64,000 nucleotides of DNA. Origin: Amphiura filiformis (lineage: Eukaryota > Echinodermata > Ophiuroidea > Amphilepidida > Amphiuridae). Positions 1 through 64,000 of this stretch are shown here, one piece after another. The notes under the pieces were generated by a model that saw only the letters and a list, made by a program, of their open reading frames with translations, was not told the origin of the DNA and made no database searches. Numbering within the stretch: position 1 is the stretch's first letter; the number at the start of each line of letters is the position of its first letter. The translations under genes and the position numbers were made by a program. The stretch covers positions 96,235,782 to 96,299,781 of the forward strand of contig NC_092628.1 of the NCBI RefSeq assembly GCF_039555335.1, in the 5' to 3' direction.

Positions 1-720
1 GTGAAGTATGAGTACAATGTACTGTGTGTAAACTGCCAAAATGTTCACAGGGCAGCTATTGCGCTTACCTACTTCTGGCACTGAGCAGTCAAAATACTGA
101 TGCCCTTGCACATTATTTTTTTTCCATCACAGTGCACTCCACCTTCGGGGTTGTATCGTATAGGAAAAAAATAAACATCATTTACATTGAAATTTGTCAT
201 TTGAACTACAATAAAAATCATATCTAGTCATTAATCTCAAATCAAGAACTTAATTTTGTTAATTAAATGCAAGTTTAAACAAACAACATTACTTAAACTC
301 TTAACGAGAGTAACAAGAGTAAAAACCTATATTATGTATTGTGTTATGTGATAGACTTGAACTGAAAGCCTGATGATTCCAAGAAAGATGGGCTAACCAC
401 TGAGCTGTTATTTTATTAATTTTAATTTCCATAAATCTTCATTTTATCACAGGTGATCATATTCGCCATACCAAAATCACAATGCGTCGAACACAAGAGG
501 TGCAGCTGTTTGTCTCAAAAGAGGAGAATTCCATAGAGGTGATGGGCGCTTGATGACATCCACTTGCTAGCCTACCTTATACCGGAAGAAAGGAAGCGTT
601 CCTTAAGAATATTCATATAGGGCTGCTTGGTAGTTCGGTTTTAATAGTCTCATGGAATTGAGACTAAAATAGTCTATAGAGAACAGAACTATAATCACTG
701 CAAGCTCCTGTAAACTCATC
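1..720. other. No gene recognised; one tRNA-like fragment
   Basis: This AT-rich stretch has only short chance ORFs. Apart from the tRNA-like segment on the minus strand near 350-411, I see no coding, repeat or regulatory signal that I can support. Confidence 0.5.
350..411 (-). repeat. tRNA-like (SINE-type) remnant
   Basis: Read on the minus strand, the segment has an A-box-like run (CAGCTCAGTGGTTAGC) followed about 30 bases later by a B-box-like run (CAGTTCAAGTC). The order and spacing fit a tRNA-derived SINE promoter. The stems do not close, so it is a remnant rather than a working tRNA. A chance match is possible because both boxes are short. Confidence 0.35.
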
Positions 721-729
721 TCCTCAAAA

Positions 730-860
730 TTATCCCACTAAAAGTAGCACTTAGATAGTCTGCATGCTGTCTACTGAAGCTAATGCTAAGTATGTTTCAT
801 ATGCTATCAAGATAGTCTGTATGCTATCTACTGAAGCTATGCCAAGTAGTTCATTCCACA
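730..860. repeat. Cluster of CTATCTACTGAAG repeat units
   Basis: Three degenerate copies of the unit that recurs through the first 13.4 kb lie here (tgctgtctactgaagct, tgctatctactgaagct, tgctgtcaactgaagat). In better copies elsewhere, GCTATC and GATAGC flank a TACTGAA loop, so each unit can form a small hairpin. Confidence 0.6.
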
Positions 861-1242
861 CATGCTGTCAACTGAAGATCATAGCAATATTGTAATTTGT
901 TATTAATATGTGATGCAATCAAGCAAAATCAGTTGGAACTTGGAAATATTAAATTTTCTGTTTCTTATAGGATAGTAAAAACATTTACAAATCTGGATTT
1001 TGCAGAAAACAGCATTGAAATTGAACAACCAATTCCAAAGATATGAGCAACTAAAGAGTTTCCAAAGCAACCAGAAACAAAAGGAAATATTTACTTTGTG
1101 TGGCTATATCTCAAAATCGATATTTCCGAGTTCCGACTGATTTTGCTTGATCGCATCACATATGTTATTATTTTAACAGATTCTATCTACTTAATTGTTT
1201 TGTATTACACAGGTGCTACTGAATATAGTCCATTTTGTTTAG
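861..1242. other. No feature recognised
   Basis: AT-rich sequence. One 61-codon ORF begins here but has no recognisable domain and overlaps the foldback repeat that follows, so I do not call it a gene. Confidence 0.5.
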
Positions 1243-1399
1243 AGGTTAATGACTGTGCATCATTCATCTTGAGGGTATTGTAAAATAATTTTATTTAAAA
1301 CATTGTGCTTTGGAATCAAGGAATATCAGGAGCAGTGCAAAGCACAATGTTTAGATATTTTACAATACCCTCAAAATACCTGATGCAAAGTCATTAACC
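1243..1399. repeat. Foldback (inverted-repeat) element
   Basis: The outer ends are GGTTAATGACT and AGTCATTAACC. Inside them, TTGAGGGTATTGTAAAATA on the left pairs with TATTTTACAATACCCTCAA on the right, and AAACATTGTGCTTTG pairs with CAAAGCACAATGTTT. The result is a hairpin with arms of about 65 bases, typical of a MITE. A fragment of the same sequence (GATACCCTCAAACA followed by CAGTCATTGACT) recurs near 21190-21235. Confidence 0.75.
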
Positions 1400-2060
1400 A
1401 CATTCATAACTGCCACTTTTCACTTTGCATCATATTTTCTTCTTTCAAATTTGAAAACAAAATAAAGTTTTAACTTTATCACAAAGTTGTCACAAAGTAG
1501 CGTCTCATCAAAAATATGTAGCATCAAAACCATAGCACCTATGAAAAACAACCTTATTGGTGCAAAGTGGGGGCAATGGCTCATCTAAAATTGTAAACTT
1601 TGATAAGGTTGCACCAAGTTGATGTATCGTTATGATACACAAAATTTTCATTAGAGATGAGGACTGTACAAGAATACTGCTTGGACTGCTTAAGGCCCCT
1701 ACTACTGTATATAGATACCATTTTTCCTTCCAGAAAATGTATAATTTTTGATATTATTAGTTCATGACACATGGCCTTATAGTAAACATTTCACTTGAAT
1801 GAACATATCACCCATCTTATTTCAAAATACAATGCAAACGCACAACCTTGCATACTTAATGAAAAACACTAGCTAATCACGAGTGAGTTGGATTCTCTTC
1901 CCTGTTAGACACATGCAATAATTAATCACACAGTATGCGTGGACAATCATCGCACTGTTGGCAGCTTCGTTCATTCAAATGAAATTTTTACTCTAAGATA
2001 AGATGTTTTGTATTTAAGGTTGGTCTGAACCCTGGAATTATGGAAACTTTCGGGCCTCAT
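1400..2060. other. No gene recognised
   Basis: AT-rich sequence with no convincing ORF. Part of it (a run reading gaaaatgtataatttttg) is shared with the dispersed repeat copies near 2480, 7080 and 11210, so it probably contains an old repeat copy. Confidence 0.45.
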
Positions 2061-2074
2061 AACTTCTAAATTGT

Positions 2075-2411
2075 TGGTCTAAAGTATATAAAAGTATACA
2101 TATTTAGAATGGCAAAGACTTGATAATTTCATCTGTGAGGTCAAATTTGGGCCAAAATGCCATTTTTGGCCCAAAATCCCAAAAATAATGGTTTTTGGCC
2201 CACTTCTTTTTTGTGCATCCTAACAAAAAAATTCTTGGGCCAACATTTTTTTTTTATTAATTTTTAAAAACTAGATCAAAATATCTTCATTTTTTTTAAT
2301 TTTGACCAATTTCACCAAAAATATTTGAAATTTGGGCCAAAATCTGGCTTTTTTATGATTTTTCTTTGAAAAATCAGCATTTTTTTGACCATTTTTGGTG
2401 CAAATTTCTCA
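2075..2411. repeat. GGCCAAAA-rich, internally palindromic low-complexity segment
   Basis: Words of the form ttGGGCCAAAAt and attttTGGCCCaa recur many times in both orientations, giving overlapping small palindromes in a T-rich background. It runs directly into the dispersed repeat that starts near 2416. I see no coding potential. Confidence 0.5.
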
Positions 2412-2530
2412 AAGTTGGCCCATGGTTCAGCTATGGTGTGGTAACCGCTCTAGTTACTCCATATTTTTGCCTTTTATTTTGAAAGAAAATGTATAATTTT
2501 TGCTATTATTAGTTCACGACACATGGCCTT
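2412..2530 (+). repeat. Dispersed repeat with GGTTCAGCTATGGTG head, copy 1
   Basis: The sequence begins ggcccatggttcagctatgg and continues through gtaaccgctctagttactcc. The same block recurs near 7012, 11123, 13793 and 21083 on the plus strand and near 32180, 41760 and 42640 on the minus strand. The head resembles the 5' half of a tRNA with an A box, so a tRNA-derived SINE is possible. It also borders the ~140-bp tandem arrays, so it may instead be the terminus of that element. Confidence 0.7.
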
Positions 2531-2565
2531 TTAAACACAGTGCTTTCTACTGAAGATACACTTCC

Positions 2566-2638
2566 GGTTTTGTGGTGCAGTAGCTAGAGCATTGGACTCA
2601 TGATCGTAAGGTTGTGGGTTCGAACCCCATTCTACATG
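2566..2638 (+). ncRNA. tRNA-like sequence (CAT anticodon position), probably a SINE head or tRNA pseudogene
   Basis: A clear B box and T arm are visible: stem GTGGG, loop TTCGAAC, stem CCCAT at about 2614-2630. An A-box-like TGGTGCAGTAGCTAGAGC sits upstream and CAT lies at the anticodon position (2599-2601). The anticodon stem has mismatches and the 7-base acceptor arms do not pair, so I read it as a tRNA-Met-like derived element and not a functional tRNA. Confidence 0.6.
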
Positions 2639-2760
2639 TTATACAAGGATGCATCTGCTAAAGATATCACTTATCATACAAAACAATATAATTATCTACT
2701 GAAGATAACATTTTGATTGTTTTGTATTACACAGATGCCATATACTGAAGATAGCACATA

Positions 2761-4625
2761 TATGGTCATTTTCACAGTAAAGGGTGTAACTTTTGATTTT
2801 TAGGGTCAAAATTTCAAACCACTTAAATATGTTTCTGTTTACTGTAATCATGCATAGAAGCAACTTAAATTCCAGTAAAATAATGTTTCAAGGCTTAAAC
2901 CTTTTGATTTCTGATAAAAAATTTGACATTTCCATAACATTTTGGTTAAAAACTAAAAAAAAATGTATTTTACATAATCTCAGAAAATTATGACATGAAA
3001 GCTGGAATACATGTGAAATCCCATTCCAAAGTAAGTCAACAGATATAAGTTAAATTTTATACCATGTTTTGCTATGTTTGTAATTGCAATTTTGAAAATT
3101 TTAACATCAAGGGTCATTTGCAATGGAAATTATCCAACCTTAAACATATTTTTTAAGTTTTAATTGGGTTCCTAAGATAATTTGAATGTCTAACTTCATG
3201 TACAAATACTACTTGTTGAAAGGAACCTCCCAGCCAAGTTTCACAGAAATTGGAGTTCTTTTTTAGAATTGGCAATTCAAGCGATTTGTGTTTCGGAGGC
3301 TTCAGTTAACAACACAGGTGATCATAAAAGTAAAATATTTGGCTAACTACTACAAGTTGACATGAAAAATAGGTAAAAAATATCACAATTACCAATTTTC
3401 ATGCTTTGCTTCTAAATATTGAATTTCAGTTGTGACAAAAATTAAATTATCACAGCAAGTCATTTTTTTTTGTTTCGGAGGCTTCATGTTAACAATGGTT
3501 AAACATTGCAGAAGTAGTTTTTTTGAAAACAACACTGTTGGGATCATCTAAGCTGTTATTTTCTTGCGTGTATTGAATCAATGATTCTATGCGGCAGATA
3601 TTGTAGATTTATAACATGGTCATTTTTTCACCCATTTGTTAAGTATGGTGTTATTTGCATGTGAAGCCTCCGAAACGGGCTTTCTTGGGTATCAGTATAT
3701 TTTTCAAACATTAACCATAATATCAATTTTTTTTTTTAATTTATGACATTCTGCACATACCATGTAACAATTACAATGCAGATATCAATATGGAACACAC
3801 CAATTTAGATATGCATAGATGATAATTAACCTTATTGTTGTTTCGGAGGCTTCATTTGTTTCGGAGGCTTCAATTGTTAACGGAAAGTTTGTATTGGGTC
3901 CCATTTTCAAACGGTGATATATATCTCCACGATTTAAAAACAAGTGACTTGAGGATCTACTTTGCTACATTTTGATAAATAGATTGGATGAGCTCTTTTA
4001 TTTATATTTGCCCAAGCTTGCTGAACAGTTTGTTTCGGAGGCTTCAAAAAAGTTAACGGAAAATTGGCTCTTTGAAGTCAAGATTTTATAAAAATTTTAA
4101 AAGCTTGCAAATCGACTAATTTTTGTTACCCATTTCAAGTTAAGATATCAACTGTTATGAATCAAGAAGTGAAGAAATAACCAAGAATTATGAACCAAAG
4201 CTATACCCACAAAGTTTGTTAACAATTGTTGACGGAAAATGAAGCCTCCGAAACGACAAATCTCAAAGCCCGGTTCTCAAAAATACAGGGCTGTTCACAA
4301 TTAAATCTAATGTGGCAGTGTTTACTGAACATATGACCGTACTTTCAGGATAAGAAAAATTATCCATGAACTAACTGAAGAAAACACAGGGTTTTACAAA
4401 AATGTTACTGTTTTTTATAGTTTTTCAAAATGGCAATATTAGGTACATTTAAGCCTGCTAAAACTGAACGCAGTAACTCCCGAAAATGATTATGCTACCC
4501 AAGGTAGCTGCTAACTAGATGACTTATGTGGCCAAAAATCATGGAATTCTGTGGCTTTATTAGAACACAACGGATCAAAATGTTAAAAATCTAAAGTTGC
4601 ACCCTTTACCGTGAAAATGACCATA
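2761..4625. mobile_element. 1.87 kb TA-flanked element with ~43-bp terminal inverted repeats
   Basis: The left end reads TATGGTCATTTTCACAGTAA and the right end is its near-exact reverse complement (TTACCGTGAAAATGACCATA). The similarity continues inward for about 43 bases through AAGGGTG and GATTTTTA. Both ends are flanked by TA, so it is a cut-and-paste DNA transposon or a non-autonomous derivative. No transposase is recognisable; the only ORF above 60 codons (2793-2993) matches nothing I know. The interior carries seven exact copies of a 15-bp motif, described separately. The right TA is immediately followed by a mariner derivative. Confidence 0.8.
3290..4254. repeat. Seven exact copies of GTTTCGGAGGCTTCA
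   Basis: Plus-strand copies lie at 3290-3304, 3472-3486, 3840-3854, 3858-3872 and 4032-4046. Minus-strand copies lie at 3662-3676 and 4240-4254. In five cases a GTTAAC-type word lies close by, twice extended to GTTAACGGAAA. The sequence between copies is AT-rich and not repeated, so this is not a tandem array. Conservation of only the 15-mer suggests protein-binding sites (inference). Confidence 0.85.
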
Positions 4626-4627
4626 TA

Positions 4628-5208
4628 CGAGGGGGTATCCAAAAGTTTTTGACATCACACAGAAGCGAAAGTGCTATACCGATGAAATTTTGCCAGTGTA
4701 ATCACTGGTCCTTATGTACATTATGGTCCAAAAATGGTCTCATAAGTATGTTTACTTTCTTCACAGGTGGCGCTAGATGGGAAGTAGGCGCATAACCTTT
4801 TCGTGATAAGATCCTCCACTTTCTTGAGTTTTTTTTTCACTGTGGCGCATCATCCGTAAGTGATGGACGTCCACTTCTTGGCTCATCTGCATGTGGCCAG
4901 TTTGGAAATTCCTTTTTCAAAAAGCAATAGTGCCATATGATGGGCAATCATCACCGTGAGATTGCTTTAATTTCATCATAGATTTTCTGAGCATTGTAGG
5001 CCTAAATGCAGGAACTTAATCATGAAATTTTCACCATATTACAGGTTATCGCCTTGCCCATCTAGTGCCCATGTAAAAAAAGTAAACATACTTATGAGAC
5101 CATTTTGGACCATAATGTACATAAGGACCAGTGATTACACTGGCAAAATTTCATCGGTATAGCACTTTCGCTTCTGTGTGATGTCAAAAACTTTTGGATA
5201 CCCCCTCG
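4628..5208 (-). mobile_element. Non-autonomous mariner-type element
   Basis: The ends CGAGGGGGTATCC and GGATACCCCCTCG are exact inverted repeats flanked by TA. The inverted similarity extends for roughly 140-150 bases on each side, through ACATACTTATGAGACCAT-type sequence to the CATCTAG region. TA duplication is the Tc1/mariner signature, and the core retains transposase-derived coding sequence. It is a deletion derivative: the catalytic DDD region is absent. Confidence 0.88.
4840..5035 (-). pseudogene. Remnant of mariner transposase N-terminal DNA-binding region
   Basis: On the minus strand I can read, in broken frames and in this order, NAQKIYDEIKAIS, then DDCPSYGTIAF, then KRNFQTGH, then EPRSGRPSLTDDAPQ. 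This is the layout of the paired helix-turn-helix region of animal mariner transposases, including the GRPS linker that joins DNA-binding and catalytic halves. At least one frameshift (between the IYDEIKAIS and DDCPSYG parts) and in-frame stops (after AF, and after DDAPQ) break it. The catalytic domain is missing. It shows that the surrounding element arose by internal deletion of an autonomous mariner. Confidence 0.82.
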
Positions 5209-5224
5209 TATATATATATATATA

Positions 5225-5285
5225 GATTGTTTTGTATTAAACAGGTATTATCTACTGAAGATAGCACAGGTGCTAGCTATATAAA
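5225..5285. repeat. Hairpin unit TCTACTGAAGATAGCAC
   Basis: One further copy of the TACTGAA-loop hairpin family follows the (TA)n run at the right end of the mariner derivative. Confidence 0.6.
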
Positions 5286-5399
5286 TAGATTCATCAAGGT
5301 TATTGGTAGACAATATGAAAGGTTTCTTTTGAACAAAACCAAAACTTTCACTTGCCATTGACGGTTTCACCTATCATGGTCAGTGACAGCACAATGAAT

Positions 5400-5860
5400 T
5401 TTATTGGGGGGAGGCAAAGTGAATTTCAGGGGTGGGCAAAGTGAATTTCAGTAAGAGGGGTGGGCAAAATTAACAAATTTTGTGCAAAATAGCTGCAAAA
5501 AGTGGAAATGTTCTAATTTTGGTGAAATGCCGTCCTGCCCCCTGTAGTTCCGCCACTGATCATGATCGATGGGCATCATCAAAATGATGATTGGTGATTC
5601 CTCCAGTTGGATGTATCCTGACTGAAGGTGGTGTCTTATAGGCAGGAGTGGATCATGCACATGACTTATGAAGTGGGTCCCTTGTCTTTGTTCATGACAT
5701 TGGGTCCTTGTCTTCTGATCAAAATTGATTCTTGACGGTTTCACCTATCATGGTCAGTGACAGCACAATTAATTTTATTGGGGGAGTGAATTTCAGGGGT
5801 GGGCAAAATCAACAAATTTTGTGCAAAATAGCTGCAAAAAGTGGAAATGTTCTAATTTTG
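5400..5860. repeat. Dispersed G-rich repeat, two partial copies
   Basis: Blocks at about 5405-5560 and 5775-5860 share gtgaatttcaggggtgggca, then aacaaattttgtgcaaaata and a gtggaaatgttctaatttt run. The first ends near a tccgccactgatc end. Related copies lie at 25312-25520 and 62920-63170. The G-rich end and the GCCACTG terminus resemble hAT-type MITE ends, but I could not find a matched left terminus. Confidence 0.65.
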
Positions 5861-6580
5861 GATGTATCCTGACTGAAGATGGTGTCTTATTAGGCAGGAG
5901 TGGATCATTCACATGACTTATAAAAGTGGATCCCCTTGTCTTTGTTCATGACATTGGGAATTTTGACCTTTTACCTTTATTTTTAACTCTGTGTGCCATC
6001 AAAATCCAAAAAAGTTTTTGCTGGAAAATGAAACTTACCATGGAGGTCTGTAATTACAAACTTGTTTGGACTTGGGATCTCGATGGCGTGGCCCATTATG
6101 ATGCTTTGAGGTTTGCCTGAGGGCGCTTTTCATCAAAACATTGGATTTGCTGTTTTTATGTACCATCAAGAACTTTTTTTCTTGTTTTTTGTGATGTAAC
6201 CATTTGGTACTTCAAAAAAAAAAAAATGCAAAACGCAGGTTGGGATGATGATGTTATGCCCTCCAAAGTTTGCCATTTGTAAACTAGGATCACAGAGGCC
6301 GAAATTTCAAGATTTTTTAAAGCTGAATGAAGGCACTGTGCATGCTCATATTGTACATGTGAGTTGTTGGTGTTAATATGTACCAATATAATTTTTTAGA
6401 AAAAATTTAATTATTTTTTGTATCGCAGTTGGGTACATAATAAGGAAGACTGGCTCTTAAATTACAAATCGTGTGCAAAAGGTTACTATTTTCAATGAGC
6501 TATGACTTTGCTAAAGAGTGCTTACAAATTAATAGTAGCACATAGTTTGATTTGTATTTCAAATATGCTATCTACTAAAG

Positions 6581-6774
6581 CAGGCTTTGAGTTTTAAGGA
6601 GTGCGAGTGTGATCTTACTCCACAACACTCCTTAAATGATCATAAGGAGTGTGATTTATCACACTCCTTAATCTTTAAGCTTAACACTCATGATTCACAA
6701 AATAGCACACCTCACAAGATTGAGGTGTGCTATTTATCACACACCTCAATTAATTTTTTAAAACTAAAAGCCTG
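6581..6774. mobile_element. Hairpin-rich MITE with CTAAAG flanking repeat, copy A
   Basis: Ends CAGGCTTT and AAAGCCTG are inverted, followed inward by AGTTTTAA and TTAAAACT. The flanks carry a direct CTAAAG on both sides, consistent with a 6-bp target duplication. Inside are two strong hairpins: AAGGAGTGTGAT/ATCACACTCCTT around a 2-base loop, and a second around TGAGGTGTG. A second copy lies at 10751-10930 inside copy B. Confidence 0.72.
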
Positions 6775-7011
6775 CTAAAGGTAACACTTGGATCGTTTTG
6801 CATGCCATAATGGTGCTGTCTACTAAAGATAACACTTTGATTGTTTTGTATACATGTGCTATCTTCAGTAGATACAAGGGTATTATGTGCTTGGGTGTTA
6901 AGCCCTTGAGACCAAGGTAGTGGATGGCACTGCGGATTGGCTGAATTTCCCCCCGTTTTTACCTTCAATTTTCATGATTTTTTTTTCAATTCTCAGAAAC
7001 CGCTAACTGTC

Positions 7012-7130
7012 AATGGCCCATGGTTCAGCTATGGTGTGGTAACCGCTCTAGTTACTCCATATTTTTGCCTTTTATTTTGAAAGAAAATGTATAATTTTTG
7101 CTATTATTAGTTCACGACACATGGCCTTTT
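7012..7130 (+). repeat. Dispersed GGTTCAGCTATGG repeat, copy 2
   Basis: Nearly identical to 2412-2530, starting with atggcccatggttcagctat and continuing through the cgctctagttactcc and ttgctattattagttcacg blocks. It belongs to the segmental repeat copy A. Confidence 0.75.
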
Positions 7131-7194
7131 TTTTAAACATTTCACTTGAAATGAACATATCCCCGATCAGATTTTAAAATCATAACTTAGATTG

Positions 7195-7690
7195 TCGTTT
7201 TGTATTACATGCATGCTATCTACTGAAGATAGCACGTAGTTTGTTTTGTATTTTACCATGCTATCTACTGAAGATTAGTTTTTCCTTCATTTTTGACCAT
7301 TGTTGTCAATCTTTGCCCCCCTTAAAAGATGGCTCCCCCTTGCCCCCCTATTTGCATACCCTCTGAAAAAGTGCTTGCTACGCCACTGCTGGTTTGTCAC
7401 TAGCACTTAATATTAGCATCTAAATTGTTTTGTGTGAAACCCATGCAATCTACTACTGAAGATATCACTTACATTGTTTTATATTACACATGTACCAGGT
7501 AGATTTTGTATTACACACATGCTTACTACTGAAGATACACGCACCAGGTAGATTTTGTATTACACACATGCTTACTACTGAAGATAGAACATACAGGTAG
7601 ATTTTGTATTACACACATGCTTACTACTGAAGATCATAACTTAGATTGTTGCTTTGTATTACATGCATGATATCTACTGAAGACAGGTTT
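7195..7690. repeat. Array of hairpin units spaced by TTTTGTATTACACACATG
   Basis: Several units of roughly 45-55 bases alternate a TACTGAAGATA hairpin with a GTAGATTTTGTATTACACAC spacer. The best-ordered part is 7490-7640. The same arrangement recurs at 11550-11770. Such units are non-coding and fit a minisatellite inside the dispersed repeat. Confidence 0.7.
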
Positions 7691-7739
7691 GACTATGAAA
7701 ACGATTCTCTTATAAATGCATCTATGCAGTTTCCACCTC

Positions 7740-7870
7740 GATACACCCAATATTTGCTTATTTTGGGTTTTGATGATGATGATAAAACATTAGTCTGAAG
7801 TTAAAATTATGAAGATGATACAGTTTATGATGTTTTGACAAAGTCTGTACAGAATTCTTATCATCTATAC
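7740..7870 (+). repeat. Dispersed repeat with TGATGATGATGATAAAAC core, copy 1
   Basis: The block tttgcttattttgggttttg, a short GAT microsatellite, aaaacattagtctgaag and a gatgttttgacaaagtc run recur at 16137-16240. I do not recognise the family. Confidence 0.65.
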
Positions 7871-8239
7871 CATATTATGCTGCACATAAGGCAATATAAT
7901 GCCAATTTGGCACAAAGTATGAACTTTGACCTCTATTATATCAGTTAAGAAGCTAGATCATGAAAAATGAAATTGGGATCTTGTTGGCGTATCTTTTTGT
8001 AATGCAGTAAAAAGCCCACATTGCGCTGCGCATCATTGTTCAAAGGAATTGAGGTCAAATTGACCTCCACAATGAGGCTAAGTCAATTTTCAAAAAATCA
8101 TTAAAATATGAAGATCAAGAGATTCCAAGCTAATTTTTATATTAATTGACAGAGAATTATGCCTTCTTTAATGAGTTGCTATTCTGAAAGTCAGGTGATG
8201 TTGACGCGCTGAAATACAGGCACGTAAAAATGCCCGAAA
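7871..8239. other. No feature recognised
   Basis: AT-rich sequence between a dispersed repeat and copy B of the segmental repeat; no ORF or structure that I can support. Confidence 0.45.
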
Positions 8240-8530
8240 ATAGGGAATTTTGACCATTTGACCTTTATTAAATCTGTGCGCCATCAAAATCCAAAAAGTT
8301 TTTGCTGGAAAATGAAACTTACCATGGAGGTCTTTAATTACAAACTTGTTCCGACTTGGGATCTCAATGGCGCGGCCCATTATGATGCTTTGAGGTTTGC
8401 CTGAGGGCGCTTTTCATCAAAACATTGGATTTGTTGTTTTTATGCGCCATCAAGAACTTTTTTTTTTTTTTTTTTTAATATAACCATTTGGTACTTCAAA
8501 AAAATGCAAAACGCAGGTTGGGATGATGAT
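8240..8530. repeat. Segmental repeat, copy B left part
   Basis: Aligns with about 5950-6253 of copy A, up to the words gcaggttgggatgatgatg, where the LINE begins. A long poly(T) run at about 8458-8477 is expanded relative to copy A. Confidence 0.85.
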
Positions 8531-10430
8531 GGCGCAAGATGTCTATCTTGCGGACGCATCCGAGAAAGAGTTTACAATTCTTTTCCAGTAATCTCTATCA
8601 GCCATCAGATTTGGGAGGTCATTAATTTCTTGATTGACGTTTTAAAGCTCGATGTAGTTGAATGGTCTTCTTCCTCTACATGTTCGTGGAAGCCTCATAC
8701 AGATGACATCTGAAATTATTTGGTCTTTTGCACGGTAGCAGTGGCCTGCAAATCTGGCTCGCCGTTGAGCAAGGACACCTGTGGAACACCATCATAGATC
8801 TCTGCTTTGGTTTTATGTTCACGCCAGGATATATTTCAACCCTCATCAACAGCCGGGTGTTTTCCTGAAGATCTTTCTTCATTGTCAGGTCTCACTTCCA
8901 TATAAGAGGATACTCTGCAGGCTCTAAAAAGGCAAATTTCTTGATATGTTGGACTGCCAGATGGTGTGCAGTTTTTGCAATGATGCTATGAGCTTTGCTA
9001 GAAAGTGCTTGCTGTCGGCAAATGAATGAACCAAGATATTTAAAGTCACACCTCCTTGAGTTTGCCATCCCGAGAAAGGATTGGAGTTGGGTTCTTATCT
9101 CCATTAATACACATATATTCTGTCTTCTTGGAATTGAGAGGCCAACTTTGGCGGAAGCATATTCTAAAGATGACAGAAGATCTTGGGCATCTTGTGATAA
9201 CGTAGCTGTTAAAAAGCGATGTGTCTGCATAAGATCGGTTAAATACTTGTTCTTTGATGTCAATCCCTTTGGAATGTCTATCGACTTGTCTACCACTATC
9301 ACAAAAAGGTAAGGGGCCAAGGTGTCGCCCTGCAGGATTCCAGCAGTAGAGAAAACTCTTCAGTTGGTCCAACCTGTTTGTACAAAACTTGAAGGATTAT
9401 CATACATTATTGCAATAGCATTCACAATCTCCTGAGGGAATAATTTGAAGAATATGCAGCATGGCCTTCCGGTTAACACTGTCGAAAGCTTTTGAGAAGT
9501 CAACAAACACAATATATGCCTGCTTCTTTGAGATTTTAAGCTCTTCTATTATCCTTCTAAGGGCAAGAATCTGTGGTGTGGTTGATCTACCCTTGCAGAA
9601 AACCATTTTGGTTACGTCTGAGAATAGGATCTAGATGAGGAGAAATCCTGTTGAGCAGCATAGTGTTATAGAGCTTGGCAGCAAGTGCTGACAGTGTGAT
9701 ACCTCTATAATTTGATGGTTGTGAAAGATCCCTTTCTTCGGGAAACCGTATAATTGTGATCTTGACAAGGCTTTTGGCTTATTTCCTTCATGGTTTCATT
9801 ACAGAAATCAAGCAGTTGCTGAAAGAGTGGGTTTTTCCAAACAATGGCTGGTATGTTGTCAGGACCAGGTGTTTTTGACTTGTTGAGCTTGCTCAGACCT
9901 TTTTGCAGTTCCTCCATAGTAAATGGACAGTGTGTATTGGGAGATCAGAGACATTGCAAAGAACGTGTCTTCAATTTTACGCTTGCTCTGGTTTCCCTAG
10001 TAAGTTGGAAAAGTGTAGAAACCAGTTGTCACGACGCTTTTCAGATGTATTGCCTTTCACTCTAACCACAGGAGCAGATTTGGTGTCAGTTATCTCCCGG
10101 AGGAGTTCCCAAGAAGCTGCATGTTTATATTCAATGGAGGTTGTCAAGTTCCTCTGTCTTCTTTTGAATAGAGGACTCCAGAGTTTCTGTGTAGGCTTTA
10201 TCAAGAGTAACTTTGGCCGATTCGAGGAGCTTTTGTGAGGCTCGGGTGGATCTAGCATTGTGTTTCATAGATGCACTCTTTAAAACATCTCTTGCCTCAG
10301 TGACTTTGTCTGATGCAGCAATGTTGTAGGACTGCTTTGATTTTTTAGGGAGCATCTCCAGTGCAACTTCCTCATTAGCCGCAACTAAGGTATCATAAGT
10401 GGTGCTAATATTGGGTTCTTGTAGCTCATC
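8531..10430 (-). pseudogene. 5'-truncated non-LTR retrotransposon (LINE) reverse transcriptase
   Basis: Read on the minus strand, several frames together give an ordered reverse transcriptase. A helical linker (10355-10131, KKSKQSYNIAASDKV) is followed by LNKSKTPGPDNIPAIVWKNP near 9880-9820. Palm motif A is FVDFSKAFDS near 9500, then GILQGDTLAPYLFVIVVD near 9320-9280 (motif B). Motif C reads SYAD near 9225 but then shifts frame, so the YADD catalytic site is broken. The C-terminus near 8740-8540 shows HCYRAKDQIISDV, CRGRRPFNYIEL and MADRDYWKRIV, an ending common in marine-invertebrate LINEs. The apurinic endonuclease is missing, which fits 5' truncation at insertion. Several frameshifts make it inactive. 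Comparison with copy A shows the exact empty site. Clade is uncertain (RTE- or CR1-like). Confidence 0.92.
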
Positions 10431-10750
10431 TTATGCCCCTCCAAAGTTTGCCATTAGGCTCAGAGAGGCCGAAATTTCAAGATTTTTTAAAGCTGAATGA
10501 GAGTGCTGTGCATGCTCATATTGTACATGTGAGTTGTTGGTGTTAATATGTACCAATATAATTTTTTAGAGAAAATTTAATTATTTTTTGTATCGCAGTT
10601 GGGTACATAATAAGGAAGACTGGCTCTTAAATTGCAAATCTTGTGCAAAAGGTTACTATTTTCAATGAGCTATGACTTTGCTAAAGAGTGCTTACAAATT
10701 AATAGTAGCACATAGTTTGATTTGTATTTCAAATATGCTATCTACTAAAG

Positions 10751-10930
10751 CAGGCTTTGAGTTTTAAGGAGTGCGAGTGTGATCTCACTCCACAACACTC
10801 CTTAAACGAGTGTGATTTATCACACTCCTTAATCTTTAAGCTTAACACTCATGATTCACAAAATAGCACTCCTCACAAGTTTTTATTTATCACACACCTC
10901 AATTAATTTTTTTTAACTAAAAGCCTCCTA
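10751..10930. mobile_element. Hairpin-rich MITE, copy B
   Basis: Same ends and same internal hairpins as 6581-6774 with small deletions. The right end has mutated to AAAGCCTCCTAAAG. Confidence 0.7.
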
Positions 10931-11121
10931 AAGGGAACACTTGGATCGTTTTGCATGCCATAATGGTGCTGTCTACTAAAGATAGCACTTCAATTGTTTT
11001 GTATACATGTGCTATCTTCAGTAGATTATGTGCTCGGGTGTTAAGCCCTTGAGACCAAGGTAGTAGATGGCACTGCGGATTGGCTGAATTTCCCCCCAAT
11101 TCTCAGAAACCGCTGACTCTC

Positions 11122-11250
11122 AATGGCCCATGGTTCAGCTATGGTGTGGTAACCGCTCTAGTTACTTTTGCCTTTTATTTTGGGAAAGATTAGACTTTCC
11201 TCTTTCAGAAAATGTATAATTTTTGCTATTATTAGTTCAAGACACATGGC
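11122..11250 (+). repeat. Dispersed GGTTCAGCTATGG repeat, copy 3
   Basis: Starts at aatggcccatggttcagcta. It carries a small insertion (gggaaagattagactttcc) after the ttttgccttttatttt block compared with copy 2. Confidence 0.75.
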
Positions 11251-11771
11251 CTTTTAGTAAACATTTCACTTGAATGAACATATCCCCGAAGATTTTAAAA
11301 TCACAACTTAGATTGTCGTTTTGTATTACATGCATGCTATATATTGAAGATAGCTTGTAGTTTGTTTTGTATTTTACACATGCTATCTACTGAAGATAAG
11401 TTTTTTCCTTCATTTTTGACCATTTCTGTCAATCTTTGCCCCCCCCCTTAAAAGTTGGCTCCCCCCCTATTTGCCCACCCTCTGAAAATGTGCTTGCTAC
11501 GCCACTGCTGGTTTGTCACTAGCACTTAATATTATCATCTAAATTGTTTTGTGTGAAACATATGCAATCTACTACTGAAGATATCACTTACATTGTTTTG
11601 TATTACACATGTGCTATCTACTGAAGATAGCACGTACCAGGTAGATTTTGTATTACACACATGCTTACTACTGAAGATAGAACGTACCAGGTAGATTTTG
11701 TATTACACACATGCTTACTACTGAAGATCATAACTTAGATTGTTGTTTTGTATTACATGCATACTATTAGG

Positions 11772-13195
11772 CATATCACCTCAAAAATAATCGCAGCAGA
11801 AACACGTTATTTAATGTTCCTACATTATTGAGCTTTATTAAAGCATCAAAAATCAAAAAACAGAATTAAAATCGGTCAATGCATTGTGATGTAGTGTCAA
11901 TTTAAAGATGCTCGTAGATGGAATGAAATCCTGCCACAAATGGCTGTAATGACAAAATTGGCACATTTCGAGATTTTGAAGGTATATTTGGACGCTTGCT
12001 TAAAAAGCAGCGTTAATTTAAATATCACATGTTAAATGCCTATCTTTCCTGACTTCGTTACAGAAAACAAAATTAAAAAATCTATCATTGAATAATCATA
12101 ATAAATTAACCAAATATACTATTTTAGCAATTTTGGCCAATCTGCAGACAAATTAAATCTCAAAAAATGACTAAGTTCAGCTAATTAATATGCAAAATTG
12201 ATGCCAATAGAAAACCGTACATGATATAAAGGTGCGGGTTTTTTTGCACACATATGTATACAACGTTCTTTCAATTGATAAAAAAAAATAAACAAAAAGT
12301 AATTAATTATGCAAATTAGGTAATTACAGCTAATTATGTATTTATGATATTATTATGTAAATTAGGCATGAGTAATTTTAGGTTTTTTTCAATATTTAAT
12401 GAACGTCTGTTCATTCATCATAATTTTTTTAAGTATGATCCTGTTATGAGCTTGAATAAATGAACTGCAGTTAATTATTTAAAAACAATACAAAAAAAAT
12501 AAAAAGTTTGACATTTTGACGGTGTCTAGAATATAATTTTCATTTTTACTGTAAACATGGTATGTGTCACCATTACTCAAAGCCAAGTCCGAAAAGTAAA
12601 AATTAAAATTCAGTTGCAATGAGACTTTAAATTAACATTTTGTCATCTGGATTAACATGGGAGGACAATCGGTAAAGTGAACAGCAATTTTACTGTACCG
12701 TGTACCGTATACAAAAATAGTATGGCCTTGGACACACACAATGGCTTAGAGCTATTGTGGTTTGGAAAATTACTCCCTAAAAAAAACATTGATTATTGTT
12801 TTGCTTCAACTGGTTTTAGGGAAGTGTTTCATTTGTTGTCGACGGAATTAATTTACATGCTAAGAAAGATTAGTATTTCAGCTAAATGGTGGTAGTTCCT
12901 TTACTTCAATAGGCCTATATTTACTGATTTATGAGCGATCTTCAAAAATCCTAAAAAACAGGCAGTAGCTCTTAAACAAAACAATTTTTAATTTTTGAGG
13001 ACCCGATGTTAGCCTCGGAAAGGTTTCACACATCATATATTAAAAATTTAAACAATTTGGATAAATGAAGCATATGAATAAATTCATTTATCGACATGGA
13101 TGTTTTCTAAAATTTGCCAAATTTGAAGCGTGCCCTTTTCAATTCACTGTTATGCTTGCATGCACAGTGTAGCAGAATTATTGTGCAGCCACTGT
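11772..13195. other. AT-rich stretch without a recognisable gene
   Basis: Very AT-rich sequence with many A and T runs. The only ORF over 70 codons (12677-12895) has no domain I know, no splice context and no supporting neighbour. I see no element boundaries. Confidence 0.45.
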
Positions 13196-13199
13196 GACA

Positions 13200-13385
13200 T
13201 ACCTAATACTATCTACTGAAGATAGCACATAGTTTGTTTTGTATTTCACATATGCTATCTATTGAAGATAACACTTGGATCGGTTTGTATGCCATATAGG
13301 TGCTGTCTGCTAAAGAGCACTTTGATTGTTTTGTATTCATGTGCTATCTTCAGTAGATATGAGGGGCAATTGATAAGTTTGTGAC
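13200..13385. repeat. TACTGAAGATAGCAC hairpin units
   Basis: Three to four units of the hairpin family with the ttgttttgtatttcacat spacer, matching the arrangement near 6800 and 10975. Confidence 0.65.
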
Positions 13386-13679
13386 CTAAGGTAGAAGATG
13401 AGCTATACAGTTGTAACTGATATTCTTTGCAGTTCACTGAATGATTACACAGAAAGTTTGAAGTAATTTTTTTTTCTAGTTTTTCTGTTAGAGACAATTG
13501 AACCTTGACAGTCAGCAGTTTCTAAGAATTGTCAATTTAGACCCTGTGGGGATGGCGGCTGGCTTTCCTGGGCAGGGATTGTATTCCAGTCTCTCCTTTC
13601 CACGTTTGAACTCGACAGCCCACTTCATGCTGTATGAAGAGGAACCTCCAAGTGTGGTCACTACGACTTAGTGGACCTG

Positions 13680-13860
13680 CTTGGGTGTTAAGCCCTTGAG
13701 ATCAAGGTAGTGGATGACAATGTGGATTCCCCCAGTTTTTCCTTCAATTTTCATGTTTTTCTTGTTTTTTCAATTCTCAGAAACCGCTGTCAATGGCCCA
13801 TGGTTCAGCTATGGTGCGGTAACTGCTCTAGTTACTCCATATCTCAATTTCAAATTTGCC
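13680..13860 (+). repeat. Dispersed repeat copy 4 (TTGGGTGTTAAGCCC plus GGTTCAGCTATGG)
   Basis: The order gggtgttaagcccttgagat, a purine-rich linker, aaaccgctgtcaatggccca and tggttcagctatggtgcggt matches copies A and B near 6890-7050 and 11035-11165. Confidence 0.7.
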
Positions 13861-14041
13861 GTGTTTGGCCTCCATGGACCAGATCATATCACAATTTAAG
13901 ATGTTCTATAGTGTGCCTTTAAGTGGCCAAGCAGGTTTGCCTGCCTTTTACAGGTCTGCTGATATTTTTTACTGGATGAATTAAATATAACAATCATCTA
14001 TTTGGGGAATTTTTTTAAAAATTCAATATTACTGTAGGGGC

Positions 14042-14064
14042 GTGTGTATGTATGTATGTATGTC
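14042..14064. repeat. Short (TGTA)n microsatellite
   Basis: About five tandem TGTA units. Confidence 0.7.
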
Positions 14065-14210
14065 ATTATGTACATAGAAAACCGGACTTACACATCCTTC
14101 ATGAACAATTGAAAAAGGCATATATAGTTGAATTTCAAAGCCATTGCTAAGTATTTGAGCATCAGTGCTGCCATTGGCTCAAAATTTGTGTGGCAAATGC
14201 ATGTCTGTGC

Positions 14211-14377
14211 CAGTGGCGTAGTGTGTGCCATCACATTGGGGGGGGGGGGCACCGACCATGATTGGTGGGGCACCGGATCTGATTGGGGGTACAAGTCGTC
14301 TTTCTGCAATTTTCCTATGGGATTTTAAAATTTCAGATTGATTGGGGGACATGTGCCCCTATGACGCTTCACCACTG
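14211..14377. mobile_element. hAT-type MITE with 8-bp target duplication
   Basis: Ends CAGTGGCGTAGTG and CGCTTCACCACTG form an imperfect inverted repeat starting with CAG/CTG. The exact 8-mer GTCTGTGC lies directly outside both ends (14203-14210 and 14378-14385). An 8-bp duplication with CAG-type termini is the hAT superfamily signature. The 167-bp interior is G-rich and non-coding. Confidence 0.85.
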
Positions 14378-14573
14378 GTCTGTGCGGTCAATGCACAGAG
14401 CTAGTTTTTTGCTCTTCTGGTTGCCATTTGCTTGGCTATGGGTTTGCTCTTTGCCATGGTTTGGATTTTTGCTTTTCATGTGCTTTCCATGGTTTCTCAC
14501 TTTTTGCTTGTAATTAGATTTTGAATTTGCTGCCTGCTCTGCGAGCTTTATGTGGTGTTCTGTATTTTGCATA

Positions 14574-15954
14574 CAGTGTGGTCCAAAAAGCACTTTACCT
14601 ACTTTGAAAGCTTAATTTCTCAGAATTCAGAGCAGTCATTCCCAATATTGTTACATATTTTAAATATATATCTGTCTAAAAATGGGTCGAAAATCACTTT
14701 GTCCACACGCAATAAATCAATGGGATGTACCCAATTACTATCCGCATTGCATTAGGGCTAATGGGTAAACACCCTCGGCTTGTCATTCAAAAGTAATAAA
14801 TGTTTTATATGCATGAATAAATTACAATCCAAGATGTTAATCCTTACTATTCATGCTAGATACAATAATGTACCCGAACTTCAATTCCGTGATTGACAAA
14901 GAATTATGAAATTAAAAAATCAATCACAATACTCTGAAAAAGATTTTCATAAAAATATGCAAAAACAATTTGAAACGCCATGCGAGGCAAACTGTTGCGT
15001 ATTATCAGTGGCGTATCGTGGCCGCCCTTTCCCGGGGGCTGAAGAAAAGCCCTTCCTCAACAGCCCGAAAAGGTTGCCCCAATTTTTTTTACGGTCGTTT
15101 GAAAAAGTGAAGAGCCAAAAAAAAAAAAAAAAAGATTTATAGGCGCTACCGCCCCAAAAGCAACACATTTTGATGTATAGTACAATTTTTTCACATTTTC
15201 CACCCTTTTTTTTTTACTAATTCTTTTTGCCGCCCCTTCTTCTGCCTCCACCCCTCTTTTTGCCGCCCCTTCTTCCCACCGTCCCTTCGATTTTGCCGCC
15301 CCTGCTTTGACCCGGGAGCTGGCGCCCCCAAAGCCCCCCAAAAAAAAATATGCGCATGATTATATAGCTTGAGTATGGAGTATTAGGCAGTAGTTCGGCC
15401 AGTTCTATTACGTCCACTCAGTCCTTCACATCTATTCAACATAATAATAGTTACTAATAGTAATGTACTTCTTATGATAGGTTTGGGTGGGATTCTGACA
15501 AGTCAAAAAAATATATCTGTTATTAAGTATACTTCTGCCAAAAAATCATGTCTTGTATTGTAAATTGCCATATCTTGACACCTTGAAATCCCGTCTAGAA
15601 ATCCACAGTCACAATATGCAATCAAATTGTGAGGATTAATATCTTGGATTATAAAAATTCGCTCATGCATGTAAAATTTTGAATGACAAGCGGAGGTTGT
15701 TTACCAATATGCATGCCTAGTGTATCCCTGTTGGTAATCGGATACATCCCATTGAATTTCGTGTGGACAAGGTGATTTTCGACCCTCTGACATAAAACTG
15801 CTGCCATTTTGTTACTTTGGCTTCTTTTTCTCATTTTTCCACATATTCTTAGAAAGCTATATTTTTAAGATATGTAACATTTTTGAGAATAGCTGCTCAA
15901 AACTTCGAAAACTGAACCTTTCAAATTGGGTAAAGTTTTTTTTGGACCACCCTG
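14574..15954. mobile_element. Long foldback element with mariner-like TA ends
   Basis: Outer ends CAGTGTGGTCCAAAAAGC and TTTTTTTTGGACCACCCTG are imperfect inverted repeats, each flanked by TA. The inverted match continues for about 300 bases per arm: gggtcgaaaatcactttgtc on the left corresponds to gacaaggtgattttcgaccc on the right, and the tcaatgggatgtac and ggcttgtcattcaaaa blocks also match inverted. The centre has been entered by another repeat (15009-15352). Confidence 0.82.
15009..15352 (-). mobile_element. CAGTGGCG/CCGCCCCTTCTT dispersed element, copy 1
   Basis: Begins CAGTGGCGTATCGTGGCCGC and ends near ATATGCGCATG. It contains the gaaaaggttgccccaatttt block, a gtttgaaaaagtgaagagc block, and a pyrimidine-rich run of about 18-base units ending in GCCGCCCCTTC. 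The long minus-strand ORFs across it (rich in G, R and K) are by-products of the purine-rich repeat and should not be annotated as proteins. A second copy lies at 37619-37910. Confidence 0.78.
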
Positions 15955-16136
15955 TATAATTGCACTTATCAAATAAAATACTTGAAATATGTATGTATAT
16001 ATGTTCTAATGTGTTTCCTCATGTAAATTATAGTTACTAAATATGTACTTATTTTTTTACACATGATTAGGCTACTTGTTACAAAGCCTAATGTTTACAA
16101 AATAAGGGAAAGGAAATAAATAAAGTATGAAGAGAT
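15955..16136. other. Short interval with no recognised feature
   Basis: AT-rich spacer between the foldback element and a dispersed repeat copy. Confidence 0.4.
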
Positions 16137-16240
16137 TTGCTTATTTTGGGTTTTGATGATGATGATGATGATGATAAAACATTAGTCTGAAGCTGAAATT
16201 ATGAAGATGATGTTTTGACAAAGTCAAATTCTTATCATCT
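16137..16240 (+). repeat. TGATGATGATGATAAAAC dispersed repeat, copy 2
   Basis: Matches 7745-7870 including the flanking ttgcttattttgggttttg and the aaaacattagtctgaagct block. The GAT microsatellite is two units longer here. Confidence 0.65.
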
Positions 16241-16446
16241 AATAGCATTTCAGTATTTCAGCTTGATTTTAATGTGCCTTGAATATAAAGTAGATCAAAG
16301 CAAAAGAATGTGTCCAGTGCTTTATTTCATTAACCATAATTATATTTATTAGTTCTGAAGACCTCCATTTTTGAGTTCTTGGGACGTTTTAGTTCCCAAA
16401 ACCCTACTTTTTGTGATCAGTTCCTTAGACAAGCAGCGACTTGCTA

Positions 16447-16664
16447 CAGGGTGTATCAAAATGATTGGTACCCGTCAGTTTTCAGGGATTATGGACAGGA
16501 CTGCCGCAACACAATGCAACATAGATGTACCTAATTTGTGGACAAATAATGTGAACGATAATAAACTACAAATTAAGGCCATTTTACTGTGATCCAATTT
16601 GGGAGATGCAGGCTTGTCAATAAACATGAAAACGTATGGGTACCAATCATTTTGATACAGCCTG
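16447..16664. mobile_element. TA-flanked MITE, copy 1 (CAGGGTGTATCAAAATGATT family)
   Basis: Ends CAGGGTGTATCAAAATGATT and AATCATTTTGATACAGCCTG are 27-base inverted repeats extending to GGTACCC, flanked by TA. This is a Tc1/mariner-type MITE. A second full copy lies at 20281-20503, and a single end at 52580. Confidence 0.88.
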
Positions 16665-17039
16665 TATGATCCTCCCATCAAAGCTTATCAATGTGTGCAT
16701 CCAACTAACACATGGATCAAACACGGAACTTTTTACACATAAAATCCATACGTTGGACCATTTTTAGCAGTGAAGCCAGCTCAAGCAGTACCTGTGTCCT
16801 TCAGTTCATTCATAACAAACGCTTGGAAAATACTGCACAAATTTTGAGATGTTTTTTGATATCCCAGTTTGTAAATGTTAATGGTTTTGATATATTACGA
16901 GCGCAGCGCGCAGGAAATTTTGCATGTTTAAAGGTTTCCATACTATTTTCATAAGCTTTTTATTCAAATGGCACCCATAAGTGTGTTCCATATATTATTA
17001 CATACTAGAAAACAAACCTAGCTGGGGCATGTTGGTGTT

Positions 17040-17245
17040 TTGGAGGTATCTGATCCCAGCAAAATGTTCCAAAAATGTTCCCCTGGTCATGAGGTTTGTT
17101 GTCACCGAGTTTGAGCCATGGGCTCCATACAGATCTCCTGAAAATGCAATTCTAAGATTTGCCCCCAGATGACCTTTGATCTGACTCCGGCAAAATGTTC
17201 CAAAATGTACCCCTGGTCATGAGGTTTGTTGTCACCGAGTTTGAG
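17040..17245 (+). repeat. Tandem duplication of a ~155-base block
   Basis: The block cagcaaaatgttccaaaaatg, then cccctggtcatgaggtttgt and tgtcaccgagtttgagcc, occurs at about 17056 and again at about 17190 with minor changes. Confidence 0.7.
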
Positions 17246-17254
17246 CCCTACCTG

Positions 17255-17765
17255 ACCCTTAACCTTGGGATGACATTTGCAGTTTCATACTCCCGAAGTG
17301 CGAGAGGATTATTTTGAGCAAGTTACAGCCTGATCGAGCAACTTGAATTTTGTCCTGACCTTTGACCTTGGATGACCTTTGCGGTTTCATACTCCCCAAG
17401 TGTCAGGGATCATTTTCAGCAAGTTAGCAGCCCAATTACCTCAGATGACCTTTGCGGTTTCATACTCCCCAAGTGTCAGGTATCAATTTTCTCAAGTTAC
17501 AGCCCAATCGGAGCAGACCTAATATTTGACCTTGGATACTCCCCAAGTGTCAGGGATCATTTTCCCGAGTTAAGGCTGATAGGAGCTACTTTAAATTCGA
17601 CCTGACATTTGACCTCAGATGACCTTTGCAGTTTCCCCAAGTCTTGGGTTCATTTTACCTGAGTTACAGGCCAATCGGAGCAACTATAAATTTAACCTGA
17701 CCTTTGACCTCGGATGATCTTTGCAGTTCCCGAGTTACAGCCCAATCTGAACTTTAAATTTCATT
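17255..17765 (+). repeat. Degenerate tandem array with a TTTGACCTYGGATGACCTTT unit
   Basis: About six units contain gatgacctttgcggtttcat, actccccaagtgtcagggat and gttacagcccaatcggagca in that order. The CCCCAAG words lie at about 17394, 17467, 17541 and 17634, giving 73-, 74- and 93-base spacing. A 77-codon ORF over it is a by-product. Confidence 0.75.
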
Positions 17766-18600
17766 TGACTTGGACAACCTAACAAATGCAAACTTGCTCT
17801 GGCTTGGACCAAGTCGCACCTAACCACCAAGTTGGAGGGAAGTTTTTCAGGAATTTCCAAAAATAGGGTCGGTATTCTTTCGGCACATTTTCTTATTTCC
17901 AAAATTAGGGTTGGTCGGTTGAGGGCACTAATCTGATTATGTGCCCAAGAATAAGAGAGTAGCTAGGGCATACATGTGTTTGTTCTTCTGGATTTTTCCT
18001 GAGTTCATAATTTTTTAATGGCAAAAATTTACACAATTGTTCTGCTTGATTTTCAGCCCATTTTGGGGTAATTTAGCCCAATTTCACACTGTTTTTCAAA
18101 ATTTTCTATCAGGATATTTCACAAGCTATCAATCACACCCACAGTAGTAATATTATGGCAAACATAGCACGTTGGTCTATTTAGAAAAAAGTAAGGATGA
18201 ATATAGGCTATATTTCTTATTTAAATCATTGAATTTGAAAGACATGACCTCTAAATGAGTACTCATATCCCATATGCATGTTCATAGGACAATCAAGTTA
18301 CTTTATTACCGGTATATAATGTAGAGTAAAATACAGACAATGATCTTATTTAGACCTTACAAGAAGTGAATAGGCCTACTTGCTTAGGCCCAGTATCCAT
18401 AGGCTGTTCCTTGTGGAGTGTGCCCTTGTTCCGTGTTCACTTGTTCCCATGTAACCTGCCACACAGACAACGAACCTTCAACGAAAGTTCAAAAATTTTG
18501 ATATTTTTGGGCCAAAATTTCAGTCCAAAGTAAACAGTATTTTAAAGGTGGGTAACCTGATTGAAAATCTCATCCTCCACTTTACCTCATCAAAATGCTA
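17766..18600. other. No feature recognised
   Basis: AT-rich sequence with no convincing ORF or element boundary. Confidence 0.45.
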
Positions 18601-18800
18601 ATTTTGGTATGAGATGAAAGCTCATATTTTTCTCATAGACATTGAAATTTAACATTCCAAATTGGTATATCCGAAGAAATCATCAAAAAAACTGCTGAAT
18701 TAGTCTCAACTATTTGAGACTAATTAGGCAGTTTTTTGATGATGTCTTCGAAATCCAGCAGTTGGAACTTCTAATTTCAATATTTCTGAGAAAAATAGGG
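18600..18800. mobile_element. Foldback element with near-perfect central hairpin
   Basis: The central arms at 18673-18709 and 18714-18749 match over more than 30 bases (ATCATCAAAAAAACTGC against GCAGTTTTTTGATGAT, and TTAGTCTCAA against TTGAGACTAA) around a 4-base loop. Weaker inverted similarity continues outward through the attgaaattt and aatttcaat blocks. It resembles a MITE, but its ends are not clear. Confidence 0.75.
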
Positions 18801-18819
18801 CCTTTACTTGAAATAAATA

Positions 18820-18993
18820 CAATGGAAACTCATTAACACGAAGTTGTGCGAATTCAAATTTTACTTCTTGTTATCAAGAGTTCGTGTTATCCAGTTCTAA
18901 TAACATGTGAAATGTATGCTTGGGAATGTAAAACATACTTCTTGTTATCAGGAACTTCTTGTTAAGAGGGTTTGTGTTAACGAGTTGCCACTG
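18820..18993. mobile_element. pogo/Tigger-like MITE (TA-flanked)
   Basis: Ends CAATGGAAACTCATTAACAC and GTTAACGAGTTGCCACTG are inverted repeats flanked by TA. The form CAGTGG...CTCGTTAA resembles known Tigger/pogo-type ends. The interior repeats the word CTTCTTGTTATCA. At 174 bp it has no coding capacity. Confidence 0.7.
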
Positions 18994-19213
18994 TATATTA
19001 CATTATATTACATTAATAAAAACACTGTAGACTACCAGTATCACACTGTATAAATGTTGGTAATTCCATTTTAGTCACATTTACAAAAAACATTTACATT
19101 TTCTTTTTGCATGAGTGCTTGAAAGGGATGACACTTTTTGTTATATTTTAGTTTTAAAGAATTTGATTTTCCAAATATATCAGGTCACCTTCCTTTAATA
19201 ATCATTTTCTACT

Positions 19214-19572
19214 TTAAGGGGGTACTACACCCCTGCCCAATTTTGTGCCTATTTTTGCATTTTTCTCAAAAATTATAGCGCATTGGTGATAAGTAAGATA
19301 TGTTTATTATAGGGGCAAGGACTATAACTACTGCACTGGAAATTTTATTTCAGCACAGACAACAGTTATGGAGTTACAGTCAAAAATGAGGGAAAACCAA
19401 TATTTGATCAATAAATCAATAACTACTTGCCTTGAGTTGCTGAATTTTCAGTGCAGTAGTTGTAGTCCTTGTCCCTATAATATACATATCTTACTTGTCA
19501 CCAATGCGCTATAATTTTTGAAAAATGTAAAAATATGCTCAAAATTGGCCAGGCGTGTAGTACCCCCCTTAA
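19214..19572. mobile_element. TTAA-flanked foldback MITE, copy 1 (GGGGGTACTACAC family)
   Basis: Ends TTAAGGGGGTACTACACCCC and TGTAGTACCCCCCTTAA are inverted, and TTAA lies at both ends. Arms extend inward through the attatagcgca and caaggactataactactgca blocks on the left and their complements on the right. TTAA target duplication is the piggyBac-type signature (inference from family knowledge). Related element at 59789-60157. Confidence 0.85.
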
Positions 19573-19819
19573 CAAAAAAATTTTGATGGTTGTCCCTTAA
19601 TCTACTTTGAACTTTCATCCAAACTTTAACCATGGGTTTCACTGCTCCTTGTAAACAGACTCAATGCAGCACTCATAACTCATCTAGACCAGATGTGAAA
19701 CAGACTCAACGCAGCACTCATAACTCATCTAGACCAGACGTGAAAAACCCCTGCGTATTTTAACTCTCCATGTAAAAGCAGCTTTATACATTTCAAACAT
19801 CAGTGTTCAATTTGGTAGC

Positions 19820-20091
19820 TTAACCCTAACCCGCCAGGGGCTTTTTGACAACGGGAAGGGAAAGAAGGAAGATATAAAGAGAGAAAAGAAAGAAAGAATT
19901 TGTTTGCTCTGGGTGGGATTCGAACCCGAGACCCCCTCGCATGCCAATCACTGGGTCGGCGACACTTTGCCATGGGTCTTGGGCTTCGCTGGCCAGCAAA
20001 ACCGTGCCTATCATCACACCACATGGGATGCATGCACAAACAGCGCATATATCAAGTAGTATTCTGTAGTACTCAGCTGTGTTAGGGTTAA
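19820..20091. mobile_element. TTAA-flanked MITE enclosing a tRNA-like segment
   Basis: Ends TTAACCCTAAC and GTTAGGGTTAA are perfect 11-base inverted repeats including TTAA. The 272-bp interior has, on the minus strand, a B-box-like GGTTCGAATCCCACC (about 19912-19926) preceded by ATTGGCATGCGAGG, so a tRNA-like or SINE sequence lies within. The ORFs of 61-89 codons across it reflect absence of stops in a GC-richer segment and show no domain. Confidence 0.8.
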
Positions 20092-20280
20092 GCAAAGGGC
20101 GGAGGGGGGGGGCTCCTGGCTACCAGGGTTTTTTTACCAGCTCATAGAGTCATGCAGTTAATTACTAAAAGTCTGCAAAAAATTTGCACGTAAATGTGGA
20201 AATGCAGACAAAACAATTAAACATGGCCCTCCTCTTCCTCGTTAGCTAGTTATTGTTTTAATATTATGAAGAAATCCATA

Positions 20281-20503
20281 CAAGGTGTATCAAAATGATT
20301 GGGACCCATCAGATTGTTAGTCTAATCAAATACCTGCTTCTTCCACATTCAGCATTAGAGCCTCTTGAAATTACTACAATTTATTGTTTAATGACACAAA
20401 TCTACAAACAAGGTACATGTAGATGTAATGATGCATTTTGATGTAGCAGACTTGGCCATGTTCACTGGATATTTATGGGTACCAATCATTTTGATACACC
20501 CTG
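20281..20503. mobile_element. TA-flanked MITE, copy 2 (CAGGGTGTATCAAAATGATT family)
   Basis: Ends CAAGGTGTATCAAAATGATT and AATCATTTTGATACACCCTG match copy 1 at 16447-16664 and are flanked by TA. The internal sequences are only loosely similar, so copies share mainly their ends. Confidence 0.88.
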
Positions 20504-20516
20504 TACCATATTTTTG

Positions 20517-21125
20517 CTGAACCATGAAATAGTATCAGCATACATTAGTGTATCTTACTTACTTACTGACTGACTAACCTTTTGGTCTGAAATGGACATA
20601 TCTCTAAATGCCACAAAAGTATGACCCCCCCCCCCATGAGTGGTGTCAAATGAAAGAGAAAAAAGTAAAGAATATAATAAAAAATATTTTTCCAACTGGG
20701 GGTGGAACTCAACATAAGACCTGGGTCAATATTCATATTTCCTATCTCAAAAGCCAAGAAGGTATGAACCCCAAGTGGTGTAAAATGAAAGAGAACATAG
20801 TAAAGAATATAATAAAATGATTTTCCCACGGGGTAATACTCCTCATAGGACCTGGGTCAATAATCATATTTTGGGTCCTTCTCATATCTCGAAATGCCAA
20901 GGTGGTATGAGCTCCCGAGTGGTGTCAAATGAAAGAGAAAGAAGTAAAGAATGTGAAAATAATTTCTGTGGGGAGACACTCATCATAAGACTCGGGTCAA
21001 TATTCCTATTTTGGGTCCTTTTCATATCTAGATAATAGATATCCAAAGAATGTATGACCCCCGGGTGACAGTGGTATACTGCAAAGGCCTGTGGTTCAGC
21101 TGTGGTACCGTAACCGCTCTGGTTT
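20517..21125 (+). repeat. Tandem ~131-140-bp repeat element, plus-strand copy
   Basis: The unit contains gagtggtgtcaaatgaaaga, a gtaaagaatataataaaa run, gacctgggtcaatattcata and a gggtccttctcatatctc block. GACCTGGGTC-type words at 20718, 20849 and 20989 give 131- and 140-base periods. The element starts with GCTGAACCATG and ends at TGGTTCAGCTG, which are inverted. The minus-strand relative is at 41230-42530. Confidence 0.82.
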
Positions 21126-21350
21126 TATATATTAATAATTAATAAATCTGGCATTTTAGACTGCATTATATTCAGGTTTTAATTTTTCACGATACCCTCA
21201 AACAATTGGTGCACACTGCACAGTCATTGACTTTATAAATAGGTCATCTTCTAAAGTTAAACTGTATTAACGCAGTGTGTGTAATTTTCTGTGTGTGAAG
21301 TTTCTCAGTTTTTTTCAGACCATGATGTCACCTGCTATGTTTCTGGTAGT

Positions 21351-21401
21351 TTACTGAATGTCATCCATTGCCCGTTTAAGCCAATCATTTTCTTCCTTAG
21401 T
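21351..21401 (-). CDS. Gene 1 candidate terminal exon
   Basis: Encodes TKEENDWLKRAMDDIQ and stop. The acceptor is the second AG after a long pyrimidine tract (ttttctgtattttattgcag, then tgcctcag). With that choice it joins the preceding exon in phase 0 across an intron of about 80 bases. An ATTAAA at about 21178-21183 downstream could serve as polyadenylation signal. Confidence 0.5.
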   Translation of the reverse strand, partial: TKEENDWLKRAMDDIQ

Positions 21402-24400
21402 CTGAGGCACTGCAATAAAATACAGAAAATGCAGTAATGAAATCAAATTGTTCACATAATAGTACATTCACGTGATTTTACCAGCCAGTGGACTTTGAAT
21501 GAAATCAGATCAAAATAGCCCTCATCATCAAGAAGTATTTTGAGCCCTGCTTGATTCACAGAACTGAAACAAAACTTGGGCAGAAAATGATCATTATCTC
21601 AGATTGGATAAATTCCCTGTTTGGCAAACATAGCAACCTTCCTTCTTTCCCTTGATGTGCAAATCTTTTGCAAAAGCACTTCTGCATTTATCTGCTATGT
21701 ATATACTAGAGTGGTTTGTGGCAACGAAAATTTGAACCAGCTATCATTGAGTACATCTCGAAATACATGGGTGCTAAATGCAATATGTTCCCAAGTTGCA
21801 CAAAATAGCTCGTATGAGTATAATACTATGTTCATGATGCAAATATATATGTGACATGTCATGTCAAAAGGAGACACTTTTGGGCAGGTTATCAATTTTA
21901 AGGTTTTTACATATAGAGATATTTTGCTCCACAATGCCGTTTTCCCCAATGAAATCAGACATTCCTAAGCGAAGATGCTGAGTTAAATAAGTTATGGTAT
22001 TATAAAATTGGAAATTGGGATATCGGCCTTTTAAAATATTATTGACAATGTTGAGAGTAGGAATTACCTTGAAAATGTCTCAAAAAATACAAGATGCCAG
22101 TTATATTCCGATCTGAAACTATCTGACAATATATTTAACATTAATAACATCACAAATTAAGCAACAAACCCAAATTGTAAAAAAAATCACCCCGGGCAGA
22201 TTTTTGGCTATTTCTCCATTTTCAATCCTGCCCAAAATTTATAGTGTCTCCTTTAATGACATGACACGTCACATATGATATTAAAAACTCAGTCAAAAAT
22301 TTATTCAACAAAACATGATGCAATTCTCAGAGCATTGTCAGAGCATTGTGCAGAAGCATCTCTCGGTACTGGCAACCAGATATGAGATCTTGTGTGCAAT
22401 ATAATTGTGAATTAAAGGGCAGATCTATTGCAAAAACAAGTTTATCTCCATTCGAAGAGAATAATTATTACATTACAAGTTGACACTTTTTTTTTTTATG
22501 TGTATTTCTCCTGAAAAAAGGGAAATTGTGTGGGTAAATTGATCAAACTCAGTCACAAGCAGTATTGGGTAGCTGGCTACAAAAGTTATTGGTTGTTTTA
22601 CGTCAGAGGTCATCCAAGGGGTCACAGGGGTCAAAAAGGTCATTTTAACCAAAATGCTCGATTGAGCTGAAATTTAAATGCAATGATCCTTATGACATTC
22701 TAAACGTGTTTAAAATATTTTAAAATTTATTTAAGGTCATTAAGGGGTCATAAAGGGGTCAAAGGTCAAGTTTTTCAAAATGCTCCAATTGAGTTTAAAT
22801 TTAAATGCAATGATCCTATGACATCTTAAACATTTTAAAAATATTTTAAAATTCATTTAAGGTCATTAAGGGGTCATAAAGGGGTCAAAGGTCAAGTTTT
22901 TCAAAATGCTCCAATTGAGCTGAAATTTAAATGCATGATCCTTATGACATTCTAAATATTTGAAAAACATTGTAAGATTCATTTAAGGTCATTAAGGGGT
23001 CAGGGGTCATAAAGGGGTCAAAGGTCAAGTTTTTCAAAATGCTCCAATTGAGCTGATATTTATATATATGCAATGATCCTTATGACATTCTATACATGTT
23101 GAACTGAAATATTTCCTTATGACAAAATTCATTTTTAAGGTCATTTAAGGTCATTAAAGGGGTCAAAGGGGTCAAAGGTCAAGTTTTCAAATTGCTTCAA
23201 TTGAGCTTTGAGCTGAAATTTAAATGCAATGATCCTTGTGACATCCTTAAGCCTAGATGTTTAATGTATCTGATTTCAACAAGGTGTCATTTAAAAATTG
23301 AAGTTTATCCTATAGTGTTTAAATCTCCGTTTTCATTTCTGAAGCCAAGTGGTTGCTTTTTTATGTGATGGGTGACATATACCCTTGTGTAGAATATGTG
23401 GTTGGAATTCCGCATTTTCAAGATGAAAGTGGTTAAATTTCCTGGATGTTTGCACTTTTAACAAAGCCTTTTTTGATTTCAAGGTTTTTGCAGTGGTTAT
23501 TCGTGACTGGAAATTCAGACTTTTGTGGAGGGATAAGCTTGGGAGGTGTGCACTTAATTGCTGGAATAACCCAATGCTCAACATCTCTCAAAATATTTGC
23601 TTTCTTTATTTTTCCCATTTTTTAAATTATGATATTCACCGTAAATTACCAACCCTTAACTTTAATTAATTAATTAGTAGATAATTAAATCTGGTCAACC
23701 AGAAAAATTCACTTTAGGTTAGATGGAATCACTAACCTTGCAGAGTCGCATGTCCCAACAAGACGTGCCATTTCAAGTGGCAACGATTCAGCTGTCTGAT
23801 GGCAGCGGGCACAGTTTTGACATTGACGACATTGTTATTTTTTGGACCATGAACCCGTTGGTTTGAACGAGGAGTCAAAGAAGCAGTGTGGGTACAGGCG
23901 AACAACCGTCCCTCAACAGGAGCGGGGGCATTAGAGTTAATCTGTCACATGGTTGGGATCAGGTCATCAAGCAACTTCCTCATCGATTGACCTCGGATGA
24001 CCCTAAATCATCCACCCAGCTGAAGGCCAAAGGTTTTGGCAAAACGTTGGTGATTCCATCTAATCAAAAGTGAGTTTTTCTGGTTGACCAGATTTAATTA
24101 TCTACTAATTGATCAAATCCCAGATGACTGAAAGTATACATAGTGGTAACCCTTAACTTTACTTACAGATTCAGCACACTCAGTTATCTGGTTGCACAGT
24201 TTGGTCCTGAGGCCATCACTTGAGTGAAATCAAGGTGTGTTTTTTGTCCTCATTAACTTCTCAGATGCCGCAATACAAACAAGGCTGTTTTCACCTGTAG
24301 TCTTGACTTTTCTACAAAAACAATACAGTAAAATATCATAAATGAAACTAAACCTAAATGTAAAGAATAAACTGTAAAGCAAGGTACATATTCTCCATGC

Positions 24401-27400
24401 ATATGTAACAGAGTATAAGTAATATGCAGAACTCTATTAATTAAACTGAGCCTGCTCACAACATCAAAGACAAGATGAATCTGGCCAACATTTCTTGTTA
24501 AATGTAAATGAATCTTCTAATATCTAACTTAAAATACATAATTTACTGCTTGAAATATGAAATGAAATGATTAAACAATACAGATAATACATACAGAGAA
24601 ATCCTCAATACATGAAAGTTCCCATAATGCAGCTATTGCCCAATTTTGGTTGCAACATAAGATTTGAATTGTTTCTATGTATCCAAATGTTGACTATGAG
24701 CTTCTATGGTTATTTTTGGTAGACCAATGTATGAATGCTATTAAACCAGATACACACACAGATACACCCCATACATGTGTGTCCGACTGGGGACTTTTTT
24801 TGACAATCGGGGACTTTTTTATGAGTTGTGTTTCAACTGGGGACTTTTATGTGCCAAACTCCTACCAATCAGGACCTGTGTGTTTTCAAGTTTAGTACAA
24901 CAGGGACCTCACCCTATCCCTAAAAAGACCCCAGTTGTAATGCTTTATTTTACATTTTCACCCATGGAGCCCTAGCCCAAGTTTTACAACTGGGGACGTC
25001 ACCACTTGTAGCAAAGTCCCCAATTAGTGGGAAAAATGCACACAAAAGTCCCTATTCATAGGGTTTTACAAACGCACCCAAGGTTATCTTTCTGGCAACA
25101 TCAAACTCACACAGTGCACTCACCAAGAGTTTAACAGAACATTCACACTGAATGATGGTACGTTGAGCCTGGAGGTCCATGTGAAGACTTTCTGAACTCT
25201 CATTATTGACCATCTGTAGTGGTATCTTCAAAAGGTAACTCATTATTGTTGTCCAAGATGTCAGTGGAGACATTGCTCCTGCAAACAAAAAATAGACAGG
25301 TTAGTGTCTACCAGTGGCGGCGCCAGGAATTTTTTTTCGGGGGGCATTAGGGGCCAAAGTGAATTTCAGGGGGGGCAAAATCAACAAAGTTTGCGCAAAA
25401 TTACCGTAAAAAGTGGAAATTTTCGTAATTTTGGGTTTTTTCTGGGGGGCAACAGGGGGGGCAAGAGTTCTGACTTGGGGGGGCATTTGCCCCCCATGCC
25501 TCCTCCCCCCCCCCTTCTTGCCTCCAGTATTCTGATCGCCACAACTTTTGTGTATTTTTGATTACTTTATGGAAATTCAACCCCCTTTGAAAGTCACCTT
25601 GCACAATGACCTTTAACCTTTCCCCAACATTCCATGTATTATGGAATCATTACATTCATTAACCTCCAATTATACAATATTCCGACGAGCCAAATAATGG
25701 TCAGAATTCATTCCGCCATTACAGGGGACCATTCACACCAAACTGATGTTGTAACTGCCCAATTGGGTGGAAAAGCGCTGCTTCAAAATAGTCATCTATT
25801 ATATATTGTATTGCATTGTAAACTTTCAACATCCTTTTATCGCACAGGTGATAGATCAGTTTAAAATTCCCGTAAAGCCTGCACCATTTCAAACTTTAGG
25901 TGGGATGGCCCCTTGAATGGTTGCCATTGAGGTGTATGAATGCGTGGAATAAGATTTGTGTATATCCTTGACACCTACAAGTGAATATCCAATTAAAATT
26001 GAACTTCTATACAATTTAAGGTTCATCCTCTTCAGTCATACCACTTTTCTTCGCATATCAATAAATGATGTACTATTCTTTTACAAACATGTCAAATTGG
26101 TTCACTATGATGTGACACATTTTGGGTGCATCTCGCTGTATGCACACTGTATCGCATTCAATTTGTGTGTTGCAAAATTATGATATCACGTTTTCTGCAT
26201 GACACTTTATTTTCTGCACAACAATTTCTGCTAAAGGGTAAAAAACAATTGCATGTTCTTGGGTCAACCAAATCCGCTGATTTTTCCCATTTTTTGAAAA
26301 TTCCCTGAATGGCTAGAAACCCTGTTTTATATCAAACATTTCTTTGGTTACATTTACAGTTACATTTACAGGTATTTTATGGTGTCATTTACCAGAAAAT
26401 ACCATGGCGCTTACAAGAAATATACACAAAAGTAAAAAACAAGGGAACAGTTCAAGAAAACACATGAACAGGGATGGAGTCGTGGCAGATTTTATGTTCA
26501 CATGTTGCGAATTTCATGCCGTAGCAGCTGCAATGTCAAATCTGCTTTTGCCACTGATTCTGTAGCTATGTCTTGGAATAGCGAGCCAGTTACTGTCAGA
26601 AAACAGCTGAAGGTACGAGCAGGAACATAAACAGTAGATTTTAAACAGTACTAATGAGTACTTATTGGCAAACTGGAAGCCAGTGCAAGGTTGTCAGGAG
26701 TCCTCCAACACTGTCACATATGGTACTAGTTACTACTCTTACTACACTCTCAAATATGAAGAATTGGATAAAATATGAATGGGTCAGGTAAATGGTATTT
26801 ATAACAGTTGGTTCCAAAAAATAAAGTTGCCCAACATGGTCACATGGTTAAGTTCTTGAATTGGTCACTTGGGCAAAATGCATTTCAGATACAGTTTAAT
26901 ACAGGTTGGTGCAAAGCTGTGGATCGGGTTTCTGTCAATATGAAAGTTCATACTATAATAACTTTTGATCCTTTTCCAGGCAATAATAGTTGGGCAAAAA
27001 TTATATTTTCTTTTGGTTTTGCTGGTCATTATGGTGTTCTTCATAACTGTTCATGGTATTGGTCATTTGTTGGGGTCAAAATGCATTTCTAGAAAACAAG
27101 TGGCCGATATAGTGGCTTTAATGAGCTAAAAATGTGGATCAAATTAGGGCGGCTTTTGTCATTCCAAGTCATTAGGAACACTGTTGGAGCATTTAAAATG
27201 AAGGTAAATATATTATGCAAAGTATATCAGTTTCATTGGTATAACAGTTTGAGGTAAGGCAAAGACTGGTGAGCAAGAAATGCTTTATGTCACAAAAGCT
27301 ACTAAGCAAACTGTCAACATAAACAGTAAGCTTACGGTTGTGGCTCAAACTGTATTGGAAGTGTCGCGAGAAAGCCTGTAAACAGGGACCCATTTTAAAC

Positions 27401-29077
27401 TAAGCTGTCGATAAAATGTTTACAATATAATTGGCCTCGCATACCTTTCAAATGTCTCCAATTTTTTAAAAATACCTGAAATGTGGGTTAACAATGAAAT
27501 GAACTTCCATTCATAGTGTTTAACCAACTATTTTATATTTTGAACATGCTTTGCCCAACTGGTTGGTTACCGTAATGTTAACCAGTAGTTGGTCAATGTT
27601 TTTAACAACATGTGGTTATATTGTTAACCAACCCAAACAATATAACCAACTGTTGGGCTGTTCACCTGTAATACATGGTTGGTTAAAATTTTAGCCAAGT
27701 TGGTTAAAATTTTTAACCAATGTTCTGAGTGTAGGTGGTAATCATGGTGTGGTAATATGTCACTTATTAATATGTCACTTTTTGGTGGTAATATCACTTC
27801 TATCTGGTACCAATCCAAGAAAAGGAATCACAGAGAATGGCAAAAAGTATGTACTTTTTCAAGGCAGATAGCAATTCTTCTAGGAGTTGTTGACATGGTT
27901 CCTTCAGGAAAGAAAGTTCATACTATGAAGACCTAACTTGTGAGAGAGAACTTTGTTAGTTTGTATATTACCGTTATGAATGTATAATGCTCTTACCTCC
28001 CATTTTCTCCAATCTTCTCTTTAAAATGTTTGGCTCTTGCACCCAAATGGCTTGCAGAAAAGCTGGGACATCACCTCCAATTTCTTCACTAACATATTTG
28101 TCCTTGGCTTTAGTTCACTGTCAAAATCAAGCAAAAATAAAATAATATTCTTTATGAGCAACATGCTGTGTTCAAATTGTTTTGTTTTTACCTTTAGGTG
28201 CACTTTTTTGCGCCTCATTTTGGAAGTTGTCGTGCAATTTTATCTGATGCAGAGCAATTTTGTAGGATAGGACACTTATGTTCAACATAGGCTTAATATG
28301 CAATTTAACATGCATCCCCCCCCTCACACACACACACCCACCCACCCCCACACTGTAGGCCTAACAATGAATACATTTCAGTGTTTTTAACAGCCTCTTT
28401 ATACTCTCTTACAAGTATATTTTGCTATGATGCTACACAAAATAACTTGCTAAAGAGCTATTTTTCAAAAATAAAAATAATTGTTGGTATTGATCTGTGC
28501 TCTTGGCGGAAACACAAAGCTCGACGTATGTCGCTCATTTTACAGGCACTTGTGTCAATCTGACTGAGTAAGGGACTGCCATTCTTCTGGGCAAGGCATA
28601 CAAAATGATGTATGCATGTCTGGCATGGGTAGCTACCCGGGGGTAGCTACTGGGAATTTCAATTGAATGAACACAGTTGCACAACAGCGTCCTGCAAGTA
28701 CACTGTGTGCGCCACATGGACATGAATTCACCATGTCAACTTACTTTAGCATTTTCCAAGGTTATGTGTTTGTGTTGTATTTTGAAATAGGCACAGATAT
28801 GATCGCAGTTGGATCTCATACAGTCATTTGCAGAGCTGTGTTCATTCAATTGAAATTCCCCAGCATTTGCCAGTAGGGCATGTATGATGTAGGGCCTTAC
28901 ACATCATGACACAGACTCCGTGATTCATTGTAATTCTGCTAAATTTTACAATTACTTCACCCAAAAACTGATGAAACTAAGTTTCATCAAAATAGGGGCC
29001 TACACTATAGGTGAGCAGCTATTTCAAGAGACAACTGTATGCATTTAATACTCACGCTGACCAGTACAAGTATCCAT
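21351..29077 (-). CDS. Tentative spliced gene 1, product unrecognised
   Basis: A chain of candidate exons on the minus strand, read downstream: 29056-29077, 27997-28107, 25124-25278, 24167-24311, 21482-21563 and 21351-21401. The first has ATG in a good start context and splits codon 8. The second and third join in frame at MGG-AMS. The last two join in frame at HWL-TKEEND and end with TAA. Most splice sites are strong, but three acceptors need a second or third AG. The fourth exon contains an in-frame TGA (24230-24232) and its phase does not join the fifth exon, so an exon may be missing or the gene may be damaged. The predicted product would be about 190 residues, soluble and helical-looking, with no domain I recognise. 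Introns hold the tandem array and Penelope-like fragment described below. Confidence 0.42.
21482..21563 (-). CDS. Gene 1 candidate penultimate exon
   Basis: Acceptor gcccaagttttgtttcag is strong and the donor is CTG|GTAAAA. One base plus 27 codons read SVNQAGLKILLDDEGYF followed by DLISFKVHWL, with the other two frames closed or less protein-like. It needs two bases from an upstream exon, which exon 24167-24311 does not supply. Confidence 0.5.
21605..22600. other. Intronic or intergenic AT-rich stretch
   Basis: No exon, tRNA or element boundary that I can support. ORFs of 77 and 84 codons on opposite strands overlap each other near 21700-21850 and look like chance. Confidence 0.4.
22610..23260 (+). 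repeat. Tandem array, 126-bp unit, about five copies
   Basis: Each unit carries aaggtcattaaggggtcata, then aaaggtcaagtttttcaaaa, tgctccaattgagctgaaat and an aatgatccttatgacattct run. The aaaatgctc-type anchors fall at 22651, 22777, 22903, 23036 and 23189, so period grows from 126 to 133 and 153 at the right. It lies inside the proposed gene 1 intron. Confidence 0.9.
23665..24147 (+). mobile_element. Penelope-like element 3' fragment with inverted arms
   Basis: The segment is bracketed by a perfect 14-base direct repeat AACCCTTAACTTTA (23651-23664 and 24148-24161), which looks like a target duplication. Just inside are 63-base inverted arms (about 23672-23735 and 24048-24110) sharing TAGTAGATAATTAAATCTGG and GGTCAACCAGAAAAA. 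Between them lies a broken coding segment resembling the C-terminus of Penelope-like polyproteins. Confidence 0.75.
23750..24045 (+). pseudogene. Broken C-terminal coding remnant of a Penelope-like polyprotein
   Basis: In shifting plus-strand frames I read HVPTRRAISSGNDSAV, GSGHSFDIDDIVIF, FERGVKEAVWVQAN and PSLNRSGGIRVNLSHGWDQV in order. The pattern GHSFD, then FERGVKEA, then PSLNR.GG followed by LSH.WD is the region at and after the GIY-YIG endonuclease at the C-terminus of Penelope-like retroelements. Frameshifts lie near 23860 and 23910. The reverse transcriptase and the GIY-YIG core itself are absent. Confidence 0.72.
24167..24311 (-). CDS. Gene 1 candidate exon with in-frame stop
   Basis: Strong acceptor (actgtattgtttttgtag) and strong donor (TCT|GTAAGT). 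One frame reads GENSLVCIAASEKLMRTKN, then an in-frame TGA at 24230-24232, then SSDGLRTKLCNQITECAES up to the donor. Both halves look protein-coding in the same frame, so the TGA looks like a point nonsense change. If the third AG (gtcaag) is used the exon would begin at 24301 and join 25124-25278 in phase 0. The donor lies directly beside the Penelope-like target repeat. Confidence 0.4.
24745..25085. repeat. GGGGACTTTT-rich repeat segment
   Basis: The word ctggggacttttt or its complement recurs about six times, together with cacacaAAAGTCCC and ACATGTGTGTCC. Words occur in both orientations, suggesting a degenerate palindromic repeat. No element boundary is clear. Confidence 0.5.
25124..25278 (-). 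CDS. Gene 1 candidate exon 3
   Basis: Acceptor tttttgtttgcag and donor TTG|GTGAGT are both strong. Two bases plus 51 codons are open in one frame, reading AMSPLTSWTTIMSYLLKIPL near the start and AQRTIIQCECSVKLL at the end. The other two frames contain stops. It joins the 27997-28107 exon in frame across a 2.7 kb intron. I do not recognise the protein. Confidence 0.52.
25312..25520 (+). repeat. Dispersed G-rich repeat, CAGTGGCGGCG copy
   Basis: Starts CAGTGGCGGCGCCAGGAATT and contains the aagtgaatttcagggggggc, aaaatcaacaaagtttg and agtggaaattttcgtaattt blocks, ending in a poly(G)/poly(C) stretch. It is the most complete of the copies seen also near 5400-5860 and 62920-63170. The CAGTGGCG start suggests an hAT-type non-autonomous element; I see no clear target duplication. 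Confidence 0.7.
25560..27490. other. Intronic or intergenic stretch without a supported feature
   Basis: Several ORFs of 60-94 codons occur on the plus strand (for example 26808-27092), but none shows a domain, good splice context or a bias that separates it from chance. No repeat copy shared within the window is seen here. Confidence 0.4.
27500..27735. repeat. GTTGGTTAA palindromic repeat block
   Basis: The words ttggttaa and ttaaccaa recur about a dozen times, including the palindrome ttggttaaaatttttaacca. It resembles small palindromic repeats common in animal genomes. Boundaries cannot be set. Confidence 0.6.
27997..28107 (-). CDS. Gene 1 candidate exon 2
   Basis: The donor GGAG|GTAAGA is strong. 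The pyrimidine tract ending gattttgacag is followed ten bases later by a second AG; only the second keeps the open frame. The exon then reads KDKYVSEEIGG, DVPAFLQAIWVQEPN and LKRRLEKMGG. An alternative frame from the first AG is open but stops before the donor. The chosen frame continues into exon 3. Confidence 0.48.
28316..28352. repeat. CA/CCCA-rich low-complexity tract
   Basis: A run of CACACAC and CCCACCC words, a simple-sequence tract. Confidence 0.75.
28380..29050. other. No feature recognised
   Basis: Proposed first intron of gene 1. Only chance ORFs below 70 codons are visible. Confidence 0.4.
29056..29077 (-). CDS. Gene 1 candidate first coding exon
   Basis: ATG in the context gaagATGG opens MDTCTGQ plus one base, followed by the donor C|GTGAGT. 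The single base completes a CCC codon with the proposed exon 2. The exon is very short, so this is the weakest member of the chain after 24167-24311. Confidence 0.33.
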
Positions 29078-29099
29078 CTTCCATTTGAGGCTAGAGTCT

Positions 29100-31220
29100 C
29101 AAGCTATCGTGTTTCTTTGATCAGCGGTGACATTTTTGCAACGCACGCTTAAATTCCATTTGAAATGTAAAATTTGGATGAAAGTTACTTTGATGAATCA
29201 ACTGTATCCAGTAGTGAGCAAAGGTCGGTTATTTTCAACAGCCTATGATTTAGAGCAATGTTAGCTATTTTGAACCCCGGTTCAGTCTATAATTTAGTTG
29301 AGGTGCAATTATTTTAGCACCAGAACCTCCCTTGCTAACACGGTGTCATGCTTCATCAAATTTTACTAGATTTTGATAGCTCAAGACTCTAGCCTCAAAA
29401 GCTATTGGTGAACAAATTTGAAGCTATTTTACAGTTACCATTGCCAATCCCCTGGGTTGTGTGGGGTTGGAAAATTACACAATGTTCCAAAATGCTACAC
29501 ATTCATTCATTCCACCTGAGCCTACCAACTGGTTAATTCCTATGTATTCCCAGCTTACAGCCTCACATTTTCAAGGATGGGGTACTTGAAATAAATTGCA
29601 TGATTTTAATATCATTATGATGCATGTCACACACATAACACACTTGATCGAGAAGTCTATCCTCAATCCAGGTCAATCTCAAATCGGTTGGAATCAGTGA
29701 AGCATGGCACCACATAAAGAAGCCAGAGGATGTTTAAAGGCATTCCCATAACCCAATGGGGTTTCTGACCTTGTACAGCTCAACTGATCATGCTTTTCCT
29801 ACATTCGACCTTGCATGATTTTTGGGTTAACTTTAACCTGTCCACGAGTTGACACAGTCATGAAAATAACTATAGATACTTGACAAGACCATTAGTAGCC
29901 CAGTTCTGAACCTTTTCATTGATCATTCATAACAATAGGTATCTGATGGATCAGTGAAGATAAGAAGGGATTATAATATATCCGTAACCTTGATATTATA
30001 GTACATCTTGAGGAAAAAGTGCAATGGACATGTTTTCATTTTATGTTTCAAATATCCCGCATGAAAATTGAGTATTTAACCCAAAATGAAAATGGAACAA
30101 TTTATTGAAATCTGTTTTAACAGATTTTTTGACATCTTTTTCTGCACTGTATTATACCTAAATTAAGAAATTTGATAAATATTCAAAGAAAATATAGGTC
30201 ATCCAAAAATTGTGATTTTTACACATTTTGGGCAAAAAAGGAAAATAAGCAAAATATCAAAATCTGTCTAACAGTTTCATTCATCAAATTGCTAATTGAT
30301 GTTTTAATGTTAGTGCACCTGTCAAATTCAGCAATAACCTTGTCATTAATTAATTTGATAACCAGGCAGGTTTGGTTCACCCCAGAAGAACTGCTCTGGT
30401 GGGGGCTTCCCCTTTAAGCCTCCTCTGTAAAGAAGCCTAACACCACGTAAAGCAATGGAAATTCTGTTCAAGTAAACAATGCCAATCGCGATGGGTATGT
30501 CCAGCGCCCCAAAAAAGTTGGTCAAATGACACAGCAGCAAATTATGGTTAAGGCTAATGAAATGAAATGATTAGTTTCCCGTCACATTTTTTTCAGTGAA
30601 TGATTTCATTATTCATTATTTTGGAAAATTTCATTATATTCAAAACTTTCATTTACATGGCTATTCCTATTACCTTTATTGTTGATAACAGACCATCTCA
30701 AAACAGGTATTAATGCTTAGATCATCAGTACAGACATTTTGCAACAGAATGAGGAATGATTTGAATTTGTTTTTATTGATATGAACAGAATTAAATTTGC
30801 AATTTTTGTAATCACTAGAAACATTATGAGGTAATCCTTAAATTTTCATTATTTACTACATCCTCTACCCCTTTCAGATAAGGGCTAAGAAAAACTGCTG
30901 ATTATGATCAGCAGGGATATCAGACATTTTGAGAGCTTCAATTTTAATTATTTCCATCTCAATTTCAGATAATTGACTTTTATATGAAAATAATGAAAGT
31001 TTTGGTCAAATTGAAAAAATAGTTATGAGGGCGGTTTTAGTGACGGAAACTGATAATTTCTTTTCATTAGCCTAATTTCAAATAAAAATGAGCAAACTGC
31101 TCTGAAGATACAGATAAGATAAGTCATCAAAACAAATTTCTGTATCATTAAACTTAATGAAGAATAATGTTTTAATGGGGGCACTTTAGTTGTCAAAGTC
31201 CGTGTACATGCATATTTTTC
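29100..31220. other. No supported feature; possible upstream region of gene 1
   Basis: AT-rich. The tagctcaagactctagcctc run beside the proposed first exon recurs at about 29377-29397. The GC-richer block 30360-30430 (accaggcaggtttggttcac, gggggcttcccctttaagcc) is probably a repeat fragment. No promoter element can be supported. Confidence 0.4.
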
Positions 31221-31224
31221 TCAC

Positions 31225-31460
31225 ATTAATGTAGTGTGCATGTTAAAGAACGTCACAGGCTATTCGAAAAGAGCAGGGGATGATCCCGGTACTGTACTGT
31301 ATGACTGTACTTCAAAAATACACTCATCTATTCTAGGTTCCCGAGTAAAAAATAAGTACAGCTTGTCTGTACGCAGTGCAATAATACTCATGAGGGAGGC
31401 ACTTACAAGGAAGAAGAATGCATTTGAAAAATTACAGTGTGACTCATATTTATAGTTCCA
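31225..31460 (+). repeat. Possible dispersed repeat (TGTTAAAGAACGTCACAGGC)
   Basis: The block tgttaaagaacgtcacaggc, then gaaaagagcaggggatgatc, has the look of a common marine-invertebrate dispersed repeat. There is only one copy in this window, so the call rests on resemblance. ORFs of 72-73 codons on both strands cross it without domains. Confidence 0.3.
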
Positions 31461-31479
31461 TGCTCTATCTCTGTCCACA

Positions 31480-32165
31480 CAGTAACTATCGTGTCATCGT
31501 GGATAGCAGGTTTCTCGATCAAATGACACTGACACAGACAGTAAGCTTACCAGCTGTTCAGTCTAATATTGAATAGTGTGCATCTCTGTGGCAAGATGGT
31601 TCCACGGCCATGTTAACATGCAGGTAGTCCGAACCGGGAGTCCGAATAATCAGACCCAGAACAAAATATTAATTTCTGACATGATCTTGTTCTCAGCACT
31701 CAGCCCGTCTGCATGGCATGCCGTGCATAGTAAATAGTACATGCATGGCGGGTCTCGTTTTATTTACTTACATACGAGACCAGATAAAAGAAGGTGTACC
31801 AAGTGCCCAAAATTCTGAAAAATTCAGAAAGATTTGAAACTCATACCGCTGGTGCTGCCTTGTTCATGTGTTGCAGGACGGTCAATCACAAGTCAATGGC
31901 AATGCAGAGCTCGGGAAACAAGTACAGAATTTGGGTGCAAAGTAATGTACAATTTCATGAAATATTCATCGCTGATGATGAAACCGAATTCATTTTAAGA
32001 ATATTTTAGATCAAATAATTACCTTCGATTCGAGACTGTAGTTGCTCTTGCAATATTAACACCTTTTTGCAGCATTATTATTCCATCACGGTTAGTGTTT
32101 ACGTGTGGGTTCGCGAGCATCCATCTTTAACTAATTGCCTCTTTGCCTGAGTCGTTTCTCTAAAT
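31480..32165. other. No feature recognised
   Basis: Mixed-composition sequence; a 71-codon plus-strand ORF (31794-32009) has no known domain. Confidence 0.4.
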
Positions 32166-32169
32166 CCAT

Positions 32170-32470
32170 GAAATTTTCCTGTCGGGTTGTTAGCGGTTAC
32201 CGCACCATAGCTGAACCATGTTATTGTATTATACCAGGGAAGAACAGAATATACCACTGTCCCCCGGGGGTCGAACCTTCTTGGGATTCTGAAATATAGA
32301 CCCAAAATAGGCATTTTAACAGAGTTTTATGAGGAGTGTCACCGTGTGGAAATTTATAAAGTAATTTTAATACCGGGAGGGGGGGTAGGTCTACCAGGTA
32401 CATTCTTTATTTTATTTCTCTTTTATTTGACGCCACTCGAGATACAAAAAGATATTTCCTTAATAATCGA
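32170..32470 (-). repeat. Fragment of the ~140-bp tandem repeat element
   Basis: Contains, on the minus strand, the GGTTCAGCTATGGTGCGGTA terminus near 32199-32218 and one to two degenerate units (gaggagtgtcaccgtgtgg, atagacccaaaatagg, cttcttgggattctg). It matches 41230-42530. Confidence 0.65.
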
Positions 32471-32474
32471 TGAT

Positions 32475-32862
32475 CTATATGTCCACGCACGTTTTAAAAA
32501 CGGATTTGCAAAATATATCGAAACAATTACCACCTTCTTCCCAACTTACGGGGGTACCTAACATGAAACATATTTTTATATCTAAATCACCTGCAATGAA
32601 TGTTTGCCAAAGGGCCTCTAGATTTCGGTCACCGAGGTCACGCTCCAGCTTTAAATACTCTTCAGAACGAATATTATTCAGAGAGCTGCAAGTGAAAAGG
32701 AAGTGTCTGAGGTCTTCAATGCTCCCTTTACAAAGAGAACAAGATTTGTCCATGCCCTCATTCCATCTATATATTCTGCCATTTAGGGAAGGATGTTAGA
32801 ACGTGCTTTAAATTTCAGTAATGGATGTGGAGGCATAGGTATGTCATCAAGTTTCAGTTTTA
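32475..32862 (-). pseudogene. LINE C-terminal fragment with zinc-binding motif
   Basis: On the minus strand KLDDIPMPPHPLLKFKARSN leads, after a one-base frameshift near 32785, into LNGRIYRWNEGMDKSC and CSLCKGSIEDLRHFLFTC. The spacing C-x2-C...H-x4-C is the zinc-binding region found after the reverse transcriptase in many LINE ORF2 proteins. The rest of the element is missing. The coding remnant stops exactly where the TTATCTGGGG minisatellite begins. Confidence 0.75.
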
Positions 32863-33600
32863 TCTGGGGTTAACGTCCCTTATCTGGGGTTTAGATTGTT
32901 CTATCTGCGGTTTACGACCCTTATCTACGGATAAGGCGTCTTATCTGCATGGGGTTTCGATGCCTTATATGAAGTTTACGCCCCTTGTCTGCTGGAAGGC
33001 GCCTTATCTGGGGTTAGACTGCCTTATTTGGGCTTACGTCTCTTAGCTGGGGTTAAGGCGCCGTATGGGGTTAAGATGCCTTATCTGGGGTTTAGACTGT
33101 GTTATCCTAGGTTTACGTCCTTCATCTGAAGTTAAGGCGCCAATATCTGGGGTTTAGATGCCATATCTGGGGTTTACGTTCCTTGGGGTTAAGGCGCATT
33201 ATCTGGGGTTTAGATTGCCTTATGGGGTTTACTTCTCTTATTTATGTTCCTTATTTAGGGTAAAGGGGCCTTATTTGGGGTTGGGACTGCTTTATCTGAG
33301 GTTTATGTCCCTTATCTGGGGTTACGGCGCCTTATCTGGGATTTATGCCATATCTGAGTTTACGTCTCTTATCTGGGGTTAAGGTGCCTTATTGGGTTTA
33401 GATGCCTTATCTGAGGTTTACGACTGTTATCTGGGGTTTACGACCCTTATCTAGAGTTAAGGCACCTTATATGGGGTTAGATGCATTATCGGGGTTTACG
33501 TTCTTATTAGGGGTTAAGGCGCCTTATTTGGGGTTTTAGACTGCTTTATCTGGGGTTTAGATGCCTTATCTGGGTTTAGCCTGCGATATGCTAAGGTTAA
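32863..33600 (+). repeat. TTATCTGGGGTT minisatellite with higher-order structure
   Basis: Roughly 35-40 units of 19-22 bases. Each has TTATCTGGGGTT followed by one of a few variant words: ACGtccC, AAGGCGCC, AGATGCC or AGACTGCC. The variants usually follow each other in the order ACG, AAGGCG, AGA, so a ~60-base higher-order unit is visible over the 20-base one. Stop-free frames across it are by-products. Confidence 0.88.
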
Positions 33601-33735
33601 GGCATCTTAGCCACAGGTAAGGAAAGTAAACCCCGTATAAGGGCGTCTATAAGGCGCCTTATCCCGATGTAAACCCAATTAAGATAAGGCAGTTTAAACC
33701 CCAGATAAGGGACACAAACCCCAGATTAAGCGGAA
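33601..33735 (-). repeat. Inverted tail of the TTATCTGGGG minisatellite
   Basis: From about 33620 the units appear reversed (aaaccccagataagg, aaggcgccttatccc, aaaccccagattaag). About six units are inverted relative to the main array. Confidence 0.82.
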
Positions 33736-33739
33736 ACGA

Positions 33740-34220
33740 CACACTTATGGGTGTCATCTTGGACTTCTGGGCAAAAATATGTCATAACGTCAAACTAACT
33801 CACCCCCACACACAACACCCTTCCTCCTCCTTTCCAAAAAGATATGGATATGAAACGAATTAATTTTATGTGGCCATATCACAGAGCTGTAGGCCTATTT
33901 ATGGAACGGCTATTATAGACAGATTATAAACAACAACGATCAACATGATGAAAGAAATTGAACATATTAAAGAACTAGGCCTATATGAATTTTTACACCA
34001 AGATAAAAGTAGTGAATTGTTAAAAACTTTTTGGTCGGCCGTATAAGTTAATCTATTTCAGCGTGTGTCTTCACGTCGAAATATTGAGGTTAGTCTCAAT
34101 TATTTTTTGTGTTGAATGACTGCCCACCAACACGTATGAACATTCACTCAAAAATTACTATTATTATTAATTTTGTTCTTGTACCATTAGGCTATAGCAT
34201 GTCAATTAGGGAGCCTATAT
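33740..34220. other. No feature recognised
   Basis: AT-rich stretch without ORFs or repeat copies that I can identify. Confidence 0.4.
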
Positions 34221-34224
34221 CGCA

Positions 34225-34880
34225 ACTTTCATTCAAGGAATTCATAACGTAAGTTCCCGGGACTGGAAAGCGTACGATATAGATACAATACACATGATAC
34301 ACGCAAGCACTGTCGTCATGCACAGTGTATTGGTGCTGTTTTTTTAGCTTTTAACATGCATTTTCTTCGTCCTCAGTAAAACTATTTTGCAGGATGATGC
34401 TTAGTATTGAAATGGTGGATTTGCAGGCTAAAAAGTAGCCTCACTCTCCCATGATATGATTCATTTACCTATATATATTCAGCAGTGAATTTTTGACTTG
34501 ACCCAGTGATGAAATAGTAACCTCATGTTCCTAATAAAGCTGTGTTCATCAGTAGTGATTGTTTTTGACCCATATGATGATGAGTTTCAATGAGTGTTGA
34601 GTCTTGACAGGTTCATGCATATGTTTAAAAAAAACATGCTTTTGTTTCAAGATACATTTTGCCAAATGCCAATTGTATATCCTCCGGGCTCATAATTATT
34701 GCACATAACCTTTATATGGAGAAATAGGCCATATAATCATGCATAATTCAAATGAAATTTTGGGATTCAAATCAAATGTTCATGGATATCTATGACATGA
34801 TATCTTTATTGGTTTTTGATACAAAATGCTATAGCTGCCTGAAATATTATGTATTTGAGCACAAACACACATATATGGCA
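34225..34880. repeat. Segmental duplication 2, copy A
   Basis: Shares, in order with 37295-38725, the gttcccgggactggaaagcg, aacatgcattttcttcgtcc, cagcagtgaatttttgac, aataaagctgtgttcatcag, atcctccgggctcataatta and atagctgcctgaaat blocks. Copy B carries two insertions absent here. Confidence 0.85.
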
Positions 34881-34904
34881 AGTACCGGTATATTGCATAT
34901 AAAA

Positions 34905-35065
34905 CAGAAAACCTGGATTTTCGTCGATAAACGTGATTTTCGGCGAAAAAACAGGTTTCTCGGTCGATAAACCTGGTTTTTCGCCGATAAACTTGGTTTT
35001 CACTGCAAAACCTGGTTTTTCGATTTGATAAACCTGGTTTTTAAAATCGAAAACCAGGTTTTTCG
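34905..35065. repeat. CGATAAACCTGGTTTTTCG tandem repeat with inverted last unit
   Basis: About eight units of roughly 19-20 bases read aacctggtttttcg..gata. The final unit is inverted (aaaaccaggtttttcg), so the array can close on itself as a hairpin. Confidence 0.8.
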
Positions 35066-35069
35066 AATC

Positions 35070-35355
35070 TGAACACATGCCAGCCTACAGGGACATACAT
35101 TGTACAAGAATGGAAAAAGAACATCCCTGAGCCCAAGACATACCAGCAGGCAAACACCAGGGTCAGTACGAAAAACACTCCAACAGCACCCCAGTCACCA
35201 AAACCACTGCAGAGACCTGAATGAAACCCTGACCATCACCACCGTTCACCCCACCCACCGGAGCACACCCACGGGCGAGTTACCCACCCTTATACGCCAC
35301 TGGCTAAACACGATCAAGTTAACGGAATCACTTAGTTCTTCGGAGGAGTAGTGTA
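35070..35355 (+). other. GC-richer segment with 83-codon ORF of unknown origin
   Basis: An ORF at 35100-35351 reads proline-, threonine- and serine-rich peptide; another frame reads VQEWKKNIPEPKTYQQAN before a stop. The composition differs sharply from the AT-rich surroundings and looks like an old coding fragment, possibly from a retroelement, but I recognise no domain. Confidence 0.3.
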
Positions 35356-35445
35356 CACTCTAAGAAATAATAGAACCTTTTTTCTCCTCTCAGGAGAACC
35401 ATCCCTCTTGAACTTCTCAATAAGGTTCTTTAATTTGGAGCACCC

Positions 35446-36090
35446 TTAAGGGATCCAAAATGAGCGTTTATTGCGTTTCGACAGTATTTTTTGTGGGACA
35501 TGAGAGCACCTCAGACCTATCGAATTGCATTCAGAATACAAGCATGTCTTTCTGATATCAAATAATTTTCATTTTTAAAAATCACAATATAATACAAATT
35601 TTATGACAAATTTTGATATATAACAGTCCTCGAAGTAATTATATAAATCTAATGATATATTCTTAAAGTGTATGTAGCAGGGGAGGAAATGCCGACAGTC
35701 AATTGAAAATTTTGACCTTTCATATTGAAGATATGGATTTTTTCCCAAAAAGACCTAATTTTTTTGGTGTTTTGGGAAAAAAATCCATATCTTCAATACG
35801 AAAGGTCAAAATTTTCAATTGATCGTCGGCTTTTTCATCCACCTACATACACTTTAAGTATAAATATAATCATCAGATTTATAAAGTTTACTTCAAGTAC
35901 TGTTAAATATCAAAAATATCAATTTTAATGATTTGCCATAAAATGTGTATCAAATTGCGAATTACAAAAAATCAAAGTGATATGATATCAGAAAGCCATT
36001 CTTCGTAATCAGAAAAGCAATTCGATATGTCTGATGTGCTCTAATGTCCCAAAATAAATACTGTCCAAACGTTCATACCCCAGCCCTTAA
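35446..36090. mobile_element. TTAA-flanked 645-bp full foldback element
   Basis: Left end TTAAGGGATCCAAAATGAGC and right end CCAGCCCTTAA are inverted with TTAA at both ends. The arms match almost throughout: the gacagtattttttgtgggac block against gtcccaaaataaatactgtc, the taacagtcctcgaagtaa block against ttacttcaagtactgtta. They reach a central hairpin (tgaaaattttgacctttc, atatggattttttcccaaa). A fragment of a relative lies near 40905-41180. Confidence 0.85.
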
Positions 36091-36141
36091 AGGTTCTCTG
36101 AAGGACCGTAAACGGTACTGTATATGTGAAATTATTATTAT

Positions 36142-36554
36142 GGACGCGGCGAATCAGCCGTAAACTCGGCAAATTGTATTCTGATTAAAGTGTAAAATGT
36201 ATGTGAAGGTCGTATTCATAGGTGTATCAATTCGTTGCGACAAGTATCTTATCAAACGCTGTTTAAATCAATCAATAATACTACTGCTGAAGAGGATAAT
36301 AAGCTTCTATCTATTTCTATAGAATAGTCCTTGTCTGTTGGATATTTATTACCAGAAATGTAGAAAAAGACACACGTAGAACCGATAAAAAATACAATTT
36401 TGTCGAAGGAACAGAGTTCAACAAATCATAACCCCGCTTTTGGATATCGTTTGAAGTCAAATGATATACCATTTTAAAGCTTATGGTATTTTCTAAACAT
36501 GAAATAAAACAAAATTGACCAATAGGCCGACTTTACGGCTGATTCGCCGCGTCC
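36142..36554. mobile_element. MITE with GGACGCGGCGAATCAGCCGT ends
   Basis: The ends GGACGCGGCGAATCAGCCGT and ACGGCTGATTCGCCGCGTCC are perfect 20-base inverted repeats, with the match running on for several more bases (AAACTCGGC against GCCGACTTT). The 413-bp interior has no ORF above 60 codons. No clear target duplication is seen, so superfamily is unassigned. Confidence 0.82.
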
Positions 36555-36739
36555 AGTCACATATCACATGTTTTTCGAGTATAGTGGAAAAAATTATAGA
36601 TTTAGTTATACCTAAATATTAATAAAAATAAGCTCATCCCACAGATTAAAGAAAACTAAAGTTTAAAAAAAGTAAAAAAGCATTCACTTTGGGAAGGGAT
36701 TTGAGACGAACTATTAATAAGATGACCTTTTATATTTTG

Positions 36740-37155
36740 ATGAGGAGGTGCAAGGAGACCCCAGGAGAAATAGGCCCTAAAGGAGAATTCCTAAATATGT
36801 AACAAAAAGTAAATATCACAAAATAATGATTTGACATTATCGTTGATAACTCTTATAACTTTAATAGCATATAAACACGGTAAAAAGAGCATTGTGTGTG
36901 GATGATTGGAGGGGGTGGATGTTTCTTGTTATTTCATGTAGGAGGTGCAAGGGAGATGTCCGGGAAAAATAGGCCCTAAAGGAGAATTCTTACATGCTAA
37001 TATGTAACAAAAAGTAAATGTCACAAAATAATGAACCAATTTGACATTATCGTTGATAACTCTTATATAACTTTAATAGCATATAAACACGGTAAAAAGA
37101 GCATGATGCGTGTGGATGTTTGGAGGGGGTGGGTGTTTCTTGTTATTTCATGTAT
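36740..37155 (+). repeat. Tandem duplication of a ~200-bp unit
   Basis: Two adjacent copies share aataggccctaaaggagaat, atgtaacaaaaagtaaat, atcgttgataactcttat and tgtttcttgttatttcatgt. A third, more diverged copy lies at 39280-39475. Confidence 0.88.
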
Positions 37156-37618
37156 AATTGAAAACTTATAGCATCTTTGTCACTACCATATAATATAGGC
37201 CTACATCAGAAAAGCTAGGGGACAATGGGGGGAGAATTTTAGCTCCCGAGTCGAAAATTATTATTTGTTCTTGTCCCGTTATTGCGTGCCAATATCAGAA
37301 AATATTCATAACGTATAAGTTCCCGGGACTGGAAAGCGTATACACGCAAGACTGATGCACAGTGTGAAATGTGCTGGGGTTTTACTAAAAAAGCCAAACA
37401 TCTCATTTGTTTTAACATGCATTTTCTTCGTCCTCAGTAAAACAATTTTGCAGGCTAAAAAATAGCCTCACTCTCCTATGACATCATTTAGCTACCGGCC
37501 GTATTATATTCAGCAGTGCACTATTTGACAAGACCCATTTATAATGAAATACCGGTAGTAACCCCATTTTCCTAATAAAGCTGTGTTCATCAGTAGTGAT
37601 TGTTTTTTGACGTAGGCA

Positions 37619-37910
37619 GTGGCGTACCGTGGCCGCTCGTTCCTCGGGGGCTGAAGAAAGTGCAATTTTGCCGCCCCTTCCCCAAAAGCCCGAAAAGGTT
37701 GACGCAATTTTTTTTCGGTGGTTTGAAAAAGTGAAGAGCAAAAGAATTACTAATTCTTTTTGCCGCCCCCTTCGTTTTTGCCGCCCCTTCTTCTTCCGCC
37801 GCCCTTTCGTTTTGGCCGCCCCTTCTTCTTCCGCCGCCCTTTCGTTTTGGCCGCCCCCTGCTTTTACCCCGAGGGGGCTGGCGTCCGCAAAGCCCCAAAT
37901 ACGCGCATGG
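37619..37910 (-). mobile_element. CAGTGGCG/CCGCCCCTTCTT dispersed element, copy 2
   Basis: Same layout as 15009-15352: CAGTGGCGTACCGTGGCCGC start, cgaaaaggttgacgcaattt block, pyrimidine tandem (about 35-base units of GCCGCCCTTTCGTTTTGGCC), and a TACGCGCATGG end. The 209-codon minus-strand ORF (37590-38219) that crosses it is composite and not a gene. Copy A of the segmental duplication gives the empty site. Confidence 0.82.
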
Positions 37911-38093
37911 TAGGGATGATGAGTTTCGATGAGTGTTGAGTCTTGGCAGGATCATAGTGTATGGAAGTTTCAAAGAAACATGCTTTAGTTCCCAAGATAA
38001 ATTGCCAAATGAATGCCAGTTATATCCTCCGGGCTCATAACTATTGCACAGCCCCTTATATGGATCAATATACCATACAGTAATCATGCATAA

Positions 38094-38660
38094 GGGAACA
38101 ACCCAAAAGTTCGATGAACCCCTATAAACGAAAGTTTTTTTTTTTTTTAGAAAGGCTAACACCCTCCCCTCACGTCTAACGTAAGTTTTCAAATATCGAA
38201 AATTCAAACCCGGATTCATCCGTCGCTATGGTGGATGGGGATGTGCATGCAGGAGTGCAACAATGCAATGATATTGATCACGTTTATGGAAGAAACCAAT
38301 ATTCTATTATTTTTAAATATTTTTCTTCATACCTTTTTGGGCACGAAAAAAATAATGACTTGCTGGATTTTCAAATAAAAATAAAAAAGAATCAAGGTGC
38401 GGTACAGCTGATTAAAAAAATGAACTTACAAATTACAGGTTGCGAGTACTGATTCAAAATTATTTTGAAGCAATCACTGTTAATGTCAATGTCGTATTTC
38501 AGAAATTATATAGGCCTAGGGCCTATTAAATCATTAAAAAGATCAACTTTGACCGATGTTTTAACTACTTTTTTACAAATGTAATCGGACTTTTGACACC
38601 CTCCTCCCTAACGAAAGGACTTTCGTTTATAGGGCTTCATCGAACTTTTGGGTTGTTCCC
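38094..38660. mobile_element. Harbinger-like element with TAA target repeats
   Basis: Ends GGGAACAACCCAAAAGTTCG and CGAACTTTTGGGTTGTTCCC are perfect inverted repeats and the match continues through ATGAA and CCTATAAACGAAAGT (about 41 bases). TAA lies directly outside both ends (38091-38093 and 38661-38663). A 3-base TAA duplication is typical of PIF/Harbinger. The 74-codon ORF inside has no transposase motif, so it is non-autonomous. Confidence 0.82.
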
Positions 38661-38759
38661 TAAAACGACTGGTTCTTTATCGATTTTGATACAAAACGCT
38701 ATAGCTGCCTGAAATTATATATTTGAGCACAAACACACCTCCGTCAGGCACCGCTTCGA

Positions 38760-38890
38760 CTCGCAGCCAGTTTAGGGTGGGCAATCTAAAAAAAAAATCT
38801 TGGCATTTTGAGATAAGAAAAGTACCCATAATTATGAATATTGACCCGGGTTTTATGATAAGTGTCACCCCGGTTGGGGAAATAGAGGAT
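38760..38890 (-). repeat. Single unit of the ~140-bp tandem repeat
   Basis: Reads cttggcattttgagataag, aatattgacccgggttttat and gataagtgtcaccccggttg, in the same order as the 41-42 kb array. Confidence 0.65.
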
Positions 38891-39279
38891 GCGTCAAACA
38901 AGTGCAATAGAGAAAGAATCCATTCTTATTTAAGAACCGAGTTGAACTTTTTAGGTTTTAAAACATTTCATAAATAACATATCCATTAGTGATCTTGTGT
39001 GAAAAAATCAAGGAATTATCATTTACCGCTTTGTTTTTATGACACATTTTGTAGCGATACCCAATTTTAATGTTTGTCCAAGATATTATACATCTAAAAA
39101 TGTCAGCCCACTCTGTGTAAGGTATAGATTTGGAACAGCTCCCATTTTCTTAACCTAATTGGCATTGCTGAGTAAGGACGTGAGAAAGACTAAGACCATT
39201 GCATGGTTTAGCAAAAACTAAATTAAGTATAAAAGAAAAGAAAAAAGGAAAAAAAAGGGGTTTTAGACGCATTAATTTT

Positions 39280-39475
39280 GATGAGGAGGTGCAAGGGAGA
39301 CCACAGTGACAATTAAAGGAGAAATTCCTACATGCTTGCATGAAATAGGCCTATGTAACAAAAAGTGAATGTCACAAAATAATGAAGCAATTTGACATTA
39401 TCGCTGCAGGCCTATAACAAAGAGCATAATGCGTGTGGATGTTTCGGGGGATTTTTGTTTCTTGTTATTTCATGT
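39280..39475 (+). repeat. Third copy of the ~200-bp unit
   Basis: Shares gaggaggtgcaagggaga, caatttgacattatcgctg and gtttcttgttatttcatgtg with 36740-37155, with an internal deletion. Confidence 0.75.
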
Positions 39476-39479
39476 GTAG

Positions 39480-40060
39480 GCCCTACGTGTACTTGGCATA
39501 TGTAACTTTTCACTTCCATATAGGCCTACATTAGAAAAGTTAATACAAAAGTGCTAAAGGGATGGACAGGAAATTCAAGAAAAGCCAGCACTTTTCAGAG
39601 GGTAATCAAATTGGGGGGGGGGTGTAAACATTGACAAAAATGGTCAAAATTCAAAATGGGCTGGGAAAAAAAAAAAAAAAAGGCCTAAAAATCTTAGATA
39701 CCGGTTCACGGGGGGGCTTTGCTACACCACTGCTCCTGAGTCGAACATAGGCCTAATTTGCATTTTAATAGCAACTTTCAATTATCACTTATTGTTTTAC
39801 CTATTCTTAAAAACAAAGTCAATTTATGTTTAGGGTTCATTCAGTGACTTTACTTGCAGATTCATTTAGCATGTTTAGGCCTATAGCAAAATAACGTCAA
39901 AGAAACTTACAGCGGGGGTGTCCTATGTAGGAATAATGAGCCATATGCTTACTCATCATGCATAATTCAACTGAAATTTTGGGAATAAACGTTTTTGTGG
40001 ATATAGGCCTACTCAAACATTAAGAGGATGCTAGAATCACAAAAAATACTTCTCACACAC
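39480..40060. other. No gene; scattered repeat ends
   Basis: A G-rich tract (39614-39625), an A-run (39667-39681) and a gctacaccactgctcctg end near 39721 suggest a decayed hAT-type repeat. Nothing further can be supported. Confidence 0.4.
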
Positions 40061-40077
40061 GCCCGGGGTACACGCGT

Positions 40078-40285
40078 TATGAAATGAACGTGCCTATACC
40101 TATATCCCGTATACATGCTATGCAACACGACAAGATTTTCTGTACTTAATGTAGCGCGAATATAGAGGGCGGTATGTTTCTGATGAAATGAACGTAAAAC
40201 GAGCCCACACTGTGTGAAACGACTCAAACGAGTCGTACCCTAAACGAGCCGTAAGCCTATATCCCGTATGCTATGCTACAACACG
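40078..40285. repeat. Imperfect direct duplication, ~160-base spacing
   Basis: The block cctatatcccgtatacatgct followed by atgcaacacgacaag near 40096 recurs as cctatatcccgtatgctatgc and aacacgacagcg near 40255. Between them are nested acgactcaaacgagtcgt and aaacgagccgta words. Confidence 0.6.
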
Positions 40286-40356
40286 ACAGCGCGAGCGCGA
40301 AGAAACCCCCTTATGTGTCGGGTTTAAAGGTTTAGATTATGTTGTATTTAGGCCTA

Positions 40357-40710
40357 TCCCAGCAAACACAAAACATTTTCGAATTAATCCACAAAAGGTT
40401 ATAAAATTGTTATTTAATTAAGTGTTGACAAAATATTTGGCAACAAATGTTTGCAAAAATATTTTACAATAACATAACATTTTGAAAACATTTTAAAAAA
40501 CATTGTTGTATTTAAGCTCTGTTTGTACATGTAGGCCTATATTGTATCATCGGCATTTCAACCGAAACTTTTCATGACCCCTGGTCCGACATTATAATGT
40601 TCTTTTAATAACATTAAAAAAAAAACGTTTTATCTAAACCAAACCCCAAAATATAGCTTGTTTGAAACGTTTTGAAACGTTTTTGTGTTTACTGCCCGGG
40701 TTTGCTGGGA
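40357..40710. mobile_element. MITE with TCCCAGCAAAC ends
   Basis: TCCCAGCAAACACAAAAC on the left pairs inverted with the TTTTTGTGTTTACTGCCCGG and GTTTGCTGGGA blocks on the right. The interior repeats AAAACATTTT-type words. CCCAGCAAACACAAAACGTT-type MITEs are widespread in animals (family knowledge); this is one decayed copy. Confidence 0.75.
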
Positions 40711-40899
40711 CAACATTGTAATTTTGAAGACAATGTTTTGTACCATAATATCATGTACTCTATACCATTATCAATTATATACCCGGTACTTACAGCTGGC
40801 GAATAGAAAAAAAGGGCATTTCAAGTAGCCAATTTGAAAATAAGGTCAAGGGTTGAAAATGGTGACTGTGTAATTTTGTGGCAAATCATATATTTTTTA

Positions 40900-41185
40900 T
40901 TTTTTAGATTTAAACAGTCCTCGAAGTAAACTTTGTCAATCTATTGATATGCCTATGTACTTACAGTGTATAGCTGTGAAGAAAAGTTCCATTTCTGGTC
41001 ATATTTTAGCTTCGAATTGGTAATCATGGTAATAAGTATGTGCGCATTCGTTTGTAAAAAAGTTAGGCTATTCTATGAGCAAAAACACTTGATTCACTGT
41101 ACTTAAGGGATCGAATAGCAACGTTTGCATATAGGCCTAATACTTCAATATGAAATGTCAAGATTTTTAAAGTATTTTAAGTAGG
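40900..41185. repeat. Decayed relative of the 645-bp TTAA foldback
   Basis: The aacagtcctcgaagtaaact, atctattgatatgcctatg and tacttcaatatgaaatgtca blocks match parts of 35610-35810 in order. Confidence 0.5.
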
Positions 41186-41229
41186 CCCCTACATAAGTAA
41201 TGTTTTCGAGATATTTAATGTAAAACCAA

Positions 41230-42530
41230 AATATGAATATTGACCCAGGTCTTATGAGGAGCGTCACCTCTGATGGTGAAAATATTTATATTCTTTAATT
41301 CTTTACTTTTTTCTTTCATGTGACACCACTCAGGGGTCATACCTTCTTCGCATTTCAAGATATGAAAAGAACCCAAAATATGAACATAGTTGACCCGGTC
41401 TTATGATGACTGTCATATAGTGATATAGTTTTATTATATTCTTTACTTTTTCTCATTCATTAACATTTGACACACCTTGGGTGTCAAATTTAAATTCTTG
41501 ACATTTTGGAGATATCAAAAGGACCCACAGGGCCTATGAATACTGACCCGGGGTGAAAATGAATGTCACCCCGGGTGGTGAAATATTGTTATTATATTCT
41601 TTACGTTTTTCTCTTACATGTGACACCACTTGGGGGGGGGGGGGTCATACCTTCTTGGCATTTGGGGCCCGTGGGCACTTCAATATAAAATGGATATAGG
41701 TGTAGGGCTGGTACTTTCGCAGTCAGGGACATTTGGTGAGAGCAAAATATAAAACTAGAGCGGTTACTGCACCATAGCTGAACCATGATGCTTCAGCAGT
41801 ATATTAGCTTATACTGTGGATAGATCACTGTAACCCGGGGGGGCTCATACCTTCTTGGGAGATATGAAAAGGTTAAAAGGACCCAAAATAGGAATATTGA
41901 CCCAGGTCTTATGATATGATGAGTGTGACCCCCTAGTGCATGGGGAAATAATTTTAATGCATTCTATATCTTTCATTTGACACCACTCGGGCCATACCTT
42001 TTTGGCTTTTCGATATATGAAACTGACCCAAAATATGAATATTGACCCGGGCTTATGAGTGAGTGTCACCCTTGGTGGGGAAAATACTTTTAATACATTC
42101 TCTACTTCTTTCTCTTTCATTTGACACCACCCAGAGGGCCATACCGGTACCTTCTTGGCATTTCGAGATAGGCCTATGAAAAGGACCCAAAATATGTATA
42201 ATTATTGACCCATGGAATTATTTTCATATTCGTTAATACCACTCAGGGTACATATCTTCTTGGCATTTGAGATATGAAAAGGACCCATATAAATATTGAC
42301 CCAGGGCTTATTATGAGTGCCACCCGGGTGGCAAAATATTTTTATTGTATCGTTAACTTCTTCCTCTTTCATTTGACACCATTGCGGGGTTCATACCATC
42401 GTGGCATAAAGATATGTCCATTTCAGACCAAAAGGTTGGTAAGTAGGCCTATGTATTATTTAAGTAAGCAAGTAAGTATAAGTATAACATACACTAATAT
42501 ATGCTGATACCATTTCATGGTTCAGCATAA
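41230..42530 (-). repeat. ~140-bp tandem repeat element, minus-strand array
   Basis: About eight degenerate units carry, on the plus strand, atgaatattgacccaggtct, tatgaggagcgtcacc, tctttcatttgacaccactc and ataccttcttggcatttc. The order is the exact inverse of the 20.5-21.1 kb copy, and the array ends with gtccatttcagaccaaaagg, gctgataccatttcatggtt. The copy of the GGTTCAGC terminus near 41758-41788 lies inside. Confidence 0.85.
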
Positions 42531-42539
42531 TATAGAATC

Positions 42540-43185
42540 ATTAAGGTGAGAGCAGGGCGTCGCCAGACCTTTTTCATTAGGGGGGGTGTAAGAGTCAACG
42601 ATTGCCGACGAGCCATCTGTGTGCCGACATACCAAATTCTAGAGCGGTTATCGCACCATAGCTGAACCATGTTGCATCAGCCAGGGGACTTTGTTATTAT
42701 TTCATTTGACACCTTGGGAATCATAGGCATACCTTCTTGGCATTTCAAAATATGAATACTGACCCAGCTTATGAGGAGTGTCGCCCCAGGTATAAGGAAA
42801 TACTTTTAATATATTCTTATTATGGGGCATTTAGGCCTACTTACTTATACAGAGATTTGCAGGCATGATTTATTAGGGGCGTGATTATCAACTAATTATT
42901 AATTAATTAGTTAATTAAGTTCAAACAGGCAATTATTGTTGTATCTAGAAAGTTGTCAACCCTGTGTTAGGAGCCCAATTGTGCGACTTCTGATTTTATA
43001 ATTATATGCCTAGTAATTGCCTACATGCAATTTAACCCATGAAACTGTTAACAAGACAAAGAAAATAGCTGAATAAAACAGTATAATGTGGTCAAATCGG
43101 TATACATATGAATAAATACTACCAAGAATTTTTATTCATAGCCTATTTGATTAGAAACGAAACGTCCGTTAAATGGAAAATTATT
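42540..43185. other. Repeat fragments, no gene
   Basis: Contains another minus-strand GGTTCAGC terminus near 42640-42672 and one more degenerate ~140-bp unit to about 42820. The rest is AT-rich with nothing recognised. Confidence 0.45.
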
Positions 43186-43194
43186 ATAAAATTA

Positions 43195-44180
43195 TGTTAA
43201 AAAATCGCGTCGCGCTTGCGCGAAAGTTTTCCCTATTATTGTAGACCTTTTTATATAAATTGTGTTAAACATAAATTTTATTGGCAAATGTCGAAAGTAC
43301 AAGCGAAAATGGCCATTTGTTTGACCACAACGCAGGAGTGTGTGAGAAAATTTGGCAAAATGAAGACCTAATTGAAGCGATTTGGTGGACCATATTGACA
43401 CTATTAGAGTGTAAAATTTTAGTTTGAAAAAAAAACCGAAAAAAATTGTGAAATGAGTGGTCAAAGAAGCCTTTCGCACGAATTTTGTGGACAAGTTTTC
43501 CCTATTATTGTAGGCCTATAAATTGTGTTTAACATAAATTGGCAAATGTCAAAAGCAGAAGCGAAAATGGGCATTTGTTTGACCATAACGCAGGGCTGGG
43601 GGGAAATGTCTGAGGGGATGTGCCCCCTCAGAAGTAAGAAACTTTTGCAAAGACCTAATTGAAGCGATTTGGTGGACCATTTTGACACTATAATGTAAAA
43701 TTTAAGTTGGAAAAAGCCGAAAATTTGTTAAATGAGCAGTCATTGAAGCCTTTCGCTCGAATTTCGTGGACAACTTTTCCGTATTATTGTAGGCCTATAA
43801 ATTGTGTTTAACATAAATTGGCAAATGTCGAAAGCAGAAGCGAAAATGGCCACTCGTTTTGTTTGTGCACTACGCAGGGGGGGTGCTGAGGGGAAATGAT
43901 CACCCCTGAGAAGTAAGAAACTTTTGCAAAATGAAGACCTAATTGAAGCGATTTGGTGGACCATTTGGCACTATTATTAGTGTGTAAAATTTTAGTTTGA
44001 AGCCTTTCGTGGACAAGTTTTCCCTATTATTGTAAGTGTATAAATTCTGTTAAACGAAGGCCCTAAACTGGCAAATGTTGAAAGCAGAAGCGAAAATGGC
44101 CATTTGTTTATCCACTACGGAGGGGGTGTTTGAGGTTGGAAAATGAAGGTCCAATTGAAGCCATTTCGTGCATCATTTTT
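43195..44180. repeat. Tandem array, ~243-279-bp unit, four copies
   Basis: Anchors reading aagttttccctattattg start at 43224, 43493, 43772 (one change) and 44015. Each unit also carries cataaattggcaaatgtc, gcgaaaatggccatttgttt and cctaattgaagcgatttggt. The repeated minus-strand ORFs of 74-100 codons have the same peptide in each unit because of the repeat and show no known domain. Confidence 0.88.
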
Positions 44181-44296
44181 ACACTATCATGCTTTACAAG
44201 ACTTGAGACTCACAATTAAAGCATGCATGTATCGATGTTGAAGTCAGCACGGAGTCCGTCTTAACACTGGTCTTAATTATGGGCGGCCGTGCAGGC

Positions 44297-45016
44297 CAAA
44301 AGGGTCTCAAAACTACACAAGGGTCTCAAAAGTAAAAAAAAAAATCAAAAACACACAAAGGTTTCAGAAATAAACACACAGTTATGTCTCAATAGCACAA
44401 TACGGTCTCAAAAACAGAGAAAGGTCTCAGAAACAAACACACAACAATGTCTCAATAGTATAATAAGGTCTCAGAAACAGGGAAAGGTCTCAAATACAGA
44501 GAAAGGTCTCAAAAACAGAGAAAGGTCTCAAAAACAGAGAGAAGTCTCAAATACAGAGAAAGGTCTCAAAAGCAGAAAAAGGTCTCAAAAACACGTTAAG
44601 GTCTCAAAAACACGTTATGGTCTCAAAACACGTTATGGTCTCAAAAACACGTTATGGTTTTAAAACAGAGAAAGGTCTCAAAAACAGAGAAAGGTCTCAA
44701 ATACAGAGAAAGGTCTCAAAAACAGAGAAAGGTCTCAAAAACAGAGAAAGGTCTCAAAAACAGAGAAAGGTCTCAAAAACAGAAAAAGGTCTCAAAAACA
44801 CGTAATGGTCTCAAAAACACGTTATGGGCTCAAAAACACGTTATGGTCTCAAAAAACACGTTATGGTCTCAAAACACGTTATGGTCTCAAAAACACGTTA
44901 TGGTCTCAAAAAACACATTATGGTCTCAAAAACACGTTATGGTCTCAAAAACACGTTATGGTCTCAAAAACACATTATGGTCTCAAAAACACGTTATGGT
45001 CTCAAAAATACGTCAA
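44297..45016 (+). repeat. 19-bp GGTCTCAAAAACA minisatellite
   Basis: About 38 units, mostly 19 bases, all sharing GGTCTCAAAAACA. Two variants occur in blocks: one ending GAGAAA (44400-44590 and 44660-44790) and one ending CGTTAT (44590-44660 and 44800-45010). Because 19 is one more than a multiple of three and no stop occurs in any phase, all three plus frames stay open, giving long ORFs (up to 249 codons) that are almost certainly not genes. Confidence 0.92.
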
Positions 45017-45024
45017 AATACGGA

Positions 45025-45215
45025 CCGTTATATGTGCAGTACCGCCTGCAGTATACTGCACATATCAGCAGGCGAAACTACACATTCCGTCACGCACTTC
45101 CGCATGAGGAACTACATATCCCAACTTTGCATTTCCGCATGCGGCGATGCAGGTCGGGATGTGCAGTTCCGCATGGGGAACTGCAATATTTTTGGTGTAT
45201 TTCCGCATGGGGGGT
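45025..45215 (+). repeat. TTCCGCATGnGGAACT repeat cluster
   Basis: Four to five words of the form gcagttccgcatggggaact or gcacttccgcatgaggaac follow the 19-bp array. GCAGTTCC and GGAACTGC make each a small hairpin. Confidence 0.65.
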
Positions 45216-45219
45216 TTCG

Positions 45220-46085
45220 GTATAGGCCTATGTATGGGTCATTTTGTTTTCAAAATTTTCTTAATTTCTTTTGGAAAATAGACCAACTTTGCATCACTGC
45301 AGCCAAAATGTTTGTTGTAGTTGTAAAAAAACTAAGACAATTTGTGTTAGATTTGGCCAAAACTTTTGTCCAAATTTCTTACAAAATTACAAGTTGGACT
45401 TAAAAAGTCTTATCATATAATGCGATTGAAAAGAAAGTTTGCATATTTGAACACGTTCCTAACGTTTTCCTACACCTTTTAGGGTGTAATATAGAAACGT
45501 TGCCCAAAATATATGTGCCAAAATTGCTTGCTCCCCCCCCTCCCCACCCTTTCGACCTGCCAAAAAATGCTCCCCCTTTTTACATGCCAAAAAAGCTTTG
45601 CCTCCCCCCCCCCTATAATTCACCACCCCGGCCCCAGGGTACAATTTATGCACCACCCCTGACAAGTTCAGGCGCCTAGAGGTGTAAATGAATTGAATAG
45701 AAATTTAGTATGAAATGGGTCTATTGAGAAGATTTATCAATTTTGTCCAGGTATTTGGAACATGGGATCACTCAGGGTCCACCCCATATCCATGTTGGTA
45801 TATCACTGTTTTATTGGAATTCAGCAGCAGGCATTGCATTCACTAATTTGGACATTTTCAAAACAACTTGCACCTCCCCTCATCAAAACAAAACTTCACT
45901 GAAACCTTCAGTTTTTGGCAAAAATCAATGCCTGTTTTAAAACACAAAAAAAAAGTCTTCTTTGTGCAAAGGGAGTAAATGTGAAGATAAAAAGCATCAC
46001 AAAGAAAATATTTTGAGGCAATTTATGAATTGTTTTCAGCTCAAAAACATTGACATATTTTGCTTAAAATTGTTTTCCTTATAAA
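45220..46085. other. No gene recognised
   Basis: Contains pyrimidine-rich patches (45530-45660) whose minus strand is G-rich, like other decayed CAGTGGCG elements, and otherwise AT-rich sequence. Confidence 0.4.
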
Positions 46086-46089
46086 TTTG

Positions 46090-46380
46090 GGTTTTTTTCC
46101 TTGTTTCACCCCTTGCCATTAAAAAAGCTCAACAATTAACTTGTCTAATATTGATCAGCCCTTACACCCAGTCACCATGAAAACAAACACATAGATACAT
46201 GTTAAATTGTATTCTTAATTATAGTCACTTTATTTTTCTAAACACACACAAGTATTCCAACATGTGGTCAGTATACATGTATGATTCAAACAAAAATACA
46301 CAAGTTGTAAAACCTAAAGCATGTGTTACATTTTTAGAATTATTAATAAATTTGTTGTTTAAAATTATCAAATTTTACTA
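46090..46380 (+). repeat. Dispersed repeat with ACCATGAAAACAAACACATA, copy 1
   Basis: Shares ttgtctaat(a)ttgatcag, accatgaaaacaaacacata, gtcactttatttttctaa and aaacctaaagcatgtg with 49490-50045. This copy lacks the foldback element found in the second copy. Confidence 0.75.
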
Positions 46381-46538
46381 GCAGTGCCCGTATTATTTTG
46401 AATATGCATAATTAACATTAAAAGTTGGGTTGTTTGTCTGTCACTCTTTAATTGATTTAAGGAATATCAACAAGGAATTACAAGAATCATAACAAAGCAG
46501 CCATGAAAGTGAAATTTTAGCTCTTTTGACCTTGGGAA

Positions 46539-46780
46539 CTCAGGCCTGTACATGGGGAGTGGGGAGGGTGCGACCACACCTTCACCCCCAAATTTGCACA
46601 AGTATACACAAAGTACCAAAATATCACATTTTTGTGAGCATAGCAATCAGGTTCAGTTTTTACTCTTTTTTGGTCAAAAAAAGGTGAAAATTCCACTTTT
46701 CACTATATCACCCCCCTGAAAAAAAGTGCACTTTCTCAAAATCAGCACCTCCAAAAAATCCTGCGTACTACGGGCCTGAG
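46539..46780. mobile_element. MITE with CTCAGGCC...GGGCCTGAG ends
   Basis: Left CTCAGGCCTGTACATGGGG pairs imperfectly with right CCTGCGTACTACGGGCCTGAG. Internally, a gggagtggggagggtgcgac run near the left is G-rich. The arrangement resembles known animal MITEs ending in GGCCCGTA. No certain target duplication. Confidence 0.6.
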
Positions 46781-46974
46781 AGAACTGTGACAAGCCCTCT
46801 AAACTTACAGCTAAAGAGCATTACTTCTTGTCATTTAAATAAAGCACTTATGATTTAGAGCTAATAATTCTGTTTGTACTGAATTTATTCCTAAAAAATC
46901 ATAGATTCTGAATCAGCACCCCAAAATTGACTAAGAACACTTCTCAAACCTTGTATAGCTCTCTGTGTAGACCC

Positions 46975-47036
46975 CAGTCCGCAACCCCGTCAGTCCGACA
47001 CCAGCGCCTTAGACCGCTCGGCTATCAAGGCTTGAT
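46975..47036 (-). ncRNA. tRNA-Leu-like fragment (SINE head or tRNA pseudogene)
   Basis: The minus strand reads TAGCCGAGCGGTCTAAGGCG, an excellent leucine-type A box with D arm, but the B box (GGGTTGCGGACTGGGG) has decayed and the acceptor arms do not pair. It is a tRNA-derived element rather than a gene. Confidence 0.65.
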
Positions 47037-47039
47037 GGT

Positions 47040-49485
47040 GTCATGATGAAAATTTAAAAACATAATCGCAACTTCATTACTTCAACATACCACGTGTGAC
47101 AAGCAAATACAGAAAACGAGCCATATTTTGGAATTTTATTTGTTTAAAAAACATTAATGTGTATTAATAGCGCTCAATTGTTGATAACTACGTGTTATAA
47201 ATGAGGCTATACACGCACAATAGTAGTGGTACGAGTCGTACTTGACTCCAGGCCAAAATCACCTTTTTCCCGAACTCACACGAATGCACAACACAAATAC
47301 ACTGTTTGTTTAAGCTAACAAAATCTAAGTCTTTAATTGAAAACAGAGTATGATTGGTACATATAATAACAATATCGCATATACAATAAAATCACACAAT
47401 GACAGTTTACTATATCAGTACTTAACCAGCTGTCTTCTTGTTGGTGATCCTAGAGTTCTTGCAATGTTCTGAACGACTGATGTAATATATCCTTATTCAC
47501 TTGTCCTGCGAAAATCAGCGAAGTCCATAGTACACTTGCATTTATAAATCGTTGCGTATAAAATCCTCATACGAAAATGATGATGCTTCCTCCAATCTCC
47601 TTTGCTATCTCCACAAATATATCTCCTTGCGATGCTTTCTCCACAAATATATCTCCTTGCGCTGCTTTCTCCAAAAATGGTGTTTCTTTCACCAATCACT
47701 CTTTTCCCAGGGAACAGGTTTCTTTAACACAGCTCCGCTGTTTTTTGACAGATGCGTGGCCTTCACAAACCCAGCAAACTCCAGCAATTTGACAGAAGAA
47801 CTTTTAATCCTTTGATGAGGAAGAGCTCTTTTGTGTGCTCGCTGTCTTCTTCGTTGCTGTATTAAAATTAGCTCAATTATTGGCTATATAAACTGGTTAT
47901 AATGTACTTCTTTTTTGAAGCACGAAGACCCTCCACACATGTGGAGTTTCTCAATCTCACACGGCATTCTGTCATTTTTTCAGTCATAGTAAAGGCTATG
48001 ACCGCCTGTCAGATCTGTATCCAGATGATAATAATCGTAACATTTTTCGTAAAGTCCTTCACAATCCGCAGAAGACCTCTATGTCTTACTCTGGTCAATT
48101 TTCGTAGCTTTGAAATAACCATATTTCCAGCTTGTCGGTGAAAATATCCATCCATCGCTCAGAGGCTGTTTTAAATAGCACTGTAGGAAACTCATGAACT
48201 CCAGGGCCACACTCAGTAATACTTCTTGAGTATCCTGATTTTAACTGGTTAACATTAAATACTCTCTTTTTTGAGAGCTGTAGCTACATCCATTCACATT
48301 GCAATCTATATCGATACAGGTCTGCCTAGAATTATTGCAAACATGATGTTTTAGAAGCAAATCTGGGATTTTCCCAATGTTCTAATAATAGACATTCACC
48401 TTTAACATTACATCACTTCCTGTGGGTTTTTCCCACTATTTCAGTTCACTTTACTATCTCAGGGATTTTCCCTTGACATAAATAGTCTTGATTAATGATG
48501 TCGTTATTGCAGTCATAATAAACAAACTATTGCATGATTATAAAGGTAACTTCCCCTATTTCATGATACACAATTATACAGGGTACATCACAGTAGGCCT
48601 ATAATCGATTTTGATTCACACGTGCGCTACGAACTCGCCGTATACTAAAAGCATAGATTATCAATGTGGCGTGGCCTACCATTGTTCTTGTAGCTTCTTT
48701 TATACAGGTCGATGTTTTCGTCAATTACACAATTAATCCACATTAGACCCCTAATTTTATTTCAGGAAATAAAAGATTAGATTACCATAAAAACGAAACA
48801 GTTATCATTGGTTGGGTCTAATGTAATTTATACTATGGACTTTTCAACGTTTTTTCTATCGCCATTCTCGCTCAATTAAAAAATATTTTGGCGTATATAA
48901 AATTGAAATAAAATTCTCTGCCTCATAAAACGACATCAAATGTGCCACAATTGGGTATCACGAATCGTTATATATGATGTGCAGTTAATATTCATATTTT
49001 TTTTATACAGAGGATTCTTCAGTTTTGACAGGAAAAATATTTTCTTGAAAACCCTCTCACTCGGTTATTTTAAAAAAGGTAACCACGCTTCCCTAGAATG
49101 TGCAATAATTACAATTAAATTTTTCTTATTCTAACAGCAAGCGTTTCTAAAATGCTGTATGGCGAAATGTGGTGTAGATATTAACAAACCATCTAACCCA
49201 ATAAGTATGATAGGGCCTATATTGTGACGAGCTTAGTAACTTAGGGACCGCTCATTATTAATGTGGGGGGCGGGAAAAATGTAGGGGGGTTATGTGATTT
49301 TCACTTTGACAAACAGGGGGGTTATGTGATTTTATTTTTCCTGATAGGGGGGGGGGGTCATGTGAAATTGAACAGTCATTCACAATTTTTAATACCAAGA
49401 ATCCTGGAAGGTCTTGCATACAGTAACAATATCAATCATACCATACATAATTGTCTAACAGTTACTTGACTTTTTCTTTCATGTT
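47040..49485. other. No supported gene; possible old retroelement
   Basis: Contains a 30-base tandem duplication (tccacaaatatatctccttgcg twice, 47610-47670) and a stop-free minus-strand frame at about 48114-48283 (reading KRVFNVNQLKSGYS early on) lacking a start codon. I could not connect these to a domain, nor find paired LTRs. Confidence 0.35.
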
Positions 49486-49489
49486 CGAT

Positions 49490-50045
49490 CAAACGTTTCC
49501 ATGAAAAAAAGCTCACTCATAAAATTGTCTAATAATTGATCAGTCCTGTAGGGCGTATGCAGACTTTTTATTAGACGTGATGTAACATATCAACATTATT
49601 TAATCTATTGGCATTCTATTTCCAGTAATGTTTAACGAATGTTTGATGACGTAAAAGCGATAATATATTTCTACCATATATTATACGTAACATATTATCG
49701 ATTTTTTCGTCATCAAACATTCGTTAGAACTTAAACATTACTGGGAAATAGAATGGGACTAGATTAAATAACGTAGATCATCAAATATTATACGTCTAAT
49801 ACTCGGAGTCTGCATACTGCCTAAACACCAGTCCCACCAGTCACCATGAAAACAAACACATAGATACATGCTCCTTTGTATTCTTATTCAATGTCATTTT
49901 ATTTTTCTAACATGCAAAAACACACACAAAAGTAACTATTCCAAATTTATAGTCAGTGTATAATTCAGACACAAAAAATAATACACAAGTTTGCCAAACC
50001 TAAAACAAGTGATACATTTTTATGTTAAAAAATGTTATTTTTTAA
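49490..50045 (+). repeat. Dispersed repeat with ACCATGAAAACAAACACATA, copy 2 (interrupted)
   Basis: Aligns with 46090-46380 but is split by the 49551-49821 foldback element. Confidence 0.75.
49551..49821. mobile_element. TA-flanked foldback MITE, 271 bp
   Basis: Ends GGGCGTATGCAGAC and GTCTGCATACTGCC are inverted and flanked by TA. Almost the whole element is two arms of about 120 bases: the aacgaatgtttgatgacg block against cgtcatcaaacattcgtt, and the attctatttccagtaatg block against cattactgggaaatagaat. Copy 1 of the host repeat supplies an empty site with a single TA. Confidence 0.9.
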
Positions 50046-50198
50046 AATCAGGGTCAATAGGAAACTAGAAAATATGCACTTTCTGCTGAAACAAAAATCT
50101 CCATTTTGATGGGGAGAAGTGCAGATGCTGTTGATTATACTACGGTATCCTTTTTTAATTCACAGGACTAGAGGAACAAAAGAGGATATTTTGACCAC

Positions 50199-50456
50199 TA
50201 TACGCTGGCGAAGTTACGTAATTAATCGGACTACTTACCATAGCAATAGGTGAAAACAAGCAGGTTACACTCATCACTGAATATAATACTGGTCTTTTCA
50301 AAGATACTAATCTTACAGGTGCAAGTGATCAGCATGATGTGGTTCAATGTAGAGGTACCGTGTGAGCGTATCAGTGCAGCGTGGTATATTCAAAAAATTG
50401 TTTTCACTTATTGCTATGGTAGTTAATCCAGTATTAAGTAACTTCGCCAGCGTATA
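50199..50456. mobile_element. MITE with TATACGCTGGCGAAGTTACG ends, 258 bp
   Basis: TATACGCTGGCGAAGTTAC on the left matches inverted GTAACTTCGCCAGCGTATA after a small gap, and the match continues through ACCATAGCAATAGGTGAAAA against TTTTCACTTATTGCTATGGT. Arms are about 60 bases. TATA may include a TA duplication. Confidence 0.88.
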
Positions 50457-50619
50457 CAATTTTTTTTTACCCAACAACCCAGGGTCTAACCAGCTTGGTT
50501 TCTACCCTGAAAATATTCTTTGTGGTCTTGACTACTATTCTGCCAAAGTACAGATTTTTAGCAGTGTGCCCAACTGTTGCAATTTTCCTGTTTGCACTAC
50601 CATCAGACCATTTTAAAAA

Positions 50620-51800
50620 CTTCATAACTTCATGTCCAGGGTCATGAGAACAGATTCAAAAACGTTCTTAGTACTAATATTGATGGCAAAAAAACCCAAA
50701 TAAACATTTGATTTTTGGAAACAAATTTTGAAAATGTTGAATTATTTTCAAAACTTCCAGTCAAAATCAATACATTTTGGCCAAAAAATGCAAAAAATTA
50801 ATTGAGTGATTAAAAATAAAAATCTTTCGAAACGCAAAATCTAGGTCAGGCAACCTAAAACATGGTCACATCCACAACTTTTGTCACATCGCAACCCTAA
50901 GAAACTATGACCAAAGAGGCTAGCCATTTTTTTAAATTTGATAACATTGTATTTCTAATTAAAGCTTTTGAAGATGTTAAATCTCAAAATAATAACAGAA
51001 ATAGCATTTTTTTGGTTGCGGACTTAAAAGTGACAGAGGAAAGGTCTTTAGTTTGATTCCGCAACCATTCTTTCGAATTGCTCTGTGGTACCTTATGGTT
51101 GACAGAATTTTATTTAAATGAGGACACAACATAGTTATTTGAATTCTTCTACACGTTCCCTATGAATTGAGCAATGCAATTGTTGCTAAAGCTCACTACC
51201 ATTACTTAAAGGTGCTGTGAACTACATTTTTTGCTGCTTCGACCAACAATACATCATATACCCTTAAATGAAGCAACAGAATTTGTGGATCTAATAATTA
51301 ATACTAGCGAGCTGGTTCCAAATGGGCACAATATGCTGTAAAGCCCATCTTGTGGCACTCAGTTTTAGAAAGCTGATTTACCAGTAACAATTGATAAATG
51401 AAAATCTGGTGGTACGGTGGGGCGGTCTTTGTTAATTCCATTAAAAACTACATAATCATCTAGATTAATGTCATATAATCCCAGATTGCACTTATACATG
51501 TATATATTGAGATCAACATATTCTCTTCTAAAACTTAATGGAAGAGAACTTAGTTCTGTTCACGTTTCTTTGTGCTCAGCCTTGGGATAAAAGTTTAACA
51601 GCAGGTGACTACTACTAGCTAGTCCTCTAAGCCTAATTGATAGGTAGGCCTACTGTACATGTACCGGTACATGTTTATGTTTACATGTAGGTCCTACCAG
51701 CCATTTTGTTGACAAGTTGTCTATTTCTGTCAATTGTTTTCCCCTCAAATTTTAATTAAGCTTGAACCTAGTTGAAGTGCCAACATGCTATATGGCACAG
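50620..51800. other. No feature recognised
   Basis: AT-rich sequence with a few short chance ORFs only. Confidence 0.4.
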
Positions 51801-51815
51801 GTGTTTGCATTTACT

Positions 51816-51895
51816 TTACACATAGTCATCACTCATCACTACAGTATCATCATCTCGATCTATCTCTTGATTTAGCTTGTTGATGCAGATGATTC
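51816..51895 (-). CDS. Candidate terminal exon, orphan
   Basis: After the pyrimidine tract ggtttatttctttacag, a frame opening at the second usable AG reads GIICINKLNQEIDRDDDTVV and ends MSDDYV and stop. An ATTAAA lies about 65 bases downstream. No upstream exon could be linked to it, so it may be chance or belong to a gene extending to the right. Confidence 0.25.
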
Positions 51896-51919
51896 CTTCA
51901 GTACAAGTTCAAATTTCAT

Positions 51920-52578
51920 CTGTAAAGAAATAAACCAAAATATAAATTAAAAATTTAATTTTTAAAAAATCAGATTGTTCAAAATTTAAATCCAATATTT
52001 TTTATTTAGATCCGATTCTTTTTATTTATATTGATTTTTTTTTTTTTAATTCCAAGAACTATACCCCATGATAGAGTCAAAAGAGACCAGTGGAAAGCTA
52101 GACATAATGCACAATCGAAACATTTTTTTACATGTGAAAATTTCAAAGAAAATATTTGGTAAAATCATGGGAAAAAACCTGTAGCATTCTACATCTTGAA
52201 GGTGAATTTTAGCAATAGATAAAAATGACATCATAGAGGTATTTTAATTGTATCCAAAAGTTGTAGAAGCATTAGGGATGAGGTAAAACCATCAATTTAA
52301 GAAAGAAATTAACTTACATTTATCAAAAAATTGTTTTTGAAACAAGTCATGTGATTTAAATTGCGATTTGATTCAACATGATTTAAATCACAAAACCGGA
52401 ATGATTCCATGAAATTTGATTTGTTTTATGATTCTCAAAACAATTATCCAGTAGCTGAAATTTACATAGTAGTTGATTTACAGAGCTACAATTCAACTGT
52501 AAGTATGTAGCTGCAAGTGTAACTTGAAACAAAATTGTCTTTAAAAGGCATTAAAGACAAAGTTCACAGATCAGGTAT
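51920..52578. other. No feature recognised
   Basis: AT-rich; a short run of degenerate attaGATTYRTTTTTTATTTA-like words near 51955-52040 is simple sequence. Confidence 0.4.
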
Positions 52579-52579
52579 A

Positions 52580-52608
52580 CAGGCTGTATCAAAATGATTA
52601 TGGACATG
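52580..52608 (+). mobile_element. Single left end of the CAGGGTGTATCAAAATGATT MITE
   Basis: TA followed by CAGGCTGTATCAAAATGATT matches the ends of the 16.4 and 20.3 kb MITEs. No right end is found nearby; the ~30-bp array begins immediately. Confidence 0.65.
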
Positions 52609-52761
52609 ACTGGACATAACAGGATGCGTTATGTGTCATAGGTCGCTACAGCGGGCATGTTATGTGTCATAGGTCACATAACAGGGCGCGTTATGTGTCA
52701 TAGGTCATATAATAGGGCGTGTTGTGTCATGTCAGGTAACATGTAATAGGTCACATAACTG

Positions 52762-53092
52762 AGCGCACAGAATTAAAGACAGAGAATAGGGATTTGACCA
52801 CCATATTAATACAGGCATGGAGCAAAAATTTGGGGTATTCGGTTTCCCTTGGAATGCACTCGAGGCATTAGTTGTCATGCAAGCGCCGACATGGATGAAT
52901 GGAGCATTTGAGAGACGCACTTGATCGACCTGCACACGAGTACCAAGGCGCTTCAGGTGAGATGCCACATTGTTTTCGTTCGTCTCCACGCACCGTCGGC
53001 AAGGACCCGAATACCCCAATTTTCTCCCCATAGCTGATGGCGCGATTATGCGATGGCGGTATAGGGAGTCGGTTCTCCTTCTCTAATTTGGT
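52762..53092. other. First non-repeat insertion in the array
   Basis: A GC-richer 330-base segment. A minus-strand ORF of 99 codons (52732-53031) crosses it and continues into the repeat on one side. I see weak inverted words near the ends (ttgaccaccat against tttggtggcca) but no clear terminal repeat. No domain recognised. Confidence 0.45.
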
Positions 53093-53772
53093 GGCCATAG
53101 GTCATATCCGAGTGCGTTATGTGTCATAGGTCATATAACGGAGCACGTTATGTGTCATAGGTCACATAACGGGTGCGTTATGTGTCATAGTTCACATAAC
53201 AGGGCACGTTATGTGTCAGGTCATAATTAGCCCGTCATGTGTCATAGGTCATATATCGGGGTGCGTTATGTATCATAGGTCACATAATGGGGCATGTTAT
53301 GCTTTATAGGTCACATAACGGGCGCGTTATGCATCATAGGTCACATAGCAGGCGCGTTATGTGTCATAGGTCACATATCGGGGTGCATTATGTGTCATAT
53401 AACGGGGCGTTTATGTGTCGTAGGTCATATAACAGGTGTGTTATGTGTCATATGCGGGGAACGTTATGTGTTATAGGTCACATAACGGGGCACGTTATAT
53501 GTCATAGGTCACATAACTGGGTGCTTTATATGTCATTGGTCACATAACATGCCGCATTATGTGTCATAGGTCATATAACGTTGCATGTTATATGACATCA
53601 TAACTGGGCGCGTTATGTGTCATGTCATATAACGGGATGCATTATGTGTCATAGGTCATATAACGAGGCGCGTTATGTGTCATGTCATGTAATGGGACGC
53701 TTTGTCATAGGTCACATAACATGGCACATTATGTGTCATAGGTCACATAACATGGCACATTATGTGTCATAG

Positions 53773-54075
53773 GTCCAGAGAGAGAAAACAGAGCCCATGC
53801 CACCAGTCAAAGTCTCCGCATCATCTGATAATGAGGGCCGATTGTTCCATGAAATGCGACAGGCGAGAACCGCTACTCAATTACCGCATATTTTCATGGT
53901 GTATCGCGTAATCACGAAAGCACGCAATGCTCTATTATCGCGTACGCGAAGGCATGCAGCGCTGGCGTGATTGTTTGACACAACACGATCGAACAATCGG
54001 CCCTCATGAATATGCGAGAGCTCATCTTATACAATACACGGGAACTTTGGTGGTACGCTCTGTTTTCTCTCTCCT
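53773..54075. mobile_element. Second insertion: element with AGAGAGAAAACAGAGC ends
   Basis: Ends AGAGAGAGAAAACAGAGC and GCTCTGTTTTCTCTCTCC are inverted, followed inward by TGCCACCA and TGGTGGTA. A second inverted pair, AGGGCCGATTGTTC (53833) and GAACAATCGGCCCT (53989), lies further in. The 303-bp element sits between repeat units, so it inserted after the array formed. Confidence 0.82.
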
Positions 54076-54511
54076 CTGTGCATAGGTCATCATAACGGGG
54101 CGCGTTATGTGTCATAGGTCATATAATGGGCGCATTATGTGTCATAGGTCATAACGGTGCATAACGATGATAACGGGTGCGTTCTGTGTCATAGGTCATA
54201 ACGGGGCGCGTTATGTGTAGTAGGGCATGTAACGGGGCATGGTATGTGTCGTATGTCACATAACCGGGTGCGATTATGTGTCATAGGTCACATAACAGGG
54301 CATGTTAGTTGTCATAGGTCATATATCAGGGCGCGTTATGTGACATAGGTCAGATAACTGGGCGCGTTATGTGTCATAGGTCATACAATGGGGTGTGTTA
54401 TGTGTCATAGCTCATATAACGGGGCACTTTATGTATCATAGGTTATATAATGGGTGCGTCATATATAGGGCGCGTCATATAACAGGGCGCGTAATGTGTC
54501 ATACGTCATAT

Positions 54512-54792
54512 AACGGACCCTTGCCTTTGAAATTTCAAGGGTCCTCCCCAATTTTCAAGGGCCCTCCCCTGGACCCTTTCCTTTGAAATTTCAAGAGAGA
54601 GAATTAGCTACTGACGATCCAGCGTTGAAAAGTTGATGGGAAACTAAAATGAAAGTGTACTCAGGGGCTATGCGTATTATGTGAATCAGATGTTCCAGTG
54701 GAGCGACAAACTAGGATTTTCTTCTCTTTGCTTGGTTCAATTTTTACGTGTCACACGGACCCGTGCACCGTAGGAAATTTGCTTGGTCACAT
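54512..54792. other. Third non-repeat insertion in the array
   Basis: Starts with a duplicated ggacccttgcctttgaaatt and ctttcctttgaaatttcaag pair, then unique sequence with tgtcacacggacccgtgcac near its right end. No clear terminal inverted repeat. Confidence 0.5.
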
Positions 54793-55724
54793 GTCACATA
54801 ACAGGGCGCGTGTTATGTGTGTCATAGGTCACATAACGGGCACATTATGTGTCATAGGTCATATAACGGGCGTGTTATGTATCATAAGTCATATAATGGG
54901 GCGCATTACGTGTCATACAACGGGGTGCGTTATGTGTCATAGGTCATATAACGGGCACGGTAGGTGTCAGTTCATATACTGGGGCGCGTTATGTGTCATA
55001 GGTCATATAATGGGACGCGTTATGTGTCATAGGTCACATAAAAGGAGCATTATGTGTCATAGGTCACATAACGGACGTGTTATGTATCATAGGTCACATA
55101 CAGGGAGCGTTATGTGTCATACGTTACATAACGGGCACATTATGTGTCATAGGTCATATAATGGGGTGCGTTATGTGTCATAGGTCATATAACGAGGCGC
55201 GTTATGTGTCATAGGTCACATAATGGGGGCGTTATGTGTCATATGTCACATAGCGGGGCGTTATGTGACATATGTTACATATGGGCGTGTTATGTGTCAT
55301 AGGTCATATAGCAGGTAGCGTTATGTGCCACAGGTCATATAATGAGGCACGTTATGTGTCACATATAGGTCATATAAGCGGGCGCATGTGTCATAGGATG
55401 CATAACAGGGCGCGTTATGTGTCATAGGTCACATAATGGGGTGCGTTATGTGTCATAGGTCACATAACCGGGTGCATTATGTGTCATAGGATGCATAACA
55501 GGGCACGTTATGTGTCGTAGGTCACATAACGGGGCGCGTTATGTGTCATAGGTCATATAACGGGCACGTTATGTGTCATAGGTCACATAATAGGCATGTT
55601 ATGTGTCATTGGACACATAACAGGGCGTGTTATGTGTCATAGATCACATAACGGGGCATGTTATGTGTCAGAGGTCATATAACAGGCAGCGTTATGTGTC
55701 ATAGGTCATATAACGGAACAACTA

Positions 55725-56380
55725 TCATAGCCTAACCTAGCCAGAGGAAGATGAGAGAATTTAATGGAGGTTATGGTTAAATCATGTTCAAGAATATAAA
55801 CTAATTTTTATTTGACCCCACCTCATAGTGGCCCCGGCTTTCGGTAGTAAATTGGCTTAGTGAAAAGTCCAGTGTATTTCTCCTATATGCCCAGCCTCAT
55901 TACTTTGTAAATAATTACTGCGCCAATCAGTAAAGCCTGTTATAATCATGTGATGGCCAGAATCCAATAGTAAATATGATTAGCAAAAAGGCTATTTCAT
56001 ACACTGTACAGTCACATTGCTAGATTAAATGGGATAAATTGTTCTTGACATGTGAGGCAGGATTAGAAAAAGACATTCAATCGAGGGTATGAGATATTAG
56101 GAAATATTTCCCAGCCTCTTAACCACAAGGTTGGTGGGCTACAATAGCTATTCAAAGACACATGGTATATAGGGGATAAATTGTGCATAGATGTGAGTGG
56201 AAGTGAAATTAGAAGTTCACTCCGTGAACAAAAACTAGAGTATAATTCTGGACCATTGTTTGAGGTATCATTTATTAATCATTCTGTACCATTTTGAGGT
56301 CTATTTGCATTAGGCTGTATGACCTAATCCTTTTTTTTCATCCAATAAAGCAGTTACGCATTGTACATACCGGACTTTTG
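55725..56380. other. No feature recognised
   Basis: AT-rich. There is a plus-strand AATAAA at about 56343-56348, not in a useful position for minus-strand gene 2. Confidence 0.4.
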
Positions 56381-56384
56381 ATGT

Positions 56385-56436
56385 TCAGTGGAGTTCATCA
56401 CTAAAACAGTAAACATTCTGATTTGTAAGCCAGTTG
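56385..56436 (-). CDS. Gene 2 candidate terminal exon
   Basis: Acceptor gaactgtttagtaatgcag. One base plus 16 codons and TGA read NWLTNQNVYCFSDELH. No AATAAA is seen just downstream on this strand. Confidence 0.35.
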
Positions 56437-57089
56437 CTGCATTACTAAACAGTTCACTTCAAGTTGACATCACTGATATCACCTAGTGTGGAAATTCAAG
56501 AAATAAGATTTTATAAAATGGAGCAACCTTTTACAAGAACAAGCATTTATCCTCCAGGTTTCTGAAAAAGGGCTTCTCCATGCTGCACTTACATGTAAAA
56601 GAATCCTAGCTCCAAAGTTACATGGGAGGTGGGTCTGATCAGTACCAAATTCAAAATGTATTAGTGAATTGTTTGGCTATTTTAATATTTGCACGCTAAA
56701 GTAAACTGCAGTGAGCACCCTTTCATGCTTTGGATAAGTGCTGCAAATTTCTTCATGCACACATATTGTGTATACATCCCAGCTGCGCGATGCTTGGTGC
56801 AATATAAATAGATCAATGTAATATGAACAGCAAGCTAAATACACACATTCTAAGCGCTGGAGTGAAATCATAATTTTTGATATTACCTCATTTGTTTGGC
56901 TCAAAATTAAAAGGGGGCAATGTGATGATAAGTGAAAACTAACATTTAGGAATCAATTTTATGAAAATCACACATTATGGCTTTAATAGTCCAGTGCTAG
57001 CACTCACTTTATCTGACCCATATAATGTTTCATACCGTCCAGTGCTGGTCGAGATTTGCTGTGAACATACCAGGTTGGATAATCTGTGT
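56385..57089 (-). CDS. Tentative spliced gene 2 (3' part), product unrecognised
   Basis: Three short exons join in frame on the minus strand: 57008-57089, 56593-56634 and 56385-56436. They read TDYPTWYVHSKSRPALDG and MKHYMGQIK, then PTSHVTLELGFFY, then INWLTNQNVYCFSDELH and stop. All junctions keep phase and the donors are GTGAGT and GTAAGT. The first exon needs one base from an upstream exon that I could not identify. I do not recognise the protein. Each exon is short enough that chance agreement cannot be excluded. Confidence 0.4.
56593..56634 (-). CDS. Gene 2 candidate middle exon
   Basis: Acceptor tttggtactgatcag and donor CAT|GTAAGT. One base, 13 codons (PTSHVTLELGFFY) and two bases. 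The frame is set by the preceding exon. Confidence 0.38.
57008..57089 (-). CDS. Gene 2 candidate internal exon
   Basis: Strong acceptor (acgattctcctttacag) and donor (AAA|GTGAGT). The chosen frame gives 26 codons starting TDYPTWYVHSKSRP. A second frame is also open, so frame choice rests on the join to the next exon. Confidence 0.42.
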
Positions 57090-57099
57090 CTGTAAAGGA

Positions 57100-57715
57100 G
57101 AATCGTTGAAGCACTTTTTCACCAGTTATCTAGAGCTGTGTAGCCTGTGTTGTGCCATGCAAAACCCCGGCAAAACCAGACCGAAGTGAGAAACAAATCC
57201 CTGAGAAAAAACAAAAACAAATTGCAACAGAATAATCATTTTATAGGAGTTGAAAGAATAACTTTTTCATACTAAGTAAATACCTATAATCTAATTATTC
57301 TTCTTCCTGGTCCTAAGTAAATGTGTGTATGCGTGTGGTAGAGTTTGAAAAACATTGAGGGGTGTCCCTATGAACTATGTTACAATATTGCTTTACCTTA
57401 ATTGACATCTCTTTTTTAATATATGGCGCTGCACTAAATACGCTCATGCGGTTTGTACCACTGCAACAGCATTGAACCACAGATGTCAAAGAGCACATAA
57501 ATCATATGCTTTGGAGCAGGGAGGGGGCTCAGCCCCTGAATATTAATTTTGTGGGAGCCTGAATACCTTTCAGCCTCCCCCAATAATCCTATAGGTGGAG
57601 TTAACAAATTGTGATAAAATAGAGGAAAGAGTGTTTGTGACCTATATTTTGCAAAATTTTCTGACTCGGGGTGAAAAACCCGTCTGCCACATGAGGGTGG
57701 CCCACTAAAAAGTTT
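57100..57715. other. No supported feature
   Basis: A strong acceptor-like tract (ttttgttttttctcag near 57205) precedes a stop-free stretch, but the frame does not join gene 2. ORFs of 61 and 103 codons on the minus strand lack domains. Confidence 0.35.
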
Positions 57716-57719
57716 TAAA

Positions 57720-58480
57720 TTTTTAGCTCCCAAAATGTAAACCAAAGCACCAATGGTGCTGTAGTAGGTTTGTTATGGGTTATGGTCAGGAATTGAAATT
57801 CATTGTGTTGGTGGTTGTGTGCAGGTTTTATTTGTTATGTTGTTTGTAAGTGCAGTTGTTAATTTTTATTAGTGTGTTGGCAGGGCTGTGATAAAGAGTG
57901 TAGTTTAGTTTATCATGTTTATTACCTTCATTGCACATAAAAATATCAAATTGTGGTGTGTGCTGCAAAGGGCAACCGAACAGGCACATGAGGCCCACTA
58001 GATGGGGTCCCTTATACACACACCAAATAAAAGAACTAAAATTACACAGTACATAATTATAAACACATTTAAAAAACACTATAAAATACATTAGAAATAC
58101 AATATTGTACTAAAATTGAGTTGCCAAATTACTTCAAGACATCTCAGAATTCAAATAAGCACCAGTGAAATTGCACAAAGTAGGTATACTGACAAGTTAA
58201 TTTGAGATGTAGTGGTTAGTGGTGTACCTCTCTTATTGATTGTAGATATTTGTTAGTGTATTTGGTGCTGTTGACAGGTTTTTGGCTGGTTGCATTGGGC
58301 AGGCAATGTAGATTTGGTATAATTGGATTGTTTCATGTTTGCTGGTTTGTAGTTTATAGTTGAAGGTATTAGGGTTGAGTTGTGTGGAGTTGGTTGCTGG
58401 GAATGTTAGGACTTTTGTTGTGTAAGTGCGTATTTTTTGAAGTTGTGGAGTTAAATGTACCATCTATAACCAATATATAG
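57720..58480. other. Strand-asymmetric T/G-rich segment
   Basis: On the plus strand this stretch is dominated by T and G (gttggtggttgtgtgcaggt, tgttggcagggctgtg, gtttgctggtttgtagttta) and on the minus strand by A and C. A minus-strand frame of 76 codons (58233-58463) is rich in T, N, Q and P with no domain. It may be an old retroelement fragment or a transcription-linked skew. Confidence 0.4.
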
Positions 58481-58823
58481 TAACCAATATACAGTAACCT
58501 ATATACAACTGCGCCATACAAATAAATATATAATATATTGCACAATAATCTGGAAAAGTGTAGTTTTGCCAGAGGTAAGGTTCAATAAAAATTGTAGCAT
58601 ATTTGTTCATTTTTATGTCACATTATGTTAAAAATATGCATAAACTAGGTATGTGGGAAGTGAACCTGTGTACTTTGTGTGCCGCTAAATATGGGTGGTT
58701 TTATTCTTGGGTTTGCTGTGAGCAGTTACATCAATTTTTTTTATTGAAACATGTAGATATTTTCATTTACAGTGTATTATAGATCTGTAGTTACAGCCCT
58801 TTATACATGAATTTAGTTTTTTT

Positions 58824-59206
58824 AATCACATTGTAAATGATTGGAATTAACTGATTGGAATTAAGGGTATTAATTTGCTCCACAGATAATTCCATTATCT
58901 GTGTTTGCTCAGTCATTTTATTGATACCGAGAAAGGTACAACAACTTAAGGTGGTTTTAAATGCAAATTAAAGATCTATGGACCGTTTTATCTTTGGCAC
59001 AGAAGATAATATAATCAGATTGTAAATGATTGAAATTAACTGATTGGAATTAAGCATATTAATTTGCTCCACAGTTAATTCCATTATCTATGTTTGCTCA
59101 GTTATTTTATTGATACTGAGAATTTACAACTTAAGGTGGTTTAAAATGCAAATTAAAGATCTATGGATCGTTTTCATCTTTAGCACAGAAGAAGATAATT
59201 ATTTTT
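58824..59206 (+). repeat. Tandem duplication, 189-bp unit
   Basis: Two adjacent units share cagattgtaaatgattg, ggaattaactgattggaatt, aatttgctccacag, attttattgatac and gcaaattaaagatctatgga. Anchors at 58830 and 59019 give a 189-base period. Confidence 0.88.
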
Positions 59207-59364
59207 AAAGATTTTCGGCAGTGTTTTCAGCACCCTACCTCCTCTGATTATTGCTCTCCAGGGACCGAGAAATTTCAGACCTGGATACTGCTCTCATATG
59301 GTTGAAATTGCACATGTCCAAATAAATTAGGAAATGGTGTCAAATCATTCAAGAACATCAAGAA

Positions 59365-59500
59365 TGACCTCCCTGCTGATTTTCCCGTAAAAAGTTTGTA
59401 AGTAATGTGGAATCTGTGGCCAAAAAAACAAAAATTTCACTTTGACCCCCGGGGGGAATTCCACTGGTATTTTTTTTACGGGAAAATCAGTGGAGGTGCG
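59365..59500. repeat. Inverted repeat with GATTTTCCCGTAAAA arms
   Basis: The gacctccctgctgattttcc and cgtaaaaag blocks on the left are reversed on the right (ttttacgggaaaatcagtgg, aggtgc). Arms of about 25 bases enclose roughly 75 bases. Confidence 0.7.
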
Positions 59501-59509
59501 CAGGAACAT

Positions 59510-59785
59510 GACTCAACATGTGAGTATACTTTTATTGGGACAAATGAAGTGATTTGCGACAGCAAAAAACTTTCAATGTGATTGGTCAGAAGCCAATAGC
59601 GACTGCTTGGTTACCATGGCAACAGTTTTATTACCTTCATAACATGGCCAACATATCCCTACATAAGTACAAACTGACTTGAGATTGTATCATGAAAGGT
59701 TTGGAGATATTTGCAAAAATGTTGGAATTCATGATTTCCCTAAACCTTGCCTTTAACACCACCTTAACAATGACCTAACAAGTAG
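59510..59785. other. No feature recognised
   Basis: Unique sequence between two inverted-repeat elements. Confidence 0.4.
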
Positions 59786-59788
59786 GTG

Positions 59789-60157
59789 TTAAGGGGGTAC
59801 TACACCCCTCGATAAATTTGTGTCTATTTTTGCATTTTTCTCAAAAACTAAAAACACACTGGTAACAAAAGTTGTGTATATTATAGGGGCAAGGAATCCA
59901 ATTACTACACTGGAATTTCAGTGTCCCACGACAAAGCGGTTTTGTTATTTATGATAAGAAATAAAATACCGCTAGGATGTACCTCATTTCCTATCATATA
60001 TACTGAACCGCTTGTCTTGAGTCACTGAAATTTCAGCGTAGTAATTTGATTCCTTGCCCCAATAATATACATATCTTTTGTTACCAGTGTGTTATTATTT
60101 TTTGATTTTTTGCAAAAATAGTCACAAATTTACCATAGGGGTGTAGTACCCCCTTAA
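59789..60157. mobile_element. TTAA-flanked foldback MITE, copy 2 (GGGGGTACTACAC family)
   Basis: Ends TTAAGGGGGTACTACACCCC and GGGGTGTAGTACCCCCTTAA are perfect inverted repeats. The arms continue through tgtctatttttgcatttttc and ggggcaaggaatccaattac and their complements. It is better preserved at the ends than copy 1 (19214-19572); the centres differ. Confidence 0.9.
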
Positions 60158-60159
60158 TA

Positions 60160-61285
60160 TGTTAAAAAGACATCAATTTCTTACATGCTATAGTCAATCA
60201 CTTTTCCTCACATTTCTAAGTTAATATTTACAGTGTACAGGATATGTTCAAGACCAATAAACGCTTAAATGTTGTAGCACTAAATGTGTTAATTGAAAAA
60301 CTAGAAAGGTGTTAATATGTTACAAAGACACAAAGTCTGGACTAGCATTAAATGTGTCAGTGCCAATGATATAAACTAAGTTTTGCTACAATCGTTCTGA
60401 ATGTGCACTAATTTGGAGAATTTGAGACATTAATTGATCATGACTCGCGCACAGAAGTAGGGGCCTATAGACAGCACGAGCCCAATTGGTGCTTTATCTA
60501 TTGACTTGCCGAATGCAAGGCAAAGCAACACTGAAAAGCAAACATTGTAGCCGCATTGAAGCAGTAAAGTTCAACATCTCTTTTACAAAATCGCCAGATC
60601 AAGGAGTTTGTACAGTGTTTGTAATATGAAAAGCACCACAAACAGTCTGCATAGGAGACTATTCCATGAAATTTGGTAAAAATTTTACGTAACAAAATGC
60701 TCCAAAATGACACTTTCCGTCCGAATTTTCCTAGCTAAATAAGTAACACTCATGAGCGATCATGCAAAGATCGCTGCCTCAAATTACCAGATCCATTGCT
60801 CTAAACGATGTAGCAAGAGAAAGAAAAAAACATACAGTAATCTGGACCATGACAATAGCATCATTTGCGTTGCAAATGTGCTAAAAATCTTCCTAAGCCA
60901 ATGCAAATGTTGATTTACCTTGTTTTGCAGATGCAATCAAATATCAGTATCTTTTGTCGCTGTCATAATTCCCATTCAAAAAATTGGTGGACCAGTACAA
61001 TAGATTTCTCAGCCATTCTAAGTGTATATAAAGCAAACATAATGTAAAACATACAAAATAAATAAAAGCATATTATTATTGTATCATGAGCTGGACAATG
61101 GTCTATCTTTAGAACTCTTTAGAAAAGTAGTGCTATTTTTATTAATTCAAATTCATCAATTAATTGTGATCCCATGGTGGATGCCATTCCTGGGGAAGAT
61201 ATTTGGAGAGTTTTAATATGTTAAGATGTCACATTAGGAGTTACACAAACATATTTGATGAGATTTGGTCATGGCATAGAATGTT
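60160..61285. other. No supported gene
   Basis: A minus-strand frame after the acceptor-like tgtttgcttttcag near 60530 reads LLCLAFGKSIDKAPIGLV and stops near 60436, but no partner exon was found. Otherwise AT-rich with chance ORFs. Confidence 0.35.
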
Positions 61286-61289
61286 GGGT

Positions 61290-61856
61290 GCAGCCTGTCA
61301 CTCAGAAGACTTGGTAGTCAGAAGACCTGCTATTCAGAAAACCCATTTTTCAGAAGGCCCGCTAGTCAGAATTTTCTGAGCAGCAGGCCTTCTGAATAAT
61401 GGACTTTCTGAATAGTGGGCTTTGTTGTATTTTATGTAAAAGAATTTTTTTTCCCGACTAGCATTTTTGGCTAGCGGGCTGTATCCGATCCTTTACCCGC
61501 TACTCAGAATGCCCACTATGACTATAATATAGTGGCCTGCTTTTATCATTTGAAAGAACTGAGTTAGCCCTAACCTTAACCTAACCTCTGAACTCTAATG
61601 ATACCCTGAGAACTGGGTTTTCTGAGTGGCAGGTTGTCTGGGTGTGATTCTTCAAAAGGGCTCATTAAATTTCGTTAATCAGAAGACCCGCTACTCAGAA
61701 TATATTTTCTGAGTAGTGGGCCTTCTGATTAATGGCTTTTCTGATTAGCGGTCTTCTGTTTAGCATGTCATTTTTTAAAGGAAAATAAGCCCACAATTCT
61801 GAATAGCGGACCTTGGGTGATAGGTTTTCTGTTTTCTGAATAGTGGGCTTTCTCAC
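61290..61856. repeat. Cluster of inverted CAGAAGnCCCGCTAnTCAGAA words
   Basis: Around fifteen words of the form tcagaagacccgctactcag or its complement ctgaatagtgggctttctga occur in both orientations with irregular spacing. Some sit back to back (gctactcagaatatattttc, tgagtagtgggccttctga), forming strong hairpins. It is neither a simple tandem nor a single foldback. Confidence 0.8.
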
Positions 61857-61859
61857 TGC

Positions 61860-62915
61860 GTGTGGATACAAAAAATGTAGTCAATGTGAGTTCAAATATG
61901 GTTGTTATCTTCAGAGTATTGGAAATCAAGAGTTAGCTAATGTAGAAGATTGGATATGTAGCATTTTATGTTCATTGGTTATGGTTGGAATCGGAAGTGA
62001 AAGAACCTTATTTAATAGTGTGTTCTTAATGTGGTGAGTTAAGTCAGAGTACCATACTGGAGTTGTGTTTGGTAAAACTGTGATGTATATCATGCACAGG
62101 ATATGTTTGTAGGCCTACTTTTAAAATGTGAAGGATCATTTAACTTGAAAGTTACGTGTGGTGAGTTGTCAGCAGCAGACTCAGACTTTTATTTGATTGT
62201 ATGTATTGAAAATTGATCAAAAAGGAAAGGATATTTTATGATCTGATTTTGGCAACTCACCATATTTGACCTCTCAAAAGGACCTACTCCCACTTAAAAA
62301 ATACAGAAGTTCACTAATAATGGGAACATGCCCCATGAAAGCCTTTCCAACATGGGGGGACTGAGCCCTCATCCATGGACCAAAGTTCTGCGTAACTTGA
62401 TGGGCGTCCAGGGAGTGTAGACCCTGGGGGTGGGGGGGGGGGGTCCCATACCTCAAAAAGATACTTTTAAACATGCTCACAGTTGACAGGAGTTCAATTT
62501 AAACAGTTTGACATACATGTTTGTAACATAAATGTGTGTCAATCAAACCATGAAGTTATTTCATCCTGACAACTGTGTGCATGAATTTAAACAATCATCA
62601 TTGCAGTATGACCAAGATTGTGCACATTGTAAAGTTTTTGAGTTTGGCAATCTAACAAATGCTCTGTCACGGAAGACACCCTATTTTTGCATTTGATCTG
62701 TCAACCAAAGTTCAGTTTGAACAGCAGCTTTCATTTATCACTGATTTTATTACTTTTAGCCATTTAGATTTAGATTTAGAACTAGAAATTTGATGTTTGA
62801 GGTTTCTGTGGCGCTGTTTCGGCTCTAACACAAAAGTTCCATTTAAAAAATTGTTCTCACCCAATGACCCAAATTTTTTTACATTTTGCTCTCACCCAAT
62901 GCTAAAAATCATGCT
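61860..62915. other. No feature recognised
   Basis: Contains a short G-run (62425-62444) in a decayed repeat-like context and otherwise AT-rich sequence. Confidence 0.4.
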
Positions 62916-62919
62916 CTCA

Positions 62920-63170
62920 TCCAATGGGGGCATTGAGTGGGCAAAGTGAATTTTTTTTTTGGGAAGGGGGCAAAACCAACAAATTTTGTGCAAAATTACT
63001 GCAAAAAGGTAACATTTTCGTAATTTTGGCTTTTTACTGGGGGGGGGGGGGCAAGGGGGTTGGGTTGGGGGTTGGCAAGAGTTTTGCTTACCGTATGAGA
63101 GACGACAGGCAAGACCAATATTTTGCGTAGTGGATGCCGGCGCCCACTACGCTAAACCTTGGACCTGTCT
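62920..63170 (+). repeat. Dispersed G-rich repeat, further copy
   Basis: Shares the gggcaaagtgaattttttt, caacaaattttgtgcaaaat and cgtaattttggctttt blocks with 25312-25520. It ends in a small palindrome, GCGTAGTGG against CCCACTACGC, which looks like two hAT-type GCGTAGTGG ends meeting. Confidence 0.65.
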
Positions 63171-63364
63171 TACGTCCATCACTCGTAGAGGACAGTACAA
63201 CAAAAATTCCTATCATTTGTTGTCATTCTTTAGTCAGTTACCATAAATTATTATTTTGATAACTAAAACTAGTTTTATTTAGGGGAAAATAAATTAACTA
63301 TAAAACAAACAGCCATGAAAACTTCCCTTATTCTAAAATTAACAAATTCAGTTGCGCGTACTTC

Positions 63365-63664
63365 GTGCAGCTAGTGCGCATCTCTCGACAAGCGTGTTGC
63401 GTAATGATGCATGTATTGTACGCGAACCATATCCTCTACCGTGTTTTAGACGACATACAGGAACTCAATGAAATGCAGTGCTTACAAGCTAAACCACAGC
63501 CACTGGCTAAGATCAGAATTAACAATTTTATATCTAGGCCTATGCGTTGCAGAAACTATATGCCTAATCTAGTCCGTTATAGACATAGAGTTGCAGCTAA
63601 ACTATATGCCTATTATCTAAGTACGGTATTAAATTCTTGGCCAAGCTGGAACATAGTGCGCTAA
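63365..63664 (+). other. 99-codon ORF without recognisable domain
   Basis: Begins MQLVRISRQACCVM and contains NNFISRPMRCRNYMPNLV. Composition differs from the AT-rich surroundings, but its 3' part overlaps the inverted repeat at 63631-63772, so it is more likely an element interior than a gene. Confidence 0.25.
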
Positions 63665-63772
63665 GTGAGGTACAGTAGAAAGCATGCACTCATGTTACAT
63701 GATTGCGTATGGTGACACGATTTGTACGCTACATGGATGCAACAGGTATGTTCGAGCTTGGCCAAGAATTAC
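63631..63772. repeat. Inverted repeat AATTCTTGGCCAAGC
   Basis: AATTCTTGGCCAAGC followed by TGGAACATA at 63631-63654 is matched inverted by TATGTTCGA and GCTTGGCCAAGAATT at 63748-63771. Confidence 0.75.
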
Positions 63773-63781
63773 TTTATAGTA

Positions 63782-63961
63782 TGTCTGCCAATGCCAATGC
63801 GCGTCGCATACACACGCTCAGCAGCAAGCGGCAGGGTAGTATGAAACCAAAGACCTTGCAAATGATTTACAGTTATACATGAGAATATTAAGCTTATGCT
63901 GGTTTCATACTACCCTGCCGCTTGCCGCTGAGCGGCGTATGACGCCAGCATTGCAGACAAA
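63782..63961. mobile_element. Foldback MITE with GTTTCATACTACCCTGCCGC arms
   Basis: AAGCGGCAGGGTAGTATGAA on the left and TTCATACTACCCTGCCGCTT on the right are perfect complements. The arms extend outward through gctcag(c)agc and ctgccaatgc against gcattgcag, about 60-65 bases each, around a ~50-base AT-rich loop. Similar GCCGCTTGCCGCTGAGCGGC elements occur widely in animals (family knowledge). Confidence 0.82.
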
Positions 63962-64000
63962 CGGACACAATAAAGGCTTGTCATTGGTTGACACGCCCTG

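What the first reader, a model, noticed from the sequence alone, without database searches (positions are those of the whole stretch)
2761..4625. A TA-flanked element carrying seven identical 15-bp sites in AT-rich filler
GTTTCGGAGGCTTCA occurs seven times without a single mismatch (five plus, two minus) within 965 bases, usually next to GTTAAC, while the DNA between copies is not repeated. Exact conservation of a GC-rich 15-mer in otherwise drifting sequence points to selection or very recent origin as protein-binding sites. The whole array sits inside matched 43-bp terminal inverted repeats. Arrays of subterminal sites are known for some transposons, but this motif and layout match no family I know.
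Basis: partly seen in the sequence, partly recalled or inferred. Interest (0 to 1): 0.75.

Follow-up and report, generated by a model that had tools for sequence, protein, structure and literature searches.

The report
Transposon with evenly spaced identical sites
A mobile-element-like stretch of what is probably animal DNA carries seven identical 15-letter sites, placed about every 186 letters in otherwise unrelated sequence, which looks like a set of docking points for an unknown DNA-binding protein.

Summary
GTTTCGGAGGCTTCA occurs exactly seven times (5 plus, 2 minus) at 3290-4254 and nowhere else in 64 kb with up to two mismatches. It lies inside a 1,869-bp element with imperfect 44-bp terminal inverted repeats (41/44) and no Pfam-recognisable coding remains.

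Random placement is as regular in 6 of 60,000 trials. The filler shows no clear repeat at lags 20-399. A second module, GTTAAC, starts within 5 bp after four of seven sites.

Corrections: 'TA-flanked' cannot be decided, because the target is a (TA)n run and a mariner-like MITE abuts the right end. The array is internal, not subterminal.

Most likely reading: a non-autonomous DNA transposon carrying a maintained array of composite protein-binding sites at nucleosome-like spacing. Whether the protein is the element's own or the host's is open. No sister copy was found; no host genome is held and the collections scanned are viral and prokaryotic, so selection versus recent origin is not resolved.

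The parts
2759..2802 (+). left terminal inverted repeat (includes flanking TATA)
   Evidence: 41/44 complementary to 4584-4627
4584..4627 (-). right terminal inverted repeat (includes flanking TATA)
3290..3304 (+). 15-bp site 1, followed at 0 bp by GTTAAC (3305)
3472..3486 (+). 15-bp site 2, followed at 1 bp by GTTAAC (3488)
3662..3676 (-). 15-bp site 3, inverted, no GTTAAC nearby
3840..3854 (+). 15-bp site 4, first of an 18-bp tandem doublet
3858..3872 (+). 15-bp site 5, second of the doublet, followed at 3 bp by GTTAACGGAAA (3876)
4032..4046 (+). 15-bp site 6, followed at 5 bp by GTTAACGGAAA (4052)
4240..4254 (-). 15-bp site 7, inverted; directly beside it GTTGACGGAAAA, and GTTAAC (4218) 16 bp away
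3305..4223 (.). zone holding the five GTTAAC modules at 3305, 3488, 3876, 4052, 4218
   Evidence: 5 in element, 13 in the other 62 kb
4302..4341 (-). possible diverged internal copy of the right terminal repeat head, 286 bp inside the right end; subterminal repeat or older end
   Evidence: right arm 0 of 300 shuffles as good, left arm 20 of 300; best of 2118 tiles for the right arm (18, next 16), only tied for best (15) with the left arm
4623..5213 (.). abutting mariner-like MITE (family likeness recalled from its CGAGGGGGTATCC ends) with 176-bp inverted repeats at 94%; not part of the element but it sits on the right boundary

Best explanation
2759-4627 is one copy of a non-autonomous, terminal-inverted-repeat DNA transposon in a eukaryotic (in my judgement invertebrate animal) genome. 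Its inner kilobase is a cassette of protein-binding sites: seven identical 15-bp boxes, four of them closely followed by a GTTAAC box, set about one nucleosome repeat apart. Shown: the inverted ends, the lack of Pfam-recognisable coding remains, the seven exact sites, the even spacing, the GTTAAC association and the unrelated filler. Inferred: a sequence-specific protein (a transposition accessory protein in the way TNPA serves En/Spm, or a host zinc-finger protein in the way Su(Hw) binds the gypsy insulator) occupies the boxes, perhaps one per linker, and this helped copies that kept the boxes intact to spread, so the boxes stayed fixed while the filler drifted.
For: Seven exact copies against a shuffle mean of 0.06. 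Site-cluster gaps 182, 190, 187, 183, 208 bp; random placement is as regular in 6 of 60,000 and, with ends fixed, 3 of 60,000 trials. Filler shows no clear excess of self-match among lags 20-399 and no block-to-block similarity beyond the GTTAAC module and chance. GTTAAC starts within 5 bp downstream of 4 of 7 sites, nominal P about 1e-10, and occurs 5 times in the element, P 5.5e-5, both against the density outside the element. The doublet's two units differ only outside the 15 bp. If the TIR arms were identical at insertion, zero changes in 105 site bases has probability about 0.04, about 0.02 with CpG 5-fold and 0.015 with CpG 10-fold mutable. All 7 site CpGs are intact in a window with CpG 1189 observed against 2174 expected. 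No Pfam match in 6 of 6 frames at E up to 1, though HMMER's filters drop most weak matches above 0.1.
Against: One copy only; no sister copies, no autonomous partner, no protein known to bind the box. The even spacing was noticed after the fact. TIR arms need not have been identical at insertion, so the constraint test is weak. Lag 189 is tenth of 380 in filler self-match (z 2.06), which leaves a faint trace of periodicity open. Sites are not nearer to A/T tracts than random positions (mean 41 bp against 29 bp), so no simple nucleosome-excluding mark is seen. Target-site duplication cannot be read, so even 'transposon' rests on the inverted repeats and on the same satellite lying on both sides.
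Confidence: 0.5

Rival explanations
1. Decayed satellite core: the element once held a tandem array of ~186-bp monomers (as Helentron HINE, Tetris or Galileo elements hold tandem repeats). The monomers drifted beyond recognition except for a short box under constraint, like a CENP-B box in alpha satellite (that likeness is recalled).
For: Regular spacing follows at once; lag 189 is tenth of 380 lags in filler self-match, z 2.06; elements with tandem cores or repeats are known (PMC7492417 and PMC4079207, abstracts and outlines).
Against: Self-match at lags 174-210 ranges from z -2.5 to +2.1, with no peak near 186 (z 0.4). Block comparison: 42 comparisons of 7 blocks, 3 with P<0.06, about as many as chance, two of them the GTTAAC module. 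Two of seven boxes are inverted and one is doubled.
Confidence: 0.2
2. Recent neutral origin: the 15-mer was copied within the element by template switching or slippage not long ago and has had no time to mutate; no function.
For: Exactness alone cannot separate youth from selection; an 18-bp slippage-like doublet exists; the TIR-based test gives only P 0.015-0.04.
Against: Copying would have to deliver the same 15 bp, without longer flanks, in both orientations at near-constant spacing and often beside GTTAAC. GTTAAC modules and their spacers already differ between copies.
Confidence: 0.2
3. Recombination-site array: the boxes are sites of a site-specific recombinase separating ~170-bp segments that can be inverted or exchanged, like a bacterial shufflon (recalled) or a cassette array.
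For: Identical short sites in mixed orientation separate unrelated segments of similar size.
Against: No recombinase domain in the element; no ORF over 66 aa. Literature was hardly tested: one loose search, 5 of 1,553 papers listed, none read.
Confidence: 0.06

Closest known systems
En/Spm (CACTA) subterminal TNPA-binding repeats
   Same: Many copies of a short motif, with a GC-rich and an AT-rich part and able to form palindromes, inside a transposon; bound by an element-encoded protein and acting in cis for transposition (PMC2613891, 12 of 35 passages)
   Different: CACTA ends; repeats crowd the subterminal regions (24 in 732 bp at one end of Tgmt*) and vary; here the sites are exact, internal and ~186 bp apart
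gypsy insulator (Su(Hw) sites)
   Same: 12 short sites embedded in AT-rich DNA inside a transposable element, bound by a host zinc-finger protein (PMC2374998, 12 of 17 passages)
   Different: [quoted passage not shown] here a TIR element, exact sites, nucleosome-length spacing
Galileo / foldback elements with multiple THAP sites
   Same: Transposase-binding sites repeated inside the element (PMC3688188, abstract and section 2.6)
   Different: The extra sites lie in long direct repeats of a 1.2-kb TIR; here TIRs are 44 bp and filler is unique
Non-autonomous elements with satellite-like repeats (Cg_HINE, Tetris)
   Same: Periodic internal arrangement (PMC7492417, PMC4079207, abstracts and outlines)
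   Different: Their repeats are recognisable tandem repeats; here only the 15-mer and a short module recur

Membership tests
Non-autonomous TIR DNA transposon | terminal inverted repeats | tested here: met
   41/44 over 44 nt, longest inverted pair listed in 2300-5100
Non-autonomous TIR DNA transposon | target-site duplication | tested here: inconclusive
   flanks are (TA)n and an abutting MITE; read by eye, 2-, 4- or 6-bp duplications fit depending on where the end is drawn
Non-autonomous TIR DNA transposon | no transposase coding sequence | tested here: met
   no Pfam match at E<=1 in 6 of 6 frames; longest ORF 66 aa among 13 of at least 35 aa
Non-autonomous TIR DNA transposon | multiple copies in the genome | not testable with these tools
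   no genome held; outside the element only matches of 41 nt or less in the 64-kb window
CACTA (En/Spm) | ends begin CACTA | tested here: not met
   ends read TATGGTC (or GGTC, by where the end is drawn)
Tc1/mariner | TA target duplication and relationship to a DDE/D transposase | tested here: inconclusive
   TA possible but not provable; no transposase remains
Foldback/Galileo | very long TIRs with internal tandem repeats | tested here: not met
   44-nt TIRs; the only tandem repeat called in the element is the 18-bp doublet
Helitron/Helentron (HINE) | no paired TIRs at both ends (recalled), tandem-repeat core | tested here: not met
   paired TIRs present; core not recognisably tandem
gypsy-type insulator | cluster of sites for one DNA-binding protein with insulator activity | not testable with these tools
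   site cluster present; binding and activity need experiments

The most novel reading that the evidence does not exclude
A DNA transposon that carries a chromatin-organising cassette: identical composite boxes (15-mer plus GTTAAC) held one nucleosome repeat apart by selection on spacing, so that one bound protein per linker phases nucleosomes across the element (keeping it open for its transposase, or insulating or silencing it), with the filler free to drift.
Probability: 0.2. Interest if true: 0.8.

Novelty: new variant of a known kind. Interest (0 to 1): 0.5.

Why it matters
Binding-site arrays in transposons are known, but those compared here are dense, degenerate or built of visible repeats. 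Exact 15-bp sites on an even ~186-bp grid in unrelated DNA would mean selection on both site and spacing. That would make transposon-borne nucleosome phasing directly testable and would give a ready marker for finding the binding protein and the autonomous partner.

Tried and rejected
Chance: rejected. Ordinary tandem repeat within this copy: not supported by autocorrelation and block comparison, with the faint lag-189 value told above. Viral or prokaryotic element: the 15-mer occurs once in each of 34 viral stretches, 0 of 34 with GTTAAC within 20 bp, which I read as chance level without a computed expectation; BLAST of the element against the 38 fetched loci gave only matches of 33 nt or less. 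Long TIR pattern: 0 in viral and 0 in prokaryote contigs; site+GTTAAC: 0 in prokaryote contigs. A shorter TIR pattern hit 4 viral contigs that match the TIR over only 23 nt at 91%; three of them are identical in the 79 bases printed. Structured RNA: no Rfam match at gathering threshold in the window. Spurious-ORF route to sister copies: two window ORFs found no relative. Printed record: three sub-strings of the 15-mer in 0 papers; of four TIR sub-strings only the 12-base GGTCATTTTCAC occurs, in four papers unrelated by title. Searches for like arrangements gave listings only, from which five papers were opened; they are not proof that no such array is in print. A link of sites to A/T tracts: not found. 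Identity of the 15-mer or GTTAAC module with a known motif (CENP-B box, MYB site, zinc-finger triplets) was considered from memory only and is not claimed.

Full report
What is there. The 15-mer GTTTCGGAGGCTTCA occurs seven times exactly, five plus and two minus, between 3290 and 4254, and nowhere else in the 64-kb window with up to two mismatches; 100 dinucleotide shuffles averaged 0.06 matches, at most 1. The copies lie inside an element bounded by 44-nt inverted repeats, 2759-2802 and 4584-4627, that match at 41 of 44 positions. The element is 1,869 bp including the flanking TATA, 31% G+C. The first box starts 531 bp from the left end and the last ends 373 bp from the right end, so the array is internal. 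Among the 15-mers with four or more copies in the window (low-complexity words filtered, neighbouring words collapsed), I judge from the coordinates that the others belong to satellites, minisatellites or longer shared repeats; this one is the only compact set without longer shared flanks.

Even spacing. Counting the 18-bp doublet 3840/3858 as one position, centre-to-centre gaps are 182, 190, 187, 183 and 208 bp. Uniform placement with the closest pair merged when that helps was as regular in 6 of 60,000 trials, and in 3 of 60,000 with the ends fixed; an earlier simulation gave 1.5e-5 for six clusters with ends fixed, and 0 of 105,204 random sets that held a doublet. The test was framed after seeing the gaps. 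The filler is not a recognisable tandem repeat: with the boxes masked, self-match at lags 174-210 lies between -2.5 and +2.1 s.d. of the distribution over lags 20-399, with 0.4 at lag 186; lag 189 is tenth of the 380 lags. Of 42 block comparisons 3 fell under P 0.06, about what chance gives, and two of these are the GTTAAC module.

Second module. GTTAAC occurs five times in the element and 13 times in the other 62 kb (P 5.5e-5). It starts 0, 1, 3 and 5 bp downstream of four of the seven boxes (nominal P about 1e-10) and 16 bp from a fifth; the 3662 box and the first of the doublet have none of their own. Two copies continue as GTTAACGGAAA and one relative reads GTTGACGGAAAA directly beside an inverted box. 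Thus the unit looks composite, with a loose spacer.

Boundaries and surroundings. Left and right of the element and its neighbour lie pieces of one satellite: the same 15-mer ACTGAAGATAGCACA stands at 2744 and 5254, and by eye the sequence reads CACATA before the element and (TA)n-GATTGTTTTGTATTA after the neighbour. I read this as insertion into a (TA)n stretch of that satellite. The neighbour is a mariner-like MITE with 176-bp inverted repeats at 94% (4623-5213), abutting the right end. Because of (TA)n, target duplications of 2, 4 or 6 bp can be drawn, so 'TA-flanked' is possible, not shown. A possible diverged copy of the right end lies at 4302-4341. Against the right arm it beat 300 of 300 shuffles, but against the left arm 20 of 300 shuffles did as well. 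It is the best of 2,118 tiles for the right arm and only tied for best for the left.

Coding and host. None of six frames matches Pfam at E up to 1 and no ORF of the 13 listed exceeds 66 aa, so the element is non-autonomous. The window holds reverse-transcriptase-like fragments: 8895-9359 (-) finds 26 proteins with PF00078, although Pfam itself gave it only a sub-threshold match to another family, and 32478-32795 (-) matches zf-RVT at E 3.8e-4, below that family's cut-off. By eye there is a tRNA-like SINE, and there are many tandem repeats. I judge the window eukaryotic and probably from an invertebrate animal. No genome is held for it.

Selection or youth. If the two end repeats were identical at insertion, their 3 differences in 44 imply that 105 box bases would stay unchanged with probability about 0.04, or about 0.015 if CpG mutates tenfold. 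All seven box CpGs are intact although the window is CpG-depleted (1189 against 2174 expected) and the first 523 bp of the element has none. This favours constraint but does not prove it, since imperfect ends may be older than the insertion.

Relatives. Pattern scans gave no relative: box in 34 viral stretches, one each, none with GTTAAC within 20 bp downstream; ends 0 in viral and 0 in prokaryote contigs; box plus GTTAAC 0 in prokaryote contigs. These collections are viral and prokaryotic by design, so absence says little. The strings were not found in the held papers apart from four hits of one 12-base piece.

Interpretation. The working model is a non-autonomous transposon with a maintained array of composite binding sites. 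It would work like the TNPA-type arrays of En/Spm (PMC2613891, passages) or the Su(Hw) sites in gypsy (PMC2374998, passages), but it is filed as a member of neither: the ends are not CACTA, and it has terminal inverted repeats and no retrotransposon coding. Spacing close to a nucleosome repeat (a recalled general range, from no call) suggests one box per linker, an inference; sites are not closer to A/T tracts than random positions. Decayed tandem origin and recent neutral copying stay open; sister copies would decide.

Noticed in passing
window 4623-5213: Mariner-like MITE (likeness recalled) with CGAGGGGGTATCC ends and 176-bp inverted repeats at 94%, directly against the element's right end.
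   Followed up: partly
window 3289, 3471, 3839, 3857, 4031; 3662-3677, 4240-4255: The base before the box depends on orientation: T before the five plus copies, C before both minus copies.
   Followed up: no
window 2570-2640: tRNA-like SINE head with a GGTTCGAACCCC box, seen by eye; ARAGORN, run with the bacterial code, does not call it a tRNA.
   Followed up: no
window 2690-13350: Dispersed and tandem satellite of ~50 bp (TGTTTTGTATTACACA...CTACTGAAGATAGCAC), with repeated larger blocks 6251-7668 and 10428-11762 at 87%.
   Followed up: no
window 52612-55716: 31-bp minisatellite around GCGTTATGTGTCATAGGTCACATAACGGGGC spread over 3 kb in several blocks.
   Followed up: no
window 44386-45013: 19-bp minisatellite GGTCTCAAAAACACGTTAT giving long open frames by periodicity.
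   Followed up: no
window 8895-9359 (-) and 32478-32795 (-): Reverse-transcriptase-like fragments: relatives of the first carry PF00078; the second matches zf-RVT at E 3.8e-4, under its cut-off.
   Followed up: partly
window 2759-3281: The first 523 bp of the element hold no CpG, while 19 of the element's 24 lie in 3282-4272.
   Followed up: no
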